A stretch of 64,000 nt of DNA from Frigoribacterium faeni (GTDB taxonomy: Bacteria; Actinomycetota; Actinomycetes; Actinomycetales; Microbacteriaceae). Location of the stretch: NCBI RefSeq assembly GCF_011761235.1, contig NZ_JAAOYW010000002.1, positions 124,001 through 188,000 on the forward strand, given 5' to 3'. The translations under genes were made by a program, and so were the position numbers. The notes beneath the pieces are model-generated. The model did no database searches. It was given only the letters and a program-made list of their open reading frames with translations, and was not told the origin of the DNA. Shown one piece after another: positions 1 through 64,000 of this stretch. Position 1 is the stretch's first letter, and each line of letters starts with the position of its first letter.

Positions 1-37
1 GCGTCTACCGACTCTCCGCGCGCGGTGGTGCCGTGTC

Positions 38-502
38 TCAGGTCAGCAGGTCCGCCTCCCAGTTGGTGCGCTGGATCTCGACGTCGAGCTCGCGCAGCTC
101 ACGGGCCGTGTCGTCGGCCCGGCGCCGCAGCTCGGAGACGGGCAGCGCGGCGAACTGGCGCAGCTCGCTGCGCAGCTGCCGGAACCCGCTCCCGGCGCCC
201 TGGGCGGCGTCGGCCGCCCCGGCGAGCAGGGAGTGCCTGGCCCGCAGCGTCTCGCGGCGGGCCAGCGCGGCGGTCATCGTGCGTCCGTCGGCGAGCAGCA
301 CGGAGGCGTTGGTCAGGTTGACGGCGACGACCAGCTCCTCGAGGCGGTCGAGCGACTGCGACACCTCGTCGACGAGGGCGGCGGCGTCCTCCGCGGGCTC
401 CTCGCCCTCCTGGTAGCGGGCGTTCTGGCGGATCCGCTCCTGCGCCTGCGCGACACGACGCTGCAGGTCGGCTCGGGTCATGAGGGCCTCGGCGAGCTTC
501 AT
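38..502 (-). CDS. DIP1984 family protein
   Basis: The 154-residue product resembles the DIP1984/septicolysin-like family of small, mostly helical actinobacterial proteins whose biochemical role is not established. It begins MKLAEALMTRADLQRRV and is rich in Arg, Glu, Leu and Ala with heptad-like spacing, so most of it should form long helices or a coiled coil; the central NLTNASVLLADGRTMTAAL segment is the family's conserved stretch. No signal peptide or membrane segment is visible. The ATG at 502 was chosen because a CAGGAT hexamer ends six bases upstream, as at many genes here; a longer in-frame reading upstream runs through a palindrome and is not credible. Transcribed divergently from the DUF427 gene. 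Family assignment is by recall of the motif pattern. Confidence 0.85.
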   Translation of the reverse strand: MKLAEALMTRADLQRRVAQAQERIRQNARYQEGEEPAEDAAALVDEVSQSLDRLEELVVAVNLTNASVLLADGRTMTAALARRETLRARHSLLAGAADAAQGAGSGFRQLRSELRQFAALPVSELRRRADDTARELRELDVEIQRTNWEADLLT

Positions 503-508
503 GGGCCC

Positions 509-514
509 ATCCTG
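509..514 (-). promoter_or_regulatory. Putative leaderless -10 (CAGGAT)
   Basis: On the minus strand CAGGAT is followed by six bases and the ATG at 502. The same hexamer at the same distance precedes the divergent gene at 678, which argues that both are real -10 elements of leaderless transcripts. Confidence 0.45.
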
Positions 515-528
515 CCAGCCCGGTCGGC

Positions 529-600
529 TCGAGGGCGGGTGTTCCGGGCCGAGGGCGGGTGCCGGCGGACCCGCCCTCGGCCCGGAACACCCGCCGTCGA
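529..600. repeat. Long imperfect palindrome, copy 1
   Basis: Two 32-base arms (529-560 and 569-600) pair with one mismatch around an 8-base GC loop. The core GTTCCGGGCCGAGGGCGGGT recurs in nearly identical form in the palindrome at 15904-15975. It lies between two divergently transcribed genes, so it is not a 3' terminator of either. It may be a member of a dispersed REP/BIME-like family or a regulatory site; which one cannot be told from this window. Confidence 0.85.
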
Positions 601-665
601 CGCAGGCGGCACGCGGCTGAGAGCGAAGGAGGCGGCGGCACGGCCGCCCGCCCAGCCACCGGGAG

Positions 666-671
666 CAGGAT
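666..671 (+). promoter_or_regulatory. Putative leaderless -10 (CAGGAT)
   Basis: CAGGAT followed by GTCGCC and the ATG at 678, a spacing of six bases, mirroring the divergent promoter at 509-514. Confidence 0.45.
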
Positions 672-677
672 GTCGCC

Positions 678-1172
678 ATGAGAGCGAAGCGCACCGAGCC
701 CGGGCCCGGCCAGGAATCCGTCTGGGACTACCCGCGTCCGCCCCGCGTCGAGGCGCGGTCCGAGCGCATCGTCGTGCGGCTCGGGGGCGAGGTCGTCGCG
801 GACACGACGAACGCCTTCCGCGTCCTCGAGACGAGCCACCCGCCGGTCTGGTACCTGCCGCGCGACGCCTTCGTCGAGGGCGCGCTCGCGCCCGGCGAGG
901 GCCGCAGCATGTGCGAGTTCAAGGGGACCGCCCGCTACGTGGACGTGCGGGGCGGCGGGACCACCGCCTCCTCGGCCGGCTGGACCTACCCGAGCCCGTG
1001 GCCCGGCTACGAGGTGCTCGCCGACCACGTCGCGCTGTACCCGAGCCGGATGGACTCGTGCGAGGTCGACGGCGAGGTCGTGCAGGCCCAGGACGGCGAC
1101 TTCTACGGCGGCTGGATCACGTCGACGGTGGTCGGCCCGTTCAAGGGCGCCCCCGGCACGCTGGGCTGGTAG
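678..1172 (+). CDS. DUF427 domain-containing protein
   Basis: The 164-residue cytosolic protein matches the DUF427 family, small beta-rich proteins of unknown activity that are common in actinobacteria. Family hallmarks visible are the early VWDYPRPPR segment, HPPVWYLPRDAF near residues 53-65, CEFKGTARYVDV near 78-90, and a C-terminal stretch with YPSRMDSCEVDGE near 121. Length is typical for a full single-domain member. The ATG at 678 is supported by the CAGGAT hexamer six bases upstream. It stands alone: divergent from the DIP1984 gene and convergent with the lysozyme-like gene that ends at 1233. No catalytic function should be inferred. Confidence 0.9.
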   Translation: MRAKRTEPGPGQESVWDYPRPPRVEARSERIVVRLGGEVVADTTNAFRVLETSHPPVWYLPRDAFVEGALAPGEGRSMCEFKGTARYVDVRGGGTTASSAGWTYPSPWPGYEVLADHVALYPSRMDSCEVDGEVVQAQDGDFYGGWITSTVVGPFKGAPGTLGW

Positions 1173-1232
1173 CCAGCGACGCCGCGGGGCCGCCGGCAGC
1201 GCGGCGACGCCGCCGACCCGCGGTGCGCGCGG

Positions 1233-1829
1233 CTACGACGCCGGGCTGGCCGTCAGCGCGGCGACGACGGTCTCGGCGTCGTCCCACCACCTCGTGTAGT
1301 GGTCGGGATCGGCGTTGACCTGCACGGCGTGGGCGGCCTGGGTGGGGGTCAGCTCCTTCCAGCCCGGGATGCGCACGAGCTTCGTGAAGAAGCTCGTCGC
1401 GGCCGTGTACGGGTCCATGCGCTGCTCGTAGGTGCCCCACTGGCCGTTGTCGCGCTGTTGGAACAGCCCGCGGCTGTCGGGCCCGACCTCGTCGCCGTGG
1501 TCGATGTTGCGCAGGCTCGACTCGCCCATCGCCGTCATGACGCCGATGGCCTGGGTGTGCGTGCCGATGCCCTGCGCCTTCGCCGCCTCCATGATCCAGG
1601 CGGCGTTGACCAGCCGGTCCTGGCAGTAGCCGGCGACGGGGCCGGCCGGCACGCTGATCGTGCCGACCACGACGGGCTCGACGTCGGGGCAGGTGACGCC
1701 GACCGCGACCGGCTCGGAGGGCTCGTCGGGCGTGCCGGCGAGCGAGGTCACGACCATGACGAGCGCCACGACGAGGGCGACGACGCCGCCGCAGAAGACG
1801 ACGGAGGCGGCGATCACGAGACGGCGCAC
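1233..1829 (-). CDS. Membrane-anchored lysozyme-fold protein
   Basis: The 198-residue protein has a short basic N terminus, one membrane segment at about residues 5-30 and an extracytoplasmic domain. That domain resembles the lysozyme/transglycosylase-like fold common in actinobacterial secreted proteins: AIGVMTAMGESSLRNIDHGD carries a candidate catalytic Glu near residue 103, followed by SRGLFQQR, WGTYEQRMDP and FFTKLVRIPGW. Two Cys near 47 and 69 could form a disulfide. A GTG at 1829 is the chosen start because GGGAG lies six bases upstream and the membrane segment then sits at the extreme N terminus. A TATCCT hexamer at 1879-1884 on the minus strand may be its -10. Peptidoglycan cleavage is inference; the domain may only bind or be inactive. 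Confidence 0.75.
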   Translation of the reverse strand: MRRLVIAASVVFCGGVVALVVALVMVVTSLAGTPDEPSEPVAVGVTCPDVEPVVVGTISVPAGPVAGYCQDRLVNAAWIMEAAKAQGIGTHTQAIGVMTAMGESSLRNIDHGDEVGPDSRGLFQQRDNGQWGTYEQRMDPYTAATSFFTKLVRIPGWKELTPTQAAHAVQVNADPDHYTRWWDDAETVVAALTASPAS

Positions 1830-1929
1830 GGCGGGCTCCCGGGGCGGTGACGAGGTCGGACGAGTCAGGACCCGACCGAGGATAGGGGCTCGCCCTGGAC
1901 GGACCCGGGAGGCCTGCCGAGGAGGCGGC

Positions 1930-2436
1930 CTAGACGAACTCGGACCGGTCGGCCAGGTAGGCGCGCAGCTCCCGCAGCTCGTCGGCGCCCTGCCCCCAGC
2001 GGACGTGCACGACGCCGTCGCGCAGCAGCAGCGGGTCGGCGGCTCCGCTCCGCAGCGACTCGGCGTCGAGCGGCAGGGGCACGTGCCCGAAGTTGACGAC
2101 CTCGCCCTCGGTGAACCGCCGCGACGCGGCACGGCGGGCGTCGCGGCGCTCCTCGACCGAGGCCGAGAGGTTCTGCTCGCGCTTCGGCTCGGTGGCGCGG
2201 GTGATCGAGCCGGTGGCCCAGGCCCGGCCGTCCCGGTCGAGCAGCAGGACGCCGAGGCGCCAGGCACGCCCCGCGGGCTGCATCGACGCCGAGGTGTGCA
2301 CGAGCAGCAGCCGGCGCGACGGCTTCACCGTCGCGAGGGCCTCGTCGCGCGCGTGCCGGGCGTCGAGGGCGGCGGCGGTGTCGCGCAGCAGCTGCGCGAG
2401 GTCGGCGGCGGCCGTGACGGCCTCGTCGTCGCTCAC
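1930..2436 (-). CDS. Conserved hypothetical protein
   Basis: I do not recognise this 168-residue soluble protein. It has a helical N-terminal third (MSDDEAVTAAADLAQLLRDT), then a beta-rich part with RRLLLVHTSASMQPAGRAWRLGVLLLDRDGRAWATG, an Arg-rich helix (RRDARRAASRRF), and a C-terminal helix ending YLADRSEFV. The TSASMQPAGRAWRLG stretch looks conserved but carries no catalytic signature I know. The GTG start at 2436 follows AGGAGG with four bases between, an occurrence of the AGGAGGCGC word discussed in the findings. It lies 43 bases after the UPF0303 gene on the same strand, so the two may be co-transcribed. Confidence 0.7.
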   Translation of the reverse strand: MSDDEAVTAAADLAQLLRDTAAALDARHARDEALATVKPSRRLLLVHTSASMQPAGRAWRLGVLLLDRDGRAWATGSITRATEPKREQNLSASVEERRDARRAASRRFTEGEVVNFGHVPLPLDAESLRSGAADPLLLRDGVVHVRWGQGADELRELRAYLADRSEFV

Positions 2437-2479
2437 CGCGCCTCCTCGGGGCCGTGTCGTGGGGTGGGGCTCGGGCAGG

Positions 2480-2959
2480 TCAGCTGTCGTAGCCGTGGTC
2501 GAGGAAGTCCTCGACGAGCTCGACGACGAGCGCGTGGTCGTCGGCCTGCGGCAGGCCCGACACGCCCACGGAGCCGACCACGCCGACGTTCCGCACGATG
2601 ACGGGGAACACCCCGCCGTGCGCGGCGTAGAGCGCGGTGTCGAGGCGGGACTTCTCGTCGAAGGTCGCGCCGTCGACGCGGAACTGCTCGCCGACGCGGA
2701 ACGAGCTCTTGCCGTACCGCTCGACGACGCGGGCCTTGCGGTCGAGCCACTCGTCGTTGTCGAGGCTCGTGCCGGGCAGCGCGGCGTGGAACGCCCGCTG
2801 TCGGCCGACGCGCACGGCGATCGTGACGGCGAGGCCGCGGCTGCGGGCGCCCGCGAGCACGTGGGCTCCGAGGTCGAGGGCCGTCTCGGCGGTGAAGCGA
2901 CGGAAGACGAGACGCTCCTCCTGCTCGGCGAGGGTGCGCAGCAGGGTGTCGTCGGTCAT
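2480..2959 (-). CDS. UPF0303 / GlcG-HbpS-like protein
   Basis: The 159-residue protein matches the UPF0303 branch of the GlcG/HbpS-like (DUF336) superfamily, some members of which bind or degrade haem; the function of this branch is unsettled. Typical features are the helical start EQEERLVFRRFTAETALDLG, LAVTIAVRVGRQRAFHAALPGTSLDND, the motif RKARVVERYGKSSF near residues 75-90, and the C-terminal ... GVFPVIVRNVGVVGSVGVSGLPQADDHALVVE. The start at 2959 has a clear GGAGG Shine-Dalgarno six bases upstream. The gene also has a TAGGCT hexamer about 47 bases upstream, so its transcript should carry a leader of roughly 40 bases, unlike most genes here. Confidence 0.88.
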   Translation of the reverse strand: MTDDTLLRTLAEQEERLVFRRFTAETALDLGAHVLAGARSRGLAVTIAVRVGRQRAFHAALPGTSLDNDEWLDRKARVVERYGKSSFRVGEQFRVDGATFDEKSRLDTALYAAHGGVFPVIVRNVGVVGSVGVSGLPQADDHALVVELVEDFLDHGYDS

Positions 2960-3005
2960 GGTGCCTCCGGGTCGTCGGGTCGAGCGGGCGTCGTCGCCTC
3001 CGTCG

Positions 3006-3011
3006 AGCCTA
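3006..3011 (-). promoter_or_regulatory. Putative -10 (TAGGCT) of UPF0303 gene
   Basis: TAGGCT on the minus strand lies 47 bases before the ATG at 2959, giving a leader of about 40 bases that carries the GGAGG ribosome binding site. Confidence 0.4.
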
Positions 3012-3049
3012 GACGGCAGCGCCGGGGGCGACGTCGAGGGGCCCTCGCC

Positions 3050-4276
3050 TCAGCGGCGACCGCCCGCGGCGGCGAGCTCGCTGCACTCGTCGCGGCCGAC
3101 GGCGCGGCAGTAGACGTCGGCGAGCTCGGCGGCCGACAGCGACCAGGGGTGCTCGACGGCGCGCTCGCGGGAGGCGCAGGCCAGGCGGGACCACAGCTCG
3201 CGGTCCGCGAGCAGCCGGGTCACGGTCGCGCCCCAGACGGCCGGGTCGCGCGTGTCGAGCACGACGCCCGTGACGCCGTCCACGACGGACTCGCGCAGGC
3301 CCCCCGAGGAGGCGGCGACCACGGGGACCCCGCTGGCCGCGGCCTCGAGGGCGATCAGCCCGTAGGTCTCGGAGTGCGACGGCACGAGCACGAGCCGCGC
3401 CTCGCGCAGCAGGCTCGCCAGGCCCTGACGGGTGCGCGGCCCGAGGAACCGCACGTCGAGGCCGGACCGGTCGGCCAGGGTGGCCAGCTCGCGCTCGTAG
3501 CCGGCGAACTCCGTGGAGGCGCCCCCTGCGATCACGAGCTCGGGACGCAGGTCGGCGGGCACCGCCGCGACGGCCTCGATCGCGAGGTCAGGGCCCTTGA
3601 GCGGCTCGAGGCGGCCGGCGACGACGACGGTCGGGCGCGACGACGTGCCCGTCTCGCCGGCCCCGAGCGGGCGGAACAGCGACGCGTCGACGCCGGGCAG
3701 CACGACCGCGACCCGGGCGGGGTCGCCGCCGAGGCGCGTCGTGACGGTGTCCGCCTCGGCGTGGCTGATGGCGACGACGGCGTCCGACTCGCGGGCCAGC
3801 ATCGCCTCGCCGGCCAGGCGCCCGGGGGACTCGGCCCGCTCGCCGTGCGAGAGCGGGGTGTCGTCGGCCGCGGCGATCGAGTGGAAGCTCTGCACGTGCG
3901 GGATGCCGCGGTCGCGGGCCACCGGCAGGGCGGCGACGCCGCTGAACCAGTGGTGCGAGTGGACGACGTCCCACGGCCCGAGCTCGGCCAGGCGCTCGCC
4001 GAACTCGGCGACGAACTCCTCGTGACGGCCCTTCGTGACCGGCTCGGCGGGCCCCGCGGCGACGAGGCGCAGCACGACGCCCGGCGCGAGGTCGACGACG
4101 TCGGGGCCGTCGGGCGACGACCGGCGCGTGAGGATCTCGACGTGGTGGCCGGCCGCGCCCAGCGCCTCCGCCTGGTTGCGCACGACGACGTTCATGCCGC
4201 CGACGTCGCCCGAGCCGGGCTCGGCGCCCGGCGAGGTGTGGAGCGAGACGAGCGCGATGCGGAGGGGTGAGGTCAC
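3050..4276 (-). CDS. GT4 family glycosyltransferase
   Basis: The 408-residue protein has the GT-B architecture of retaining GT4 enzymes. The N-terminal domain holds the glycine-rich GDVGGMNVVVRNQAEAL near residue 20, followed by VVHSHHWFSGVAA; the C-terminal nucleotide-sugar domain has VVVAGRLEPLKGPDLAIEA and the E-x7-E motif in PSHSETYGLIALEAAASG near residues 294-306. It resembles MshA-type and sucrose-phosphate-synthase-like GT4s, but the acceptor cannot be deduced. The GTG at 4276 was chosen over an upstream ATG because TACGCT ends six bases before it and the extra residues would be encoded by promoter DNA. It is divergent from ligD. Involvement in mycothiol or glycolipid synthesis is possible but unproved. 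Confidence 0.85.
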   Translation of the reverse strand: MTSPLRIALVSLHTSPGAEPGSGDVGGMNVVVRNQAEALGAAGHHVEILTRRSSPDGPDVVDLAPGVVLRLVAAGPAEPVTKGRHEEFVAEFGERLAELGPWDVVHSHHWFSGVAALPVARDRGIPHVQSFHSIAAADDTPLSHGERAESPGRLAGEAMLARESDAVVAISHAEADTVTTRLGGDPARVAVVLPGVDASLFRPLGAGETGTSSRPTVVVAGRLEPLKGPDLAIEAVAAVPADLRPELVIAGGASTEFAGYERELATLADRSGLDVRFLGPRTRQGLASLLREARLVLVPSHSETYGLIALEAAASGVPVVAASSGGLRESVVDGVTGVVLDTRDPAVWGATVTRLLADRELWSRLACASRERAVEHPWSLSAAELADVYCRAVGRDECSELAAAGGRR

Positions 4277-4282
4277 CGCCCG

Positions 4283-4288
4283 AGCGTA
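4283..4288 (-). promoter_or_regulatory. Putative leaderless -10 (TACGCT)
   Basis: TACGCT on the minus strand, six bases before the GTG at 4276; it decides that start. Confidence 0.5.
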
Positions 4289-4329
4289 CCCGTCGAGGCC
4301 CGTCCGGCCCCGCGCGGCCGCCGCGGGCA

Positions 4330-4335
4330 TACGGT
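4330..4335 (+). promoter_or_regulatory. Putative leaderless -10 (TACGGT)
   Basis: TACGGT followed by GAGGC and the ATG at 4341, divergent from the promoter at 4283-4288 and only 41 bases from it. Confidence 0.45.
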
Positions 4336-4340
4336 GAGGC

Positions 4341-5351
4341 ATGGCGAGCGAGGCGACGATGCTGCAGGTGGGCGACCGCGAGGTCCGGATCTCGAGCCCG
4401 GGCCGGGTGCTCTGGCCCGACCTCGGCGTGACGAAGCTCGACCTCGCCCGGTACCTCGCCGCCGTGGGCGACGCGTTCGTCCGGGCGAACGGCGACCGGC
4501 CCGTCTCGCTGCAGCGCTTCCCCGCCGGGGTCGACGGCGACGACTACTTCTCGAAGAACCCGCCGAGGGGCGCCCCCGACTACGTGCGGAGCGTCGAGGT
4601 CACCTACCCCAGCGGCCGCTCGCACCCCCAGCTCGTGATCGACGAGCCCGCGGCGGCCGTGTGGGCCGCGCAGATGAACACGGTCGTGTTCCACCCGTGG
4701 GCCTCCCGGGCCGAGACCAGCGACCTGCCCGACCAGTTGCGCATCGACCTCGACCCGCAGCCCGGCACCGACGTCGCGGACGCCGTGCCCGTGGCGCACG
4801 AGCTGCGCCGCGTGCTCGCCGACGCCGGCCTGACCGCGTTCGTCAAGACGAGCGGCAACCGAGGCCTGCACGTCTTCGCCCCGATCGAGCCGACGCGGGA
4901 GTTCCTCGACGTGCGGCACGCCGTCATCGCCGCCGCGCGCGAGCTCGAGCGCCGCCTGCCCGACGCCGTCACCACGAACTGGTGGAAGGAGGAGCGCGGC
5001 CGCCGCGTCTTCGTCGACTTCAACCAGGCGAACCGCGACCGCACCATGGCGGGCGCCTGGTCTCCCCGGGCGCTCGCCCGCGCCTCCGTGTCCACGCCCC
5101 TCGCCTGGGACGAGCTCGACGGGGTCGACCCCGGGGCGCACACCGTGCTCACCGTCCCCGGCCGCCTCGCCGCGACCGGCGACCCGTGGGAGCGGATGCA
5201 CGACGACCCCGGCACCGTCGACGAGCTGCTCTCGTGGTGGGAGCGCGACGTCGAGGCGGGCCTCGGCGAGCTGCCGTTCCCGCCCGACTTCCCCAAGATG
5301 CCCGGCGAGCCGCCGCGCGTGCAGCCGAGCCGCGCGAAGAAGCAGCCGTAG
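4341..5351 (+). CDS. ligD: LigD-type DNA primase/polymerase (NHEJ)
   Basis: The 336-residue protein is a stand-alone polymerase domain of the LigD family, an archaeo-eukaryotic-primase-like enzyme that adds nucleotides at double-strand breaks during bacterial non-homologous end joining. The metal-binding DxD lies in RIDLDPQPGTD near residues 133-141; other family blocks are VSLQRFPAGVDGDDYFSKNPP, FHPWASR, KTSGNRGLHVFAP near 170-180, and VFVDFNQANRDRT. No ligase or nuclease domain is fused, matching the split form common in actinobacteria. It converges with an ATP-dependent DNA ligase gene, the natural partner. No ku gene is present in the window, so whether a complete NHEJ system exists is unknown. 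Confidence 0.9.
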   Translation: MASEATMLQVGDREVRISSPGRVLWPDLGVTKLDLARYLAAVGDAFVRANGDRPVSLQRFPAGVDGDDYFSKNPPRGAPDYVRSVEVTYPSGRSHPQLVIDEPAAAVWAAQMNTVVFHPWASRAETSDLPDQLRIDLDPQPGTDVADAVPVAHELRRVLADAGLTAFVKTSGNRGLHVFAPIEPTREFLDVRHAVIAAARELERRLPDAVTTNWWKEERGRRVFVDFNQANRDRTMAGAWSPRALARASVSTPLAWDELDGVDPGAHTVLTVPGRLAATGDPWERMHDDPGTVDELLSWWERDVEAGLGELPFPPDFPKMPGEPPRVQPSRAKKQP

Positions 5352-5356
5352 GAGGC

Positions 5357-5380
5357 GCCGGTCCCGACCCCGGGACCGGC
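5357..5380. terminator. Bidirectional hairpin between ligD and the DNA ligase gene
   Basis: A perfect 9-bp stem (GCCGGTCCC / GGGACCGGC) with a six-base loop fills the 29-base gap between two convergent genes, abutting the stop codon of the ligase gene. No U-tract follows, which is usual in such GC-rich genomes. Confidence 0.65.
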
Positions 5381-6472
5381 TCAGGGGCGGACGAGCACCT
5401 CGCCGAGGTCGTAGGCCGCGGGCACCTCGAGCTGGTCGAAGCCGCACGAGCGGGCGTCCCGGTCGTCGCGCCAGCGCTGCACCTGCACGGTGTGCCGGAA
5501 CCGCTCGCCCTCCATCTGGTCGTACCGCACCTCGACGACGCGCTCGGGGCGCAGCGGCACGTACGAGACGTCCTTGCCCGACGAGAACCGGCTGCGGTCC
5601 GTCTCGGCGTGCGCCACGCCTCCGTCGTCGTCGCGCTGCACGAGGTCGGCGAGCTCGTCGACGAGCTCGAGGCGACGGGCGTCCGAGAACGCGGAGGCGC
5701 CTCCCACGTTCCGCAGCTCGCCGTCGGCGTCCCAGAGCCCGAGCAGCAGCGAGCCCACGCCCTGGCCGCTCTTGTGCACCCGGTAGCCGAGCACGACGCA
5801 GTCGGCCGTGCGGTGGTGCTTGACCTTGAGCAGCGTCCGCTTTCCGGGCGAGTAGGAGGCGGCGAGCGGCTTGGCCACGACGCCGTCGAGCCCGGCGCCC
5901 TCGAACTCGACCAGCCAGCGGCGGGCGACGTCGGCGTCGGTCGTCGTCCTGCTGAGGTGCAGGGGGGCCTCGACGCCCGCGAGCAGGCGCTCCAGGGCGG
6001 CGCGGCGCTCGCCGAAGGGGCGGTCGAGGAGGCTCTCGTCGCCCTCGGCCAGCAGGTCGAAGGCGACGAACGAGGCCGGGGTCTCGGCCGAGAGCGTCGC
6101 GATGCGCGAGGCCGCCGGGTGGATGCGCTGCGAGAGGGCGTCCCAGTCGAGCCGCTCGCCCCCGGCGCCGCCGCGGCGCAGGACGATCTCGCCGTCGAGC
6201 ACGCACGGGCCGGGCAGGAGGCCGGCGAGCGCCTCGACCAGCTCGGGGAAGTACCGGGTCAGCGGCTTCGAGCCGCGGCTGCCGATCTCGAGGTGCTCGC
6301 CGTCCCAGTAGACGAGGCCGCGGAAGCCGTCCCACTTCGGCTCGTACGACAGGCCGCCCTCGACGCTGTCGGCGTCGGGCACGGTCGCGACGGCCTTGGC
6401 GAGCATGGGGGTGATCGGCTGGTCGGCGGTGGGCACGGCAGCGGACGGGCTCGGGGTGCGTGGCGGCGTCAT
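5381..6472 (-). CDS. ATP-dependent DNA ligase
   Basis: The 363-residue protein is an ATP-dependent DNA ligase of the LigC/LigD type. The nucleotidyl-lysine is expected at Lys46 in YEPKWDGFRG (KWDG motif); further nucleotidyltransferase motifs are GSRGSKPLTRYFPE, LDGEIVLRR, FDLLAEG and GVVAKPLAASYSPGKRTLLKVKHH (motifs IV/V). The OB-fold follows with GLWDADGELRNVGGASAF and a C terminus containing VEVRYDQMEGERFRH. It seals nicks after AMP transfer and probably acts with the convergent LigD polymerase. ATG 6472 was chosen because CAGACT ends six bases upstream; the longer in-frame reading runs into a repeated palindromic region. Confidence 0.92.
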   Translation of the reverse strand: MTPPRTPSPSAAVPTADQPITPMLAKAVATVPDADSVEGGLSYEPKWDGFRGLVYWDGEHLEIGSRGSKPLTRYFPELVEALAGLLPGPCVLDGEIVLRRGGAGGERLDWDALSQRIHPAASRIATLSAETPASFVAFDLLAEGDESLLDRPFGERRAALERLLAGVEAPLHLSRTTTDADVARRWLVEFEGAGLDGVVAKPLAASYSPGKRTLLKVKHHRTADCVVLGYRVHKSGQGVGSLLLGLWDADGELRNVGGASAFSDARRLELVDELADLVQRDDDGGVAHAETDRSRFSSGKDVSYVPLRPERVVEVRYDQMEGERFRHTVQVQRWRDDRDARSCGFDQLEVPAAYDLGEVLVRP

Positions 6473-6478
6473 CGCCCG

Positions 6479-6484
6479 AGTCTG
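6479..6484 (-). promoter_or_regulatory. Putative leaderless -10 (CAGACT)
   Basis: CAGACT on the minus strand, six bases before the ligase ATG at 6472. Confidence 0.35.
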
Positions 6485-6508
6485 CTCGCTGCCGCGTGGC
6501 TGCGCACT

Positions 6509-6592
6509 GCACCGGGTCTCGTTCACCGCACCGGGTCTCGTGCACCGCACCGGGTCTGGACGCGGTGCGGTGCACGGGACCCGGTGCGGGGA
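6509..6592. repeat. 19-bp direct repeats with hairpin
   Basis: GCACCGGGTCTCG occurs at 6509 and 6528 and, with one change, at 6547 (period 19), and an inverted copy GACCCGGTGC lies at 6578-6587. Arms 6540-6551 and 6564-6575 also form a perfect 12-bp stem (GTGCACCGCACC) with a 12-base loop. The block sits after the stop of the MBL gene and before the ligase promoter, so it may terminate the former. Its nested structure recalls the palindromes at 529 and 15904, but the sequence differs. Confidence 0.75.
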
Positions 6593-6610
6593 GCTCGAGG
6601 AGGCGGCGGG

Positions 6611-7645
6611 TCAGCCCGGGAGGTCGGCGGCACGGCCCGCGGCGCGCAGGTGCCACTCGGTCTGTGCCAGGGCGGAGGCGAGGGGCAGGCCGCTCATCGA
6701 GCGCAGCCCGCCGCGCCAGCCCGTCATCGCCTCGGCGACCCGCCAGACCGACGGGCGGCGAGCGCCGGCGGCGAGCAGCCCGTCGAGGGCGGTGACGGCG
6801 TCGCGGGTGCGCTCCTCGCGGTGGGCGACCAGCGCCTCCGCCCGCTCGGCCAGGCCGGTGAACCGGTACTCGTGGCCGGGGCAGACCTCGAGGGCGTCGG
6901 CGCCCGGCCGGTCGAGCTCGGCGACGCGGGCGAGCGAGGCGAGCACGTCGTCGAGCGGGTTCGTCGCGGTGCGGCCGCCGAGGCCGATGCCGGGGTTGAC
7001 GGTCGGCAGCACGTGGTCGCCGGTGAAGACGAGGCGCTGCTCGGGCTCGACGAGGCACAGGTGCCCGGAGGTGTGCCCGGGCGTGTGCACCGCCCGCAGG
7101 CGACGCCCCGCGACCGGCAGCTCGTCGCCGTCGTCGAGCAGCAGGTCGGGGACGACGTCGACGAGGAGGCGCCCCGACCCCCACGAGGCGACCAGCGCCT
7201 CCTTCGCGTCGGCCGGCACCTGCCAGCGCTCGACGTCGGCGTCGGCGGCACGGGCGTCGTCCGGACGGGAGGCGAGCGCACGCTGCTCGGCGGGGTGCAT
7301 CGCGAGGCGGGCCCCCGTCGCCCGCCGCACCGCGTCGGCCGCGCCGAGGTGGTCGACGTGCAGGTGGGTGGCGACGATCAGGTCGACGTCGCCGAGCTCG
7401 TGGTCGATCTCGTGCAGCACGGCCCGCAGCCGCTCGATGGCGTCGGGGGAGGGCCAGCCCGGGTCGACGAGGACGAGGCGGCCGTCGGAGCCCTCGACGA
7501 GGTAGCCGAACGACGAGTCGGCGACGCCGGAGGTCGGCGGCGAGGTCAGCGACCAGACGCCGTGCCGCACCTCTTCGAACGGGGGCGTCGAGCCCGTGCG
7601 CAGCGCCTCGGCCTGCACGGCGCTGAGCGGGGCGGGAGCAGGCAC
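6611..7645 (-). CDS. MBL-fold metallo-hydrolase
   Basis: The 344-residue protein has the metallo-beta-lactamase fold with the zinc-binding THLHVDHLGA near residues 90-99, HTPGHTSGHL near 187, the Asp of FTGDHVLP near 208 and a late His in CPGHEYRF, a full ligand set for two metals. The C-terminal helical region (RDAVTALDGLLAAG..., WRGGLRSMSGLPLASALAQTEWHL) resembles the LACTB2-like C-terminal extension. The substrate is unknown; a thioester or nucleic acid phosphodiester is possible. The start is a GTG at 7645, placed six bases after a TAGGCT hexamer. A hairpin-forming repeat lies beyond its 3' end. Confidence 0.85.
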   Translation of the reverse strand: MPAPAPLSAVQAEALRTGSTPPFEEVRHGVWSLTSPPTSGVADSSFGYLVEGSDGRLVLVDPGWPSPDAIERLRAVLHEIDHELGDVDLIVATHLHVDHLGAADAVRRATGARLAMHPAEQRALASRPDDARAADADVERWQVPADAKEALVASWGSGRLLVDVVPDLLLDDGDELPVAGRRLRAVHTPGHTSGHLCLVEPEQRLVFTGDHVLPTVNPGIGLGGRTATNPLDDVLASLARVAELDRPGADALEVCPGHEYRFTGLAERAEALVAHREERTRDAVTALDGLLAAGARRPSVWRVAEAMTGWRGGLRSMSGLPLASALAQTEWHLRAAGRAADLPG

Positions 7646-7651
7646 CCGGCG

Positions 7652-7657
7652 AGCCTA
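7652..7657 (-). promoter_or_regulatory. Putative leaderless -10 (TAGGCT)
   Basis: TAGGCT on the minus strand, six bases before the GTG at 7645; supports that start. Confidence 0.5.
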
Positions 7658-7739
7658 GCCCGCCCCTGCCCCCGCCCCGCCCTGCCCTTGCGTCTGCCCC
7701 GGTGTCAGCCCCTGCCCGGCCCGGCTCTGCTCTCCCCGT

Positions 7740-7829
7740 TCAGGAACACGCGTCCTGACCCGGCACGAGGGAGGGACCGAGCGTCCTGAGTCGTGCACGG
7801 ATCAGGACGCCGTGCCGCGCCGTTCCTGA
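7740..7829. repeat. Nested inverted repeats downstream of quinone reductase gene
   Basis: TCAGGAAC at 7740-7747 pairs with GTTCCTGA at 7822-7829. Between them lie further complementary words (CGTCCTGA..., CGGCACG / CGTGCCG, TCAGGACG) that can fold into several alternative hairpins. It lies 3' of the quinone reductase gene and about 80 bases upstream of the MBL promoter, so termination is the simplest role. Confidence 0.6.
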
Positions 7830-7851
7830 GTCCTGACGCCGCCCCGCCGGC

Positions 7852-8880
7852 TCAGCCCTGGGCGACGTCGATGAGCACCTTGCCCGTGACCCCGCCCTCG
7901 ACGGCGTCGTGCGCCTCGGCGGTCTGCCCGAGCTCGAAGCGGTGCAGCGGCAGGCCCGCGTCCTCGCCCACGGGCAGGGCGCCGTCGCGGACGGCCGCCG
8001 TGACGTCCTCCGCGGCCGCCTGCAGCGCCTCCTCGCCCACCGTGTAGAGCAGCACGAACTGGTACCGGGTGTTGGTGCCCATGTTGGCGCGCAGCGGCAG
8101 CTGGACCTCGTCGCCGCCGTCGTTGGCGTAGATCGCGACGGAGGCGCGGGTCGCGACGACCGCCGCGACCAGCTCGGCGTTCTGCCGGATCGACACCTCG
8201 ACGACGATCTGCACGCCGTCCGGCGCGATGCGGCGGATCTCGGCGGCGGCGTCCTGCTCCTTGTAGTTGACGACGTGGTGCGCGCCGGCCGCCCGGGCCA
8301 GCGCGGCCTTCTCGTCGCCCGAGATCGTCGTGACGACGGTCGCGCCCGCCCACGCGGCGAGCTGGATCGCGGCGTGGCCGACGGCGCCCGCACCGCCCGA
8401 GACGAGCACGGTCACGCCGTCGAGCGCACCGGGGGAGAGCCGCGAGGGGCCGTCCTCGTGCACCGTCAGCGCGCGGTGCGCCGTCATGGCCGGCACCCCG
8501 AGGCTCGCCCCGAGGTCGAACGAGGCGCCGTCGGGCAGGGCGACGACGCGCTCGCGCGGCAGCACCGTGTACTCCTGCGCCGTGCCGGTCGCGTGCCCGT
8601 TCGCCGAGATGAACGACCAGACCCGGTCGCCGACCGCCAGGTCGTCCACGCCCTCGCCGACCGCGTCGACGACGCCCGAGCCGTCCTGGTTCGGGGTGAC
8701 CTCCGGGTACGGCACGTCGCCGCCGCTCGTCGTGCCCGTGCGCGACTTCCAGTCGGTCGGGTTGACTCCCGACACGACGACGCGCACCCGAACCTCGCCG
8801 GGCCCCGGCTCGGGCACCTCGCGCTCGACGAGGTGCAGGACGGACGACGGACCGGTCTCGGTGTAGATGATCGACTTCAT
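7852..8880 (-). CDS. NADPH:quinone oxidoreductase (MDR family)
   Basis: The 342-residue protein is a zinc-independent medium-chain dehydrogenase/reductase of the quinone reductase type. It has the GroES-like N-terminal domain (PGPGEVRVRVVVSGVNPTDWKSR, GSGVVDAVGEGVDDLAVGDRVW) and a Rossmann domain with VLVSGGAGAVGHAAIQLA near residue 155. The catalytic-zinc Cys of alcohol dehydrogenases is absent. It should reduce quinones or activated alkenes with NADPH; the natural substrate is unknown. The ATG at 8880 has GGGGG seven bases upstream as a possible ribosome binding site. It is divergent from the histidine kinase gene, 66 bases away. Confidence 0.88.
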   Translation of the reverse strand: MKSIIYTETGPSSVLHLVEREVPEPGPGEVRVRVVVSGVNPTDWKSRTGTTSGGDVPYPEVTPNQDGSGVVDAVGEGVDDLAVGDRVWSFISANGHATGTAQEYTVLPRERVVALPDGASFDLGASLGVPAMTAHRALTVHEDGPSRLSPGALDGVTVLVSGGAGAVGHAAIQLAAWAGATVVTTISGDEKAALARAAGAHHVVNYKEQDAAAEIRRIAPDGVQIVVEVSIRQNAELVAAVVATRASVAIYANDGGDEVQLPLRANMGTNTRYQFVLLYTVGEEALQAAAEDVTAAVRDGALPVGEDAGLPLHRFELGQTAEAHDAVEGGVTGKVLIDVAQG

Positions 8881-8934
8881 GCCCCCAGTCAACGACGCGG
8901 CGGCGACCCGTGTTCCGTCCGGCCCTACATCGAC

Positions 8935-8940
8935 GAGGAT
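8935..8940 (+). promoter_or_regulatory. Putative leaderless -10 (GAGGAT)
   Basis: GAGGAT followed by six bases and the ATG at 8947. The first position is G rather than T, so it is weaker than most of the set. Confidence 0.3.
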
Positions 8941-8946
8941 GAGGGC

Positions 8947-10407
8947 ATGAGCACACCTCGGGGGGAGGGCGGCAGTGGCGCCGCCCCGCACTGGACGCCC
9001 GTCGCCCGTCCCGCCGACCGGACGCCCGCCTCCGCCGCCGACCCCCGCCCGGCCCGCGTCGTCGCCTGGGTCGTCGTCGTGTCGCTGCTCGTCATCGTCG
9101 CCGTCTCGGTCGCCGCCCTGGTCGCCGCCCGCGGCCTCGCCGAGGCCGAGTCGGTGCGCGACGCCGCCGACCGCGCCGACCGCATCGCCGACGCCGTCGT
9201 CGAGCCCGCCCTCACCGACGCGCTCGTCGACGGGGACGAGGAGGCGCGGCGCGCCATGGACGACGAGGTCCGGACCCACGTGCTCAGCGACAGCATCGTC
9301 CGGGTCAAGATCTGGGACGACACCGGCCGCGTCGTCTGGTCGGACGAGCCCGCCCTGATCGACCGCAGCTTCGCGCTCGGCGACGAGGACCTCGAGGCGC
9401 TCGCCGAGGGCGGCGACGGCGTCGAGGCGGAGGTCAGCGACCTCACGGCGCCCGAGAACGAGTACGAGCGCGACAGCGGCAAGCTGCTCGAGGCCTACCG
9501 CGCGGTCGAGACGCCGGGCGGCCAGGCGCTGCTGTTCGAGGTGTACTTCCGCTACGACGAGGTGCTGCAGCGCAGCGGCCAGCTCTTCGCCGGGTTCGCG
9601 GGCATCACCATCGGCAGCATCGTGCTCGTCGTGCTGCTGCTGCTGCCCGTGCTGCGGCAGCTGCTGCGGGCCCTCGACCGGGCCCGGGTGCAGCGCGAGG
9701 CGCTGCTCGAGCGGGCCCTCGACGCGAGCGCGGACGAGCGGCGCCGGATCGCCGGCGCCCTGCACGACGGGGTGGTGCAGGACCTCGTGGGCGCGTCCCT
9801 CGCCGTTTCGGCCGAGTCCGCCGGCTCGCGGGGCCGCGGCGACGCGGCGACGGCGGACGGCCTCGACCGGGTGGCGGCCGCGCTGCGCGGCAGCGTCGGG
9901 GGACTCCGCTCGCTGCTCGTCGACATCTACCCGCCGAACCTCGCTCGGGCCGGCATCGGCGCGGCGCTCGACGACCTCGCGGCGGGCGTGCGCGCCCGCG
10001 GGGTCGACGTCGTGCTCGCCGCGGACGACGCGTCCGTGCTCGACGACGAGGCGCAGCGGCTCGTGTTCCGGGTGGTGCAGGAGTGCCTCGCGAACGTCGT
10101 CGCCCATGCCCGCGCCTCCTCCGTCGAGATCACGGCGCGGCGCGGCGGCGACGGCGGCGTCGTCGTGACCCTCGCCGACGACGGCGCCGGCTTCGACCCG
10201 GCGCTGCTCACCGGCCCCGAGCCCGACCACTTCGGCCTGCGGGTGCTCGCGGACGTCGCGAGCGCAGGAGGCGCGGCTCTTGACCTGCAGACCGCGCCCG
10301 GTCGGGGCACCCGGTGGCGTGTGACCCTGCCGGCGTCGTCGGTGCGCCCCGCCGCGACGTCCTCGGCGGGCGTGCGACCCGCCGGGACCGACGGGGGAGC
10401 CGCGTGA
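8947..10407 (+). CDS. Sensor histidine kinase (NarL partner type)
   Basis: The 486-residue membrane kinase has a Pro-rich cytosolic start, TM1 at about 38-61, an extracellular sensor region of roughly 150 residues rich in acidic residues, TM2 at about 213-236, then a HisKA_3 dimerisation domain with the phospho-acceptor His273 in RRIAGALHDGVVQDLVG. The HATPase domain has the N-box-like VVQECLANVVAHARAS and the G-box DDGAGFD. This arrangement defines kinases that phosphorylate NarL/LuxR-type regulators. The response regulator gene starts within its stop codon (GTGA overlap), so the two are translationally coupled. The sensor region has no domain I recognise, so the signal is unknown. Confidence 0.93.
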   Translation: MSTPRGEGGSGAAPHWTPVARPADRTPASAADPRPARVVAWVVVVSLLVIVAVSVAALVAARGLAEAESVRDAADRADRIADAVVEPALTDALVDGDEEARRAMDDEVRTHVLSDSIVRVKIWDDTGRVVWSDEPALIDRSFALGDEDLEALAEGGDGVEAEVSDLTAPENEYERDSGKLLEAYRAVETPGGQALLFEVYFRYDEVLQRSGQLFAGFAGITIGSIVLVVLLLLPVLRQLLRALDRARVQREALLERALDASADERRRIAGALHDGVVQDLVGASLAVSAESAGSRGRGDAATADGLDRVAAALRGSVGGLRSLLVDIYPPNLARAGIGAALDDLAAGVRARGVDVVLAADDASVLDDEAQRLVFRVVQECLANVVAHARASSVEITARRGGDGGVVVTLADDGAGFDPALLTGPEPDHFGLRVLADVASAGGAALDLQTAPGRGTRWRVTLPASSVRPAATSSAGVRPAGTDGGAA

Positions 10408-11141
10408 TCCGCGTCGTCGTGGTCGACGACCACCCGCTCGTGCGCCAGGGGCTGCGGTCGCTCGTCGACCAGGCCGACGGCGTCACGGTCGTCGCCGAGG
10501 CGGCCGACGGCGAGCGGGGCGTCGAGGCGGCCGCCCTGCACGAGCCGGACGTCGTGCTCATGGACCTCTCGATGCCCGGCATCGGCGGGGTCGAGGCCAC
10601 GCGCCGCATCGTCGAGGCCGACCCGCGGGTGCGGGTCGTCGTGCTCACCTCCGTGCCCGACGCGTCGGCCGTGCGGGAGGCGCTCGGCGCCGGGGCGGTC
10701 GGCTACCTGCTCAAGGACGCCGAGCCCGCCACCGTCGTGGCCGGCGTCCGGGCCGCGGCCGAGGGCGGGGCGCCGCTCGACCCGCGCGCCGCCCGGGCGC
10801 TGCTGCCCGACCGGACGGGCGCCAGCACGCCCGACCCCGGTGCGGCCGCGCCCGCCGCCGCGCCGCTCGCTGGGCCCGCCGCTGCGCCCGTCGCCGCCGC
10901 GCCCGGCGCCGCGCCCGGTGCCCCGCTCGTCGCGGGCCGGGAGGCCGAGGTGCTGCACCTGCTCGCCCGCGGGCTCGCCAACAAGCAGATCGGCACGCAG
11001 CTCGGCATCAGCGAGCGCACCGTCAAGGCCCACGTCGGCAGCGTGTTCCGCCGCATCGGCGTCGCCGACCGCACCAGCGCCGCCCTCTGGGCACGGGACC
11101 ACGGGTACGGCTCGCCGGGCGGGCCGGGCTCGCCGGCCTGA
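10404..11141 (+). CDS. NarL/LuxR family response regulator
   Basis: The 245-residue protein starts at a GTG overlapping the kinase stop. The receiver domain (residues 1 to about 120) has the acidic pair in VVVVDDHPLVRQG and the phospho-acceptor Asp54 in VLMDLSMPGIGG; the conserved Thr is in VVVLTS and the Lys in YLLKDAEP. A LuxR-type HTH follows at about 175-230 (REAEVLHLLARGLANKQIGTQ and SERTVKAHVGSVFRRIGV). An unusual Ala/Pro linker of about 36 residues (around 138-173) joins the domains, longer than usual. A perfect palindrome 47 bases after its stop codon, in front of the secreted-protein gene, is a candidate operator. Confidence 0.93.
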   Translation: MIRVVVVDDHPLVRQGLRSLVDQADGVTVVAEAADGERGVEAAALHEPDVVLMDLSMPGIGGVEATRRIVEADPRVRVVVLTSVPDASAVREALGAGAVGYLLKDAEPATVVAGVRAAAEGGAPLDPRAARALLPDRTGASTPDPGAAAPAAAPLAGPAAAPVAAAPGAAPGAPLVAGREAEVLHLLARGLANKQIGTQLGISERTVKAHVGSVFRRIGVADRTSAALWARDHGYGSPGGPGSPA

Positions 11142-11148
11142 CCGCCTC

Positions 11149-11190
11149 CGGGACCGGGACCGGGTCCGGGTCAGGGTCAGGGTCAGGGGG
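11149..11190. repeat. Hexameric tandem repeat downstream of response regulator
   Basis: A run of G3-led hexamers: GGGACC twice, then GGGTCC, then GGGTCA three times, ending in a five-G run. It lies directly after the response regulator stop and before a 12-bp palindrome. Low-complexity GC DNA; I assign no function. Confidence 0.7.
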
Positions 11191-11200
11191 TACTAGTACC
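11189..11200. promoter_or_regulatory. Perfect 12-bp palindrome, candidate operator
   Basis: GGTACTAGTACC is a perfect palindrome about 90 bases upstream of the secreted-protein gene and immediately downstream of the two-component genes. NarL-type regulators bind palindromes of about this size, so it is a reasonable candidate for the response regulator's site. Its position and the locally AT-richer sequence suggest promoter DNA; binding is inference. Confidence 0.4.
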
Positions 11201-11236
11201 AAGGTCCGATGGTGCGCCGTGGCGCCCCCCGCGAGA

Positions 11237-11268
11237 GTGGACGCAGGCCCGGGGGACGGGCCGTCCAC
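11237..11268 (+). promoter_or_regulatory. Leader hairpin upstream of secreted-protein gene
   Basis: GTGGAC...GGCCC pairs with GGGCC...GTCCAC (11 bp with a three-base bulge) just before the ribosome binding site. It could modulate translation or stability; no known riboswitch is recognisable. Confidence 0.35.
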
Positions 11269-11289
11269 CCCCTCCACGAGGAGCTCCCC

Positions 11290-12159
11290 ATGACCACCAC
11301 CACCTTCGGCCGCACGGCCCGCTCGCTCCGCGCCGCGGTGCTCGTCGCCGCCGTCGTCGCCGGGTCGCTCGCCCTCTCGGCCGCCCCGGCCAGCGCCTCC
11401 GGCAAGACCAGCGCCGGCGGCGACTACCGCGTCACGATCGGCAGCACGACCTACGACCCGGCCCCCGGCAAGAGCGTCAAGGTCGGCGGGATCGCCCCGT
11501 CGGGCCGCATCGCGGTCCGCGGCGTCAACAACGGCTTCGACATCGACGTCGCCACCCTCGGCGTCTACGACTACACGCTGACCGGCGCCCCCGACACCCA
11601 GCGCATGGTGACGAAGCCCACCGTGGTCTTCGCCTCCAAGGTGCCGACCCTCACGCCGGCGCAGCTGTCCGGCGCGACGATCAAGAGCCTCGAGATCAAG
11701 GACGACACCCTCGTCGTGCTGTTCAGCACCGCGGGCGGCAAGTTCAAGATCCAGGCGAAGGACGGCGCGCAGGGCGGCATCTTCCAGATGGAGTCCGAGT
11801 TCGGCGCCCCCGTCGAGTTCACGCACACCCTCGGCGCCGGCCTGTTCTACTTCGTCAACCAGTACACGGGCAAGGTCAACTTCGGCGACGGCGTCGACCC
11901 CGTGACCTCCGGCACGGGCGCGCACCAGATGCTGCTCGGCAAGGACAGCCCCCAGGTGGCCGCGAAGACGTTCCAGAGCGGCACCGTCACCAAGTGGCTC
12001 GTCCAGTCGGGCGGACGCCTCGGCGGCGTGCTCGGCGAGGACGCCATCGAGCTGAGCGCGGGCGCCACGAACTGCACGAGCCAGTGCCAGGCCCAGAACC
12101 AGATCCGCGGCTCGCTGCCCGTGCCCCCGCTGCCCACCGACCCGACGCCGATCGGCTGA
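11290..12159 (+). CDS. Secreted protein of unknown family
   Basis: The 289-residue product has a Sec signal peptide with an Arg-containing n-region, a hydrophobic core at about 13-33 and a likely cleavage after the ASA near residue 36. The mature part is predicted all-beta, rich in Gly, Thr, Ser and Lys, unlike the Arg-rich cytosolic proteins around it, and resembles hypothetical secreted proteins of actinobacteria. Near the C terminus NCTSQCQAQNQ holds two Cys three residues apart, followed by a Pro-rich tail. The ATG at 11290 follows GAGGAG by six bases. A 5' leader hairpin (11237-11268) and the palindrome at 11189 precede it, and a strong terminator follows. It may be the output of the adjacent two-component system, but I do not recognise its function. 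Confidence 0.8.
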   Translation: MTTTTFGRTARSLRAAVLVAAVVAGSLALSAAPASASGKTSAGGDYRVTIGSTTYDPAPGKSVKVGGIAPSGRIAVRGVNNGFDIDVATLGVYDYTLTGAPDTQRMVTKPTVVFASKVPTLTPAQLSGATIKSLEIKDDTLVVLFSTAGGKFKIQAKDGAQGGIFQMESEFGAPVEFTHTLGAGLFYFVNQYTGKVNFGDGVDPVTSGTGAHQMLLGKDSPQVAAKTFQSGTVTKWLVQSGGRLGGVLGEDAIELSAGATNCTSQCQAQNQIRGSLPVPPLPTDPTPIG

Positions 12160-12185
12160 CGCACGACGCACGACGCACGACCGCC

Positions 12186-12222
12186 ACGGCGGGCCAGCCC
12201 TCCTCGGGGGCTGGCCCGCCGT
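12186..12222 (+). terminator. Strong hairpin terminator
   Basis: A perfect 15-bp stem (ACGGCGGGCCAGCCC and its complement) with a seven-base loop lies 27 bases after the secreted-protein stop. There is no U-tract. The stretch before it contains three tandem GACGCAC-like heptamers at about 12157-12181. Confidence 0.75.
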
Positions 12223-12247
12223 CGCCGTGCACGCCAGACTCGGGGCC

Positions 12248-12892
12248 GTGAGCACACGCGACCGGGCCGGACGGCCTCCCCGAGGGGGAGCCGCGGCGCC
12301 CCTCTGGGTCGAGACCACCATCCGCGCGCCCCTCGACCGCGTGTGGGAGCTGACGCAGACGCCGACCGAGCACGTCCGCTGGGACCTCCGCTTCAGCCGC
12401 ATCGTGCCCGAGGCCGACCTGCCCGGCGGCGGCTGGCGGTTCCGCTACGAGCGGTCGCTGCCGGGGCACGTCATCACCGGCACCGGGACCTCCCTCGGCG
12501 AGAGGGAGAGGCCCGACGGCACCCGCACCTCCGCCCTCCGCTTCGACACCGCCGACCGCCTCTCGCCCCTCCGCGCCGGACGCGGCTACTGGCGCTACGT
12601 CCCCGTCGCCGACGGCGTGCGGTTCGTGACCGGCTACGACTACGAGCCCGGGTTCGGCCGGCTGCTCGACCGCCTCCTCCGCCCCGTCGTGCTGTGGATG
12701 ACCGCCTGGTCGTTCGACCGCCTGCGCATCTGGGCCGAGACCGGCACCCCGCCCGAGTCGTGGCCGCTCGTCTCCGTGCTCGCCGTCTGGCGGGCCGACC
12801 GCCCGCGGGCCTCCCGCTGCGGCACGACCGCGCCCCGACGCGGCGCGCTCGCCGACGCGCCCGCGACCCTCTCGACCCTGGAGGCACCGTGA
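12248..12892 (+). CDS. SRPBCC (START-like) family protein
   Basis: The 214-residue protein resembles the SRPBCC ligand-binding fold: VETTIRAPLDRVWELTQTPTEHVRWD near the start is the typical first strand-helix unit, then the strands GGWRFRYERSLPGHVITGTGTSL, TSALRFDTADRLSPLRAGRGYWRYVPVADGVRFVTGYDYEP and a long C-terminal helix (LDRLLRPVVLWMTAWSFDRLRIWAE). Such domains bind hydrophobic ligands; the ligand is unknown. The GTG at 12248 is preferred to an ATG seven codons upstream, with low confidence. The DUF4166 gene begins within its stop codon, so the two proteins are probably made together and may act on a common lipid-like ligand. Confidence 0.75.
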   Translation: MSTRDRAGRPPRGGAAAPLWVETTIRAPLDRVWELTQTPTEHVRWDLRFSRIVPEADLPGGGWRFRYERSLPGHVITGTGTSLGERERPDGTRTSALRFDTADRLSPLRAGRGYWRYVPVADGVRFVTGYDYEPGFGRLLDRLLRPVVLWMTAWSFDRLRIWAETGTPPESWPLVSVLAVWRADRPRASRCGTTAPRRGALADAPATLSTLEAP

Positions 12893-13677
12893 CCGTCCTG
12901 ACCGCCGCCGCTGCCCTGCCCGCGCGGCTCCGTCGACGGCTGGGCCGCGCTCGCCGTCGCCCCGCGACGCCTCTCTCGCGCACGTCGCGCCCCACGACGG
13001 GCTCGGTCTTCCGTGCCGCGCTCGGCGACGACTTCGACCGGCTGCACCCGCGCCTCCAGGAGCGCTTCGGCGTCTCCGTCGCCGGCGGCCGGGGCTGCGT
13101 CGGCACGGGCGTCATGACGGAGGTGCGGCGCGGCCCCTGGTGGACGGTGCCTTTCTTGCAGATCGGCCGGCTGCGCAACATCCTCATCGCCGACGTGGGC
13201 CGCGACGTGCCGTTCCGCATCGACAACTGGCCGTACGTCGACCCCTTCGGCCGTGAGACCGTCACGTTCGTGCGCGAGTACCGGGCGCCGGGCCGCCGGA
13301 CGGTCAGCCGGTTCGACGCGACCATGGTGCTCGATCCCGAGCGCGGCACCGTCGTCGACTACCTCGGCACGCACCAGCACCTCGCGGTCGACCTCGACCT
13401 GCGCGTCGAGCACGACGGCTCGCTGCACCTCACCTCGCACGCACAGCGGTTCTACGAGGGGCGGGCGGCGTTCCGGTTCCCGATGACCGCGTCGGGCACT
13501 GCGTCGCTGCGCGAGCGGTGGGACGACGAGGCGGGCGTGTTCCGCATCTCGCTCGAGGTGCACAACCGGCTCTTCGGGTTCCTCTTCGGCTACGAGGGCT
13601 GGTTCACCGCCGAGTACCCGCCGGCCGCCGCCGCGCCGGAGCACGTGCGGCCGCTGCGGCACGAGCCGCGCCTGTAG
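12889..13677 (+). CDS. DUF4166 domain-containing protein
   Basis: The 262-residue protein has a basic Arg-rich start of about 40 residues and then the DUF4166 domain: SVFRAALGDDFDRLHPRLQERFG, GTGVMTEVRRGPWW, GRDVPFRIDNWPYVDPFGRETVTFVREY and FGYEGWFTAEYPP at the C terminus. DUF4166 is found alone or fused to NAD-binding or saccharopine-dehydrogenase-like domains; its own function is unknown. The start GTG overlaps the stop of the SRPBCC gene by GTGA, indicating coupling. It converges with the esterase gene, with a direct-repeat block between them. Confidence 0.82.
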   Translation: MTVLTAAAALPARLRRRLGRARRRPATPLSRTSRPTTGSVFRAALGDDFDRLHPRLQERFGVSVAGGRGCVGTGVMTEVRRGPWWTVPFLQIGRLRNILIADVGRDVPFRIDNWPYVDPFGRETVTFVREYRAPGRRTVSRFDATMVLDPERGTVVDYLGTHQHLAVDLDLRVEHDGSLHLTSHAQRFYEGRAAFRFPMTASGTASLRERWDDEAGVFRISLEVHNRLFGFLFGYEGWFTAEYPPAAAAPEHVRPLRHEPRL

Positions 13678-13688
13678 GGCAGCGCCGC

Positions 13689-13741
13689 CTACAGCCCGAA
13701 CGCCCCGCGCCGCCCGGCCCTACAGCCCGAACGCCCCGCGC
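13689..13741. repeat. Duplicated 3' end of the CE7 esterase gene
   Basis: The 22-bp word CTACAGCCCGAACGCCCCGCGC occurs exactly at 13689-13710 and 13720-13741 (period 31). The second copy is the genuine end of the esterase gene, including its stop codon; the first lies beyond it. Similar end duplications occur at 32755 and 45415. Confidence 0.9.
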
Positions 13742-14694
13742 AGCAGCTCCAGCGCCTCGAGGTCGTCCTCGACCCCGCCGCCCTCGTGCCCGTTGTACGG
13801 CCACACGGTGATGCGCTTCTCGCCGGCGTACTCGTGGAACGCCCCGAACACGGTCGACGGCGGGCAGGTCGCGTCCATCAGCGCCGTCGAGAACAGCGCG
13901 GGAGCGGTGGCCCGACGCGCGAACGCGACGCCGTCGAAGTACGAGAGCACCTCGTGCACCGCCTCGGCGCTGTGGCGGTGCACGGCGAGGTACCGGCCGA
14001 TCTGCGCGTACGGCTCGCTGTCGGTGATGACGGAGGCGCGGCGGAAGTCGCAGAGGAACGGCACCCGCGGCACCGCGGCGACCAGCCCGTCGACGAGACC
14101 GGCGACGGCCAGCGCGATGCCGCCTCCTTGGCTCGTGCCCAGCACGGCGACCCGGTCGGCGTCGACGACGTCGAGCGACCGCGCGGCCTCGACGGCCCGC
14201 ACGCCGTCGGTGTAGACGCGGCGGTAGTAGTAGGTGTCGGGGCTCTCGACGCCGCGCGTCATCACGCCGTCGGCCGCGGGACCGGTGCCGGCCGGGTCGG
14301 GGGTGTCGCCCGAGCTCCAGTGCGAGCCCTGGCCGCGGGTGTCCATCTGCAGGTGGGCGAACCCGGCGGACGCCCAGAACAGGTTCTGCTGGGCGTGCCC
14401 GCGGCCGCCCCCGTAGCCGACGAACTCGACGACGGTGGGCAGCAGCTCGCCCGACGCGGCGGCCCCGGCGGGCACCCGCAGCCAGGCGGCAACGCGCTGG
14501 CCGTCGGCGCCGCGGAACGACACGTCGAGCACGTCGACCGTCACGAGCCCGGTGTCGACCGGCTCGGCCCGCACGTCGAGGTCGTGCTCGCGCGCCTCGG
14601 CGAGGGTGCGGCGCCAGAAGTCGTCGAAGTCGTCGGGCTCGGTCTGGGTGCTGCGGTAGGCGCGGAGGGCCGCCTCGTCGAGGTCCGTGTTCAT
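13720..14694 (-). CDS. CE7 family acetylxylan / cephalosporin-C esterase
   Basis: The 324-residue alpha/beta hydrolase matches carbohydrate esterase family 7, which removes acetyl groups from xylooligosaccharides and cephalosporins. It has the family start with DDFDDFWRRTLAEA, the core QMDTRGQGSHWS (RGQ motif), the nucleophile Ser in GTSQGGGIALAVAGL near residue 186, the Asp in TALMDATCPPSTVFGAFHEY near 272 and the His in PYNGHEGGG near 300. Length is normal for a full enzyme, with no signal peptide, so it is cytosolic and probably acts on imported oligosaccharides. The ATG at 14694 has a GGGGG ribosome binding site. The LLM oxidoreductase gene upstream on the same strand is separated by a terminator. 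Confidence 0.9.
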   Translation of the reverse strand: MNTDLDEAALRAYRSTQTEPDDFDDFWRRTLAEAREHDLDVRAEPVDTGLVTVDVLDVSFRGADGQRVAAWLRVPAGAAASGELLPTVVEFVGYGGGRGHAQQNLFWASAGFAHLQMDTRGQGSHWSSGDTPDPAGTGPAADGVMTRGVESPDTYYYRRVYTDGVRAVEAARSLDVVDADRVAVLGTSQGGGIALAVAGLVDGLVAAVPRVPFLCDFRRASVITDSEPYAQIGRYLAVHRHSAEAVHEVLSYFDGVAFARRATAPALFSTALMDATCPPSTVFGAFHEYAGEKRITVWPYNGHEGGGVEDDLEALELLRGAFGL

Positions 14695-14737
14695 GCCCCC
14701 TGTCTACAGGCCGCGGGCCGTCACGGGACGAGGAGGC

Positions 14738-14763
14738 GCGCCCCGGCCGGCGAGCCGGGGCGC
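14738..14763 (-). terminator. Hairpin terminator of LLM oxidoreductase gene
   Basis: A 10-bp perfect stem (GCGCCCCGGC / GCCGGGGCGC) with a six-base loop, 31 bases after the stop of the LLM gene and 43 bases before the esterase start. Confidence 0.6.
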
Positions 14764-14794
14764 CGCCCGTCGTCGGCGGCGAGGGCGACCCGGC

Positions 14795-15847
14795 TCAGGA
14801 GGCGGCGGTCGCGCGCCCGAACGAGGGCACCCACCCGATCGCCGGCGCCACGTGCTCGGCCACCGTGCGCAGCAGGCGGGCGTTGTAGTCGACCCCGAGC
14901 TGGTTCGGCACGGTGAGGTGCACCGTGTCGGCCGCCTGGACGGCGGCGTCGGCCGCGAGCTGCCGGGCGAGGACGTCGGGCTCGCCCACGTAGCTCTTGC
15001 CGAAGCGCGACTGCACGCCGTCGAGCATCCCGATCTGGTCGTGCGAGTCGTGCTGGGCGCGGACGCCGAAGTACCGGACGTCCTCGTCGGTCGTGATCGG
15101 GATGACGCTGCGGCTCACCGCGACGCGCGGCTCGCGCTCGTGGCCGGCCGCCGCCCACGCCTCGCGGAACACCGCGATCTGCTCGGCCTGCAGCTCGTCG
15201 AAGGGCACGCCCGTGTCCTCGGTCAGCAGCGTGCTGCTCATCAGGTTCATGCCCTGCTCGCCCGTCCAGCGGGCGGTCGCCCGGGTGCCGGAGCCCCACC
15301 AGATGCGCTCGCCGAGGCCCGGCGAGAGCGGCTCGATCGCGAGCGGGCTCGACCAGCCGGTCATGCGCGGGTCGCTCTGCGCGACGGCCTCGCCGTCGAT
15401 CGCCCGGCGGAACAGGTCCGTGTGGCGGCGGGCCATGTCGGCGTCGGTCTCGCCGTCCTGCGGCACGTGGCCGAACGCCTCGTACCCGCGCAGCGACGAC
15501 TCGGGCGACCCCCGGCTGACGCCGAGCTGCAGCCGGCCCGCGCTGATCAGGTCGGCGGCGGCCGCCTGCTCGGCCATCGAGAGCGGGTTCTCGTAGCGCA
15601 TGTCGATGATGCCGGTGCCGAGCTCGATGCGGCTGGTCCGCGCGGCCATCGCGGCCAGCAGGGGGAACGGGCTGGCCAGCTGCTTCGCAAAGTGGTGCAC
15701 GCGCACGGAGGCGGAGTCGATGCCGATCTCCTCGGCGGCGACGGCCAGCTCGATCGACTGGACCAGCGCCTCCTTCGCGGTGGGGGTGCGGGAGCCGGGC
15801 ACGTCCTGGTAGTGGCCGAACGAGAGGAACCCGATGCGCTTCGTCAT
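14795..15847 (-). CDS. LLM class flavin-dependent oxidoreductase
   Basis: The 350-residue protein matches bacterial luciferase-like monooxygenases. It starts MTKRIGFLSFGHYQD and shows ELAVAAEEIGIDSASVRVHHFA, the SRIELGTGIIDMRYENPLSMAE block, AGRLQLGVSRGSPESSLRGYEAFG near residues 110-130 and the C-terminal GEPDVLARQLAADAAVQAADTVHLTVPNQLG. These enzymes use FMNH2 from a separate reductase, or F420 in some actinobacteria; the cofactor and substrate here cannot be told. The ATG at 15847 gives the usual N terminus; a longer reading passes through the palindrome at 15904. It is divergent from the unknown gene at 16059. Confidence 0.88.
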   Translation of the reverse strand: MTKRIGFLSFGHYQDVPGSRTPTAKEALVQSIELAVAAEEIGIDSASVRVHHFAKQLASPFPLLAAMAARTSRIELGTGIIDMRYENPLSMAEQAAAADLISAGRLQLGVSRGSPESSLRGYEAFGHVPQDGETDADMARRHTDLFRRAIDGEAVAQSDPRMTGWSSPLAIEPLSPGLGERIWWGSGTRATARWTGEQGMNLMSSTLLTEDTGVPFDELQAEQIAVFREAWAAAGHEREPRVAVSRSVIPITTDEDVRYFGVRAQHDSHDQIGMLDGVQSRFGKSYVGEPDVLARQLAADAAVQAADTVHLTVPNQLGVDYNARLLRTVAEHVAPAIGWVPSFGRATAAS

Positions 15848-15903
15848 GTTCCATGCCAACGCATGCACCGGGCCGGGAATTCCGCGCGAGTCGCACCTGC
15901 GTG

Positions 15904-15975
15904 TCGAGGGCGGGCGTTCCGGGCCGAGGGCGGGTCGCCGCCGACCCGCCCTCGGCCCGGAAGACCCGCCCTCGA
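15904..15975. repeat. Long imperfect palindrome, copy 2
   Basis: Two 34-base arms (15904-15937 and 15942-15975) pair with two mismatches around a four-base loop. Its core is nearly identical to that of the palindrome at 529-600, including TTCCGGGCCGAGGGCGGGT. As there, it sits between divergent genes. Such an arm length can extrude as a cruciform or fold strongly in RNA. Confidence 0.88.
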
Positions 15976-16045
15976 CGGACGGGGCGCACGCCGCGACCGG
16001 GCGATCGGCGGCGAGTTCGCAGGTGACGGGACGAGGAGGCGCCGC

Positions 16046-16051
16046 TAGCGT
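16046..16051 (+). promoter_or_regulatory. Putative leaderless -10 (TAGCGT)
   Basis: TAGCGT followed by seven bases and a GTG at 16059; it decides between three in-frame GTG codons at 16050, 16053 and 16059. Confidence 0.5.
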
Positions 16052-16058
16052 GGTGCCC

Positions 16059-16460
16059 GTGGAGAACCGCTTCCGGATCGACGGCGACGACCTCGGGGTC
16101 GACCTGCGCGCCTCCTCGGTGACCATGGGCAGCGACGGGGTCGTCGACGCGACGATCGTCGCCGCCCGGGTGCCCGAGGTGGTCGACTGGTCGGACGACG
16201 CCCCGCGGCTCGAGTTCCGCGACGTGCCCCTGAAGTTCGACGGCGCCACCTTCGGCGTGACGGTCGACGACGACCTGCTCGACGAGCACGACATCTCGTT
16301 CTGGCTCGGCGAGTCGCTCGACGTGCACGGCCAGCTCAGCCTGGCCGCGGGCGAGCGCCTGCGCTTCGTGGGCACGACCCACGTCGCGGGCGAGCCGAAG
16401 GCCTGGCGGGTCGACGTGTCGATCCGGTTCGGGTCGCCGGGGCGCAGCGCGGCCGTCTAG
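16059..16460 (+). CDS. Hypothetical protein
   Basis: I do not recognise this 133-residue acidic protein. It is predicted beta-rich, starting VENRFRIDGDDLGVDLRASS, with repeated short strands (RLEFRDVPLKFDGATFGVTV, DISFWLGESLDVHGQLSL, RLRFVGTTHVAG) and no signal peptide, membrane segment or Cys. GTG 16059 was chosen from the upstream TAGCGT; an AGGAGG further upstream belongs to the dispersed AGGAGGCGC word and could instead serve GTG 16050. It is divergent from the LLM gene and ends 61 bases before pnuC. Confidence 0.6.
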   Translation: MENRFRIDGDDLGVDLRASSVTMGSDGVVDATIVAARVPEVVDWSDDAPRLEFRDVPLKFDGATFGVTVDDDLLDEHDISFWLGESLDVHGQLSLAAGERLRFVGTTHVAGEPKAWRVDVSIRFGSPGRSAAV

Positions 16461-16507
16461 CGCGACCGATCGGTCTGCCCGGTCCTCGCCGGCCCGTGGC
16501 CGCCCCC

Positions 16508-16513
16508 TAGGAT
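16508..16513 (+). promoter_or_regulatory. Putative leaderless -10 of pnuC (TAGGAT)
   Basis: TAGGAT followed by eight bases and the pnuC ATG at 16522. A 10-bp palindrome ACCGATCGGT at 16465-16474 lies upstream where an operator could sit; no known NAD-regulator motif is evident. Confidence 0.45.
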
Positions 16514-16521
16514 CGACCATC

Positions 16522-17151
16522 ATGGGGTGGTTGATCGAGAACTGGAGCGAGGTGCTCGGCTTCGTCACCGGCGCCCTCTGCGTGCTGCTGGCGGCGAGAC
16601 GGAACATCTGGACGTTCCCGATCGGCATCGCGAACAACGTCGTCTTCTTCGTGCTGTTCGCCGAGCACGCGCTCTACGCCGACGCCGGGCTGCAGGTCGT
16701 CTACCTCGTGCTCGGCGTCATGGGCTGGGTCGGCTGGGCCCGCCACCGGGCCGACGACCACCGGGCGCTCGTCGTCCGCACGCCGCGTCGTGCCTGGCTG
16801 CCGCTGCTGCTGGCCGCCGTGGCCGGAGCCGCCCTGCTCACCTGGGTGCTCACCGCCTTCACCGACTCGACGACGCAGGTCGCCGACGCCTCGACGACCA
16901 CGGTCAGCCTCGTGGCGCAGTACATGCTCAATCGGCGGTGGATCGAGAACTGGTTCGTCTGGATCGCCGTCGACGTCGCCTACATCGGCCTCTACCTCGT
17001 CAAGGGCCTCTGGATCACGGGCGCCCTCTACCTGCTCTTCATCGGCCTCTGCGTGACCGGGTTCGTCGGCTGGCGCCGCGCGCGCCGTCAGCAGCAGGCC
17101 GTCGACCCGCAGGAGGCGCGGGTCGCCCAGCCGGCCCCCTCGGCTCCCTGA
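16522..17151 (+). CDS. pnuC: Nicotinamide riboside transporter PnuC
   Basis: The 209-residue inner-membrane protein has seven or so hydrophobic helices and the PnuC signatures: NIWTFPIGIANNVVFFVLF near residues 28-47, VVYLVLGVMGWVGWARH near 65-80, then LNRRWIENWFVWIAVDVAYIGLYLVKGL near 136-163, which contains the WxxxW-type riboside-binding residues. PnuC facilitates nicotinamide riboside entry, trapped by phosphorylation by NadR. The nadR-like gene starts one base after its stop, so they form an operon for NAD salvage. Length and topology are normal; the C terminus is basic and cytosolic. Confidence 0.93.
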   Translation: MGWLIENWSEVLGFVTGALCVLLAARRNIWTFPIGIANNVVFFVLFAEHALYADAGLQVVYLVLGVMGWVGWARHRADDHRALVVRTPRRAWLPLLLAAVAGAALLTWVLTAFTDSTTQVADASTTTVSLVAQYMLNRRWIENWFVWIAVDVAYIGLYLVKGLWITGALYLLFIGLCVTGFVGWRRARRQQQAVDPQEARVAQPAPSAP

Positions 17152-17152
17152 C

Positions 17153-18241
17153 GTGGTCGCCTCCGCCGGCCCGGGGCCCGGGCCGCGCTTCGAGCACGGC
17201 CTCGTCCTCGGCAAGTTCTACCCGCTGCACGTCGGGCACCAGCACCTGGTCCGCACGGCGCTGCAGCGCTGCCGCCGCGTGACCGTGCAGGTGCTGGGCT
17301 CCAGCGTCGAGTCGATCCCGCTCGAGGTGCGCGCCGACTGGCTGCGCGAGGAGCACCCGACCGCGCACGTCGTCGCCGCGATCGACGACGCCCCGGTCGA
17401 CTACGACTCCGACGACGCGTGGGCCGAGCACATGGTCGTCATCGAGGGCCTGCTCGACGCCCCCGTCGACGCCGTGTTCACGAGCGACGAGTACGGGAGC
17501 GAGCTCGCCGACCGGCTCGGCGCCTCCTGGGTGCAGGTCGACCCCGGTCGCGTGCTGCACCCGGTCTCGGGCACCGCCGTCCGGGCCGACCCGGCCGCCC
17601 TCTGGTGGGCGCTCGCCCCCGCGGTGCGGGCGTGGCTCACGCCCCGCGTCGTCGTGCTCGGCGCGGAGTCGACCGGCTCCACGACGCTGGCCGAGGCGCT
17701 GGCCGACCGCCTCGGCACCGCGTGGGTGCCCGAGTACGGCCGGCTGCACAGCGAGGTGCGCGAGGGCGGCCTCGACGCGCCGTGGCGCAGCGACGAGTTC
17801 GACCTGATCGTCGACCGGCAGATCGGCTGGGAGGACGCGGCGCGGCGCCTCGTGCCCCGCCCCTTGCTGGTGTGCGACACCGACGTGCTCGCCACGGCCG
17901 TGTGGCACGAGCGCTACGTCGGCCCGGCGCCGGCCGCGCTCTGGGCCCGGGCGGCCGCGCACCCGCCGGTGCTCTACGTGCTGACGGGCGACGAGATCCC
18001 GTTCGTCGACGACGGCCTGCGCGACGGGGAGCACCTGAGGCACGACATGCACCGGCGGTTCCGCGAAGTGCTCGACGGCCAGTCGGTGCCCTGGACCGAG
18101 GTGCGCGGCAGCGTCGCCGAACGGGTCGAGGCCGTCCTGCCGGCCGTCGAGGAGGCGGTGGCCGGGGCGCTGCGCTTCGCCCTGCCGCTCGAGCAGCGGG
18201 AGCAGGCGGACGGGCCGCGCGGCCCGTCGGCGCGCGGCTAG
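17153..18241 (+). CDS. nadR: NadR-like NMN adenylyltransferase / ribosylnicotinamide kinase
   Basis: The 362-residue protein has the two-domain NadR layout without the N-terminal HTH of enterobacterial NadR, so it is an enzyme only. The N-terminal nucleotidyltransferase domain has GKFYPLHVGHQHLVR near residues 20-34 (HxGH motif) and VFTSDEYGSELA; the C-terminal kinase-like domain begins at about 165. The expected P-loop reads LGAESTGSTTLAEAL near 168-182: the Walker A lysine is replaced by Ser, so kinase activity is uncertain. Further blocks EYGRLHSEV, LLVCDTDVLATAVWHERYVG and a DG-rich end are normal. Coupled to pnuC. Confidence 0.88.
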   Translation: MVASAGPGPGPRFEHGLVLGKFYPLHVGHQHLVRTALQRCRRVTVQVLGSSVESIPLEVRADWLREEHPTAHVVAAIDDAPVDYDSDDAWAEHMVVIEGLLDAPVDAVFTSDEYGSELADRLGASWVQVDPGRVLHPVSGTAVRADPAALWWALAPAVRAWLTPRVVVLGAESTGSTTLAEALADRLGTAWVPEYGRLHSEVREGGLDAPWRSDEFDLIVDRQIGWEDAARRLVPRPLLVCDTDVLATAVWHERYVGPAPAALWARAAAHPPVLYVLTGDEIPFVDDGLRDGEHLRHDMHRRFREVLDGQSVPWTEVRGSVAERVEAVLPAVEEAVAGALRFALPLEQREQADGPRGPSARG

Positions 18242-18244
18242 GCT
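18239..18244 (+). promoter_or_regulatory. Putative leaderless -10 (TAGGCT) overlapping the nadR stop
   Basis: The TAG stop of nadR is the first half of TAGGCT, which ends six bases before the MoxR-type ATPase ATG at 18251. This suggests that the downstream operon has its own promoter. Confidence 0.5.
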
Positions 18245-18250
18245 CGCGCC

Positions 18251-19825
18251 ATGGGGGATCGTTGGAAACGTCTGTCGCAGTCGCCGACCCGTCGGGTCGC
18301 GCCGGGCCCGCCGCACGAGCTCACCGCGGACGACCTGTTCGCCGAGGGCGCGGCCGCGGGCCCCGAGCCGCTCGACGAGAAGCTGCGCCGCGCCTACTAC
18401 TGGCTCGTCAACCAGGCGGTCATCTCGCCGTTCTACGACGTCGAGTTCTCGACGGGCAGCCCGGTGTCGTTCACGCTCGGCGACGCCGGCGCGACGCTCG
18501 ACCTGCCGACCGAGCAGTCGTACTCGTCGAACGTGCTGCTGCCCCTGCTGACGCTCGCGGTCGGCGGCAAGTGCCTGCTCGTCGGCGGGCCGGGCCGCGG
18601 CAAGACGACGCTCGCCGTGCTGATGGGCGTGCTCGCCGGGTCGACGCCGGCCGACGTCCGTCGGCACGTGCAGCAAGGCCAGCCGCAGATGACCGTCAGC
18701 GACCTGGTCGGGCTGCCGCTGCCGCGCGACCTCGTGCAGGCGGCGAGCCTCGACGAGGTCACGGTCGCCTGGCGCGGCTGGCTGACCGAGCCCGTCAAGA
18801 TCGTCGACGAGTACAACCGCATCCCCACGAAGACCCAGTCCGCCCTGCTGACGATGGTCGCCGAGGGCTACGTCGAGAGCCACGACCAGGTGCGGCGGAC
18901 GGCGCCGCCGTCCGGCGTCGAGAGCTGGTTCTTCACGGCGAACGACGACGGGGGCGGCGGCACGTTCCCCGTGATCCAGGCGCTGCGCGACCGGATGGAC
19001 GTCACCGTCGCCGCCCTCGGCTTCAACAGCCGGTTCCTCGACGAGCTCGTGGCCCGGGTCGAGGCCGGCGAGAAGCCCGAGGACCACGTGCCCGCCGAGC
19101 TGGTGCTGACCCCCGACGAGCAGGCGCGCCTGCGGGCCGAGGTGCGGGCCGTGCCGGTGCCGGCGTCCGTCCGCCGCCGGATCGAGTTCTTCGCCAGCCA
19201 CTTCGAGTTCGTGCAGCACGGCGGCCGCCGCTTCGAGTACCGCACGAAGGACACGGTCTCGACCGGGGGCGGCCGCGTGCCCGACGTCGTCGACGAGAAC
19301 ACGGGGGCCGACCTCGCCGTCGACCTCGGCGCCCAGACCGTCAACAGCCTCTCCGTCCGAGCGCTGCAGACCCTGGTGGGCTACGCGAAGGCGATGGCGT
19401 TCTTCCGGGGCCGCGAGACGGTGGGGCTCGACGACGTCGCGGCCGTGCTGCCCTTCGCCCTGCGCGGCAAGCTGCTGCCGAACCCGCAGCACCCGCGCTT
19501 CGACGAGGGCGCCGACCGCGAGCTCTCCGCCGACGCGGTCAGCTGGCTGGCCGACCTCTTCGCCCAGAGCTGCCGCCAGTTCACGGCGCTCGGCCTCGAG
19601 GGCGACGACCCGGTGGCCGAGGTGCTCGCCCAGCTCGCCCGGGGCCTCGACGGCGTCGACCGGGTCGAGGCGTCGCGCCGGCTGACGGCCGTGGAGGCGC
19701 GCATCGCGTCGATCGCCGGCACCGGCAAGCTCTACGGTCGCCACTACGACGACCTGGTCGCGCTGAAGTACGCGCACCAGCGCTACACGGGTTACCTCGC
19801 CTGGCTCGAGGGCGGCTCGTCGTGA
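18251..19825 (+). CDS. MoxR-type AAA+ ATPase
   Basis: The 524-residue protein is a MoxR-like AAA+ ATPase. After a 90-residue N-terminal region (LRRAYYWLVNQAVISPFYDVEF) it has Walker A GGPGRGKTT near residues 113-121, Walker B VKIVDEYNRIPTKTQ near 183, sensor 1 FFTANDDGGGG near 227, and a long alpha-helical lid to about residue 520. It is longer than ordinary MoxR proteins (about 330). Such ATPases act as chaperones on von Willebrand A-domain partners; the vWA protein is encoded two genes downstream. Its stop overlaps the next start (GTGA). Role inferred from the cassette; the target is unknown. Confidence 0.88.
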   Translation: MGDRWKRLSQSPTRRVAPGPPHELTADDLFAEGAAAGPEPLDEKLRRAYYWLVNQAVISPFYDVEFSTGSPVSFTLGDAGATLDLPTEQSYSSNVLLPLLTLAVGGKCLLVGGPGRGKTTLAVLMGVLAGSTPADVRRHVQQGQPQMTVSDLVGLPLPRDLVQAASLDEVTVAWRGWLTEPVKIVDEYNRIPTKTQSALLTMVAEGYVESHDQVRRTAPPSGVESWFFTANDDGGGGTFPVIQALRDRMDVTVAALGFNSRFLDELVARVEAGEKPEDHVPAELVLTPDEQARLRAEVRAVPVPASVRRRIEFFASHFEFVQHGGRRFEYRTKDTVSTGGGRVPDVVDENTGADLAVDLGAQTVNSLSVRALQTLVGYAKAMAFFRGRETVGLDDVAAVLPFALRGKLLPNPQHPRFDEGADRELSADAVSWLADLFAQSCRQFTALGLEGDDPVAEVLAQLARGLDGVDRVEASRRLTAVEARIASIAGTGKLYGRHYDDLVALKYAHQRYTGYLAWLEGGSS

Positions 19826-20565
19826 CGCGGTGGGCCGGCCACGTCGTCGACGACGGGGTCCTGGTCGACGGCAGCGCGCCTCCTCGTCTCGCACCGGGTC
19901 TCGACGCCGACCTGGCCGAGCGCAACACGGGGGAGTGGGGCGGCGACGTCGCCCGGTGGCGACACGTGCTCGGCGCTGCCCTGGCCGCCCAGCGGGCGAC
20001 GTCGCGGCCGGAGGACGGCCACCGCGACCTGTCGGCCCTGGCGGCCTGGCGGTCGGGGGTCGTCGGGCTGCGCGCCGACGCCCTGCGCCGGCTCGACCTC
20101 GCGCTCGCCGGCGGGGGCGACGACCGTCCCGCGCCCGAGGCCGCCGCCGCGGCGCTCGGCCTCGACCCGGCCCACCTCGACGCGTTCGCGTCGGGCCAGC
20201 GCGACGACCCGTTCGCCTGGCCTCCCGGTCGGCCCGGCGACCTGATCGCCCGGGTCGGCGGGTTCCGCGGCCTCGGCGGGCCGTGGCAGGCCCGGCCCCA
20301 GTGGACGACGCCGCTCGACGAGCCCGGCGCGCACGTCCTCTGGGTCGACCCCGAGCCCCTCGGCGACGGGCCTCGTGGGGGCAGCGAGCTCTGGCGGCTC
20401 GACGCCGACGTCTTCGGCCACCGGCTCGTGCTGCTCACCCCCGACGCGCCCGCCGGGGGCGCCGTGCCCGCGGGCGGGGGCCGTCCGGGCGACTCCGGGC
20501 AGGCGCGCTCGGCCGTGGTGCTGCGGTGGTCGAGCTACCTGGCCCTGCTCGTGGCGGCGCCGTGA
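19822..20565 (+). CDS. Hypothetical protein of the MoxR-vWA operon
   Basis: I do not recognise this 247-residue protein. It has a short start (VTRWAGHVVDDGVLVDGSAP), an acidic and Trp-containing middle (ERNTGEWGGDVARWRHVLGAA), then an Ala/Asp-rich helical part with LDLALAGGGDD and a C-terminal beta-rich part (HVLWVDPEP, SELWRLDADVFGHRLVLLTPDA) ending ARSAVVLRWSSYLALLVAAP, hydrophobic enough to be a buried strand or helix. It overlaps the ATPase gene by GTGA and the metallopeptidase-vWA gene by the same four bases, so stoichiometric production with both is likely. An adaptor or accessory subunit is a reasonable guess only. Confidence 0.75.
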   Translation: MTRWAGHVVDDGVLVDGSAPPRLAPGLDADLAERNTGEWGGDVARWRHVLGAALAAQRATSRPEDGHRDLSALAAWRSGVVGLRADALRRLDLALAGGGDDRPAPEAAAAALGLDPAHLDAFASGQRDDPFAWPPGRPGDLIARVGGFRGLGGPWQARPQWTTPLDEPGAHVLWVDPEPLGDGPRGGSELWRLDADVFGHRLVLLTPDAPAGGAVPAGGGRPGDSGQARSAVVLRWSSYLALLVAAP

Positions 20566-22619
20566 GGACGCGCGCGCGGCGGACGGCCCCTCTGGTGCCG
20601 ACCGCCGGGCAGCTCGAGGCCTGGCAGGACGCCCTGGACCTCTGGGGCGTCGCCCTGCACGACCCCGTGCTCGTCGAGGGCGCCGGCGAGGCGTCGTTCG
20701 CGTGGTTCGTGTTCCCCAGCGAGGTGTCCGTCGACCTCGCGCTGCTGGAGGCGGCCGGCGGCGCCGACCACCTCGGGTCCGTCTTCGCCCACGAGATCGG
20801 GCACCACGTGCTCGCCCCCGGCACGCGTCTCGACGAGTTCAAGGTGGTCCACCAGATGGCGCGGGCCATCACGGCCCTCGACGAGTGGTCGGACGGCCGC
20901 GGCGGCCAGGCCGATCTCGGGACGGCGACGCGGCTCGCCAACCTGTGGGAGGACCTCCTGGTGAACGCGCGGGTCGCACGGCTGCAGCGGCGCCGCCTCG
21001 CCGACGCGGGGCGGCCGGGCGAGGAGCCCGACATCGTCGCCCTGTGGCGCCTGCTCAACCGCCCCGGCAGCGAGTCCCCGGCGCTGTGGTGGGTCTACCG
21101 CCGGGCCCACGAGCTCGTCTGGTCGCTGCCCCGCGGCACGTTCTGCGACGTGGCCCCGCCCGACGTGGTCGACGACCAGCAGCGTGCCGACAGGGCCGCG
21201 GGCACGGCGGCGGCGTCCCGGCGGACGGCCCCGGCGGGCGCCGAGCCCACCCTCGCCGAGCAGGCGGCCGAGGCGGAGGCCGACGCGAGGGCCGCCCGCT
21301 CCGAGCTCGCGCGTCTCCGCACGCCGAGCCCCGAGTTCGACGCCGAGTGGCTGGCCGACACGGTGCGGCGCTTCGCCGACGACCCCGTGGGCGGCGCCCT
21401 GCCCGCCGGCACGGTGCTCGCCCCCTACGCCGTGCTCAGGTCGCGCGAGGAGGACCGGCTCCGCGCCGGCGCGTCCCGGGGGGCCGGGACGCCGGGCGCA
21501 GGATGCGGCGGCCAGGCGTCGGACGGCGCCCCGACCCCCGCCGAGGTGGAGGCGGTCCTCGGCGACCCGCGTCTGCGCGCGGTGCCGGAGCACCCCGGGG
21601 TGTCCGCCGCCCGTCGCGCCGCCGAGGAGGCCGCCGCGGCGCGCGGCGAGGACGCCGACGCCGGGGCCGGGGCGTCCGACGGGGACGACGGCGAGGGCGA
21701 GGGCGTCCGGCTCGGCGACGCCCTGGGCAGGTCTCGGGGCGGTTCCGACGGCCAGGCGTACGGACTCGCCGACACCCTCCGGCTCTGGCGCGGCTCCGAC
21801 CGGGACGGCGTCGTCGCGGCCTGGTACCTCGCCGAGGCGCGGCGCTGGGTGCGACCGCTCGTCCAGCCCGCCCTCGTCGGCTCGGCCGCCGACGACACGA
21901 TCCCCGGCGCCCTCGAGTCGTGGCAGCTCGGCGACGACGTCGACGACGTCGACTGGACGGCCACCCTGTCGCGCTCGCCCGTCGTGGTGCCGGGCGTCAC
22001 CACCCGCCGTCGCGACCGGCTCGCCGACGCCCCGCCGCCTCCGGACGAGGGAATCGAGCTCGACCTCTGGGTCGACTCCTCGGGGTCCATGCCCTCGCCC
22101 GAGACCGGGTCCGCCGCGCTGGTCGCCGGCACGATCCTCGTGCTCTCCGTGCTGCGCGGGGGCGGGCGGGTGCGCATCACCTCGTTCTCCGGCCCGGGCC
22201 AGGTCGCCGGGGGATCCCGGCCCACCCGCGACCGGGCCGAGGCGCTGCGCGACCTCACGACGTACTTCGGCGGCGGCACGACGTTCCCTCTCGACCTGCT
22301 CGCCTCGCGCCACCCGGGCACCCGGCTCGACCCTGCCGTGCGACGGCACCTCGTCGTGCTCTCCGACGACGGCCTCGAGTCCCTGTTCGGGCGGGGCCAG
22401 GAGGAGCTGGGCGGCGTGGCGGCCCGCGTGCGCCGGACGCTCGACACAGCCACCCTGGTGCTGCTCGGCACCAGGTCGGGCATCGACGCGCAGGCCGCCG
22501 CCGCGGGCTACGACGTGCGCGTGCTGCCGGGCGTGGCCGACGCGCCCCGCGTCTGCGCCGCGCTCGCGGCCGCGCTGACCGACCCGCCCCGGCGACCGGA
22601 GGAGACCCGTGGCCAGTGA
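20562..22619 (+). CDS. Putative metallopeptidase-vWA protein (DUF2201-like)
   Basis: The 685-residue protein joins two domains. The N-terminal part (1-220) has a zincin-like HEIGHH at residues 77-82 (FAHEIGHHVLAPGTRLDEFK), with LWEDLLVNARVAR near 129 as a possible third-ligand helix; this fits the putative metallopeptidase domain that precedes DUF2201 vWA domains. A long Glu/Ala-rich and Gly/Asp-rich linker (about 230-410) follows. The C-terminal vWA domain has the complete MIDAS motif DSSGSM at about 505-510, the Thr in FGGGTTFPLDLL near 570 and the Asp in VLSDDGLESLF near 603. Partner of the MoxR ATPase. Protease activity is inferred from the motif alone. Confidence 0.85.
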   Translation: MRTRARRTAPLVPTAGQLEAWQDALDLWGVALHDPVLVEGAGEASFAWFVFPSEVSVDLALLEAAGGADHLGSVFAHEIGHHVLAPGTRLDEFKVVHQMARAITALDEWSDGRGGQADLGTATRLANLWEDLLVNARVARLQRRRLADAGRPGEEPDIVALWRLLNRPGSESPALWWVYRRAHELVWSLPRGTFCDVAPPDVVDDQQRADRAAGTAAASRRTAPAGAEPTLAEQAAEAEADARAARSELARLRTPSPEFDAEWLADTVRRFADDPVGGALPAGTVLAPYAVLRSREEDRLRAGASRGAGTPGAGCGGQASDGAPTPAEVEAVLGDPRLRAVPEHPGVSAARRAAEEAAAARGEDADAGAGASDGDDGEGEGVRLGDALGRSRGGSDGQAYGLADTLRLWRGSDRDGVVAAWYLAEARRWVRPLVQPALVGSAADDTIPGALESWQLGDDVDDVDWTATLSRSPVVVPGVTTRRRDRLADAPPPPDEGIELDLWVDSSGSMPSPETGSAALVAGTILVLSVLRGGGRVRITSFSGPGQVAGGSRPTRDRAEALRDLTTYFGGGTTFPLDLLASRHPGTRLDPAVRRHLVVLSDDGLESLFGRGQEELGGVAARVRRTLDTATLVLLGTRSGIDAQAAAAGYDVRVLPGVADAPRVCAALAAALTDPPRRPEETRGQ

Positions 22620-23277
22620 CGAGACGACGACGCCCCTCGGCCGGTGGCTGGCCCGGGGCGACGACGAGCAGGACCTCTGGGGTCGGCTGGTGCCCGGTCC
22701 GAGCGTCGACGACGTCGCCCGCCGGCTCTCCGCCGTGCCCCGCAGCTTCCTCGAGCCCGGGCTCTCGCTGCGGTCCCTCGTCGGCGACGTCCTCGACGAC
22801 CTCGCGCCCGACCCGCTGGGCCAGCTGGCCGGGCCCGCCCGGCGGGCGGCGGACGTGGCGGGCGAGATCGACGAGTCCGGGCACGACGCCGCCCGGCGCG
22901 GGGCGGCCGTGGCGCTCTGGACCTGGGCCAGCCAGGACGAGCTCGGCCCGGCCGAGCCGCGCCTCCTGACCCGGTCGGCCGATCGCGTCCTCGCCGCCCT
23001 CGCCTGGCGACTCGCCCCCGTCGTCGACCCCCGGGTGTGGCTCGCCGACGCCGAGCGGCGCGACGAGGCCGCGAGGTCGCTGCTCTTCTGGGGCGGGCAG
23101 CTGCCCGCCGGCGAGGACGCGGCCACGGCCCGGGCCCTGCTCGAGGCGCGCGACTCGCTGCGCCGCGACCAGTCGCTGTCGCAGGCCCTGGCCGAGCAGC
23201 AGCACCGGCTCGAGGTGATGCGCCGGCTCCGCGAGGCGCGGGCCCGCGAGGCGGCCGCCCGACCGGGGCACGAGTGA
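22609..23277 (+). CDS. Hypothetical protein of the MoxR-vWA operon
   Basis: I do not recognise this 222-residue soluble protein. It is predicted all-helical, with a conserved-looking start (TPLGRWLARGDDEQDLWGRLVPG), a central region of Asp/Ala/Leu-rich helices including WTWASQDELGPAEPRLL and VWLADAERRDEAARSLLFWGGQ, and a strongly charged C-terminal helix (LAEQQHRLEVMRRLREARAREAAA) that could be a coiled coil. The GTG at 22609 follows GGAGGAG by six bases and overlaps the previous gene by 11 bases, so it is coupled to the vWA gene. A structural or scaffold role in the cassette is possible. Confidence 0.72.
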   Translation: MASDETTTPLGRWLARGDDEQDLWGRLVPGPSVDDVARRLSAVPRSFLEPGLSLRSLVGDVLDDLAPDPLGQLAGPARRAADVAGEIDESGHDAARRGAAVALWTWASQDELGPAEPRLLTRSADRVLAALAWRLAPVVDPRVWLADAERRDEAARSLLFWGGQLPAGEDAATARALLEARDSLRRDQSLSQALAEQQHRLEVMRRLREARAREAAARPGHE

Positions 23278-23281
23278 CGCC

Positions 23282-24709
23282 GTGACCGCGCACGCCCCCG
23301 GCGCGGCCGACCCCGCCGCCCTCGACCCCGGCGCCCCCGGCCCCGGCGCCCCCGACCCGGACGCCCCCGACCCGCTCGACCTGGACGAGTACGTGCCGGG
23401 CACCTCCGTCGCCCTCACCGACGACGAGCGCTGGCCGACCCTGACCCCGGAGGGCCGCGACCGCCTCCTCCGCCTCCGCGACCACCCCGCGGCCCCGGCC
23501 TGGGTGCACCGCACCGGCGACCGCCTCACGGCCGAGGGCGTCGAGCGCTCGCGCACGCCCCTCCCGCTCGCCGGCTGGCTCGACGAGCACCTGGCCACGG
23601 CGAGGCGGCTGCCCGCCTACCGTCGCAGCGACCTGCCGCTCGACCGGCTCGACCAGTGGCCCTTCACGACCCGCGACGACCTCGTCGACGACGTCTCGGC
23701 CTTCGTCCCGCTCGACGCGGACCTCGACCTCATGGTTCAGGGCAGCAGCTCGGGCTCGACGGGCCGTGCCCTGCTGATCCCCGACCACGTCGAGGAGGTG
23801 GCGCGCACGTTCCACCTGTACGTCTCGCTCGTCCGCGACCTCGGCGTCGACTGGCGGCCCGACCCCGACCGCATGGCGCTCGCCCACGTGGTGCACCAGC
23901 GGCAGGCCTTCACCTACGCGTCGGTGCTGAGCGGCTTCGGGCAGGCGACGACGGCGAGGGTCAACCTGCACCCCGGGCAGTGGGGCGCGCCGGGCCGGCG
24001 GGCGGCCTTCTTCGCCGACCAGCGGCCCCAGGTGGTCAGCGGCAGCCCGACGAGCCTCGCCGAGCTGCTGCAGCCCGACCTGGCGGGGCTGCTGCGCCCG
24101 CTCGCGCTCTTCTCGGGAGCGACCGCGCTCTCCGCGCCGCTGCGCGCCGACCTCGAGGCCGCGTTCGACTGCCCGGTGATCGACGTCTACGGGCTGCACG
24201 AGACCCGGCCGATCGCGGTCAGCTCCGACGGGGGCCCGCACGTCGTGCTCGACCGGCGGCTCGTCGTCGAGGTCGTCGACCCGGCCGGGGCGGCCGTCGC
24301 CCCGGGGGAGCGGGGCGAGATCGTCGTGACGGCCGGCGAGAACCCGCTGCTGCCCCTCGTCCGCTACCGGACGGGCGACTTCGCGCGGCTCGTCGACGTC
24401 GACGGCCGGCCCGCGCTGGCCGACCTCGAGGGCCGCGACCCCACGGTCTTCGCGCACGGGGACGGCTCGCTCGTGCCCTGCATCGACCTCACCCAGCACC
24501 TGCAGGCCGCCCGGTGCCGGGGCTGGTCGGTGCACCAGGACCGCCGAGGCGCGGTGCGGGCCGTCGTCGTCGGCGGCGACGCCGAGATGGTCCGGTCGCG
24601 CCTCGGGGCGATGCTCGGGCGCCTGGTCGACGTGCGCCGGGTGCCCACGCTGCTCGACCTCGGCGAGGGCAAGCCGCGACGCTACGTGTCGGAGGCGACG
24701 GCGAGCTGA
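23282..24709 (+). CDS. PaaK-like adenylate-forming enzyme
   Basis: The 475-residue protein belongs to the AMP-forming (ANL) superfamily, closest to phenylacetate-CoA ligase-like and capsule-associated CapK-type enzymes. After a Pro/Asp/Ala-rich leader of about 45 residues it has LPLDRLDQWPFTTRDDL (the family's lead-in), the phosphate-binding loop QGSSSGSTGRALLIP near 149-163, the A5-like DVYGLHETRPIA near 302, and the A8-like VRYRTGDFARL. The C-terminal subdomain is short, ending GEGKPRRYVSEA. It should activate a carboxylate as an acyl-adenylate; acceptor and CoA use are unknown. Four bases after the previous stop, last gene of the MoxR operon, which is unusual company for such an enzyme. 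Confidence 0.83.
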   Translation: MTAHAPGAADPAALDPGAPGPGAPDPDAPDPLDLDEYVPGTSVALTDDERWPTLTPEGRDRLLRLRDHPAAPAWVHRTGDRLTAEGVERSRTPLPLAGWLDEHLATARRLPAYRRSDLPLDRLDQWPFTTRDDLVDDVSAFVPLDADLDLMVQGSSSGSTGRALLIPDHVEEVARTFHLYVSLVRDLGVDWRPDPDRMALAHVVHQRQAFTYASVLSGFGQATTARVNLHPGQWGAPGRRAAFFADQRPQVVSGSPTSLAELLQPDLAGLLRPLALFSGATALSAPLRADLEAAFDCPVIDVYGLHETRPIAVSSDGGPHVVLDRRLVVEVVDPAGAAVAPGERGEIVVTAGENPLLPLVRYRTGDFARLVDVDGRPALADLEGRDPTVFAHGDGSLVPCIDLTQHLQAARCRGWSVHQDRRGAVRAVVVGGDAEMVRSRLGAMLGRLVDVRRVPTLLDLGEGKPRRYVSEATAS

Positions 24710-24743
24710 CCCGCCGGGTCGTGGCCGAGGAGGCGCGAGCAGG

Positions 24744-24749
24744 CAGGAT
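24744..24749 (+). promoter_or_regulatory. Putative leaderless -10 (CAGGAT)
   Basis: CAGGAT followed by seven bases and the ATG at 24757, the same hexamer as at 509-514 and 666-671. It favours this ATG over one nine bases upstream. Confidence 0.4.
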
Positions 24750-24756
24750 GGACCGC

Positions 24757-25164
24757 ATGAGCCCCCGACGCACTCGCCCCGCACCCCGGGGCACCGACCG
24801 CCGCACCGCCCTCCTGCTCGCCGCGGCCTGCGGGGTCTCCGGCGTGCTGCACCTCGCGCGCCCCGCGGTCTACGACGCCGTCGTGCCGCGCAGCATGCCC
24901 GGCCCCGCCCGGTTCTGGACGACGAGCTCGGGCCTCGCCGAGGTCGTCGTGGCGGGGGCGCTCGCTTCGACCGCGACACGGCGGGCGGGCGGCCTGCTCG
25001 CGGCGGCGCTCTTCGTCGCGGTGTTCCCCGCGAACGTCTCGATGGCCCTCCGCGCGCTCGGCAGCGGCCGGGCCGGGACGGCGCGCCGGGTCGTCACGGC
25101 GGCCCGCCTGCCGCTGCAGGTGCCGCTCGTCGCGGCCGCCCTCCGGGTGGGTCGCGCCTCCTGA
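24757..25164 (+). CDS. DoxX-like membrane protein
   Basis: The 135-residue protein has about four hydrophobic segments (TALLLAAACGVSGVLHLARP, FWTTSSGLAEVVVAGALAS, GLLAAALFVAVFPANVSMAL and LPLQVPLVAAALRV) and the DoxX-like pattern GVLHLARP ... FWTTSSGLAEV ... VFPANVSMAL. DoxX-family proteins sit in the membrane and are linked to redox chemistry or thiosulfate oxidation, but most actinobacterial members have no known role. It stands between the MoxR operon and pxpA, with its own promoter-like hexamer. The basic N terminus (SPRRTRPAPRGTDRR) favours an inside N terminus. Confidence 0.78.
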   Translation: MSPRRTRPAPRGTDRRTALLLAAACGVSGVLHLARPAVYDAVVPRSMPGPARFWTTSSGLAEVVVAGALASTATRRAGGLLAAALFVAVFPANVSMALRALGSGRAGTARRVVTAARLPLQVPLVAAALRVGRAS

Positions 25165-25190
25165 CCGGCGTCCTCCCCGGTCGGTGCCGG

Positions 25191-25196
25191 TACCGT
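25191..25196 (+). promoter_or_regulatory. Putative -10 of the pxp operon (TACCGT)
   Basis: TACCGT lies 27 bases after the DoxX-like stop. The pxpA ATG is 124 bases downstream, so the transcript should carry a leader of about 118 bases, GC-rich and without a recognisable riboswitch. Confidence 0.4.
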
Positions 25197-25320
25197 GGAC
25201 GATCGACCGCGTGACGGCCGCCGCCCGGCGGCGGCCCGACCGGCCCGACCACGAGCGACCACGACGACGCACGACGCGTCGCGGGGTCCGACGCACGACC
25301 CGGCCGAGGGGAGGCCCCGC

Positions 25321-26133
25321 ATGACCACGATCGACCTCAACGCCGACCTCGGCGAGGGCTTCGGCCGCTGGCAGCTCGGCGACGACGACGCCCTGCTCGA
25401 CGTGGTGACGAGCGCGAACGTCGCCTGCGGGTTCCACGCGGGCGACCCCGCGGGCCTGCTGCGGGTGGTCGACGCGGCGCACCGCCGGGGCGTCGTCGTC
25501 GGCGCCCACGTCTCGTACCGCGACCTCGTCGGCTTCGGGCGTCGCTACGTCGACGCGTCCCACGACGAGCTCGTCGCCGACGTGGTCTGGCAGGTCGGCG
25601 CGCTGACCGGGCTGACCCGGGCCGTCGGGGGAGCCGTGCGCTACGTCAAGCCGCACGGGGCGCTCTACTCGGTCGTGGCCGACGCCGACGGGCGCGGCGC
25701 CGTCCACGCGGGCGCCCTCGTCGAGGGAGTGCTGCGCGTCGACCCGTCCCTGCCCGTCGTCGGCCTGGCCGGGTCCGCGTTCCTGCGCCGGGCCGAGGCC
25801 GAGGGGCTGCACGTCGTGGCCGAGGCCTTCGCCGACCGCGCCTACGACGCCTCCGGGGCCCTCGCGCCCCGCAGCCTCCCGGGAGCGGTGCTGCACGACG
25901 CGGGCGAGATCCGCGACCGCGTCCTCCGGCTCGTCGAGACGGGCTCCGTGGTCGCCGTCGACGGCACCGTCGTCGAGCTGGTGGTCGACACCGTCTGCGT
26001 GCACGGCGACAGCCCGGACGCCGTGGCGATCGCCGTCGGCGTGCGCTCCGCGCTCGAGGAGGCGGGGGTCGCGCCCCGTGCGTTCGTGACGGGCCCGCAG
26101 GGCGTCGCCGACACCGGGACGGCATCGCGGTGA
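25321..26133 (+). CDS. pxpA: 5-oxoprolinase subunit A (LamB/YcsF family)
   Basis: The 270-residue protein is PxpA, the LamB/YcsF-type subunit of the ATP-dependent 5-oxoprolinase that converts 5-oxoproline to glutamate. Signatures: the start TIDLNADLGEGFGRWQLGDD, TSANVACGFHAGDP near residues 37-50, VGAHVSYRDLVGFGRR, VRYVKPHGALYSVV near 105, AFADRAYDASGALAPR, and DTVCVHGDSPDAVAIA near 222. It removes a damage-derived cyclised glutamine/glutamate. The ATG at 25321 follows GGGGAGG by six bases, within a leader of about 118 bases. The stop overlaps the start of the PxpBC fusion gene by GTGA. Confidence 0.93.
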   Translation: MTTIDLNADLGEGFGRWQLGDDDALLDVVTSANVACGFHAGDPAGLLRVVDAAHRRGVVVGAHVSYRDLVGFGRRYVDASHDELVADVVWQVGALTGLTRAVGGAVRYVKPHGALYSVVADADGRGAVHAGALVEGVLRVDPSLPVVGLAGSAFLRRAEAEGLHVVAEAFADRAYDASGALAPRSLPGAVLHDAGEIRDRVLRLVETGSVVAVDGTVVELVVDTVCVHGDSPDAVAIAVGVRSALEEAGVAPRAFVTGPQGVADTGTASR

Positions 26134-27845
26134 CCGGGCAGGACGTCGACCTCGGGGCCGCCCTCGCCCACCTCCGCGTGCTGCCGCTCGGCACCGACGG
26201 CGTGCTGATCGAGACGGACGGGCTGGACGAGTCGCTCGCCCTCTTCGGCGCCCTGCTCGCGCAGCCCGTCGCGGGCATCCTCGACGTCGTTCCCGCGGCG
26301 CGCAGCGTGGCCGTCCGGTTCCTGCCCACCCTGCTGCCGATCGCGTCGCTGATGAGCGTCATCCGCTCGCTGCCGAGCTCGCGCGACGCGGCGACGGAGG
26401 GCCGGCTCGTCGAGATCCCGGTCACCTACGACGGCGACGACCTCGACGAGGTCGCCCGTCTCAGCGGACTGAGCGTCGCCGAGGTCGTCGAGCGCCACTC
26501 GGCCGCGACCTACTCGGTCGCCTTCACCGGCTTCGCGCCCGGCTTCGCGTACCTCACGGGAGGCGACCCGGCCCTGGCCGTGCCGCGCCGTGCGACGCCG
26601 CGGACGACCGTGCCCACGGGCGCCGTGGCCGTGGCGGGGGAGTTCACCGGCGTCTACCCGCGCGAGAGCCCCGGCGGCTGGCACCTCGTCGGGCGGACCG
26701 ACGTGCCGATGTGGGACCTCGCCGAGCGCGTGCCGGCACTGCTGCAGCCGGGCATGCGGGTGCGCTTCGTCGACACGGCCGGGCACGACCCCGCCGAGGC
26801 GGTCGGCGGCGTCCCCGCGAGCGAGGCCGTCGTCCCGGCCGAGGGCCCGTCGGCGCCGCCCCCGCCGCGTCCCGAGCGCGCCCTCGTCGTCGCCGCGCCG
26901 GGCCCCCACAGCATCCTGGAGGACCTGGGGCGGCCCGGCCGCTCGGGTCTCGGCGTCTCGCGCTCGGGGGCGATGGACCACCGGGCGCTCCGCGAGGCGA
27001 ACCGCCTCGTCGGCGCCGCCACCGGCTCGCCGGCGCTCGAGATGGCGTACGGCGGCCTCGAGGCCACGGCGCGCGGCGACCTGGTGCTCGCTGTCGCGGG
27101 CGCCCCGGTGCCGCTCGTGATCCAGGGCGCCCACGGCGTGCGGACCGCCGTCCCGGGGGCGGCCTTCGCGCTCGACGACGGCGACGTGCTCGTCGTGGGG
27201 GCGCCTCCTCGGGGCGTCTACTCGTACCTCGCGGTGCGCGGCGGCTGGGAGGCCGAGACCGTGCTCGACAGCGCCTCGGGCGACGTGCTGGCCCGCATCG
27301 GCCCGGCGCGCCTCGAGGCCGGCGACGAGCTCGGCGTCGGACGCGCGTGGTCCGAGAGCGTCGCGGCGGCGGCTCCCCACGTCCAGCGCTCGGTCTCGGC
27401 GCCCGACGAGGTGACGCTGCTCGACGTCGTGCTCGGCCCGCGCGACGACTGGTTCACGCCCGAGGCGCTGGAGCGGCTCACGGGACAGCGCTTCACCGTC
27501 ACCGCCCAGTCGAACCGCATCGGCCTCCGGCTCGAGGGCGAGCAGCCGCTCGACCGTGCCGTCGAGCACGAGCTGCCGAGCGAGGCGACCGTGTCGGGCG
27601 CCCTGCAGGTGCCGCCGGACGGCCAGCCCGTGCTCTTCATGGCCGACCACCCGGTGACGGGCGGCTACCCGGTCGTCGCCTGCGTGGTCGGCGACCAGCT
27701 CGACCGCGCGGCCCAGGTGCCGGTCGGCGCCAGCGTGCGCTTCCGCGTCGTCCCCGGGCCCGACCTCGGCGCGGGCCGGCGGGGCGGGCGGCGCGACGCC
27801 CGCGTCGACGAGCGCGCCGCCGACGAGCGCGGGGTCGAGCAGTGA
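26130..27845 (+). CDS. Fused 5-oxoprolinase subunits B and C
   Basis: The 571-residue protein fuses PxpB (KipI-like, residues 1 to about 220) and PxpC (KipA-like, about 250 to 550), which are separate proteins in Bacillus and E. coli. The B part has the family block AATYSVAFTGFAPGFAYLTG near 130-150 and PRRATPRTTVPTGAVAVAG; the C part starts near VVAAPGPHSILEDLGRPGRSG and continues with MDHRALREANRLVGA, GVYSYLAVRGGWE, TAQSNRIGLRLEG and a late FMADHPVTGGYPVVA. A Pro-rich linker joins them. With PxpA it forms the full 5-oxoprolinase. The GTG start and the following gene both overlap their neighbours by four bases. Confidence 0.92.
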   Translation: MTGQDVDLGAALAHLRVLPLGTDGVLIETDGLDESLALFGALLAQPVAGILDVVPAARSVAVRFLPTLLPIASLMSVIRSLPSSRDAATEGRLVEIPVTYDGDDLDEVARLSGLSVAEVVERHSAATYSVAFTGFAPGFAYLTGGDPALAVPRRATPRTTVPTGAVAVAGEFTGVYPRESPGGWHLVGRTDVPMWDLAERVPALLQPGMRVRFVDTAGHDPAEAVGGVPASEAVVPAEGPSAPPPPRPERALVVAAPGPHSILEDLGRPGRSGLGVSRSGAMDHRALREANRLVGAATGSPALEMAYGGLEATARGDLVLAVAGAPVPLVIQGAHGVRTAVPGAAFALDDGDVLVVGAPPRGVYSYLAVRGGWEAETVLDSASGDVLARIGPARLEAGDELGVGRAWSESVAAAAPHVQRSVSAPDEVTLLDVVLGPRDDWFTPEALERLTGQRFTVTAQSNRIGLRLEGEQPLDRAVEHELPSEATVSGALQVPPDGQPVLFMADHPVTGGYPVVACVVGDQLDRAAQVPVGASVRFRVVPGPDLGAGRRGGRRDARVDERAADERGVEQ

Positions 27846-29425
27846 AGAAGCTCCTGATCGCCGAGCGCGGGCTCGTCGCGGTGCGCGTCGCGCGCACGGC
27901 GGCCGACCTCGACCTGGCCACCGTGGCCGTCTTCGCGCCCGACGACGTCGACGCCCTGCACGTGCGCGCCGCGGACGAGGCGTGGGCGCTCGACGAGCAG
28001 CCGGGCACCGACGCCTACCGCGACATGCAGGCGCTGCTCGACGTCGCCGAGCGCAGCGGGGCCGACGCGGTGCACCCGGGGTGCGGGCCCCTGAGCGAGA
28101 ACGCCGAGTTCGCCCGGCGCGTGCTGGCCGCCGGCCTGACCTGGGTCGGGCCCGACCCCGAGACGATGGAGCTGCTCGGCGACAAGGTCTCCGCCCGCGC
28201 CCTCGCCGACTCGGTCGGGGCGCCCCTCGTCGTCGGCACCTCCGAGCCGATCGCGTCCGCCGACGAGGCGGTCGCCTTCGCGCAGCGGCACGGCCTGCCC
28301 ATCGCGCTCAAGGCGGCCCACGGCGGGGGCGGCCTCGGGCTGCGGGTGGCCCGGCGGCTCGACGAGGTCGCCGACCTGCTCGACAGCGCCGTCCGCGAGT
28401 CCGCGGCCGTCTTCGGGCGGGGCGAGGTCTTCGTCGAGCAGTACCTCGACCGCCCCCGCCACGTCGAGGCGCAGCTGCTCGGCGACGGCGAGGGCGGCGT
28501 GGTCGTCGTCGGCACCCGGGAGTGCTCGGTGCAGCGTCGCCACCAGAAGCTCGTCGGCGAGGCGCCCGCGGTCCACCTCACCGACGAGCAGCTCGAGGTC
28601 GTCACGTCGACCTCGGTCGCCCTCGGGTCGGCGGTGTCGTACCGAGGAGCGGGCACGGTCGAGTTCCTCGTGTCGCGGGCCGGCCAGGTGTCGTTCCTCG
28701 AGGTGGGCACGGCGCTGCCCCTCGAGCACGTCGCCACCGAGCAGGCGACGGGGGTCGACCTGGTCCGGCAGCAGCTGCTCGTGGCCGACGGCCGGGGCCT
28801 CGACCTCGCGGACGTGCCCGAGAGCCGCGGCCACACGCTGTCCTTCCGCGTCACGGCAGAGGACCCGGGCCGGGGGTTCCTGCCCGCGCCGGCCACGGTC
28901 ACCCGTCTCGAGCTGCCCGGCGGCCCCGGCGTCCGCGTCGACTCCGGCGTCGTCGCCGGGTCGGCGGTCGCCGCGGGGCGCGACTCGCTCCTGCTCTCCG
29001 TGGTGGTGACGGGTCGCGACCGCGCCGCCGCCCTGGCCCGGGCACGGCGGGCGCTGGGCGACCTCGTCGTCGAGGGGCCGGCGAGCACGGCGGGCTTCCA
29101 CCGCCTCCTCGTCGACGACCCGGCCTTCGCCGGCGGCGACGACGGAGAGCCCCGGGTGCACACCCGCTGGATCGAGACCGAGTGCGAGTGGCTGGACGCC
29201 CTCGCGGTCGGCACCCCGGAGGCGGCGGCCGGGCTGGCCTCCCGGCGCAGCTGGGTCGTCGTCGACGGCCGTCTCGTGCCGGTCGTGCTGCCGACGGCGG
29301 ACGTCGGCGACGACGAGGCGGACGTCGGCCCCCTCCCGGCGGCGACGGTGGTGGCCGGCGTCGTCGCGGCCGTGGTCGCGACGGATGTCCACGACGGGGC
29401 AGGTGGCGGTCCCTCCGCGTCGTAA
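27842..29425 (+). CDS. Degenerate biotin-carboxylase-like ATP-grasp protein
   Basis: The 527-residue protein is a biotin carboxylase (AccC)-like ATP-grasp protein: KKLLIAERGLVAVRVARTA at the start, LLGDKVSARALA near 111, the glycine loop KAAHGGGGLGLRVAR near 157-171, RECSVQRRHQKLVGEAPA, and GAGTVEFLVS. The usual catalytic block (EMNxRxQVEH) reads EVGTALPLEHVATE near 287-300: the Asn, Arg and Gln used for Mg, bicarbonate and biotin are replaced by Gly, Ala and Pro, while both Glu remain. No biotin-accepting Met-Lys-Met segment follows in the C-terminal part. Carboxylase activity therefore looks lost. Biotin-carboxylase-like genes do cluster with pxp genes elsewhere, so a role in 5-oxoproline metabolism is possible. 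Confidence 0.82.
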   Translation: MKKLLIAERGLVAVRVARTAADLDLATVAVFAPDDVDALHVRAADEAWALDEQPGTDAYRDMQALLDVAERSGADAVHPGCGPLSENAEFARRVLAAGLTWVGPDPETMELLGDKVSARALADSVGAPLVVGTSEPIASADEAVAFAQRHGLPIALKAAHGGGGLGLRVARRLDEVADLLDSAVRESAAVFGRGEVFVEQYLDRPRHVEAQLLGDGEGGVVVVGTRECSVQRRHQKLVGEAPAVHLTDEQLEVVTSTSVALGSAVSYRGAGTVEFLVSRAGQVSFLEVGTALPLEHVATEQATGVDLVRQQLLVADGRGLDLADVPESRGHTLSFRVTAEDPGRGFLPAPATVTRLELPGGPGVRVDSGVVAGSAVAAGRDSLLLSVVVTGRDRAAALARARRALGDLVVEGPASTAGFHRLLVDDPAFAGGDDGEPRVHTRWIETECEWLDALAVGTPEAAAGLASRRSWVVVDGRLVPVVLPTADVGDDEADVGPLPAATVVAGVVAAVVATDVHDGAGGGPSAS

Positions 29426-29428
29426 GCT
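29423..29428 (+). promoter_or_regulatory. Putative -10 (TAAGCT) overlapping upstream stop
   Basis: The TAA stop of the ATP-grasp gene is the first half of TAAGCT. The permease ATG at 29484 is 55 bases downstream and is preceded by GGGAG, giving a leader of about 48 bases. Confidence 0.4.
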
Positions 29429-29483
29429 GAGAGTGCGCCCAGAGTCGCGCGCCCTCCTCGCCGCCTACTCCTCGGGAGCCCCC

Positions 29484-30950
29484 ATGACCACCCCCGTCTC
29501 CACCGACGCCCGCCGTCCCGGCGTGGCCGGCGCCCTCGACCGCTACTTCGAGATCAGCGGGCGGGGCTCGAGCTGGGCCCGCGAGATCCGCGGCGGCGTC
29601 GTCACCTTCGTCACCATGGCGTACATCGTCATCCTCAACCCCCTGATCCTGGGCGGCTTCAGCGAGGACCAGGCCGCGAAGGACGTCCTGGGCGGGTGGC
29701 TGCAGAACAGCCAGGTCGGCGCGGTGACGGCCCTCACCGCCGGGGTCATGACGATCCTCTTCGGGACGGTCGCGCGCCTCCCGTTCGCCTTCGCGGCCGG
29801 GCTCGGCATCAACTCGTTCCTCGCCGTGACCGTCGTGCAGGACGTCACCTGGCCCGAGGCCATGGGCCTCGTCGTCATCAACGGCCTCGTCATCACCATC
29901 CTCGCCGTGACCGGCCTGCGCAGCATGATCTTCAGCGCCGTCCCCGCCGCGCTCAAGACGGCGATCACGGTCGGCATCGGCCTGTTCATCGCGTTCATCG
30001 GCCTCGTGGACTCGGGCTTCGTGCGCACGAGCGGCGCCTCGTCGCCGCCCGTGCAGCTCGGCGACGGCGGGTCGATCAGCACGCTCCCCACCATCACCTT
30101 CGTCATCGGGCTCGTCGTCATCGGCGTGCTGATGGCCCGCCGGGTGCGCGGCGCGATCTTCATCGGCATCGTCGCGTCGACGGTCGTCGCGATCGTGCTG
30201 CAGGCGATCTTCCAGGTGCCGACCTCGAACGGCCAGAACCTCGACGACTGGAACCTCAACGCCCCGGTGATGCCGACGCAGATCGTGGCGCTGCCCGACC
30301 TGTCGCTGATCGGCGACATCAGCTTCGGTGCCTTCGCGCGCATCGGCGTCCTGTCGGCCGTCATGCTCGTCTTCACCCTGGTCTTCACGAACTTCTTCGA
30401 CGCCATGGGCACCATGACCGGCCTCGCCAAGGCGGCGGACGTCGCCGCGCCGGACGGCACGTTCCCCCGCCTGCGCTCGGCGCTCGTCGTCGAGGGCATC
30501 GGCGCGATCGCCGGCGGCGCGACCAGCTCGTCGTCGAACACCGTCTTCGTCGAGTCCGCGTCGGGCGTCGGCGAGGGCGCGCGCACCGGGTTCGCGTCGG
30601 TCGTCACCGGCCTGCTCTTCGTGCTCGCCATGTTCTTCACGCCGCTCACGCAGGTGGTGCCGCTCGAGGTCGCCGCCGCGGCCCTCGTCATCGTCGGCGC
30701 GCTGATGGTGTCGCAGATCAAGGACATCGACTGGACCGACTTCTCCGTCGCCCTGCCCGTGTTCCTCACGATCATCGTCATGCCGCTGACCTACTCGATC
30801 GCCAACGGCATCGGCGTCGGCTTCGTCACCTGGGTCGTCGTCCGCGCGTTCTCGGGCAAGGTCCGCGAGATCAGCCCGCTGCTGTGGATCGTCGCCGTCG
30901 GCTTCCTGGTCTACTTCGTGCGCGGCCCGATCGAGTCGCTCATCGGCTGA
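29484..30950 (+). CDS. NCS2 family purine permease (AzgA-like)
   Basis: The 488-residue integral membrane protein belongs to the NCS2/COG2252 (AzgA-like) branch that imports guanine, hypoxanthine or adenine by proton symport. Features: EIRGGVVTFVTMAYIVILNP near residues 33-52, the FAFAAGLGINSFLAVTVV block near 110 with a Gln/Asn-rich gating region, about 12-14 membrane segments, TNFFDAMGTMTGLAKAAD near 308 and EGIGAIAGGATSSSSNTVFVESASGVGEGARTG, the family's central signature. GGGAG precedes the ATG. It may be co-transcribed with the pxp genes by read-through, but it has its own promoter-like hexamer. Substrate is by family analogy only. Confidence 0.9.
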   Translation: MTTPVSTDARRPGVAGALDRYFEISGRGSSWAREIRGGVVTFVTMAYIVILNPLILGGFSEDQAAKDVLGGWLQNSQVGAVTALTAGVMTILFGTVARLPFAFAAGLGINSFLAVTVVQDVTWPEAMGLVVINGLVITILAVTGLRSMIFSAVPAALKTAITVGIGLFIAFIGLVDSGFVRTSGASSPPVQLGDGGSISTLPTITFVIGLVVIGVLMARRVRGAIFIGIVASTVVAIVLQAIFQVPTSNGQNLDDWNLNAPVMPTQIVALPDLSLIGDISFGAFARIGVLSAVMLVFTLVFTNFFDAMGTMTGLAKAADVAAPDGTFPRLRSALVVEGIGAIAGGATSSSSNTVFVESASGVGEGARTGFASVVTGLLFVLAMFFTPLTQVVPLEVAAAALVIVGALMVSQIKDIDWTDFSVALPVFLTIIVMPLTYSIANGIGVGFVTWVVVRAFSGKVREISPLLWIVAVGFLVYFVRGPIESLIG

Positions 30951-31009
30951 CGCCCCCGCGCCGCGCGCGCGCCGCCCCGCGCCTCCGCGCCCGCGAGACA
31001 CCCCGAAGT

Positions 31010-31200
31010 GGGGGGGGGGCCCCCCCGGGGGGGGGGGGGGCGGGCCCCGGGGGGGGGGGGGGCCCCCCCCCCCCCGGGGGGGGGGGCGCCCCCCCCCCCC
31101 CCCCCCGCGGGGGGGGGGGGGGGGGGGGGGGCGGGCCCCCCCCCCCCCCCCCCCCCGGGGCCCCCCCCCCCCCCCGCGCCGGCGCCCCCCCCCCCCCCCC
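31010..31200. other. G/C homopolymer tract of doubtful base calling
   Basis: From 31010 to 31200 the sequence is composed almost solely of G runs and C runs, several longer than ten bases, with only occasional single-base breaks. Together with its edges it makes up most of the 359-bp gap between the permease stop and the moaA start. It codes for nothing credible and can pair with itself throughout. The flanks CCCCGAAGTGGGG (about 31001-31013) and CCCCACTCGGGG (about 31197-31208) suggest an original GC-rich hairpin. It may be an unresolved region of the assembly rather than true sequence. Confidence 0.8.
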
Positions 31201-31296
31201 ACTCGGGGGTGCGCGGCGGCCTCCCGCCCGGGGCCGGGCCGCGCCGTGGGCTGCGGCGCGAGCCGCGGTGCACCTGCGGCGCACGGCGCGGTCGCC

Positions 31297-31302
31297 TACT
31301 CT
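31297..31302 (+). promoter_or_regulatory. Putative leaderless -10 of moaA (TACTCT)
   Basis: TACTCT followed by seven bases (including a five-G run) and the ATG at 31310. Confidence 0.45.
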
Positions 31303-31309
31303 CAGGGGG

Positions 31310-32413
31310 ATGACGGTCTCGCTCGGTCTCCCCACGATCCCCCGGCGCCTCGCCGCGGGCGACGCGGGCGCCGCCCTGCCCGCCCGGCCCGCCGCCGACT
31401 CGGCCCCCGGCCTGCTCGACCGCTTTGGCCGCACCGCGACCGACCTGCGCGTGTCGCTCACCGACCGCTGCAACCTGCGCTGCACCTACTGCATGCCCGC
31501 CGACGGCCTGCCCTGGCTGCCGAAGGACCAGGCGCTCAGCGCCGACGAGATCGTCCGGCTGGTGGGCGTCGGCGTGCGCGACCTCGGCGTGCGCCAGGTG
31601 CGCTTCACGGGCGGCGAGCCGCTGCTCCGCGCCGACCTCGTCGACATCGTGCGCCGCGTCGCCGCGCTCGAGCCGCGCCCCGACATCTCGCTGACCACCA
31701 ACGCGATCGGCCTCGCGCAGCGCGCGGGCGCCCTCGCCGACGCCGGGCTCGACCGCATCAACGTGTCGCTCGACTCGCTGCACGCCGAGACCTTCGAGAC
31801 GCTGACCCGCCGGCCGTTCCTCGACAAGGTGCTCGCCGGCGTCGACGCCGCCGCGGCGGCCGGGCTGACCCCGATCAAGATCAACGCGGTGCTGCTGCCC
31901 GGGGTCAACGACCACGAGGCGGCCGACCTGCTGGCCTGGTCGCTCGAGAGGGGCCACGAGCTGCGCTTCATCGAGCAGATGCCCCTCGACGCGGACCGGA
32001 CCTGGCACCGCGCCTCCTTCGTGACGGCCGACGACATCCGGGGCAGGCTCGCCGAGCGCTTCGTGCTGAGCCCGCACGCCGCTCCGAGGGACGGCGCGCC
32101 CGCCGAGCGCTTCGACGCGGTCGGCCTGGGCGCCGAGGCCGGGCTCGCGGGCACGGTCGGCATCATCGCGTCGGTCAGCGAGCCGTTCTGCGGCGACTGC
32201 CGGCGCACCCGCCTCACCGCCGAGGGAGGCGTGCGCAGCTGCCTCTTCGGCGACGCCGAGACCGGCCTGCGCGACCCGCTGCGCGCCGGGGCGAGCGACG
32301 CCGAGCTCGCCGATCTCTGGCGCGGGGCCATGTGGGCGAAGCCCGCCTCGCACGGCATCGACCGCGACGACTTCGTGCAGCCCGTCCGCACCATGAGCGC
32401 CATCGGAGGCTGA
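31310..32413 (+). CDS. moaA: GTP 3',8-cyclase MoaA
   Basis: The 367-residue radical SAM enzyme performs the first step of molybdopterin synthesis, converting GTP to 3',8-cyclo-GTP. The N-terminal 4Fe-4S motif is CNLRCTYC with Cys 54, 58 and 61; the SAM-binding FTGGEPLLR follows, then TTNAIGLAQRA and RINVSLDSL. The C-terminal GTP-binding cluster has Cys 294, 297 and 311 in EPFCGDCRRTRLT and VRSCLF. The protein ends SAIGG, the conserved C-terminal Gly-Gly needed with MoaC. No moaC lies nearby. moaD follows two bases after the stop. Confidence 0.95.
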   Translation: MTVSLGLPTIPRRLAAGDAGAALPARPAADSAPGLLDRFGRTATDLRVSLTDRCNLRCTYCMPADGLPWLPKDQALSADEIVRLVGVGVRDLGVRQVRFTGGEPLLRADLVDIVRRVAALEPRPDISLTTNAIGLAQRAGALADAGLDRINVSLDSLHAETFETLTRRPFLDKVLAGVDAAAAAGLTPIKINAVLLPGVNDHEAADLLAWSLERGHELRFIEQMPLDADRTWHRASFVTADDIRGRLAERFVLSPHAAPRDGAPAERFDAVGLGAEAGLAGTVGIIASVSEPFCGDCRRTRLTAEGGVRSCLFGDAETGLRDPLRAGASDAELADLWRGAMWAKPASHGIDRDDFVQPVRTMSAIGG

Positions 32414-32415
32414 CC

Positions 32416-32685
32416 GTGACCCGCACCACCCTGAGGTTCTTCGCCGCCGCCCGGGCCGCCGTCGGGCGCGACGAGCAGGTCGTCGAGGTGCCGGCGTCGG
32501 AGTCGCCGACCATCGGACGGCTGCTGACCGAGGTGCGCCCGGTCGAGGGCACGTCGGCGGCCGACTGGCGCGACGTGCTGCTGCGCTGCTCGTTCCTCGT
32601 CGACGGGGTGACCACCCGCGACCGCGAGCAGGTCGTGGCCGACGGCGACGTCGTCGACGTCATGCCGCCGTTCGCCGGCGGCTGA
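32416..32685 (+). CDS. moaD: Molybdopterin synthase sulfur carrier subunit MoaD
   Basis: The 89-residue ubiquitin-like protein (LRFFAAARAAVGRDEQVVEVP ... VDVMPPFAGG) ends in the Gly-Gly that is adenylated by MoeB and thiocarboxylated. It supplies sulfur to the large subunit MoaE, which is not in the window. GTG start two bases after moaA. It converges with the MoeB-rhodanese gene, its likely activating enzyme, across a repeat-rich gap. Confidence 0.92.
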   Translation: MTRTTLRFFAAARAAVGRDEQVVEVPASESPTIGRLLTEVRPVEGTSAADWRDVLLRCSFLVDGVTTRDREQVVADGDVVDVMPPFAGG

Positions 32686-32693
32686 GCCGGACT

Positions 32694-32788
32694 GCGCCGG
32701 GTCGGGCGGCGCCGGGTCGGGCGGCCTAGCGGCGCCGGACGGACGGCGCCGGACGGGCGCGCGTCAGGCGCGGGCGCGCGTCAGGCGC
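32694..32788. repeat. Successive short tandem duplications ending in the moeB stop
   Basis: Three tandem pairs follow each other between convergent moaD and moeB: GCGCCGGGTCGGGCGG (32694 and 32709, period 15), GGCGCCGGACGG (32731 and 32745, period 14), and GGGCGCGCGTCAGGCGC (32755-32771 and 32772-32788, period 17, exact). The last pair duplicates the moeB stop region: the real stop is at 32781 and a copy at 32764. Confidence 0.85.
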
Positions 32789-34031
32789 GGGCGGCCGAGG
32801 AGGCGCGCAGCTGCCAGGCGAGCATGCCCCCGTCGAGCACGGCCACGTCGTAGCCGTCGGCGACGAGCAGCTCGGCCGCCGCCCGCGCCCTCGGCCCGCG
32901 GGCGCAGTACGCGATGACGGGGAGCCCCGGGTCGAGCTCGGGGCGCTGCCGGGTGCGGACGCCCAGGCCCGCCGCGAGCACGTCGCCGGGCAGGTGCGCG
33001 AAGGCGTGCTCGTCGGGCTCGCGGACGTCGAGCAGGGTGAAGGCCGCCTCGCCCGCGTCCCGGGCCGCGAGGAGCTCGACGAGGTCGTCGACCGAGACGT
33101 CCGGGCTGCGGGTGCCGGGGGCCGCGGTCGCGGGCGGCGTCGCCTGGCCGGCCCGCGCCTCCTCGGTGTCGGCACCGGGCACGGACGACCCGGCGCCGGC
33201 GGTCGCGGTGCGGGAGGCGTTGGCCGCCGCCCGCTCGGCGGCACGGTGCGGCGCCCGGCGGAGGCGGCTCTCGCGCCAGGTGGCCGCGCCCGCGTCGATC
33301 GTCACGACGCGGCCCAGCAGGGGCTCGCCGACGCCCGTCACGAGCTTGACGACCTCGCTGGCCATCACCGAGCCGACGGTGCCGCAGAGCGGCCCGAGCA
33401 CGCCGACGTCGGCGCACGACTCGTCCCAGCCGCCGGCCGGGGCGGACGGGTGCAGGTCGCGGTAGTCGACGGCACGGCCGTCGGGGGCGGCGTCCCAGAA
33501 GACGCTCACCTGGCCGTCGAGCCTCGCCACGCTGCCCCAGACGACGGGCAGGCCGCGGGCGGCGGCCTCGTCGGCCACGACGTAGCAGGTGTCGAACGAG
33601 TCGCTGCCGTCGACGACGACGTCCCAGCCGTCGAGCAGCCCCGCGGTCTCGGCGGTCAGCCGCACGGGGTGCACGACGACGTGCGTGTCGGGGGCCGTGG
33701 CGCGCACGCGCTCGGCGGCGATCCGGGCCTTCGGCAGGCCGACGTCGCCCGGCGAGAACAGCACCTGGCGCTGCAGGTTCGACCGGTCGACGACGTCGTC
33801 GTCGACGACTCCCAGCGTCCCCACACCCGAGGCTGCGAGATATTGGACAGTCGGCGATCCCAGACCGCCGGCGCCGACGACCAGCACGCGAGCCGCGCGC
33901 AGTCGGGCCTGGGCCGTCAGCCCGAAGCCCGGCAGCCGCACGGTGCGCGACCAGCGCTCGTCGGTCTCGTCGCCGGCCGCCGGCCCCGACGTGCCCGACG
34001 CGACCGAGACGAGAGGGGGCAGTGACGACAT
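32781..34031 (-). CDS. MoeB/ThiF-type adenylyltransferase with rhodanese domain
   Basis: The 416-residue protein activates the sulfur carrier MoaD (or ThiS) by adenylating its C-terminal Gly. The E1-like domain has ARVLVVGAGGLGSPTVQYLAASGVG near residues 46-70, DRSNLQRQVLF, and CADVGVLGPLCGTVGS; a first CxxC zinc pair seen in E. coli MoeB is not evident. After an Ala/Thr-rich linker a C-terminal rhodanese domain (about 310-416) follows with the active Cys in IAYCARGPRARAAAELL near 376, able to pass sulfur to the carrier, as in MOCS3/Uba4. The ATG at 34031 has a strong AGGAGG and a TACTGT hexamer upstream. Opposite moaD. Confidence 0.9.
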   Translation of the reverse strand: MSSLPPLVSVASGTSGPAAGDETDERWSRTVRLPGFGLTAQARLRAARVLVVGAGGLGSPTVQYLAASGVGTLGVVDDDVVDRSNLQRQVLFSPGDVGLPKARIAAERVRATAPDTHVVVHPVRLTAETAGLLDGWDVVVDGSDSFDTCYVVADEAAARGLPVVWGSVARLDGQVSVFWDAAPDGRAVDYRDLHPSAPAGGWDESCADVGVLGPLCGTVGSVMASEVVKLVTGVGEPLLGRVVTIDAGAATWRESRLRRAPHRAAERAAANASRTATAGAGSSVPGADTEEARAGQATPPATAAPGTRSPDVSVDDLVELLAARDAGEAAFTLLDVREPDEHAFAHLPGDVLAAGLGVRTRQRPELDPGLPVIAYCARGPRARAAAELLVADGYDVAVLDGGMLAWQLRASSAARA

Positions 34032-35721
34032 GGCAGACCTCCTGAGACGGGCCGCGGACGACGCGACCCCGCCCACAGTAACCCGCGCCCCGGGGCCCGA
34101 GCAGCCGCCGACGCGGGGGCCGTGGGGGCGCCTCCTCCACGGTCGCCACACCGACGCGGTGCTGATCGGCGTGCTCGCGACGGTCGTCTCCGGCGCGTTC
34201 CTCTGGGTGCCGTCGGTCTGGTACGACGAGGCCGCCACGGTCGTCTCGGCGACCCGCACCTGGGGCCAGCTCTGGGCCATGATCCACACCGTCGATCTCG
34301 TCCACGCCGCCTACTACGCGTTCATGCACCTGTGGTTCGACGTGTTCCCCTACTCGCCCACCTCGCTGCGCGTGCCGAGCGCCCTGGCCACCGGCGTCGC
34401 CGCCGGGCTCACCGTGTCGCTCACGCGCATCCTGGTCGACCGGCGCACCGCGGTCGTCGCGGGCCTGCTGTTCACCGTGCTGCCGCGCGTGACGTGGATG
34501 GGCGGCGAGGGCCGCTCGTACGCCCTCTCGGCCCTGTTCGCCGTCGCCCTCACCCTCGTGCTCGTCGTCGCGGCGCGGCGCACCGCCGAGGACGGCCACG
34601 CGCGCACCCGCCGGTCGATCACGCTCTGGTGGGTCGGCTACGCCGTGCTGGCCGTCGTGGCCTGCGCGTTCTTCCTGTACATCGCGCTGCTCGTCGTCGG
34701 GCACGCGCTGACCATGCTCGTCCGGGTGCTGCGCGACCGACGCGACCACGCCGCCGAGCGCGCCGTCGTCGACGAGTGGGCCCGCACGGGCGCCGTCGCG
34801 GTCGTGCCCGCCGCGGGCAGCACCTCGGTGCGCTCGTCGCGCCGTGCCCTGCTGGGCTGGTTCGCCGGCGCCGGCGTGGCCGGGCTGGCCAGCCTGCCGC
34901 TCGCCTGGTTCATCGCGTCGCAGAACAGCCAGGTCAGCTGGATCGAGCGGCCGAGCTTCAGCACCCTGCGCGGCGTGCTCGTCACCCAGTGGTTCACCGG
35001 CAACGAGAACTTCGCCGTCTTCGCGCTCGTCTGCGCCGGCGCGACCCTGGTGGTGCTGGCGCTGCGGCTCGTGCCCGCGGCCCGAGGCTTCGCCGAGGTC
35101 GTGCTGCCGTGGATGATCGTGCCGACCGTCGGGCTCGTCGGCGTCTCGCTGGTCGTCGACCCGCTGTACTCGCCGCGGTACCTCACCTTCGGCACGCCCG
35201 CCATCGCGATGACGATGGCCGTGTCGGTCGCCGCGATCCCGTGGCGCCGCGTCATCGCCCTCGTGCTGCTCGTCGCCGTGGTGCTCACGTCGCCGTCGTA
35301 CGTCGACCAACGGCAGCCGGAGGCCAAGGACTCGGCCGCGTGGGACCAGGTCGCCGATCTCGTCGCCGGCGAGCGAGCCGAGGAGGCGCCCGGCACCCGT
35401 GAGGGCGTCGTCTTCGGCCCCGTGCGGCGCCACCCCAAGGCGACGTCGCGCGTCATCCAGGACACCTACCCCGAGGCGTTCCGGGGCATGTCCGACTTCA
35501 CGCTCGAGACGCCCGGCGCCGAGACCGACGGCCTCTGGGAGACCCAGTACCCGCTCGGCGACGTGCTCGACCGCACCGACGACCTCGACGTCGTCTGGCT
35601 GATCACGAGCGACAAGCAGGACTGGCGACCGCGGGTGACCGAGCAGCTCGGGTCGGTCGGCTTCACGCTCGACCAGGAGTGGGGCCTGACGCGCACCAAC
35701 GTGCTGAAGTTCGTGCGCTGA
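34030..35721 (+). CDS. GT39-like membrane glycosyltransferase
   Basis: The 563-residue polytopic protein resembles the GT39/ArnT-like (GT-C) superfamily that transfers mannose or other sugars from lipid-linked donors. After a Pro-rich 40-residue start it has a first segment with VLIGVLATVVSGAFLWVPSVW followed by YDEAATV, whose DE pair is the usual catalytic metal site of the first extracytoplasmic loop. About ten more membrane segments follow, then a soluble C-terminal domain of about 110 residues (from near 455). Donor and acceptor are unknown. Its ATG (34030) overlaps the divergent moeB ATG (34031) on the opposite strand; a later start cannot be excluded. Confidence 0.75.
   Translation: MADLLRRAADDATPPTVTRAPGPEQPPTRGPWGRLLHGRHTDAVLIGVLATVVSGAFLWVPSVWYDEAATVVSATRTWGQLWAMIHTVDLVHAAYYAFMHLWFDVFPYSPTSLRVPSALATGVAAGLTVSLTRILVDRRTAVVAGLLFTVLPRVTWMGGEGRSYALSALFAVALTLVLVVAARRTAEDGHARTRRSITLWWVGYAVLAVVACAFFLYIALLVVGHALTMLVRVLRDRRDHAAERAVVDEWARTGAVAVVPAAGSTSVRSSRRALLGWFAGAGVAGLASLPLAWFIASQNSQVSWIERPSFSTLRGVLVTQWFTGNENFAVFALVCAGATLVVLALRLVPAARGFAEVVLPWMIVPTVGLVGVSLVVDPLYSPRYLTFGTPAIAMTMAVSVAAIPWRRVIALVLLVAVVLTSPSYVDQRQPEAKDSAAWDQVADLVAGERAEEAPGTREGVVFGPVRRHPKATSRVIQDTYPEAFRGMSDFTLETPGAETDGLWETQYPLGDVLDRTDDLDVVWLITSDKQDWRPRVTEQLGSVGFTLDQEWGLTRTNVLKFVR
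34075..34080 (-). promoter_or_regulatory. Putative -10 of the moeB-like gene (TACTGT)
   Basis: TACTGT on the minus strand, 44 bases before the ATG at 34031; AGGAGGT lies six bases before that ATG. The promoter falls inside the first codons of the divergent glycosyltransferase gene. Confidence 0.45.
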
Positions 35722-35727
35722 GGGCGG

Positions 35728-35794
35728 CGCCCGTCGCGCGTGGTGCGTCGTGCGTCGCGCCTCGTGCGCCGTGCGCCTTGCGCCTTGCGGGTGC
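35728..35794. repeat. Imperfect GTGCG/TCGTGCG low-complexity repeats
   Basis: The gap between the convergent glycosyltransferase and ispE genes is filled with short units of the type GTGCGTC, GTGCGCC and TTGCGCC, repeated about eight times with drift. It codes for nothing recognisable and contains no clear terminator stem. Confidence 0.6.
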
Positions 35795-36733
35795 CTAGTC
35801 GGTGACGACGCGAGCGCCGGGCACCGGCCCCGTGGCCCGCACGACCGTGAGCCGGGCGGCGCTCAGGGCGATCTGCAGCTCGAGCGCCCCGTCGAGGTCG
35901 GGGGCGAGGAACGCCACCGTCGGCCCCGAGCCCGACACGATCCCGGCCAGCGCACCGTTGCCCTCGCCGAGCTCGAGCACGCGGGCGAGGCCCGGCTCGA
36001 GGTGCAGGGCGGGGGCCTGCAGGTCGTTGTGCATGACGTCGGCCAGCAGCTCGGCGTCGCCGGCGCGCAGCGCCTGGAGCACGCCCGTGTCGACGACCGG
36101 CTGGCGCACGGTCGAGATGTCGCTCGAGTGGCGCAGCCGGTGCTCGTCGAGCTCGCGGTAGACCGTCGGGGTCGACAGGCCGAAGTCGGCGAGGGCGAGC
36201 ACCCACTGGAACTGCCCCTTGGCGAGGGCCGGGCTGAGCTCGTCGCCCCGCCCGGTGCCGACGGCCGTGCCGCCCGCGAAGGCGAACGGGACGTCGGCGC
36301 CCAGCTCGGCCGAGAGCTTGAGCAGGTCGTCGCGGCCGAGGCCCGTGCCCCACAGGGCGTCGCAGGCGAGTAGGGTGGCCGCCGCGTCGGCCGAGCCGCC
36401 GCCCATGCCGCCCGCGACGGGCACGGCCTTCTCGATGCTGAGGTCGACGCCGCCCCGGTACCCGGTGGTCGTCGCGAGGAGGCGGGCGGCGCGCACCGCG
36501 AGGTTGCTCTCGTCGGTCGGCACCCCCGACACGTCGACGCCGGGGCCGGCGGTCACGCGGACGGTGAAGTCGTCGGACCGGCGCGCCCGCACGTCTTCGT
36601 AGAGGGACACCGCCTGGTAGGCCGTGGCGAGCTCGTGGTACCCGTCGTCCTGCAGGTCGCCCACGGCGAGGAACACGTTGATCTTGCCCGGGGCACGGGT
36701 GTGGACCACGGTCGGGCCGGCCACGGAGCTCAT
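35795..36733 (-). CDS. ispE: 4-diphosphocytidyl-2-C-methyl-D-erythritol kinase
   Basis: The 312-residue GHMP kinase phosphorylates CDP-methylerythritol in the MEP pathway of isoprenoid synthesis. It has the substrate-binding start [14 protein letters not shown] (Lys17), the ATP-binding [18 protein letters not shown] near 105-121, the catalytic Asp in [21 protein letters not shown] and the C-terminal [14 protein letters not shown]. Length is normal. ATG 36733 is supported by TAGGTT six bases upstream. It is the last gene of a run with the DUF4287-like gene, rsmA, tatD and metG, the usual actinobacterial order, although its own promoter overlaps the stop of the gene before it. Confidence 0.95.
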
Positions 36734-36739
36734 GCTCCC

Positions 36740-36745
36740 AACCTA
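36740..36745 (-). promoter_or_regulatory. Putative leaderless -10 of ispE (TAGGTT)
   Basis: TAGGTT on the minus strand followed by six bases and the ATG at 36733; it lies just beyond the stop of the upstream gene. Confidence 0.5.
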
Positions 36746-36746
36746 G

Positions 36747-37313
36747 TCAGTTCTGCCGGTCGCCCATGACCCGGAAAGCCCGGGTCATCGCCTCGCGGGC
36801 CGGCTCGACCCGTTCGGGCAGCCGGAGACGGCTCTGCGTGAGGCTGACGCTGCACTTGCCGCCCGTGCCCGGCGAGACCGTCAGCTGCAGGAGCACCTCG
36901 CCCTCGAGCCGCCAACGGGCGGTCGGGTGCGCGGCCGATCGACTGGTCGCCTCGGGCGCCCCGCCGGCGAACTCGGCGAAGCGCTCGACGCCGAGGTCGA
37001 GCAGCTCGAGCGGCCCGCCGCGGAGGCTCCGGCTGACCGACACCGAGAACGTGCCGTCGGCCTGCTGCCCCGGCAGGCGCATCCCGCGGGCCTGTTCGTA
37101 CCGCACGGTGATCGACTGGGCCCACCAGCCGGGCACCTCGTGCTCGTCGACGAGGATGCGCGCGATCTGCGTGTGGGACAGCCGCGTCGCGTCCGCTCCG
37201 TCGAGCAACGCGAACCACTGCTCGCTGCTGCGCCCCGTGCCCGAGGCGAGACGGGCGTCGCTGATCGTGGGGCGCCTCCGGCGGTCGTCGCCACCGGTGC
37301 CCGAGCTGCTCAC
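36747..37313 (-). CDS. DUF4287-like / hypothetical protein
   Basis: The 188-residue protein begins with a 30-residue basic tail, then GRSSEQWFALLDGADATRLSHTQIARILVDEHEVPGWWAQSITVRYEQARGMR, a block resembling DUF4287-type proteins where a small helical unit ends in the Trp-Trp and YEQARG motif. A C-terminal beta-rich half (SVSVSRSLRGGPLELLDLG, RWRLEGEVLLQLTVSPGTGGKCSVSLTQSRL) resembles the START/SRPBCC type that often follows. The GTG start at 37313 is 17 bases after the rsmA stop, so it is co-transcribed with rsmA. Function unknown. Confidence 0.72.
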   Translation of the reverse strand: MSSSGTGGDDRRRRPTISDARLASGTGRSSEQWFALLDGADATRLSHTQIARILVDEHEVPGWWAQSITVRYEQARGMRLPGQQADGTFSVSVSRSLRGGPLELLDLGVERFAEFAGGAPEATSRSAAHPTARWRLEGEVLLQLTVSPGTGGKCSVSLTQSRLRLPERVEPAREAMTRAFRVMGDRQN

Positions 37314-37330
37314 GAGGTCGGCCCGGCCCC

Positions 37331-38170
37331 TCAGGAGGCGACGCGGGCCAGGGCGAGGAAGTCGTCGACGGTGAGCTGCTCGCCCCGCTCGGTCGGCGCG
37401 AGCCCGGCGGCGACGAGGGCCTCGGAGGCGGCGGCCGACGAGCCGTAGACGCCCGAGAGCGACTGCCGCAGCATCTTGCGTCGCTGCTGGAACGCGGCGT
37501 CGACCAGCTCGAAGACGGCGAGCCGCTCGTCTTCGCTGCCCCGCGCCTCCCTGCGGTCGAAGGCGACGAGGATGCTGTCGACGTTCGGCACGGGCCAGAA
37601 GACCTGGCGGCTGACCTGGCCCGCGGTCGAGAACTCGCCGTACCAGGCCGCCTTGATGCTCGGGGCGCCGTAGATCTTCGAGCCCGGCTCGGCCGCGAGG
37701 CGGAGGCCGACCTCGGCCTGCACCATGACGAGCCCGCGCTCGAGGGTCGGGAAGTGCTCGAGGAAGTGCAGCAGCACCGGCACGCTGATGTTGTACGGCA
37801 GGTTCGCGACGAGGTGCGTGGGGCGCGACGGGAGCTCGACGACGCGCATGGCGTCGTCGACGACCACGGACAGGTCGGCGGCGGGCTGCAGCAGCGAGAC
37901 GGTCGTCGGCAGCTGCGCGGCGAGCCGCTTGTCGATCTCGACCGCGACCACGTGGGCGCCCGCCTCGAGCAGCCCGAGCGTCAGCGAGCCGAGGCCGGGC
38001 CCGATCTCGACGACGGAGGTGCCCGCCGAGACCCCGGAGGCCGCGACGATGCGCCGGACCGTGTTCGCGTCGTGCACGAAGTTCTGGCCGAGCTTCTTGG
38101 TCGGCTGGATGCCGAGCAGGTCGGCCAGGTCGCGGATCTCGGCCGGGCCGAGCAGGGTCGAGCGCGACAT
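37331..38170 (-). CDS. rsmA: 16S rRNA dimethyladenosine transferase RsmA
   Basis: The 279-residue SAM-dependent enzyme (KsgA) dimethylates two adjacent adenosines near the 3' end of 16S rRNA during small-subunit assembly. It shows PTKKLGQNFVHDANTVRRIV near 23-42, the SAM-binding VVEIGPGLGSLTLGLLEAG, and the catalytic VANLPYNISVPVLLHFLE near 120. The C terminus contains the usual FQQRRKMLRQSL. The ATG at 38170 shares its first base with the tatD stop (ATGA overlap), indicating translational coupling. Length is normal. Confidence 0.96.
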   Translation of the reverse strand: MSRSTLLGPAEIRDLADLLGIQPTKKLGQNFVHDANTVRRIVAASGVSAGTSVVEIGPGLGSLTLGLLEAGAHVVAVEIDKRLAAQLPTTVSLLQPAADLSVVVDDAMRVVELPSRPTHLVANLPYNISVPVLLHFLEHFPTLERGLVMVQAEVGLRLAAEPGSKIYGAPSIKAAWYGEFSTAGQVSRQVFWPVPNVDSILVAFDRREARGSEDERLAVFELVDAAFQQRRKMLRQSLSGVYGSSAAASEALVAAGLAPTERGEQLTVDDFLALARVAS

Positions 38171-39126
38171 CAGCCCTCGACCGTCACGGGCTCGTCGGTC
38201 CACGAGCCGTAGACCAGCTCGGTGTTCGACGAGATCTGCGCCGCAAGCATCGACACGTCGGTGCCGATCGTCGCGGCCATCGAGCGGAGCGTGTGCGGGA
38301 TGAGGTACGGCGCGTTGGGCCGGCCGCGGAACGGCGTGGGCGTCAGGTACGGCGCGTCGGTCTCGACCATCACGAGGTGGCGGGGCAGCTGCACGAGGGC
38401 GTCGCGCAGCGGCTGCGCGTTCTTGAACGTGACGGTGCCGGCGAACGAGGCGTACCAGCCGTTCTCGGCCAGGATGCTCGCCAGCTCGGGCCCGCCGCTG
38501 AAGCAGTGGAACACGGTGCGCGCGGGCGCGCCGAGCTCGAGCAGCAGGTCGACGACGTCGTCGTGGGCGTCACGGTCGTGGATCTGCAGGGCGAGATCGT
38601 GCTTCTTGGCGATCTCGACGTGCCGGGCGAACGACTCGAGCTGCGCGTCGCGGCCCTCGGCGCCGGTGCGGAAGAAGTCGAGGCCGGTCTCGCCGACGGC
38701 GCGCACGCGCGGCCGCGCGGCCAGCTCGTCGATCTCGTCGAGCGCGTCGTGCAGCTCGCCGCGGGCGGCGAGCAGCGGGGCCTCGTTCGGGTGGATGGCG
38801 ACGGCGGCGAGCACCCGCGGCTCACGGGCCGCGATGTTGGCCGACCAGCGCGACGTCTCGAGGTCGGTGCCGACCTGGACCACGCCGCGGACCCCGACGC
38901 TCGAGGCACGGTCGAGGTGCTCGCGGTAGTCGAGGGCCGGGTGCTGCTCGGTGCCGTCGCCGTCGGCGATCTCGAGGTGCGTGTGGTTGTCGTACACGGG
39001 CACGACGAGGGCCTGCGGGCTCGGCGGGTAGCTCAGGTCGCGGGTCTGCCCGCCCGACTCGGTGGAGGAGCGGTGACGGACGTGCGTGGGGACCTCGCCG
39101 TCGGGGACGCCCCGGGCGTCGCTCAC
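38170..39126 (-). CDS. TatD family metal-dependent hydrolase
   Basis: The 318-residue TIM-barrel protein is a TatD-type DNase/amidohydrolase. A 45-residue N-terminal extension precedes YDNHTHLEIADG, whose HxH binds metal; then GETGLDFFRTGAE, LQIHDRDAHDDVVDLL, FHCFSGGPELAS and VETDAPYLTPTPFRGRPN complete the metal set. TatD enzymes degrade damaged DNA or act on other phosphoesters. The GTG at 39126 overlaps the metG stop (GTGA); an internal start nearer VPVYDNHTH would give the standard N terminus and cannot be excluded. It links metG and rsmA in the usual order. Confidence 0.9.
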   Translation of the reverse strand: MSDARGVPDGEVPTHVRHRSSTESGGQTRDLSYPPSPQALVVPVYDNHTHLEIADGDGTEQHPALDYREHLDRASSVGVRGVVQVGTDLETSRWSANIAAREPRVLAAVAIHPNEAPLLAARGELHDALDEIDELAARPRVRAVGETGLDFFRTGAEGRDAQLESFARHVEIAKKHDLALQIHDRDAHDDVVDLLLELGAPARTVFHCFSGGPELASILAENGWYASFAGTVTFKNAQPLRDALVQLPRHLVMVETDAPYLTPTPFRGRPNAPYLIPHTLRSMAATIGTDVSMLAAQISSNTELVYGSWTDEPVTVEG

Positions 39127-40691
39127 GCGGCCGGCTCGGGCTGCTCGATGCGCGGGAACAGGCCCGCGGCGAGGGGCACGACGCTCGGGGCGCTCGACCA
39201 CTCGGCGGCCCGGTCGACGGGCTGGCTCGTGAGCTCGCCCTGGCCGATCGACTCCCAGAGCGTGCGGGTCGCCGTCGGCATGAAGGGGGCCAGCAGCACG
39301 GTCAGCGTGCCGAGGCCGCGCAGGGCCGTCGCGAGCACCGTGGCGAGGCGCTCGCGCTCGTCGTCGTGCTTGGCGAGGGCCCAGGGCTCCTGCTCGGTGA
39401 TGTAGCCGTTGAGCACGTCGACCAGCTGCCAGATGGACGAGAGCGCCTCGTTGATCGCGAAGCGGTCCATCGCGGCGTCGGCCTCGGCGGTGACGCGCAG
39501 CTCGGTCTCGCGCACGGCCAGGTCGGCGTCGGTCAGCTCGCCGGCGACGGGGACCGTGCCGTCGAAGTAGCGCGTGATCATGGCGACGACCCGAGAGGCC
39601 AGGTTGCCGAAGCCGTTGGCGAGCTCGGCCTGGTAGCGGGCCGAGATGTCCTCCCACGAGAAGTTGCCGTCCTGGCCGAACGTGATCGCGCGCATGAAGT
39701 AGTAGCGGAACGCGTCGGCGCCGAAGACGTCGGTGATCTGCTGGGGCGCGATGCCGGTCAGCTTCGACTTCGACATCTTCTCGCCGCCGACGAGCAGCCA
39801 GCCGTGGCCGAAGACCGCCTTCGGCACGGGCAGGCCCGCGGCCATCAGCATGGCGGGCCAGATGACGGCGTGGAACCGCGCGATGTCCTTGCCGACGAGC
39901 TGGACCGCGGGCCAGCGGCGGTCGAACTGCTCGTCGTCGACGCCGTAGCCGATGGCCGTGACGTAGTTGAGCAGGGCGTCGAACCAGACGTAGACGACGT
40001 GCGCCTCGTCCCACGGGACCTTGACGCCCCAGTCGAAGGTCTGCCGCGAGATGGAGAGGTCGCGCAGGCCCTGCTTGACGAACTGCACGATCTCGTTGCG
40101 CACGTTCTCGGGCTGGATGAAGTCGGGCTGCGACTCGTACAGGTCGAGCAGGCGCTGCTCGAAGTCGCTCATGCGGAAGAAGTAGTTGCTCTCCTTCAGC
40201 AGCTCGACGGGCTTCGAGTGGATCGCGCAGACCTGCTCGCCCTCGAAGGCGCCGGTGCCGTCGACGAGGTCACTCGGCTGCTTGTACTCTTCGCAGCCGA
40301 CGCAGTAGTAGCCCTCGAACTCGCCCTGGTAGATGTAGCCGTCGTCGTGGAGCTTCTGCAGGAACCGCTGCACGCCCTTCTCGTGGCGCTCGTCGGTGGT
40401 GCGGATGAAGTCGTCGTTGCTGATGTCGACGGTCTCGAGCAGCGGCTTCCAGGACTCGGTGACGAGCTTGTCGGCCCACGCCTGGGGCGTGACGTCGTGG
40501 CTGGTCGCGGTGCGCAGGATCTTCTGGCCGTGCTCGTCGGTGCCCGTGAGCAGCCAGGTGTCGTCGCCGCGCTGGCGGTGCCAGCGGGCGAGCACGTCGG
40601 CTGCGACCTCGGTGTAGGCGTGGCCGATGTGCGGCACGTCGTTGACGTAGAAGATGGGCGTTGCGATGAAGAAGGAGTCGCCGGCGGGCAT
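39123..40691 (-). CDS. metG: Methionyl-tRNA synthetase
   Basis: The 522-residue class I synthetase charges tRNA-Met. It has FFIATPIFYVNDVPHIGHAYTE with the HIGH motif near 20, TGTDEHGQKI, the CVGCEEYK knuckle, and the KMSKSKLTG signature near 295. There is no C-terminal tRNA-binding domain, typical of the shorter actinobacterial form. The start is ATG 40691, because TAAGAT ends seven bases upstream; an upstream in-frame ATG would lie inside that promoter. This makes the protein 522 residues, eight fewer than the longest reading. First gene of the run leading to ispE. Confidence 0.96.
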   Translation of the reverse strand: MPAGDSFFIATPIFYVNDVPHIGHAYTEVAADVLARWHRQRGDDTWLLTGTDEHGQKILRTATSHDVTPQAWADKLVTESWKPLLETVDISNDDFIRTTDERHEKGVQRFLQKLHDDGYIYQGEFEGYYCVGCEEYKQPSDLVDGTGAFEGEQVCAIHSKPVELLKESNYFFRMSDFEQRLLDLYESQPDFIQPENVRNEIVQFVKQGLRDLSISRQTFDWGVKVPWDEAHVVYVWFDALLNYVTAIGYGVDDEQFDRRWPAVQLVGKDIARFHAVIWPAMLMAAGLPVPKAVFGHGWLLVGGEKMSKSKLTGIAPQQITDVFGADAFRYYFMRAITFGQDGNFSWEDISARYQAELANGFGNLASRVVAMITRYFDGTVPVAGELTDADLAVRETELRVTAEADAAMDRFAINEALSSIWQLVDVLNGYITEQEPWALAKHDDERERLATVLATALRGLGTLTVLLAPFMPTATRTLWESIGQGELTSQPVDRAAEWSSAPSVVPLAAGLFPRIEQPEPAA

Positions 40692-40698
40692 GGTGACC

Positions 40699-40704
40699 AT
40701 CTTA
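40699..40704 (-). promoter_or_regulatory. Putative leaderless -10 of metG (TAAGAT)
   Basis: TAAGAT on the minus strand, seven bases before the ATG at 40691; the best match to the consensus near this gene, and it decides the start. Confidence 0.6.
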
Positions 40705-40763
40705 GGTGCGGGCACCGACGCCGCGACGCGGCCCGCGCCTCCTCGGCACCGGCCCGTGCGGGC

Positions 40764-41594
40764 TCAGGAGGGGCGGGGCGCCTTGGCCGCGAGGGCCGCC
40801 TGGTAGAGGTCGCGGCGGGAGAGGCCCGTGGCGGCGGCCACGTCGGTCGAGGCCTCCTTGAGGCGGGCGCCGTCGGCGACGAGGGCCTGCACCTGCGCCA
40901 GGCCCGTGGCGAGGTCGAACTCGCGCTCGGGGGCGCCCTCGACGACGACGCAGATCTCGCCGCGCACGCCCTCGGCCGCCCACGACGCGAGCTCGGCGGC
41001 GGAGCCTCGCCGCACCTCCTCGTGCAGCTTGGTCAGCTCGCGGCAGACGACGACGCGGCGGTCGGCGCCGAGGGCCGTGGCCACGTCGCCGAGCGACTCG
41101 GCGAGGCGGTGCGGCGACTCGAAGAACACCATCGTGCGGCGCTCGTCGACGAGGGCGCCGAGCACCCGCAGGCGGTCGCCCTGCTTGCGCGGCAGGAACC
41201 CCTCGAAGCTGAAGCGGTCGGTGGGGAGCCCCGACACGGCGAGCGCCGTGAGGACGGCGCTCGGCCCGGGGATGGCCGTGACGGTGACGCCCGCCGCGGC
41301 CGCCGCCTCGACGAGCGGGAACCCGGGGTCGCTGATGGCGGGCATGCCGGCGTCGGTGAGGACGAGCAGGTCGGCGCCGCGGGCCAGCTCGACGAGCTCG
41401 GCCGCCTTCTCGCGCTCGTTGTGCTCGTGCAGGGCGATGAGGCGCGGCCGGTTCTCGACGCCGAGGGCGCGCATGAGGTGGACGGCGGTGCGGGTGTCCT
41501 CCGCCGCGACGACCTCGGCGTTCGACAGCGCCTCGACCAGCCGGCGGGAGGCGTCGCCGAGGTTTCCGATGGGGGTCGCGGCGAGGACGATCAT
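40764..41594 (-). CDS. rsmI: 16S rRNA 2'-O-ribose methyltransferase RsmI
   Basis: The 276-residue protein methylates the 2'-O of cytidine 1402 in 16S rRNA. It has the RsmI start LAATPIGNLGDASRRLVEAL, EDTRTAVHLMRALGV, LVLTDAGMPAISDPGFPLV near 83-101, VTAIPGPSAVLTALAVSGLPTDRFSFEGFLPRK and VFFESPHRLAESL. The C-terminal helix-turn-helix-like LKEASTDVAAATGLSRRDLYQAAL is usual. It is divergent from the protein O-mannosyltransferase gene with a 57-base gap, the order seen across Microbacteriaceae. Confidence 0.95.
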   Translation of the reverse strand: MIVLAATPIGNLGDASRRLVEALSNAEVVAAEDTRTAVHLMRALGVENRPRLIALHEHNEREKAAELVELARGADLLVLTDAGMPAISDPGFPLVEAAAAAGVTVTAIPGPSAVLTALAVSGLPTDRFSFEGFLPRKQGDRLRVLGALVDERRTMVFFESPHRLAESLGDVATALGADRRVVVCRELTKLHEEVRRGSAAELASWAAEGVRGEICVVVEGAPEREFDLATGLAQVQALVADGARLKEASTDVAAATGLSRRDLYQAALAAKAPRPS

Positions 41595-41600
41595 CCGGCC

Positions 41601-41606
41601 ATTCTC
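41601..41606 (-). promoter_or_regulatory. Putative leaderless -10 of rsmI (GAGAAT)
   Basis: GAGAAT on the minus strand followed by GGCCGG and the ATG at 41594. The spacer GGCCGG is identical to that of the divergent promoter at 41640. Confidence 0.4.
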
Positions 41607-41639
41607 CCCCGGCCGTGCGGCCGCGGAGGACGGGCCGAA

Positions 41640-41645
41640 TACGAT
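41640..41645 (+). promoter_or_regulatory. Putative leaderless -10 (TACGAT)
   Basis: TACGAT followed by GGCCGG and the ATG at 41652, a six-base spacing. Confidence 0.5.
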
Positions 41646-41651
41646 GGCCGG

Positions 41652-43385
41652 ATGACCAGCCAGGGCGATCGTGAGTTCGACGTCCTGGTCGCCGCCGACG
41701 CGACCTCCGTCGACGCTGGCGGCCCCGACGACGACGCGACTTCCGTCGCCCCCGACTCCCCCGCCGAGCCCGCCCACGCGGCCCCCGAGCCCGCCGAGCG
41801 ACCCGGGCCGCCCCGCGCCCCTCGCCCCCTGCTGCGCGTCGACGCCTGGTGGGGCCGGCTGCTGTCCACCCCGGCCCGGCGCCGCGCCTGGGCCTGGGGC
41901 GGACCGCTGCTCGTCACGCTGCTCGCCGCCGCGCTGCGCCTCTGGGACCTGGGGCGCCCCGGCACCCTGATCTTCGACGAGACCTACTACGTCAAGGACG
42001 CCTGGAGCCTCTGGAACCTCGGCTACGAGGGCTCGTGGCCGGGCGACTACGACGCCGCCTTCGCGGCCGGGGGCGCGGACGGCTACCTGGCCGCCCCCTC
42101 CTTCGTGGCCCACCCGCCCCTCGGCAAGTGGCTGATCGGCCTCGGCATGTGGGCGCTCGGGCCGGACGACCCCGCCGGCTGGCGCATCAGCACGGCCGTC
42201 GCCGGCATCCTCGCCGTGGCGCTCGTCGCGGTCATCGGCACCTACCTGGCGCGGTCCACGCTCGTCGGCACGCTGGCCGGCTTCTTCATGGCGATCGACG
42301 GCCACGCGATCGTGATGTCGCGGGTCGCGCTGCTCGACGTCTTCGTGATGCTCTTCGGGCTGATGGCCTTCGGCGCCGTGCTGCTCGACCGACGTCAGAG
42401 CGGACGGGCGCTCGAGGCATGGCTGGTGAAGAGGCGGGCCGCGGGGCGCGACATCGCCTGGGGGCCGTCGCTCTGGGGCCGTCCCTGGCTGGTCGCCGCC
42501 GGCCTGCTCTGCGGCCTCGCGACGGGGGTCAAGTGGAACGGCCTGTACTTCCTCGCCGTGTTCGCCGTCTACACGGTCGTGGTCGACGTGCTGGCGAGGC
42601 GCCGCGCCGGCGTCGAGTTCTGGCTGTCGGGCACGCTGTTCCGCCAGGCGCCCGTCAGCTTCGTGCTCACGGTGCCGATCGCGGCGGCCGCCTACGTCGC
42701 GAGCTGGACGGGCTGGTTCGTCACCCGCGGCGGCTACTACCGCGACTGGGTGGGCGAAGGAGGCGAGCGCTGGTCGGGCGCCCTCGCCTGGGTCCCCGAC
42801 ACGGTCCAGAACTGGTGGCACTACGAGGCCGGCGTCTACGCCTTCAACGTCGGGCTGCACACGCCCCACTCGTACGCGGCGAACCCGTTCGGCTGGCTGC
42901 TCATGCTGCGGCCGACGAGCATGTACTACCAGGGGCTCGACCAGGGTCAGGGCGGCTGCGAGGTCGCCCGCTGCGGCATGGCGATCACCTCGATCGCGAA
43001 CCCGTTCATCTGGTACGCCGCCGTCGCGGCCTGCCTGTACCTGCTGTACCGCCTCGTCCGGCGGCGTGAGTGGCAGTCGGGAGCCGTGCTCGTCGGCATC
43101 GCCGCGGGCTACCTGCCGTGGCTGGCGTTCTCGGGCCGGACGGTGTTCCAGTTCTACACGATCGCCTTCGAGCCCTACCTGCTGCTCGGGCTGGCGATGG
43201 TGCTCGGCATCGTGCTCGGACGCCGCACGGACCACCCCGACCGGAGGCTCAGCGGCATCCTCGTGACGGCCATCGTCGTGGTCGTCGCCGTCGCCGTGAC
43301 GGTCTTCTTCTGGCCGCTGTGGACCGGCCGGCTCGAGGACTGGGAGTTCATCCGCCTGCACTACTGGATCCCCAGCTGGAAGTGA
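41652..43385 (+). CDS. Dolichyl-phosphate-mannose-protein O-mannosyltransferase (Pmt)
   Basis: The 577-residue multi-spanning GT39 enzyme transfers mannose from polyprenyl-phosphate-mannose to Ser/Thr of exported proteins. A 60-residue acidic and Pro-rich cytosolic start precedes LRLWDLGRPGTLIFDETYYVKDAWSL; its FDETYY contains the catalytic DE in the first extracytoplasmic loop. Then come AHPPLGKWLIGLGMW, IDGHAIVMSRVALLDVFVMLFG, GLATGVKWNGLYFLAVF, LHTPHSYAANPFGWLLMLRP and a final block ending FIRLHYWIPSWK. Around ten membrane segments are visible. This matches actinobacterial Pmt. Length and motifs are complete. Confidence 0.94.
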   Translation: MTSQGDREFDVLVAADATSVDAGGPDDDATSVAPDSPAEPAHAAPEPAERPGPPRAPRPLLRVDAWWGRLLSTPARRRAWAWGGPLLVTLLAAALRLWDLGRPGTLIFDETYYVKDAWSLWNLGYEGSWPGDYDAAFAAGGADGYLAAPSFVAHPPLGKWLIGLGMWALGPDDPAGWRISTAVAGILAVALVAVIGTYLARSTLVGTLAGFFMAIDGHAIVMSRVALLDVFVMLFGLMAFGAVLLDRRQSGRALEAWLVKRRAAGRDIAWGPSLWGRPWLVAAGLLCGLATGVKWNGLYFLAVFAVYTVVVDVLARRRAGVEFWLSGTLFRQAPVSFVLTVPIAAAAYVASWTGWFVTRGGYYRDWVGEGGERWSGALAWVPDTVQNWWHYEAGVYAFNVGLHTPHSYAANPFGWLLMLRPTSMYYQGLDQGQGGCEVARCGMAITSIANPFIWYAAVAACLYLLYRLVRRREWQSGAVLVGIAAGYLPWLAFSGRTVFQFYTIAFEPYLLLGLAMVLGIVLGRRTDHPDRRLSGILVTAIVVVVAVAVTVFFWPLWTGRLEDWEFIRLHYWIPSWK

Positions 43386-43467
43386 CGCCGCTCCTCCCCC
43401 GTCGGCCGCCGCCGCTCGTTCTGTGTAGCCGCGTTACGCCCCGGGGCTCCGCGTGACGCCCAGCGGC

Positions 43468-43473
43468 TAGCGT
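43468..43473 (+). promoter_or_regulatory. Putative leaderless -10 of metY (TAGCGT)
   Basis: TAGCGT, six bases, then the ATG at 43480. Confidence 0.55.
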
Positions 43474-43479
43474 GGCCGC

Positions 43480-44772
43480 ATGGCAGATCGTGACTACGGC
43501 TTCCGCACGCGGGCCATCCACGCGGGCAACGTCCCCGACTCGGCGACGGGGGCGCGCGCGCTCCCCATCTACCAGTCGAGCGCCTTCGTCTTCGACGACA
43601 CCGAGGACGCCGCGGCCCGCTTCGCGCTGCAGAAGTACGGCAACATCTACAGCCGGCTCGCGAACCCGACCACCGCCTCCTTCGAGGAGCGCGTCGCCAG
43701 CCTCGAGGGCGGCCTCGGCGCCGTCGCGACGTCGAGCGGGCTGAGCGCGCAGTTCATCACCTTCGCGTCGCTCGCCGGGGCCGGCGACCACATCGTCGCG
43801 AGCGCCGCGCTGTACGGCGGGTCGGTGACGCAGCTCGACGTCACGCTGCGCCGCTTCGGCGTCGAGACCACCTTCGTCCAGTCGAGCGAGCCCGCCGACT
43901 ACGCCGCCGCGATCACGCCGGCCACCAAGCTGCTCTTCGTCGAGACCGTGGCGAACCCGTCGGGCGAGATCGCCGACCTCGAGGGGCTGGCCGAGGTCGC
44001 GCACGCGGCCGGCATCCCGCTCATCGTCGACTCCACCATCGCCACCCCGTACCTCAACCGGCCCATCGAGTGGGGCGCCGACGTCGTGATCCACTCGGCG
44101 ACGAAGTTCCTCGGCGGGCACGGCACCACGCTCGGCGGCGTCGTCGTCGAGTCGGGGCGCTTCGGCTGGGACAGCGAGCGGTTCCCGCTGTTCGACCAGC
44201 CCGTGCCGAGCTACGGCGGGCTCAACTGGTCGGGCAACTTCGGCGAGTACGCGTTCCTCACCCGGCTGCGGGCCGAGCAGCTGCGCGACATCGGGCCGTC
44301 GCTGGCCCCGCACTCCGCGTTCTTGCTGGCCCAGGGCGTCGAGACCCTGCCGTTCCGCATGCGCGCCCACGTCGAGAACGCCCGCGAGGTCGCCGAGTGG
44401 CTCGACGCCGACCCGCGCATCGAGCGCGTGCGGTGGGCCGGGCTGCCCGAGCACCCGCACCACGAGCGGGCGCTGAAGTACCTGCCCGAGGGGCCGGGGT
44501 CGGTCTTCACGTTCGAGCTGGCCGGCGGGCGGGCGGCGGGCAAGACCTTCATCGAGTCGGTCGAGCTCGCCAGCCACCTCGCCAACATCGGCGACGCGAA
44601 GACGCTCGTCATCCACCCCGGGTCGACGACGCACGCGCAGCTCAGCGAGCAGCAGCTCGTCGACGCGGGCGTGCTGCCCGGGTCTGTCCGCATCAGCGTC
44701 GGCATCGAGGACGCCGCCGACATCATCGACGACCTCGACCAGGCGCTGCGCGCCGCGACGAAGGAGGCGTGA
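43480..44772 (+). CDS. metY: O-acetylhomoserine sulfhydrylase / aminocarboxypropyltransferase
   Basis: The 430-residue PLP enzyme of the Cys/Met-metabolism family makes homocysteine from O-acetylhomoserine and sulfide. Features: YGFRTRAIHAGNVPDSATGARALPIYQSSAFVF at the start, KYGNIYSRLANPTTASFEERVASLEGG, SSGLSAQF, VDSTIATPYLNRP, the Schiff-base Lys209 in HSATKFLGGHGTTLGG, and VIHPGSTTHAQLSEQQL near the C terminus. Length (430) is the MetY rather than MetB size. It is followed two bases later by a CoA-binding protein gene with a strong Shine-Dalgarno, an arrangement seen in other actinobacteria. Confidence 0.93.
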   Translation: MADRDYGFRTRAIHAGNVPDSATGARALPIYQSSAFVFDDTEDAAARFALQKYGNIYSRLANPTTASFEERVASLEGGLGAVATSSGLSAQFITFASLAGAGDHIVASAALYGGSVTQLDVTLRRFGVETTFVQSSEPADYAAAITPATKLLFVETVANPSGEIADLEGLAEVAHAAGIPLIVDSTIATPYLNRPIEWGADVVIHSATKFLGGHGTTLGGVVVESGRFGWDSERFPLFDQPVPSYGGLNWSGNFGEYAFLTRLRAEQLRDIGPSLAPHSAFLLAQGVETLPFRMRAHVENAREVAEWLDADPRIERVRWAGLPEHPHHERALKYLPEGPGSVFTFELAGGRAAGKTFIESVELASHLANIGDAKTLVIHPGSTTHAQLSEQQLVDAGVLPGSVRISVGIEDAADIIDDLDQALRAATKEA

Positions 44773-44773
44773 C

Positions 44774-45409
44774 GTGAGCACGAGCACCGAGACCGGCACC
44801 GAGACGGGCGCGGCAGGGACGAGCACGGGCACGGCAGGGGCGGACGCGGGCACGGTCACGACGCAGCTGGCGAACGGCCGCACCTGCGAGCTGCCCTCCA
44901 GCTCGCCACTCGCGAAGCTGCTGCGGTCGCAGCGCACCTGGGTCGGCCCGGACGCCCGGGCCCGACAGGCCATCCTCCGCGCGGCGAAGAGCGTCGCGAT
45001 CGTGGGCGCCTCGCCCAACTCGACCCGCTCCTCCTACTTCGTCGGCACCTACCTGCAGCAGTCGAGCGACCTGCGCGTCTACTTCGTGAACCCACGAGCC
45101 GACGTCGTCCTCGGCGAGAAGGCCTACCCCGACCTGGCGTCCCTGCCCGAGGTGCCCGACATCGTCGACGTGTTCCGCAAGGCGAGCGACATCCCCTCGG
45201 TCGTCGACGAGGTGCTCGCCAGCGGCGCCCGCACCATCTGGGTGCAGCTCGGCATCTGGAACGAGGACGCCGCGCGCCAGGCCGAGGCAGCGGGCCTCAC
45301 CGTCGTCATGGACCGCTGCATCAAGGTCGAGCACGCCCGCTTCAACGGCGGGCTCAACCTGATGGGCTTCGACACGGGAGTGATCTCGTCCCGCCGCTCG
45401 GGGCGCTGA
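44774..45409 (+). CDS. CoA-binding protein
   Basis: The 211-residue protein has a Thr/Gly-rich disordered start of about 30 residues, then a CoA-binding (succinyl-CoA-synthetase-like Rossmann) domain: AKSVAIVGASPNSTRSSYFVGTYLQQS near 72-97, YFVNPRADVVLGEKAYPDLASLPEVPDIVDVFRK and WVQLGIWNEDAARQAEAAGL, ending VVMDRCIKVEHARF. Its Cys near 182 is conserved in the family. GTG 44774 follows AAGGAGG by six bases, one of the strongest ribosome binding sites in the window, and sits two bases after metY, so it is probably co-translated. Its function next to metY is unknown. Confidence 0.88.
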   Translation: MSTSTETGTETGAAGTSTGTAGADAGTVTTQLANGRTCELPSSSPLAKLLRSQRTWVGPDARARQAILRAAKSVAIVGASPNSTRSSYFVGTYLQQSSDLRVYFVNPRADVVLGEKAYPDLASLPEVPDIVDVFRKASDIPSVVDEVLASGARTIWVQLGIWNEDAARQAEAAGLTVVMDRCIKVEHARFNGGLNLMGFDTGVISSRRSGR

Positions 45410-45421
45410 GCGCAGCTCAGC
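45405..45421 (+). terminator. Short stem after CoA-binding gene
   Basis: GCTGAGC and GCTCAGC form a perfect 7-bp stem with a three-base loop spanning the stop codon of the CoA-binding gene; possible weak terminator at a convergent junction. It overlaps the 18-bp repeat block. Confidence 0.3.
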
Positions 45422-45468
45422 GGGGGTCTTCGGCTCAGCTGGGGTCTTCGGCTCAGCGAGGGTCGCCC
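45415..45468. repeat. 18-bp tandem repeat duplicating the end of the beta-helix gene
   Basis: Three 18-base units (45415, 45433, 45451) begin GCTCAG; the first two differ at one base and the third is the true end of the beta-helix gene with its stop codon at 45453. The other two lie beyond the gene and also carry an in-frame stop. Confidence 0.85.
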
Positions 45469-46904
45469 ACCACGAACGACGAGTCGATCTCGCGGCCCGG
45501 CCCGGTACTGAAGGTCTCGGACCGGTCGACCGTCCACGAACCGCCCCAGACGATAGGGCGGCCCCGTCGCTGCACCACGACGTTGTCGTGCGCCGAGAGC
45601 CCGGCGGGCAGCGTCGTCGTCGAGCCCGAGCCCGACCCGACGTAGTACACGGCGTCGCGGCTCGCCCCGAAGACGTTGCCCGACACCTCGAGCGCGATCG
45701 GCGTCTCGAGCGCGTAGAAGAGGACGTGGCTGCCCCGGCCGACCTGCTGCGGCCGCGCGCCCCACCCCAGGCCGACGTCGTGGCAGACGTTGTCGACGAA
45801 GCGGCAGCTGACGACCCCGGCCGTGCCCGCGCCTCCGCGCGTCCACAGCTCGAAGGCCTGCGTGCAGCGCAGCACGACGTTCTGCTCGAACACGATGTCG
45901 GCCCACGGGCCGTCCCAGCCCTGCACGGTGGTGGCGGTGTCCCAGCAGTCGGTGATGACGCAGCGGCGCACGGTCACGCGCTGCCCGGCCTGCCAGACCT
46001 GCACGCCGTTGCCGTAGCGGCCGGCACCCGGCAGCTCGGAGCCCCCGACGTGGCTCACCGTGCAGTGCTCGATGAGCACGTCGTGCACGCCGACGTCGTC
46101 GCTGTACCCGTTCGAGCCCGTGCCGACGAGGTGCAGCCCCCGCAGCACGAGCTGCGAGGCGCCGACGACCAGCGGGTCGTCGACGGCCGCCTGCACGTTC
46201 GCGAGCGTGTCGGGCCGGGCGTCGCTGCGGACGGTGAGCACCGTGGAGCCCACCGGCGAGGCGAACTCCCACTGGCCGCGCAGGTCGCCGACGGAGTCGC
46301 GGCGGTAGGCGCGGATCTCGTCGTTCACCTTGAGGAAGCCGACGTTCGCCGTCGACGAGGAGGCGTCGCCGAGCCAGTCGGTGCCGGCCCCCGCGGCCGC
46401 GAGGTCGACCTGCCACCGGCCCGAGCCCGGGGCCGTCTCTCGCCAGCCCGCCGCGGTCGGCGTCTTGAAGGCCGAGACGCGCGGCGCCGAGCCGGAGCCG
46501 TACGAGCCGATCGTGAGGAGGCGGTCGTCGCCGGCGGGCGGCTCGACCGGACGGAGCACGCCGGCGTGCACGCGGCCCCGCGCCAGGAGCACGGTGTCGC
46601 CGTGGGCGACCTCGCGCTCGGCGAAGGCCCGGTTGAGCCGTGCCAGCGACCGCCAGGCGCTCGACGTCGACGCCCCGTCGGCGTCGTCCGAGCCGGAGGG
46701 GTGCACGTAGAACGTGCGGGCGGGGCGTCGACCCGTGGAGGCGCCGGCGGCCCGGGCGGGGGCGGCGTGGGCGCCGTCGGCGGCGGCCGCCGCCACGGCT
46801 CCCGCGCCGGCGGCCAGCAAGCCGCCGAGGAACCCACGACGGCTCGGGCCGGACGTCGCCTCGCCGGGCCGGTCGTGCTCGTGGGCGGACGGAGTCAGCT
46901 GCAT
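45453..46904 (-). CDS. Tat-exported right-handed beta-helix protein
   Basis: The 483-residue protein has a twin-arginine signal (SRRGFLGGLLAAGAGAVAAA, near residues 21-40), ending in an Ala-rich stretch near residue 50, then TFYVHPSGSDDADGASTSSAWRSL, a known start of secreted beta-helix polysaccharide lyase-like proteins. Parallel beta-helix rungs follow, with repeated short blocks such as LVLRGLHLVGTGSNGYSDD, VLIEHCTVSHVGG, VTVRRCVITDCWDTATTV, IVFEQNVVLRCTQAFEL and SGNVFGASRDAVYYVG. It probably binds or cleaves a cell-wall or plant polysaccharide. The ATG at 46904 is chosen because TATGAT ends seven bases upstream; a longer reading would overlap that hexamer. Divergent from the acyltransferase. 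Confidence 0.85.
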   Translation of the reverse strand: MQLTPSAHEHDRPGEATSGPSRRGFLGGLLAAGAGAVAAAAADGAHAAPARAAGASTGRRPARTFYVHPSGSDDADGASTSSAWRSLARLNRAFAEREVAHGDTVLLARGRVHAGVLRPVEPPAGDDRLLTIGSYGSGSAPRVSAFKTPTAAGWRETAPGSGRWQVDLAAAGAGTDWLGDASSSTANVGFLKVNDEIRAYRRDSVGDLRGQWEFASPVGSTVLTVRSDARPDTLANVQAAVDDPLVVGASQLVLRGLHLVGTGSNGYSDDVGVHDVLIEHCTVSHVGGSELPGAGRYGNGVQVWQAGQRVTVRRCVITDCWDTATTVQGWDGPWADIVFEQNVVLRCTQAFELWTRGGAGTAGVVSCRFVDNVCHDVGLGWGARPQQVGRGSHVLFYALETPIALEVSGNVFGASRDAVYYVGSGSGSTTTLPAGLSAHDNVVVQRRGRPIVWGGSWTVDRSETFSTGPGREIDSSFVVGDPR

Positions 46905-46911
46905 GTGGTCG

Positions 46912-46917
46912 ATCATA
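46912..46917 (-). promoter_or_regulatory. Putative leaderless -10 (TATGAT) of the beta-helix gene
   Basis: TATGAT on the minus strand followed by seven bases and the ATG at 46904. Confidence 0.55.
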
Positions 46918-46991
46918 GGGCATGTGTGCCCGGTGACCAAAGCACAGCACATGTGGAGTGCGTGCATGTGGACATGTGCATGCATGCATGC

Positions 46992-46997
46992 CATATT
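46992..46997 (+). promoter_or_regulatory. Putative leaderless -10 (CATATT) of the acyltransferase gene
   Basis: CATATT followed by six bases and the ATG at 47004. Confidence 0.4.
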
Positions 46998-47003
46998 CAG
47001 CAC

Positions 47004-48140
47004 ATGACACGAGACGCACCGCCGGCAGGCCCGCTGCTCCGACTGCCCCGCGGGCCGGGCTTCGACGCGCTGCGCTGGGTCGCCGCCACGGCGGTCGTGC
47101 TGCTGCACGGCAGCTCCGCGCTCGGCGTCGACCTGCTCGGGGGCGCCGTCGAGTTCGCCGAGCCGATCATGGTGTTCTTCACCCTGACCGGGATGTTCGT
47201 CTACGCCTCGGCCCAGTCGGCCTGGACGCGGACGGGGTCGTTCCGGCAGTACGCCCGCAACCGCCTCCTGCGCGTCGCGCCGGCGATCTGGACGTTCGCG
47301 CTCGTGGTGCCCGTGCTGCTCGCGGTCACCGGCGCCGTCTCCTGGGCCGCACTCGTCTCGCCCGAGCTGGTCCTGTGGCTCGGCTCCGCCGCCGTGCTGG
47401 TGCCCAACTACGACCCGCCGGCCTGGGCGCACGTCGGGACGGGATCCGTGAACGGCCCGCTCTACACGGTGCCCGCCGAGCTGAGCTTCTACGCGGTCGT
47501 GCCCGTGCTCGTGCTCGTCGCCGCGCGGTTCGGCTTCTGGCGCATGATCGCCGGCATGGCCGTCGTCAGCGTCGTCGGCGCCGTCGTCTCGAGCACGGGC
47601 GGTCCGCTCGTGCACGAGGTGTTCCACCACCTGTTCCTCGAGCGGGCCGCCTACTTCACCACCGGCATGGTGCTGGCGCGCGTCGGCGCGCTCGTGCCGC
47701 TGCGGTGGTGGCTCGCCCTGCTCGCCCTCGCGGCGCACGTCGCCCTGCGCGCCCACCAGGACTTCGGCCCCGACACGGGCCTGCTGGCGTCGCTGCAGCT
47801 CACGGTCAAGCCCGTGCTCTGCGCGCTGCCGGCCGGCTACCTCGTGCTCTGGGCCGGCGTGCGGACGCCGCCGGTCGTGGGGCGGGTGACGGACCGCCTC
47901 GGCGACTGGAGCTTCGGCACGTACCTGTGGCACTCGGTCGTCATCGACCTCGCGCTGTGGTGGGGCTTCGCGGGGTCGGGGCTCGCGCTGCTCGCCGTGC
48001 TCGGGGCGAGCCTCGGGCTCGGGGCGGCGTCGTGGCACCTGGTCGAGAAGAGGTTCCTGAGACGCAAGCACCTGGGGCTGCGACAGGTGGTCGCCGAGCC
48101 GGGCCCCGTGACGCCGCGTGAACGCCTCCGGGGTCGATGA
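47004..48140 (+). CDS. Acyltransferase 3 family membrane protein
   Basis: The 378-residue protein belongs to the acyltransferase-3 (OafA/NodX-like) family that O-acetylates cell-surface polysaccharides or lipids. It begins with GFDALRWVAATAVVLLHGSSALG, containing the family's conserved R and H of the first membrane helix, then FFTLTGMFVYASAQ, FRQYARNRLLRVAPAIWTFALVVPV and about nine further membrane segments; NGPLYTVPAELSFYAVVPVLVL matches the W/LWxLxxE-type mid-family motif. The basic C-terminal tail is cytosolic. It shares a promoter region with the exported beta-helix protein, so the two may act on the same surface glycan. Substrate unknown. Confidence 0.88.
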   Translation: MTRDAPPAGPLLRLPRGPGFDALRWVAATAVVLLHGSSALGVDLLGGAVEFAEPIMVFFTLTGMFVYASAQSAWTRTGSFRQYARNRLLRVAPAIWTFALVVPVLLAVTGAVSWAALVSPELVLWLGSAAVLVPNYDPPAWAHVGTGSVNGPLYTVPAELSFYAVVPVLVLVAARFGFWRMIAGMAVVSVVGAVVSSTGGPLVHEVFHHLFLERAAYFTTGMVLARVGALVPLRWWLALLALAAHVALRAHQDFGPDTGLLASLQLTVKPVLCALPAGYLVLWAGVRTPPVVGRVTDRLGDWSFGTYLWHSVVIDLALWWGFAGSGLALLAVLGASLGLGAASWHLVEKRFLRRKHLGLRQVVAEPGPVTPRERLRGR

Positions 48141-48153
48141 CGGCGGCGGCCGC

Positions 48154-48159
48154 TACCGT
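48154..48159 (+). promoter_or_regulatory. Putative leaderless -10 (TACCGT)
   Basis: TACCGT, seven bases, then the ATG at 48167. Confidence 0.55.
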
Positions 48160-48166
48160 GGCCCGC

Positions 48167-49042
48167 ATGCCCCCCGTCATCACCTCGCCGCTCGTCTCGA
48201 GCCAGTGGGTCGCCGACCATCTCGGCGCCGACGACATGGTCGTGGTCGACGTGTCGGTGCTGGCGGTGGCCGGCCGTGACGGCACCGCCACCGGGCGGTA
48301 CACGTCGGGTCACGCCGACTACCTCGAGCAGGGCCACGTGCCCGGCGCCGTCTTCGGCGATCTCATCCACGACCTCAGCGACGACCGCGCCGCCCTGCCC
48401 TTCACGCGGCCCGACATCGATCGCTTCGCGGCGGCCGCGGGCGCGCTGGGCATCACGGGCGACACGACCGTTGTCGCCTACGACTCGACCGACGGGCCGT
48501 GGGCGGCGCGGCTCTGGTGGCTGCTGCGGGCCGCCGGCCACGACGACGCGGCCGTGCTCGACGGCGGCTTCTCGGCCTGGGCGGCCGAGGGTCGCCCCGT
48601 CGACGTGGGGGCCGTGCAGCCCGAGCCCGCGGTCTTCGTCGCCCACGAGCGACCGGGTGCGTGGGCCGACAAGAGCTACGTCGAGGCCGTGGTGCGCGGC
48701 GACGAGCACGCGGCGCTCGTCTGCGCCTCGCCGCGCGACGAGTTCCGGGGCCTTGCCGGCGAACGTCCCCGTCGGGGGCACATCCCCGGCAGCAGCAACG
48801 TGCCGGCGACCGAGCTCGTCGACGCCGACCGGCACCTCGCGGAGCCCCGGCACCTCGAGGCGGCGTTCGCCCCGGTGCTCGACGCCGAGAAGGTCGTCGT
48901 CTACTGCGGCCAGGGCATCGCGGCGAGCGCCGACGCCCTCGCGCTGGTGCTCGTGGGGCACGACGACGTCGCGGTCTACGACGGCTCGCTCGACGAGTGG
49001 ACGGGCGACGACGACGCGCCCCTCGAGACCGCCGCGGCCTGA
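48167..49042 (+). CDS. Thiosulfate/mercaptopyruvate sulfurtransferase
   Basis: The 291-residue protein carries two rhodanese domains. The first, without a catalytic Cys, has SGHADYLEQGHVPGAVFGDLIHDLSD and YDSTDGPWAARLWWLLRAAGHDDAAVLDGG; the second, from about 165, has the persulfide-forming Cys near 247 in VVVYCGQGIAASADALAL. This is the TST/SseA arrangement. It transfers sulfane sulfur from thiosulfate or 3-mercaptopyruvate to cyanide or other acceptors. The ATG at 48167 is supported by TACCGT seven bases upstream; an upstream ATG would overlap that promoter. It converges with the DUF255 gene across a 40-base gap. Confidence 0.9.
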   Translation: MPPVITSPLVSSQWVADHLGADDMVVVDVSVLAVAGRDGTATGRYTSGHADYLEQGHVPGAVFGDLIHDLSDDRAALPFTRPDIDRFAAAAGALGITGDTTVVAYDSTDGPWAARLWWLLRAAGHDDAAVLDGGFSAWAAEGRPVDVGAVQPEPAVFVAHERPGAWADKSYVEAVVRGDEHAALVCASPRDEFRGLAGERPRRGHIPGSSNVPATELVDADRHLAEPRHLEAAFAPVLDAEKVVVYCGQGIAASADALALVLVGHDDVAVYDGSLDEWTGDDDAPLETAAA

Positions 49043-49082
49043 GACGGGCGGGCAGCGGCCCCGGCGGCGGCGGCGGCGCGGC

Positions 49083-51083
<2,001 letters not shown>

Positions 51084-51089
51084 CCGCCC

Positions 51090-51095
51090 ACGCTA
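51090..51095 (-). promoter_or_regulatory. Putative leaderless -10 (TAGCGT)
   Basis: TAGCGT on the minus strand followed by GGGCGG and the ATG at 51083. Confidence 0.55.
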
Positions 51096-51208
51096 GGCGC
51101 GGACGGGGTCCCGTGCCGCCCCGCCTCGGCCCGCCCGCCCCTGGCCCTCCCACCTGCCCCGTTCCGCCTGACCCCGGCTACGAATACCAAAATGTCGCAT
51201 GTCGGTGC

Positions 51209-51214
51209 TACCGT
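51209..51214 (+). promoter_or_regulatory. Putative leaderless -10 (TACCGT)
   Basis: TACCGT followed by seven bases and the ATG at 51222. Upstream is an A/T-richer stretch (near 51178-51200) unlike the surrounding DNA. Confidence 0.5.
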
Positions 51215-51221
51215 TCCCGGC

Positions 51222-52253
51222 ATGAAACGCATGACGACCATCATGACCATCTCCGCGCTCACGGCCTGCCTGCTCGGCGCGGCGTCCTCAGCCCGTGCCG
51301 CGCCCGCCACGGCAGCAGAATGGGGCGGCAACGTACTCGTGAGCTGGTCGGTGCCCGGAGGCACCGCTGCCGGGGTGACGTCCCTGACGTTCCCGCTGAC
51401 GGTGGCTCCCGAGACCGCCCGGCTCTCCGGGACGTACTTCGCCCAGCAGTTCGGATTCACCCACGCGACCAAAGTCGGCTACACGGGTCTGCAGCCCCGA
51501 CCCGACGCGAACGGGCACGCACGGATCCGCGGCGTGTTCTCCTCGTTCATCCCGGGGACGGTCACCGCCCACCCGAACTGCCACGACGGTGCCGACGGGG
51601 GTCCGGGCGTCAGCTGCGGCGTCGAGTTCGACGCTGTCTACGGGCACACGTACGACATGGTCGTCACGGCTGACGGTCTCGACACCTGGTCCGGCCACGC
51701 CGTCGACACCGTGACCGGCGCCGCGGAGCACATCGGCACGTGGACGCTGCCCAGCGGCTCGGGGAGCCTCACCGCGCACGGGCAGGGCTTCGCCGAGTAC
51801 TACGCGGGGTCGAGCTGCGACGACCAGCTGTTCTACGACGTCGCCTACGGCGCACCGCGTGCGGGCGAGCTGACGGGCACGACCTCCTACGAGCGCGAGT
51901 ACGGCGGCTGCGTCGGCTCGGGCCGCACGACCGTGACCGACACCGGTCAGGGCGGGGTGCACCTCACGCGGGGCACGGTGGGCCGCCCTGCAGCACATCT
52001 GTACTCGGCGACGCGAGGGCGAGACGGCATCACCGTCCGCGGGTGGGCCCAGCCGGGAAGTCGTCTGAAGACCACCAACGACCCCGGCCAGGGCTGGTTC
52101 GATCCGGAATCGGGGCTCGTCCTCGCCGCTGCCGACGGCTCGTTCACCCTGGTCACGGACCGCACGATCGACGGCCAGGCAGCCGTGACGTCGTTCGACC
52201 CGACATCCGGAGCCGCCTTGACGGAGTCGAACCACATCGACGTCACTCCGTGA
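51222..52253 (+). CDS. Secreted protein of unknown family
   Basis: I do not recognise this 343-residue protein. Its signal peptide (KRMTTIMTISALTACLLGAASSARA, cleavage after about residue 26) is clear; LTAC at residues 13-16 resembles a lipobox, but the hydrophobic residues after the Cys make simple secretion likelier. The mature part is beta-rich with Tyr and Gly: YFAQQFGFTHATKVGYTGLQPR, NGHARIRGVFSSFIPG, CHDGADGGPGVSCGVEFDA (two Cys that may pair), SSCDDQLFYDVAYGAP, and YEREYGGCVGSGRTTVTDTG (another Cys pair). Codon use includes more A/T-ending codons than its neighbours, hinting at later acquisition. Alone, convergent with prpC, with a strong bidirectional terminator between. Confidence 0.7.
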   Translation: MKRMTTIMTISALTACLLGAASSARAAPATAAEWGGNVLVSWSVPGGTAAGVTSLTFPLTVAPETARLSGTYFAQQFGFTHATKVGYTGLQPRPDANGHARIRGVFSSFIPGTVTAHPNCHDGADGGPGVSCGVEFDAVYGHTYDMVVTADGLDTWSGHAVDTVTGAAEHIGTWTLPSGSGSLTAHGQGFAEYYAGSSCDDQLFYDVAYGAPRAGELTGTTSYEREYGGCVGSGRTTVTDTGQGGVHLTRGTVGRPAAHLYSATRGRDGITVRGWAQPGSRLKTTNDPGQGWFDPESGLVLAAADGSFTLVTDRTIDGQAAVTSFDPTSGAALTESNHIDVTP

Positions 52254-52278
52254 CACCTCCGGGCAGGCCCTGACGCGG

Positions 52279-52322
52279 CCGGGTGGACGAAGCACCGAGT
52301 CGGCAGTGCTCCGTCCACCCGG
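52279..52322. terminator. Bidirectional hairpin between secreted-protein gene and prpC
   Basis: CCGGGTGGACG pairs with CGTCCACCCGG and, after one A/C mismatch, AGCAC with GTGCT, leaving a 10-base loop: 16 pairs in total. Flanking ACCTCCGG and CCGGAGGT can extend it alternatively. It lies between convergent genes. Confidence 0.75.
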
Positions 52323-52340
52323 AGGTTCGCGCGGCGCGGG

Positions 52341-53522
52341 CTACGCGCGCGGCGGCACGTCGCGCAGCGCGGGTCCGTCGTAGTGCGACAGCGGGCGGAT
52401 GAGCGAGTTGGCCTCGCGCTGCTCGATGACGTGGGCGCTCCAGCCGAGCACCCGCGACGCGACGAACAGCGGCGTGAACACCGCCGTGTCGAAGCCCATC
52501 AGGTGGTACGCGAAGCCCGACGGCCAGTCGACGTTCGGCTTGAGCCCCTTGCGCTCGAGCACCCCGGCGGCGAGGGCGTCGTAGACGGCGGCGAGCCGGT
52601 CGACGCGGTCGTCCCCGGAGGCGCGGGCCCGGTCGACGAGGCCGGCCAGCGCCTCCTCCATGGTCGGCACCCGGCTGTCGCCGTTCTTGTAGACGCGGTG
52701 CCCGAAGCCCATGATCTTCTCGTGACGCGCGAACGCTCCGTCGAGCCAGGCGGCCGCGCCCTCGGCGCCGCCCTCGTCGGCGACCCGCACCAGCAGGTCG
52801 AGCGCCGCCTCGTTCGCCCCGCCGTGCAGCGGCCCCTTCAGTGCCCCCACGGCGGCGACGATCGACGAGTGCAGGTCGCTCAGCGTCGACGCGACCACCC
52901 GCGCGGTGAAGGTCGACGCGTTGAACGAGTGCTCGGCGTAGAGCACCATCGACGTGTCGAACGCGGCCACGTCGAGGTCGTCGGCCTCGCGCCCGGACAC
53001 CTGGTGCAGGAAGTCGGCGCTGTAGCCGAGGTCGTCGCGAGGCGGGACGGCAGGCAGGTCGCGCCTCCGTCGCTGGTCGTAGGCGATCACGGCCGGCAGG
53101 GCCGCGAACAGGCGGGTGGCCAGGCGCCGGGTCTCGGCGGGGTCGTGCACGCCCGGCGCGCTGCTCCGCTCGGGGTCGGCCGCCCCCAGGGCGCTGATCG
53201 CGGTGCGGACCACGTCCATCGGGTGCGCCGACGTCGGGACGAGGTCGACGAGGTGCCGCAGCCCCGGCGCGAGCGGTCGCGCCGCCCGCAGCTCGGCGTC
53301 GAAGGCCGTGCGCTGCTCGGGCGTCGGCAGCTCGCCGTGCAGCAGCAGGTGGGCGACGTCCTCGACGTCGCGGGTGGCCGCGAGCTGCTGCACCGGGTAG
53401 CCGCGGTAGAGCAGCGAGTTGCTGGCCGCGTCGACCGACGACACGGCCGTGCGGTCGACGACGACGCCGGCCAGGCCCTTGTGCAGCTCGGGCGCGGGAG
53501 GTGCGGTGAGGGTGTCGCTCAT
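52341..53522 (-). CDS. prpC: 2-methylcitrate synthase / citrate synthase
   Basis: The 393-residue citrate-synthase-family protein condenses propionyl-CoA (or acetyl-CoA) with oxaloacetate. Motifs: KGLAGVVVDRTAVSSVD at the start, VPTSAHPMDVVRTAISALG, LYAEHSFNASTFTARVVAST, KGPLHGGANEAAL with the first catalytic His, MGFGHRVYKNGDSR with the second and MGFDTAVFTPLFVASR with the catalytic Asp. The order prpD-prpB-prpC makes the methylcitrate role most likely; the enzyme may also be promiscuous. The ATG at 53522 is preferred because GAAGGAG is five bases upstream, whereas a GTG two codons earlier would be only one base from it. Transcription may start separately after the repeat-rich gap. Confidence 0.93.
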   Translation of the reverse strand: MSDTLTAPPAPELHKGLAGVVVDRTAVSSVDAASNSLLYRGYPVQQLAATRDVEDVAHLLLHGELPTPEQRTAFDAELRAARPLAPGLRHLVDLVPTSAHPMDVVRTAISALGAADPERSSAPGVHDPAETRRLATRLFAALPAVIAYDQRRRRDLPAVPPRDDLGYSADFLHQVSGREADDLDVAAFDTSMVLYAEHSFNASTFTARVVASTLSDLHSSIVAAVGALKGPLHGGANEAALDLLVRVADEGGAEGAAAWLDGAFARHEKIMGFGHRVYKNGDSRVPTMEEALAGLVDRARASGDDRVDRLAAVYDALAAGVLERKGLKPNVDWPSGFAYHLMGFDTAVFTPLFVASRVLGWSAHVIEQREANSLIRPLSHYDGPALRDVPPRA

Positions 53523-53544
53523 GGTCACTCCTTCGTGAGGTGAG

Positions 53545-53640
53545 GCGATGCGTGCCGGCGGGTGGTGCCGGCGGGTGGTGCGGTGGTGCGGGGTGGTGCA
53601 GGTCGTGCCGTCGTGCGGATGGTGCGGTCGCGGCGTGCCG
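53545..53640. repeat. GGTGGTGC-rich low-complexity repeats
   Basis: Between prpB and prpC the sequence consists of drifting GTGCCGGCGGGTG (twice exactly, period 16) and GGTGGTGC or GGTGCGG units. It codes for nothing I recognise. It could hold a terminator for prpDB and/or the prpC promoter, but no TANNNT hexamer is evident. Confidence 0.6.
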
Positions 53641-53653
53641 TGCCCGCCCCGGC

Positions 53654-54553
53654 TCAGCGCTCGACGGTGAAGTCGAACACCCCGCCGTCGAACGCAGAGT
53701 AGCCCTCGTAGTCGACGAGGTCGTAGAGGTCGGCGCGGTGCTGCATCCGGTCGAGGAGGCGCGCCTGGGTCCCGGTCGCGGCGATCTCGTCGAGCCCCCG
53801 CCCGGCCTCGCCCATCGCGAGCCGCAGCAGCGTCACCGGCCAGATGACCATGCGCACCCCGGCGCCCTGCAGCTGCTCGACGGTGTGCAGCTCGCCCTTG
53901 CCGAACTCGGTCATGTTCGCCAGGACCGGCACGCCGACGGCCGAGGCGACGGCCTCGAACTCGGTCAGGCCGGTCAGCGCCTCGGGGAACACCGCGTCGG
54001 CGCCGGCGTCGACGAGCGCCCGCGCCCGGTCGACGGCGACGTCGAGGCCGTCGACGGCGCGCACGTCGGTGCGGGCCACGACGACGAAGTCCGGGTCGCG
54101 GCGTCCCTCGACGGCGGCGCGCACCCGCTTGACGGCGGTGTCGAGGTCGACGACCTGCTTGCCGTCGAGGTGGCCGCAGCGCTTGGGGTTGACCTGGTCC
54201 TCGACGTGGAGGCCCGCGAGCCCGGCGTCCTCCATCGTCTGGACGGTGCGGGCGACGTTCATCGGCTCGCCGAAGCCCGTGTCGGCGTCGACGAGGGTGG
54301 GCAGGTCGGTCATCCGCGCGATCTGCCCGGCCCGGGTCGCGACCTCGGTGAGCGTCGTCAGGCCGATGTCGGGCAGCCCGAGGTCGGCGGCCACGACGGC
54401 GCCCGAGACGTAGACGCCGTCGAAGCCCTTCCGCTCGATCAGGCGGGCGCTGAGCGGGTTGAACGCGCCCGGCATCCGCACGAGCGCGTCGCCCGCGAGC
54501 GCCTCGCGGAACAGCCGACGCTTGCGGGCCGGGGTGAGCGTCGAGTACAGCAT
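53654..54553 (-). CDS. prpB: Methylisocitrate lyase PrpB
   Basis: The 299-residue protein cleaves 2-methylisocitrate to pyruvate and succinate. It shows RMPGAFNPLSARLIERKGFDGVYVSGAVVAADLGLPDIGLTT near 26-67, DADTGFGEPMNVARTV with metal-binding Asp, the active-site KRCGHLDGK (Cys near 126) and VARTDVRAVDGLD. PEP mutase/isocitrate lyase superfamily of normal length. Its ATG overlaps the prpD stop by four bases (ATGA), so prpD and prpB are translationally coupled. Confidence 0.95.
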   Translation of the reverse strand: MLYSTLTPARKRRLFREALAGDALVRMPGAFNPLSARLIERKGFDGVYVSGAVVAADLGLPDIGLTTLTEVATRAGQIARMTDLPTLVDADTGFGEPMNVARTVQTMEDAGLAGLHVEDQVNPKRCGHLDGKQVVDLDTAVKRVRAAVEGRRDPDFVVVARTDVRAVDGLDVAVDRARALVDAGADAVFPEALTGLTEFEAVASAVGVPVLANMTEFGKGELHTVEQLQGAGVRMVIWPVTLLRLAMGEAGRGLDEIAATGTQARLLDRMQHRADLYDLVDYEGYSAFDGGVFDFTVER

Positions 54554-56196
54554 CAGAACAGCCCGCCGGGCGAGGCGGCGTCGGCCCGGTCGAGGGCGCC
54601 CGGCGGCGGGGTGACCGTCAGCCCGGCCAGCTCGTGGGGCTCGAGGGTCCGGAGGCGCGTGGCCAGCCCCAGGAACCGCTCGACCTCCTCCGGTGCGAGC
54701 ACGCCGTCGGCGAGGGTGCGGAACTTGCGCACGTAGTCCTCCCGGGCGAAGGGCCGCGCGCCGAGGGGGTGCGCGTCGGCGACGGCGATCTCGTCGACGA
54801 GCCGCGAGCCGTCGGCGAACTCGACCTCGATGCGCCCGCCGAACGCCTTCTCGGCAGGGTCGGCGGAGTGGTAGCGGCGGGTCCAGTCGGCGTCCTCGGC
54901 GGTCGAGATGCGCCTCCAGAGCTCGACGGTGTCGGGACGCTGCGCGCGCTCGGGCGCGTAGCTGCGCTCGTGGTGCCACTCGCCGTCCTGCAGGGCCACG
55001 GCGACGATGTAGGGGATGGAGTGGTCGAGGGTCTCGCGGCTGGCGGTCGGGTCGTACTTCTGCGGGTCGCCGGCGCCCGAGCCGATCACCACGTGCGTGT
55101 GGTGGCTCGTGTGCAGCACGATGCGGCGGACGGCGGCGGGGTCGCGCAGCTCGGGCCGCTCGCGCCCGAGACGGCGGGCGAGGTCGATCCAGGCCTGGGC
55201 CTGGTACTCGGCCGAGTGCTCCTTCGTGTAGCTGTCGAGGATCGCCCGCTTGGCTTCGCCGGGCCCCGGCAGCGGGACGGCGTAGCGGGCGTCGGGACCG
55301 TCGAGGAGGCGCGCGATCACGCCGTCCTCGCCCTCCCAGATCGGGCTCGGGCTCGTCTGGCCGCGCATCGCCCGGTCGATCGCCTCGACCGCCTGCTTGC
55401 CCGCGAAGGCGGGGGCGTAGGCCTTCCAGGTCGAGATGAGGCCCTTGCGCGACTGCCGCGTCGCGGTGGTGGTGTGCAGCGCCTGGGCGATCGCCTGCGC
55501 GGTGGTCTCGACGTCGAGGCCGAGCAGCGCGGCGATGCCGCCCGCGGCGCTCGGGCCGAGGTGCGCCACGTGGTCGATCTTGTGCGCGTGCAGGCTGATC
55601 GCCCGCGCGAGGTCGATCTGCAGCTCGTAGCCGGCGGCGATGCCGCGCACGAGCTGCTCGCCGTCGGCGCCGACGTGCTGCGCGACGGCCAGCACGGGCG
55701 GCACGTTGTCGCCCGGGTGCGAGTACTCGGCCGCGAGGAACGTGTCGTGGAAGTCGAGCTCGCGCACCGCGACCCCGTTCGCCCAGGCGGCCCACTCGGG
55801 CTGGGCGCGCAGCTCGGGGTCGAGGCCGAACACGGTCGCCCCGGCCCGCGGGCTGCGCGCGTCCGAGCTGGCGACGCCCGCGGGGCCCGCCGCGCGCAGG
55901 CTGGCGGCGGGGCGGTCGGCGGTGTCGGCGGCGCTGTCGTCGTGACCGGCACCGGCGTGCCGGGCGCGGTGCTGCAGCCGGGCGGCCGCCTGGGCCCGGG
56001 CGGCGGCCACGGGCGCCCGTCCGAGGCTGGCGGCGGCGACGGCGGCGTTGTCGATGACGCGGTTGACGATCATCTCGGCCACGTCGTCGTCGACCGCGAC
56101 GGGGTCGACCGCGACCGCGGCCAGCCGGTGGGCCAGCTCGTCGCGCCGCGCGAGCGGGTCGTCGGAACGGTGGACGTGCACGTCGTTGAGCATCAC
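54553..56196 (-). CDS. prpD: 2-methylcitrate dehydratase (MmgE/PrpD family)
   Basis: The 547-residue protein of the MmgE/PrpD fold dehydrates 2-methylcitrate. Conserved blocks: [35 protein letters not shown] near 138-170, [66 protein letters not shown] and a C-terminal MmgE_PrpD_C part with [13 protein letters not shown]. An insert of low complexity with Ala/Asp/His lies near residues 65-110. The start is GTG 56196, placed seven bases after TAGGCT; the next ATG is one codon in. Leads prpB and possibly prpC. Confidence 0.94.
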
Positions 56197-56203
56197 GTCG
56201 CCC

Positions 56204-56209
56204 AGCCTA
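56204..56209 (-). promoter_or_regulatory. Putative leaderless -10 of prpD (TAGGCT)
   Basis: TAGGCT on the minus strand, seven bases before the GTG at 56196, lying between the acyl-CoA ligase stop and prpD. Confidence 0.5.
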
Positions 56210-56243
56210 GGCGTCGGGGCCGGGCGCCCGGGGGCGCAGGCGG

Positions 56244-57908
56244 TCAGGACGACGCGGCCGCCGCCTCCTGCGCCCCGAAGCGCGCGACGAGGTCGCGCTT
56301 CAGCACCTTGCCGCTCGGGCCGAGCGGCAAGGCGTCGACGACGTGGACGACGCGGGGGAACTTGTACGCCGCGATCTCGTCGGCGACGAAGGCGACCAGG
56401 TCGTCCGGCGCGACGGTCGCGCCGGCGCGCAGCACGACGGCCGCCTCGATCTCCTGTCCGTGCGTCTCGTGCGGCACGCCGAAGACGGCCGCCATGGCGA
56501 CGTCGGGGTGCTGGGCGAGCACCTCCTCGACCTGACGCGGGTACACGTTGTAGCCGTTGCGGATGATCATGTCCTTGGTCCGGTCGACGACCGTGAGGTA
56601 GCCGTCGTCGTCCTTCGTGCCGAGGTCGCCGGAGCGGAACCAGCCGTCGACGATCGCCGCCGCCGTGTCGTCGGGGCGGTCGAGGTAGCCGTTCATGAGG
56701 TTGTGCCCGCGGATCACGATCTCGCCGATCTCGCCGTGCGGCAGCAGCACGACGCGGTCGGTGACCGACGAGTCGGCGACCTCGACGTCGACGCCCCAGA
56801 CCGGCGTGCCGATGGTGCCGGGTCGGGGCGGCCGGCCGACGTGGTTGAAGGTCGCGACCGGGGACGTCTCGGTGAGGCCGTAGCCCTCGTGCACCGGCGC
56901 GCCGAAGACCTGCTCGAAGCGGCTCAGCACGGCGAGGGGCAAGGAGGCGCCGCCCGAGATCGCGTACCGCAGCGGCGGCCGGGCGTCCGAGCGCGTCGCG
57001 GCGTCGAGCAGCGCCATGTACATCGTCGGCACGCCCATGAACACCTCGCAGCCGTGCTCGACCATCGCCGCGAGGGCCGCGTCGCCGTCGAACCTCGGCA
57101 GCATGACGATCGTCGCGCCCGCGCGGAACCCCGTGTTCATCGTGCAGGTCTGCCCGAAGGTGTGGAACAGGGGCAGCGCCCCGAGCAGCACGTCGCCGCG
57201 GCGCATGTCGAAGGTGCTCATCAGGTTCGTGTCGACCTGCTGCAGCAGCGCGAAGTGCGAGCCCTCGGCCCCCTTGGGCTGCCCCGTCGTGCCGCTCGTG
57301 TAGAGGATCGTCGCCGTGTCGAACGGGTGCCGCGGCACGTAGGTGCCGAGCGGCTCGGCCTCGGCCGCGAGGGCCTCGAGCCGGTCGGGGGCGGCCGGCG
57401 CGACCGCCGTGCCGGCGTCGGTCGCAGGAGGCGCGAGCACGGTCACGACGTCGACCCCCGCGAGCTGCGCCCCGGCCGCGCCCTCGGGCAGGAGCGGTGC
57501 GGCGCAGACGAGCAGCGACGCCCCGCTGTCGCCCAGCACGTACTCGATCTCGTGGCGCTTGAGCAGCGCGTGGACGGGCACGACCACGGCTCCGAGGGCG
57601 AGCGTGGCGTAGTAGACGCGGGCGAAGTCGGCGACGTTGGGCACGAGCATCGCGACGCGGTCGCCCTCCCCCACGCCCCGGGCGCGCAGGGCGCCGGCAT
57701 AGGCGAGGGACTGCTGCCAGAGCTCGCGGTAGGTGGTGCGCTGCGGGCCGACGACGACGGCCACGTCGTCCGGGTACCGGGCGGCCGCCTCGCTGAGGAT
57801 CGCGGCGACCGAGGCCGTCGCGTGGCCGGGCAGGCGGGCCGCGGCCGGGCCCGGTGCAGGGGCGGGGGCCGGGCTCGAGGCCTGGCCGTCGGGTGCGTTC
57901 GTGGTCAT
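56244..57908 (-). CDS. Acyl-CoA ligase (AMP-forming, FadD-like)
   Basis: The 554-residue enzyme activates a carboxylic acid as an acyl-adenylate and then acyl-CoA. It has the A3 loop [14 protein letters not shown] near residue 203, A5 [28 protein letters not shown]7/A8 [42 protein letters not shown] and the C-terminal catalytic Lys in [18 protein letters not shown] 25-residue Pro/Ala-rich start precedes it. It may supply propionyl-CoA or another acyl-CoA to the methylcitrate genes just downstream, but its motif set is that of broad FadD-like ligases. Leader of about 33 bases with GGAG upstream. A palindrome overlaps its promoter. Confidence 0.88.
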
Positions 57909-57935
57909 GTCGGCTGCTCCGTCTCCGTTGACGAG

Positions 57936-57952
57936 TGATCCTGGTCGGATCA
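57936..57952. promoter_or_regulatory. Palindromic operator over the acyl-CoA ligase promoter
   Basis: TGATCC-N5-GGATCA is a perfect palindrome that overlaps the minus-strand -10 TATGAT (57949-57954) and the expected start site, 28 bases from the ATG. This is where a repressor of the TetR or similar type would sit. The same half-sites (TGATCC and GGATCA) appear in the hairpin array at 58128. Confidence 0.55.
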
Positions 57953-57954
57953 TA
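57949..57954 (-). promoter_or_regulatory. Putative -10 of the acyl-CoA ligase gene (TATGAT)
   Basis: TATGAT on the minus strand, 40 bases before the ATG at 57908; gives a leader of about 33 bases containing ACGGAG. Confidence 0.5.
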
Positions 57955-58127
57955 CGTCGCCGTGCCGGGAGGGCGGGGGCGCAGCCGATCGGCCGGCGAT
58001 CAGGTGGAGCGGTGAGGAGGTGCGGACGTCCTCGAGCAGCGCCCCGGGGCGACGCCGAGGGCGGAGCCCCGACGGCGGATGCCAGCTGAGGGGCGGATGC
58101 CAGCTGAGAGGGGCGAGATTCCCGCTG

Positions 58128-58357
58128 GGGCTGATCCGTCACGAAACGGATCAGCCCTGAGGAAGGGGTTCCCGCTCGGGCTGATCCGTCACGACACGGA
58201 TGAGCCCCGGGGAAGGGGTTCCCACTCGGGCTGATCCGTCACGAGACGGATCGCTCTCCGCCCAGGCAGACCCGCCACCTCCGTTCCGGTACGGGACGGA
58301 TCGACAGCCCCGAAGGGGGACGGCTCCACGGCTGATCCGTCTCGTGACGGAACAGCC
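58128..58357. repeat. 50-bp-period hairpin repeat array
   Basis: GGCTGATCCGT at 58129, 58179 and 58229 starts units of exactly 50 bp. In the first unit it pairs with ACGGATCAGCC across a six-base loop; the others have one or more changes. The intervening AAGGGGTTCCC segment also repeats. Two more divergent copies follow, one near 58284-58310 (GTTCCGGTACGGGACGGATC) and one inverted at about 58331-58357 (GGCTGATCCGTCTCG, GTGACGGAACAGCCC). With no variable spacers it is not a CRISPR array. The whole 488-bp gap from 57909 to 58396 holds nothing else that looks like a gene. Confidence 0.85.
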
Positions 58358-58396
58358 CCAGCAGGGAGCACTCCACCCCCGGGGGCACGGGCCGGC

Positions 58397-58963
58397 TCAG
58401 TCCATGTCGCCGCTGCCGTCCGCATCGTCGCTCCAGTGGCTCCGGCCCACGCCGCGAGCGCTCAGGTCACGGCCGTTGCGCCCCCGCCGAGCGTCACGGC
58501 GCGGCGGGACGGGGTCGCCCTCCTCCCGCAGGACGACGTCCCCGTCCCGGATGCGCCGAGCCATCACGGCCGGACCGACGCCCAGTCCTCGCGACGGCGC
58601 CCCCGCCTCCCAGGCGCTCCGGAGCTCGTCCAGCCCGGCGCCGACGAGATCGAGCCAGTCGTCACGCAGGTGTTACCAGCGCCGGGGCCCGTCCTGGTCG
58701 ACGACGACGAAACCCGACTCGAGCAGGACGCCGAGGTGCTGGGAGACGCTCGACCACCCGACAGCCCGTCGCTCGTGGAGGACGCTCGCCAGGTCGCCGG
58801 ACGTCTGGCGCCCGATCGTCAGCACCTCCACGAGGTCCCGGCGGGTGACGTCGCCGAGGACCTCGAACGGGTGCATCGCCCGCGCACCTGCAGAGCGGCG
58901 ACGGGAGCGCGCACGTCTCGGCACGTCGGACTCCCCGCCTCCGTCGTCGTGGTGCGCACTCAC
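58397..58963 (-). pseudogene. ArsR-like winged-helix regulator with in-frame stop
   Basis: From a GTG at 58963 the frame encodes about 30 charged residues, then MHPFEVLGDVTRRDLVEVLTIGRQTSGDLASVLHERRAVGWSSVSQHLGVLLESGFVVVDQDGPRRW and a TAA at 58673-58675. The same frame continues HLRDDWLDLVGAGLDELRSAWEAG and runs 91 codons to a TGA at 58397. RRW-stop-HLR fits a beta-wing of an ArsR-type HTH with a Tyr codon (TAC) turned into TAA. So either a nonsense mutation, a base error, or a real 96-residue short form. An alternative start is the ATG at 58876. The last 60 residues are charged and possibly disordered. Confidence 0.65.
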
Positions 58964-59066
58964 GCTGCCCCCGGGAGCCGCGCCGCGTCGGACCCCGTCG
59001 TGGTCGCTCCGGCGAGACGCCTCCGTGAAGGAGGCGCGGTGCAGCCGGACGTCCCCCCGTCCGGCC

Positions 59067-59082
59067 CGTGACGGAACAGCCC
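59067..59082. repeat. Copy of the array end on the other side of the ArsR pseudogene
   Basis: CGTGACGGAACAGCCC is identical to 58343-58358, so the broken ArsR gene is bracketed by 16-bp direct repeats 724 bp apart. It lies about 105 bases upstream of the ArsR start and may be an operator copy or a recombination trace. Confidence 0.6.
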
Positions 59083-59150
59083 GACCGCCATGCCACCCCA
59101 GGAGCAAGTCCCCGGACGCGGCAGCGCACCGACGCCGAGCACGCCCGGCC

Positions 59151-59768
59151 TCACCTCGCCGCGAAGGGCGACCCCGGCTGGCCGAGCGTCCCCTCCGCCA
59201 CGCGCCGCGCGTGTCGCCGTCCCGCGCCCGAGCCGCGGAACTCCTCGACCCCCCGCAGCCCCGCCCGACGCCCGTCGCGGGCGGCCCAGGCGGTCTCGAG
59301 GGCGTCGACGAGGTCCTGCTCCTGCTGCACGTCGCCGGCCGCGCGCACCTCGGCGACGGCCTCGGCGAGCGCGTCGAGCAGCTCGCACGAGCGCCTCCCC
59401 GCGATCGTCAGCACGGTCTCGGCGTGCGGGCCCGACCCCGGCGGCGGTTCGCTCGCGTCGGCGAAGCCCGCGGCGACGAGCACGCCGACACAGCGGGCGA
59501 CGTGGTCCGGTCCGCCCGCCGTCGGCCCGAGCCGTCGCGCCGCCTCCGCCCGCAGCTGCGACTCGGAGCACGCGCCCCGCTCGAGCACGTCGAGCAGGCA
59601 GACGCACACGGGGTCGGTCATCACCTCGAGGGGCGAGGCCGACCCGGGGCCGCCGGTGCCGCCGGGAGAGACAGGCCTGAGAGAACCGACAGGAACGACG
59701 GGGGCGACAGGGGCGACAGGGGCGACAGGGGCGGACGGGGAGGCGAGGAGGCGGTTCGTGGGCGTCAT
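59151..59768 (-). CDS. Hypothetical winged-helix-like protein
   Basis: The 205-residue protein has an N-terminal Ala-Pro-Val repeat encoded by tandem 9-base units (near 59701-59735), then a Gly/Pro-rich part, and from about residue 50 a probable winged-helix domain: MTDPVCVCLLDVLERGACSESQLRAEAARRLGP, HVARCVGVLVAAGFADASEP, and HAETVLTIAGRRSCELLDALAEAVAEV, the pattern of a small HTH plus wing. Three Cys are present. Start either ATG 59768 (CAGCCT seven bases upstream) or an internal ATG at 59621. A distant relation to ArsR- or MarR-like regulators is possible but unproven. Confidence 0.6.
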   Translation of the reverse strand: MTPTNRLLASPSAPVAPVAPVAPVVPVGSLRPVSPGGTGGPGSASPLEVMTDPVCVCLLDVLERGACSESQLRAEAARRLGPTAGGPDHVARCVGVLVAAGFADASEPPPGSGPHAETVLTIAGRRSCELLDALAEAVAEVRAAGDVQQEQDLVDALETAWAARDGRRAGLRGVEEFRGSGAGRRHARRVAEGTLGQPGSPFAAR

Positions 59769-59775
59769 GCGACCG

Positions 59776-59781
59776 AGGCTG
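59776..59781 (-). promoter_or_regulatory. Putative leaderless -10 (CAGCCT)
   Basis: CAGCCT on the minus strand followed by seven bases and the ATG at 59768. Confidence 0.3.
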
Positions 59782-59893
59782 CCTGCCCCGCCGGCCCGCG
59801 CCTCCTCCTGTCGACCGTCCCTGGGGACGACCCGCGACCCCGGCCTCGACGGGGAGGGACCACGGGGGCGCGCGCCCCCCAGCCCGCGCGGCT

Positions 59894-59899
59894 TACGAT
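59894..59899 (+). promoter_or_regulatory. Putative -10 of hrpA (TACGAT)
   Basis: TACGAT followed by nine bases and the ATG at 59909. The spacer contains GGAGGG, so the message may be leaderless or have a very short leader. Confidence 0.45.
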
Positions 59900-59908
59900 G
59901 GAGGGCTC

Positions 59909-62900
59909 ATGTCGCCCACCATCACGTATCCCCCCGAGCTGCCGGTCAGCCAGAGACGCGACGACATCGCCGCCGCGATCCGCGACCACCAGGTCGTCAT
60001 CGTCGCGGGGTCGACCGGCTCGGGCAAGACCACGCAGCTGCCGAAGATCTGCCTCGAGCTCGGCCGCACGAGCATCGGGCACACGCAGCCGCGCCGCATC
60101 GCCGCGCGCACCATCAGCGAGCGCATCGCCGAGGAACTCGGCGAGGAGGTCGGCGGCCTCGTCGGCTACCAGGTGCGATTCACCGACAAGGTGGGCGCCG
60201 ACACGCAGATCAAGCTGATGACCGACGGCATCCTGCTCAACGAGATCCACTTCGACCGCGACCTCAAGCGGTACGACACGATCATCATCGACGAGGCTCA
60301 CGAGCGCAGCCTCACCATCGACTTCCTCCTCGGCTACCTCAAGCAGCTGCTGCCGCGGCGCCCCGACCTCAAGCTCGTCATCACGAGCGCGACCATCGAC
60401 CCCGAGTCGTTCTCGCAGCACTTCGACGGCGCCCCCATCGTCGAGGTCTCGGGGCGCACCTACCCGGTCGAGATCCGGTACCGGCCGCTCGTCGCCGACG
60501 ACACCACGGGCGACGACGACCGCGACGTCGACGACCTCGACGAGCTCGACGACGCCCCGGCACCGTCGCGTCCCGCCGCCCGACGCGACGAGGCCCGACG
60601 CGACGACGGCCGCCGACGGGGCGAGCCCGGCCGCCGCGGCGACGCGGCCCGCAGGGCGAAGGAGGCGCGGGCCGGCGACCCGAGGCAGCGCGCCGACGAC
60701 AAGGACTACCTCCAGGGCATCAACGAGGCCCTCGACGAGCTGGCCCGCGAGAGCTCGGGCGACGTGCTCGTGTTCCTCAGCGGCGAGAACGAGATCCGCG
60801 ACGCCGAGGACGCCATCCGGGCGAGGAACCTGCCCCAGACCGAGGTGCTGCCGCTCTACGGCCGGCTGAGCGCCGCCGACCAGCACCGGGTGTTCCAGCC
60901 CAGCACCACCGCCGGCACCAGGCGCCGCATCGTCCTCGCGACGAACGTCGCCGAGACCAGCCTCACCGTGCCGGGCATCAAGTACGTGATCGACGCCGGC
61001 ACCGCGCGCATCAGCCGCTACTCGACGCGGGCCAAGGTGCAGCGCCTGCCGATCGAGGCCATCTCGCAGGCGAGCGCGAACCAGCGCTCGGGCCGGTCGG
61101 GCCGCACGAGCGACGGCATCGCGATCCGCCTCTACAGCGAGGCCGACTTCGAGAAGCGACCCGACTTCACCGAGCCCGAGATCCTCCGCACGAACCTCGC
61201 GGCGGTCATCCTGCAGATGATCTCGCTGGGCCTCGGCGACATCGCGGCGTTCCCGTTCCTGCAGCCGCCCGACAGCCGCGGCATCAAGGACGGCCTCGAC
61301 CTGCTGCGCGAGCTCGGCGCCGTGACCCAGGGCGGCCAGATCACGCGCGTGGGCAAGCAGCTGACGCGCCTGCCCATCGACCCGCGCCTCGCCCGCATGG
61401 CCGTCGAGTCGAAGGTGCACGGCACGACGCGCGAGGTGCTCGCCATCGTCGCGGCGCTGAGCATCCAGGACCCTCGCGAGCGTCCCCTCGAGCGGCGTGC
61501 GCAGGCCGACGAGGCGCACGCCCGCTTCAAGGACCCGCAGGGCGACTTCATGACCCTGCTCAACCTCTGGAACCACCTCGAGGACGCGAAGGCCGACCTC
61601 ACCGGCAACGCCTTCAAGCGGCTCTGCCGCGACGAGTACCTCAACTACCTGCGCGTGCGCGAGTGGCAGGACGTCTACCGCCAGCTGCTGCGGGCGGCGA
61701 AGCCCCTCGGCCTGCACGTCGGCGAGCGCAGCACGAACCCCGACGGCGTGCACCGCAGCCTGCTCGCCGGCCTGCTCAGCCAGATCGGCCTGTTCGACCC
61801 GCAGAAGAAGGACTACGTCGGGGCCCGTCAGACGCGGTTCCTCGTGTTCCCGGGCAGCTCGCTCGCCAAGAAGCAGCCCGCCGCGATCATGAGCGCCGAG
61901 CTCGTCGAGACCAGCCGGCTGTTCGCCCGCGTCAACGGCGCCATCGACCCGGCCTGGGCCGAACCGCTCGCGCCCGACCTCGTCAAACGCAGCTACGGCG
62001 AGCCGCACTGGGAGAAGAAGCAGGGCTCCGTCGTCGCCTACGAGCGGGTCACGCTGTACGGCGTGCCGATCGTGCCGCGCCGGCGCATCCAGTTCTCGCG
62101 CATCGACCCCGGCTACGCCCGCGAGCTGTTCATCCGCCACGCGCTCGTCGAGGGCGACTGGGAGAGCCGCCAGTCGTTCGAGGCGGCCAACCGACAGCTC
62201 GTGCGCGAACTCACCGAGGTCGAGGAGCGGACGCGCCGCCGCGACATCCTCGTCGACGGCGACGCCGCCTTCGAGTTCTTCCAGCGCCGCGTGCCGGCCG
62301 ACGTCACGAGCACCCGCGACTTCGAGGGCTGGTGGCGCAAGGCGAAGCAAGAGACGCCGGACCTGCTCACGATGACGGCCGCCGACCTGCTCGGCGACGA
62401 CGAGCCCGACGTCGACGAGGCGGGGTTCCCGAGCACGTGGCGGCAGGGCGACCAGACGCTGACCCTGCGCTACAAGTTCGAGCCGGGAGCCGACGACGAC
62501 GGCGTCACGGTGGTCGTGCCCCTGCCGCTGCTGGCGCGCCTCCGTCCGGCCGGCTTCGACTGGCAGGTGCCGGGCCTCCGCGACGAGCTGGTCACCTCGC
62601 TCATCAAGTCGCTGCCGAAGCAGATCCGCAAGAACGTGGTGCCGGCCGCCGACTGGGCATCGAAGATCACCGCCGAGCTGCCGGCCGAGCCGCCGGTCGA
62701 CGTGGCCGAGTCGTTCACCGCGACCCTCGCCTCCGTCATCAAGAAGCTCACGTACACGCCGGTCGAGCCCGCCGACTTCGACCTCGAGCGGGTGCCGGCG
62801 CACCTGCGCGTCACGTACGCCGTGGTCGACGAGCGCGGCCGCACGGTGGGCGCCGGAAAGTCGCTCGACGAGCTGCAGCACCGGCTCAGCGACGACATGC

Positions 62901-63892
62901 GCGAGAGCGTGGCGCGCGTCACCCAGGGCCAGGGCGCAGGAGGCGCGGGTCGCGACCGGCGACGACGCGGCGGTCCCGAGGGCGCCCGCCCCGACGCCGG
63001 GGTCGCCGCCCCCGCGAACGCCATCGAGCGCAGCGGCCTCACCTCGTGGGACTTCGACGAGCTGCCGACCGTCGTCGACACGCGGCACGGCGACACCGTG
63101 ATCCGGGCGTACCCGGCGCTGGTCGACGAGGGCGCCTCCGTGGCGATCCGCCTCATGGCGACGCCGGCCGACCAGGCGCGTGAGACCCCCAAGGGCGTGC
63201 GCCGCCTGCTCATGCTGGCGGTGCCGAGCCCGGTCGCCTACGTGCAGCAGCACCTGACGGCGCCCGAGAAGCTGATCCTCGCGACGAGCCCGTACCAGAA
63301 CACCGCGGCCCTCTTCGCCGACTGCCTCGTGGCCGTCGTCGACGACGTGCTGCACCGGGTGAAGGCCGACGGGCAGCTGTACACGAAGAAGGAGTTCCTC
63401 ACGGTCCGCGACCGGGTGTCGGGCGCCGTGATGGACCAGATGTTCCAGACGGTGTCGCTCGTCGCCCGCACGCTGACGGCCGCCCGCGACGCGGACAAGG
63501 CGATGAAGTCGGCCACGGCCATGGCGCTGCTCACGGCGCTCACCGACATGCGGCAGCAGCGCGACCGGCTCATCTACCCGGGCTTCGTGTCGGCCACGGG
63601 CCTGCAGCAGCTGCAGCGCGTGCCCGTGTACCTCGTCGGCATCACGCGCCGCACGGCGAAGCTGCTCGAGGCGCCGTCGCGGGACCGCGCCTGGCTGACC
63701 GAGGTGCAGCAGGCGACCGAGAAGTACGAGGCGGCGGGCGGGGCGTTCCCGCCTGCGGAGGGGGCGCCTCCTGCGCTGGTGCGCGCCCGGTGGATGCTCG
63801 AGGAGTTCCGCCTCAGCCTCTTCGCCCAGGACCTGAGGCCCAGCGAGAGCGTGTCGCTTCAGCGGATCGTCAAGGTGCTCGCGTCGGCCTAG
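59909..63892 (+). CDS. hrpA: ATP-dependent RNA helicase HrpA
   Basis: The 1327-residue DEAH-box protein matches HrpA. Walker A is GSTGSGKTTQLP near residues 34-45, motif II DEAH in IIIDEAHERSLTIDF, motif III ITSATIDPESF, motif VI QRSGRSGRTSDGIAIRLY, followed by the helicase-associated, OB-fold and DUF3418 C-terminal parts (WNHLEDAKADLTGNAFKRLCRDEYLNYLRVREW; ERVTLYGVPIVPRRRIQFSRIDP; a tail ending SLQRIVKVLASA). An Arg/Asp-rich insertion lies near 197-265 between the RecA domains, and a second Arg/Gly-rich one near 1007-1035; both are longer than in E. coli HrpA. HrpA helps resolve stalled ribosomes and process mRNA. Ends 85 bases before the next gene. Confidence 0.95.
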   Translation: MSPTITYPPELPVSQRRDDIAAAIRDHQVVIVAGSTGSGKTTQLPKICLELGRTSIGHTQPRRIAARTISERIAEELGEEVGGLVGYQVRFTDKVGADTQIKLMTDGILLNEIHFDRDLKRYDTIIIDEAHERSLTIDFLLGYLKQLLPRRPDLKLVITSATIDPESFSQHFDGAPIVEVSGRTYPVEIRYRPLVADDTTGDDDRDVDDLDELDDAPAPSRPAARRDEARRDDGRRRGEPGRRGDAARRAKEARAGDPRQRADDKDYLQGINEALDELARESSGDVLVFLSGENEIRDAEDAIRARNLPQTEVLPLYGRLSAADQHRVFQPSTTAGTRRRIVLATNVAETSLTVPGIKYVIDAGTARISRYSTRAKVQRLPIEAISQASANQRSGRSGRTSDGIAIRLYSEADFEKRPDFTEPEILRTNLAAVILQMISLGLGDIAAFPFLQPPDSRGIKDGLDLLRELGAVTQGGQITRVGKQLTRLPIDPRLARMAVESKVHGTTREVLAIVAALSIQDPRERPLERRAQADEAHARFKDPQGDFMTLLNLWNHLEDAKADLTGNAFKRLCRDEYLNYLRVREWQDVYRQLLRAAKPLGLHVGERSTNPDGVHRSLLAGLLSQIGLFDPQKKDYVGARQTRFLVFPGSSLAKKQPAAIMSAELVETSRLFARVNGAIDPAWAEPLAPDLVKRSYGEPHWEKKQGSVVAYERVTLYGVPIVPRRRIQFSRIDPGYARELFIRHALVEGDWESRQSFEAANRQLVRELTEVEERTRRRDILVDGDAAFEFFQRRVPADVTSTRDFEGWWRKAKQETPDLLTMTAADLLGDDEPDVDEAGFPSTWRQGDQTLTLRYKFEPGADDDGVTVVVPLPLLARLRPAGFDWQVPGLRDELVTSLIKSLPKQIRKNVVPAADWASKITAELPAEPPVDVAESFTATLASVIKKLTYTPVEPADFDLERVPAHLRVTYAVVDERGRTVGAGKSLDELQHRLSDDMRESVARVTQGQGAGGAGRDRRRRGGPEGARPDAGVAAPANAIERSGLTSWDFDELPTVVDTRHGDTVIRAYPALVDEGASVAIRLMATPADQARETPKGVRRLLMLAVPSPVAYVQQHLTAPEKLILATSPYQNTAALFADCLVAVVDDVLHRVKADGQLYTKKEFLTVRDRVSGAVMDQMFQTVSLVARTLTAARDADKAMKSATAMALLTALTDMRQQRDRLIYPGFVSATGLQQLQRVPVYLVGITRRTAKLLEAPSRDRAWLTEVQQATEKYEAAGGAFPPAEGAPPALVRARWMLEEFRLSLFAQDLRPSESVSLQRIVKVLASA

Positions 63893-63965
63893 CCGCAGGC
63901 TCGGCCTGGCCGGCGCCTCGGCCCGGCCGGCGGCTCGGCCGAGCGGGCGGCTCGGCGCCGCCCGC

Positions 63966-63971
63966 TAGCCT
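63966..63971 (+). promoter_or_regulatory. Putative leaderless -10 (TAGCCT)
   Basis: TAGCCT, six bases, then an ATG at 63978, close to the window end. Confidence 0.5.
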
Positions 63972-63977
63972 GGGCGG

Positions 63978-64000
63978 ATGCGAGCGACGGTCAAGGACGT
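63978..64000 (+). CDS. Truncated gene start, product unknown
   Basis: Seven full codons (MRATVKD) are visible before the window ends. The TAGCCT hexamer six bases upstream fits the leaderless-start pattern of the neighbouring genes, so this is probably a true start. The product cannot be determined from so few residues. Confidence 0.5.

Follow-up and report, generated by a model that had tools for sequence, protein, structure and literature searches.

A conserved MoxR–vWA gene set with a PaaK-like adenylating enzyme, mostly adjoining PnuC–NadR in a seven-gene module

The window, a 64,000-nucleotide stretch of Frigoribacterium faeni DNA, holds seven consecutive genes, five of which (A–E) had been singled out by an earlier, sequence-only reading as a coupled cassette:

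16522–17151, + strand: PnuC, nicotinamide riboside transporter family, 209 aa
17153–18241, + strand: NadR-like, NMN adenylyltransferase and ribosylnicotinamide kinase-like domains, 362 aa
18251–19825, + strand: gene A, MoxR-type AAA+ ATPase, 524 aa
19822–20565, + strand: gene B, no recognised family, 247 aa
20562–22619, + strand: gene C, metallopeptidase-vWA protein, 685 aa
22609–23277, + strand: gene D, no recognised family, 222 aa
23282–24709, + strand: gene E, PaaK-like ANL-superfamily acyl-adenylating enzyme, 475 aa

All five reading frames at 18251–24709 are intact and open at these coordinates, and their reported coupling is borne out: A/B and B/C share a GTGA, C and D overlap by 11 bases, and D and E lie 4 bases apart. 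The grouping of A–E therefore stands; its restriction to five genes does not, since PnuC and NadR are contiguous with the cassette and conserved together with it. PnuC–NadR (16522–18241) abuts A and is part of the unit, and the original boundary was drawn too tightly. The common promoter-like element proposed for the five genes could not be confirmed, as a sigma-70-type scan of 16000–25000 found none; shuffled control sequences likewise gave 0.0, which makes the scan scarcely informative in this G+C-rich DNA. With 9 bases between the NadR stop and the A start, a promoter immediately before A would fall within NadR. A search of 15800–25300 for RNA elements gave nothing at E ≤ 1 except a sub-threshold L31 leader match (E = 0.19) inside A.

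The arrangement was surveyed in 81 loci with a full-length A (82 loci were gene-called). Alongside A these carry B in 80/81, C in 77/81, D in 71/81, E in 73/81, NadR in 58/81 and PnuC in 56/81, and the median gaps are –4 to –8 bases between neighbours within A–E, –4 bases from PnuC to NadR and +9 bases from NadR to A. In four gammaproteobacterial loci PnuC–NadR is placed after E (gaps of –4, –1, –4 and –4 bases), and the same order, with the pair 3′ of E, recurs in two further gammaproteobacterial loci from a class sample. Because the arrangement is kept in two phyla, a chance origin is very unlikely. A–E thus form a conserved operon-like unit that lies mostly beside PnuC–NadR, giving a seven-gene module. 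The presence of E in 73 loci shows that the PaaK-like gene genuinely belongs to the unit, and an association with the MoxR-vWA genes by mere chance is not what the loci display. Across 149 genomes, the source genome included, 3 contain a close homologue of A, and the same 3 are the ones with close homologues of NadR and E. Among the matches listed in the literature searched we found neither a published description of the module nor a described MoxR–vWA family containing this ligase, in agreement with the earlier impression that the arrangement is unfamiliar. The genes are conserved, and we infer that they may constitute a new MoxR–vWA system.

The sequence of A marks it as a MoxR-type AAA+ ATPase with a P-loop and catalytic acidic residues: the Pfam matches to AAA_3, AAA_lid_2 and AAA_5 are all above cut-off, and the P-loop, D186 and E187 are invariant in 27 aligned rows. 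For C the Pfam matches are sub-threshold (M48, E = 0.011; VWA_2, E = 0.032), so C is assigned by its motifs and by how well these are conserved. The HEIGHH and DSSGSM motifs described before as intact are both in place; the HExxH is invariant, and so are the MIDAS residues D505, S507, S509, T573 and D602 in 36 rows.

18584–18607, + strand: Walker A motif GGPGRGKT of A; pattern present in 81/81 full-length A proteins
20790–20807, + strand: metal-site motif HEIGHH of C; HE-x-GH in 78/78 C proteins
22074–22091, + strand: MIDAS motif DSSGSM of C; DxSxS in 78/78 C proteins

A vWA partner with MIDAS residues thus lies beside A, with weak Pfam support for the vWA domain: 36 C members matched M48 (7), VWA_2 (1), DUF7782 (1) and nothing else. 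No variable effector domain was found C-terminal to the vWA domain, whose motifs in the C protein of the window reach residue 602 of 685.

E has the attributes of the ANL adenylating superfamily, namely an AMP-binding domain, an ATP loop, and YRTGD-type and GR motifs. Its Pfam AMP-binding match (1.1e-9) is over the cut-off (that of E from locus L096 is below it), and it matches PDB structures of PaaK. It aligns with PaaK and with the DVU_1553-family AMP-dependent ligase across the adenylation core, but scores far below both equivalog cut-offs, reaching 51.7 bits against 646.3 for the PaaK phenylacetate-CoA ligase and 78.4 bits (5.1e-22) against 300 for the DVU_1553 family. Y362, T364 and D366 are invariant (34 rows); the presumed A10 lysine is Arg in 5/74 proteins, and 8 others depart from it or are unscorable.

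23744–23764, + strand: ATP-binding loop of E, SSSGSTG; invariant glycines G158 and G161 (34 rows)
24365–24379, + strand: YRTGD motif of E; Y-[RD]-T-x-D in 74/74 E proteins

Patterns for Walker B, GGGTFP, ALRDR, NLWSDLLIN, A5 of E and the NMNAT motif were drawn too tightly across the module proteins, and their low counts carry no weight here. The conserved adenylation-core residues make a role of E in acyl activation or modification plausible, and this half of the earlier proposal, in which an activated acyl group is attached to a target in a modification or conflict system, may be retained.

The checks that had been suggested for B and D yielded good models without a significant family or fold. 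The AlphaFold model of B (pLDDT 90.1) has a helical N-terminal and a beta C-terminal half, and that of D (pLDDT 93.8) is all-helical with a C-terminal tail of fixed length. Pfam gave no match for B of the window and only DUF4826 (E = 0.14) for D; among 50 B members the best E value was 0.012 and no family recurred in more than 1 member, and among 45 D members it was 0.016 and no family was found in more than 2. Foldseek gave no match at E ≤ 0.001 against the PDB for either protein or against viral models for B, and profile searches of PDB sequences reached at best E = 0.094 (B) and 0.1 (D). The small-heat-shock-like top Foldseek matches of B (probability ≤0.28) we do not believe. Nor is the third protein of the distant MoxR–vWA loci L130 and L131 a form of B or D, by hhalign probabilities below 1% for both, obtained with a query profile built from just two rows, which are 79% identical.

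PnuC–NadR, overlooked by the first reading, is the strongest functional clue at the locus. PnuC matches Pfam NMN_transporter (1.2e-53) and exceeds the cut-off of NCBIfam TIGR01528 (87.3 bits against 42.45). The second protein has the domain order of NadR, an NMN adenylyltransferase followed by an RNK-type kinase domain, and matches Pfam AAA_28 (1.5e-29) and, over residues 14–319, TIGR01526 (4.4e-49; 167.5 bits, below the cut-off of 341.15). A kinase P-loop lysine (GK[ST]) is a defining feature of NadR. In the window the loop reads GSTT with the lysine replaced, and we therefore call the gene NadR-like; the missing lysine and the score below the equivalog cut-off leave its activity uncertain. 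Among 59 cassette NadRs the GK[ST] form is found in four (L093, L095, L096 and L097) and the variant pattern fits 55. We rejected loss of the lysine as a cassette trait, since non-cassette actinobacterial NadRs show the loss too. Both genes of nicotinamide riboside salvage are hence present with their family domains, but at this locus they are coupled to genes for remodelling and adenylation, and the lysine is replaced in the matched actinobacterial copies. In the NadR tree one actinobacterial clade is cassette-linked in 17/19 rows and one gammaproteobacterial clade in 6/6, and these two clades suggest that PnuC–NadR was recruited to the cassette twice. The link to NAD is not obligatory, because two Lysobacterales genomes carry A, C, a radical SAM gene and D (with B clear in one and E in one) and gave no NadR match.

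The closest described relatives are the MoxR–vWA ternary systems; in some of them, linked genes encode a metallopeptidase, a protein whose C-terminal peptide is conserved, and a radical SAM-SPASM enzyme (Kaur et al. 2020, PMC7159879, as far as its available text goes). These systems share with our module a MoxR ATPase, a vWA co-chaperone and a dedicated third component; here, however, a single protein unites the metallopeptidase and vWA domains, and a PaaK-like enzyme and usually PnuC–NadR are present. The third component of the ternary systems is a VMAP, inactive STAND (iSTAND), FtsH or beta-propeller protein; Pfam and PDB comparisons of B and D gave none of the last three. Group 2.2 jumbo phages encode a MoxR protein with a vWA protein bearing an N-terminal metallopeptidase domain, a pair proposed to serve virion assembly, for which the accessible portion of the report names no B, D, E, PnuC or NadR-like partner (PMC7824862); searching the phage collection with A and C gave no relative within the cut-offs applied. 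In NorQ–NorD, too, the MoxR ring drives its vWA partner, which in turn acts on a target, but the available sections of these papers speak of neither a peptidase site nor an acyl-adenylating enzyme, and of no genes for NAD salvage (PMC9976466, PMC13036017).

Our preferred explanation, held tentatively and at somewhat less than even chances, is that a MoxR–vWA system remodels, cuts or acyl-modifies a target and is coupled to NAD supply. In such a system A would assemble into a MoxR ring and drive C, a vWA co-chaperone whose MIDAS site would grip the target protein and whose N-terminal metallopeptidase domain would cut or open it. E might convert a carboxylic acid to an acyl-adenylate and pass the acyl group to CoA, a thiol or one of the complex's own proteins. 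B and D could be dedicated subunits or adaptors, the length-fixed tail of D offering a docking or modification site, and a radical SAM enzyme would take part in the same pathway in some Gammaproteobacteria. The product would be a matured protein or a cofactor bound to protein, and either making or using it would call on NAD, which in turn would be replenished from nicotinamide riboside by PnuC and NadR. MoxR–vWA machines are widespread and often lack an identified target; this one brings an adenylating enzyme of its own, two families of no recognised fold and, in two phyla, an NAD-salvage pair. It may thus offer a metabolic handle on such a machine, with nicotinamide riboside as input, NAD as output and an acid that is activated, and as the gene set occurs in cultured bacteria it is amenable to deletion and assay.

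The MIDAS and Walker motifs, intact in C and A respectively, would also suit a chaperone that, like NorQD or CoxDE, inserts a cofactor or metal, which is how known MoxR–vWA pairs act according to the text available from PMC9976466, PMC13036017 and PMC7159879; A and C would then mature one dedicated NAD-linked enzyme encoded elsewhere, with E a small-molecule CoA ligase making part of the cofactor. We consider this unlikely, though worth keeping in view: C has an intact HExxH, which goes unmentioned for NorD in the available parts of PMC9976466 and PMC13036017, and beyond the seven module genes no gene family occurs in more than 19/82 gene-called loci, which leaves no obvious candidate for a linked target enzyme. 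It is also rather unlikely that an ordinary PnuC–NadR salvage pair lies by chance ahead of a separate protein quality-control operon. Such looseness would fit the 31/34 NadR-bearing actinomycete genomes that gave no A and the two Lysobacterales genomes without NadR, but not the opposite placement of PnuC–NadR in two phyla with overlapping reading frames, nor the two cassette-linked NadR clades. Eighteen actinobacterial loci have no NadR inside the fetched stretch, which counts against the preferred explanation; in all 8 of these whose genomes were tested a PnuC–NadR pair lies elsewhere, which counts against a loose neighbourhood.

A biological-conflict system, anti-phage or inter-bacterial, in which nicotinamide riboside salvage would restore NAD after an attack while A–E degrade or modify invader proteins, appears quite improbable. 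Its spread is patchy (A in 1/15 other genomes of the genus), as would befit such a role, and the described ternary systems are proposed conflict systems (PMC7159879, in its available text). This half of the earlier reading nevertheless gained no positive support. PADLOC 2.0.0 gave no significant match for A–E; the sole hits, of A to TRIP13 (E = 0.011) and GajB (E = 0.033), span 22–23 residues each. A had no match in phages and a single one in plasmids (33% identity over 29% of the query), C had none in either collection, and among the viral-contig candidates there was no relative of A. The same three adjacent gene families also recur in 10 mycobacterial loci (order from L046 and L047), which points to a settled genomic place.

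A radical SAM-like gene, with a Twitch/SPASM-like cysteine pattern, lies between C and D in five gammaproteobacterial loci; it was not found in the window, in L095–L097, in G813 or in the actinobacterial loci inspected. Four residues from its end, counting the last, the D tail usually has an aromatic residue, and the last residue is usually Glu. A rule by which Trp rather than Tyr near the end of D would mark it as the radical SAM substrate is unsupported, as G813 has Trp in a cassette without the radical SAM gene. It is a long shot that D serves as the scaffold on which the module builds a cofactor or conjugate, either derived from protein or bound to it. In that case A and C would present the D tail, the radical SAM enzyme, where present, would modify it, E would acylate or activate it and the C peptidase would cut it, yielding a product that functions with the NAD made through PnuC–NadR. 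Against this, D of the window has Pro at the aromatic place, neither Trp nor Tyr, and the Trp form is seen in the one genome just named. If true, a D-scaffold pathway would be a new class parallel to the FxSxx pathways, with the PQQ and mycofactocin pathways as further parallels.

The five open reading frames described by the sequence-only reading as a coupled cassette (A to E) are all open and intact, and their coupling is as tight as claimed, with GTGA overlaps at A/B and B/C, an 11-base overlap at C/D and a 4-base spacing between D and E. The limit to five genes does not hold, as PnuC and a NadR-like gene adjoin A, with 1 base between these two and 9 bases between the NadR-like gene and A:

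16522-17151 (+), PnuC, nicotinamide riboside transporter family, family scan above cut-off
17153-18241 (+), NadR-like gene (NMN adenylyltransferase and ribosylnicotinamide kinase-like), strong NadR family match, below the equivalog cut-off
18251-19825 (+), A, MoxR-type AAA+ ATPase
19822-20565 (+), B, uncharacterised protein
20562-22619 (+), C, metallopeptidase-vWA protein
22609-23277 (+), D, uncharacterised all-helical protein
23282-24709 (+), E, PaaK-like ANL adenylating enzyme

Matches above cut-off agree with the domains proposed for A (AAA_3, AAA_lid_2) and E (AMP-binding), and those proposed for C are backed by weak M48 and VWA_2 matches. B gave no Pfam match and D no significant match. 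The shared promoter-like element was not recovered, as a consensus scan of 16000-25000 returned 0 sites, which is weak evidence since shuffled sequences likewise gave 0.0.

Searching genome contigs with A yielded 84 confirmed relatives, of which 80 loci were kept. All seven proteins were searched by tblastn and genes were then called with a simple codon-based caller on 82 loci (the 80 kept, L013 and the window), excluding the distant loci L007, L010 and L011. A is full length in 81 loci (that of L098 was called short), and the five genes do co-occur, with B called in 80/81, C in 77/81, D in 71/81 and E in 73/81; part of the absent calls are contig ends or caller failures, and the counts are not independent because a few genera contribute many of the loci. 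Half of the ten loci in which the caller gave no D do show it by tblastn (L035, L036, L045, L049 and L067), and the 'D' call of L047 is an aberrant fragment. Neighbouring genes within A–E have median gaps of –4 to –8 bases; the median is –4 between PnuC and NadR and +9 between NadR and A. Beyond these seven genes no further family is present in more than 19/82 loci. The closest kept locus, from Frigoribacterium sp. ACAM 257, is syntenic with the window (itself from a 3.2 Mb genome) and its A is 93% identical. A–E is almost certainly a conserved unit. Two irregular arrangements were seen: Mycolicibacterium houstonense L047 (5740-7794, 11177-13068) carries a full-length C upstream of A and has fragments at the normal positions of C and D, one of them beginning like C and finishing like D (a rearrangement or assembly problem), and in Oerskovia L079:5560-8859 and L080:5609-8909 NadR is separated from A by two additional genes, of 105 and about 940 residues.

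NadR accompanies full-length A in 58/81 loci and PnuC in 56/81, and each is found in 51 of the 67 loci with a complete A–E called. The 23 loci without NadR comprise three at contig ends (L070, L085, L092), two Lysobacterales (L094, L104) and 18 others (11 mycobacteria, 5 Agreia, 2 Schumannella). In actinobacterial loci with linkage PnuC-NadR lies upstream of A, and in the Gammaproteobacteria L093, L095, L096 and L097 it lies downstream of E (gaps of –4, –1, –4 and –4). A NadR tree was built from 26 unlinked and 23 cassette-linked rows, the latter being G660, G813 and 21 chosen from the 59 called. In it, 17 of the 19 copies in an actinobacterial clade (support 100/99) are linked and the other 2 unlinked, and all six members of a gammaproteobacterial clade (100/100) are linked. 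The linkage label changes 4 times (shuffled mean 16.6), 3 of these forced by well-supported branches; three unlinked rows (L146, L148, L150) drew a long-branch warning. Together with the opposite gene order, these clades suggest at least two separate joinings of PnuC-NadR to A–E, which we infer rather than observe because the tree is midpoint rooted. The kinase-domain P-loop of the actinobacterial NadRs (window 17153-18241; L105-L122) reads GAESTG[ST]T, with Ser/Thr in place of the usual Lys that gammaproteobacterial cassette copies have, in cassette and non-cassette copies alike.

In a sample of 229 genomes centred on G276 and drawn from its class, with the best few candidates per genome scored, a C profile finds C in three (G276, G660, G813) and NadR is found in 9, including all three, two of the matches covering the kinase half only. 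E, PnuC and NadR are consecutive with overlapping frames in G660 and G813, and with the centre left out 2/2 C genomes are NadR-positive (hypergeometric P 0.0011, ignoring relatedness). In 394 actinomycete genomes, scoring the best 3 candidates per genome for A and the best 5 for NadR, A occurs in 3 and NadR in 34 (P 0.0069 minus the own genome, ignoring relatedness). Of 149 genomes including the own, the same three (G000, G119, G218) hold close homologues for A, for NadR and for E; an earlier phylum sample of 119 had a close A in the own genome only and weak matches in 5 others. In the reverse direction, 31/34 NadR-bearing actinomycete genomes yielded no A among the best 3 candidates each, and tblastn found none of A–E at ten NadR loci fetched from A-less actinomycete genomes.

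If NadR is not in the same locus it may still be in the genome. A search of 13 genomes was positive in 11, two being positive controls with linked NadR (L095, L096) and a third (G272) having its cassette interrupted by a contig end. The actinobacterial genomes with an unlinked cassette had NadR in 8/8 tested, PnuC adjoining each, and these copies fall in a different part of the NadR tree. NadR was not found in the Lysobacterales G273 and G274, even with a second NadR query, and so the core can exist without it. The module is split in Lysobacterales (L094, L104, L141, L142), with A-B at one site and C-radical SAM-D(-E) at a second; D is followed by E in G274 (its B beside A recognised by eye only) and is not in G273. 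Elsewhere, in a same-class genome in which no cassette was found, PnuC-NadR is followed by Nudix-like and ADP-ribosylglycohydrolase-like proteins (L115:6126-9572), by eye another NAD-related partnership.

The invariant residues are as follows: in A the P-loop and D186 E187 (27 aligned rows); in C H77, E78, H81, N127, D131 (a putative metal ligand) and N135, likewise D505, S507, S509, T573 and D602 (36 rows); in E G158, G161, E307, Y362, T364, D366 and R385 (34 rows), its presumed A10 lysine being Lys in 61/74 by a rough pattern. AlphaFold models show B as helices followed by a beta half (pLDDT 90.1) and D as all helical (93.8), and neither matched a PDB fold at E≤0.001. The D tail is fixed in length, its last nine residues starting E-[AS]-[AVS] in 70/71 complete proteins (L072 has E-A-T at that position). 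The fourth residue from the end is Tyr in 61/71, with Trp and Pro in two proteins each (the window's D being one of those with Pro), and the last is Glu in 56/71, partly accounted for by overlap with the start of E; tail length is also kept in the 17 loci without that overlap. A functional link of A–E to NAD is likely. That the whole is a remodelling and modification machine supplied by NAD salvage we propose tentatively, at somewhat short of even confidence, with an acyl target and a part for the D tail being conjectural; service in biological conflict, one reading offered from sequence, appears improbable beside it.

Between C and D, L092, L093, L134, L141 and L142 encode a 308-322-residue protein, and both of the two scanned match Radical_SAM (2.3e-14, 2.6e-14). 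The five align over CxxxCxxC, a C-x12-G-x4-C stretch and C-terminal cysteines, a layout that we take to resemble the Twitch/SPASM pattern. PADLOC viperin profiles match the N-terminal half only, and the NCBIfam viperin model scores 50-55 bits, where its cut-off is 180, so we take these hits to reflect general radical SAM similarity.

Literature searches (mostly open-access papers, no preprints) on MoxR with NadR/PnuC or phenylacetate-CoA ligase gave no description of the module, nor did searches of the same scope on PnuC/NadR with von Willebrand or AAA ATPase, or vWA/MoxR with radical SAM. Four ternary systems built on MoxR and vWA proteins are set out in PMC7159879, and some of them include a metallopeptidase, a radical SAM-SPASM enzyme and a protein whose C-terminal peptide is conserved; the parallel is in parts close, but our loci showed no effector fused to the vWA protein. 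A similar MoxR and metallopeptidase-vWA pair is described for jumbo phages in PMC7824862. We also found a distant such pair in three same-phylum genomes (family f20; L130, L131, L132), with no NadR match in the genomes and B, D and E not detected within the stretches read; the C profile matches the one tested at 7.7e-37. A with C may be the old core, to which B, D, E and PnuC-NadR would be later additions. In L130 and L131 a 281-residue protein, free of Pfam matches in the one copy scanned, follows the MoxR-vWA pair.
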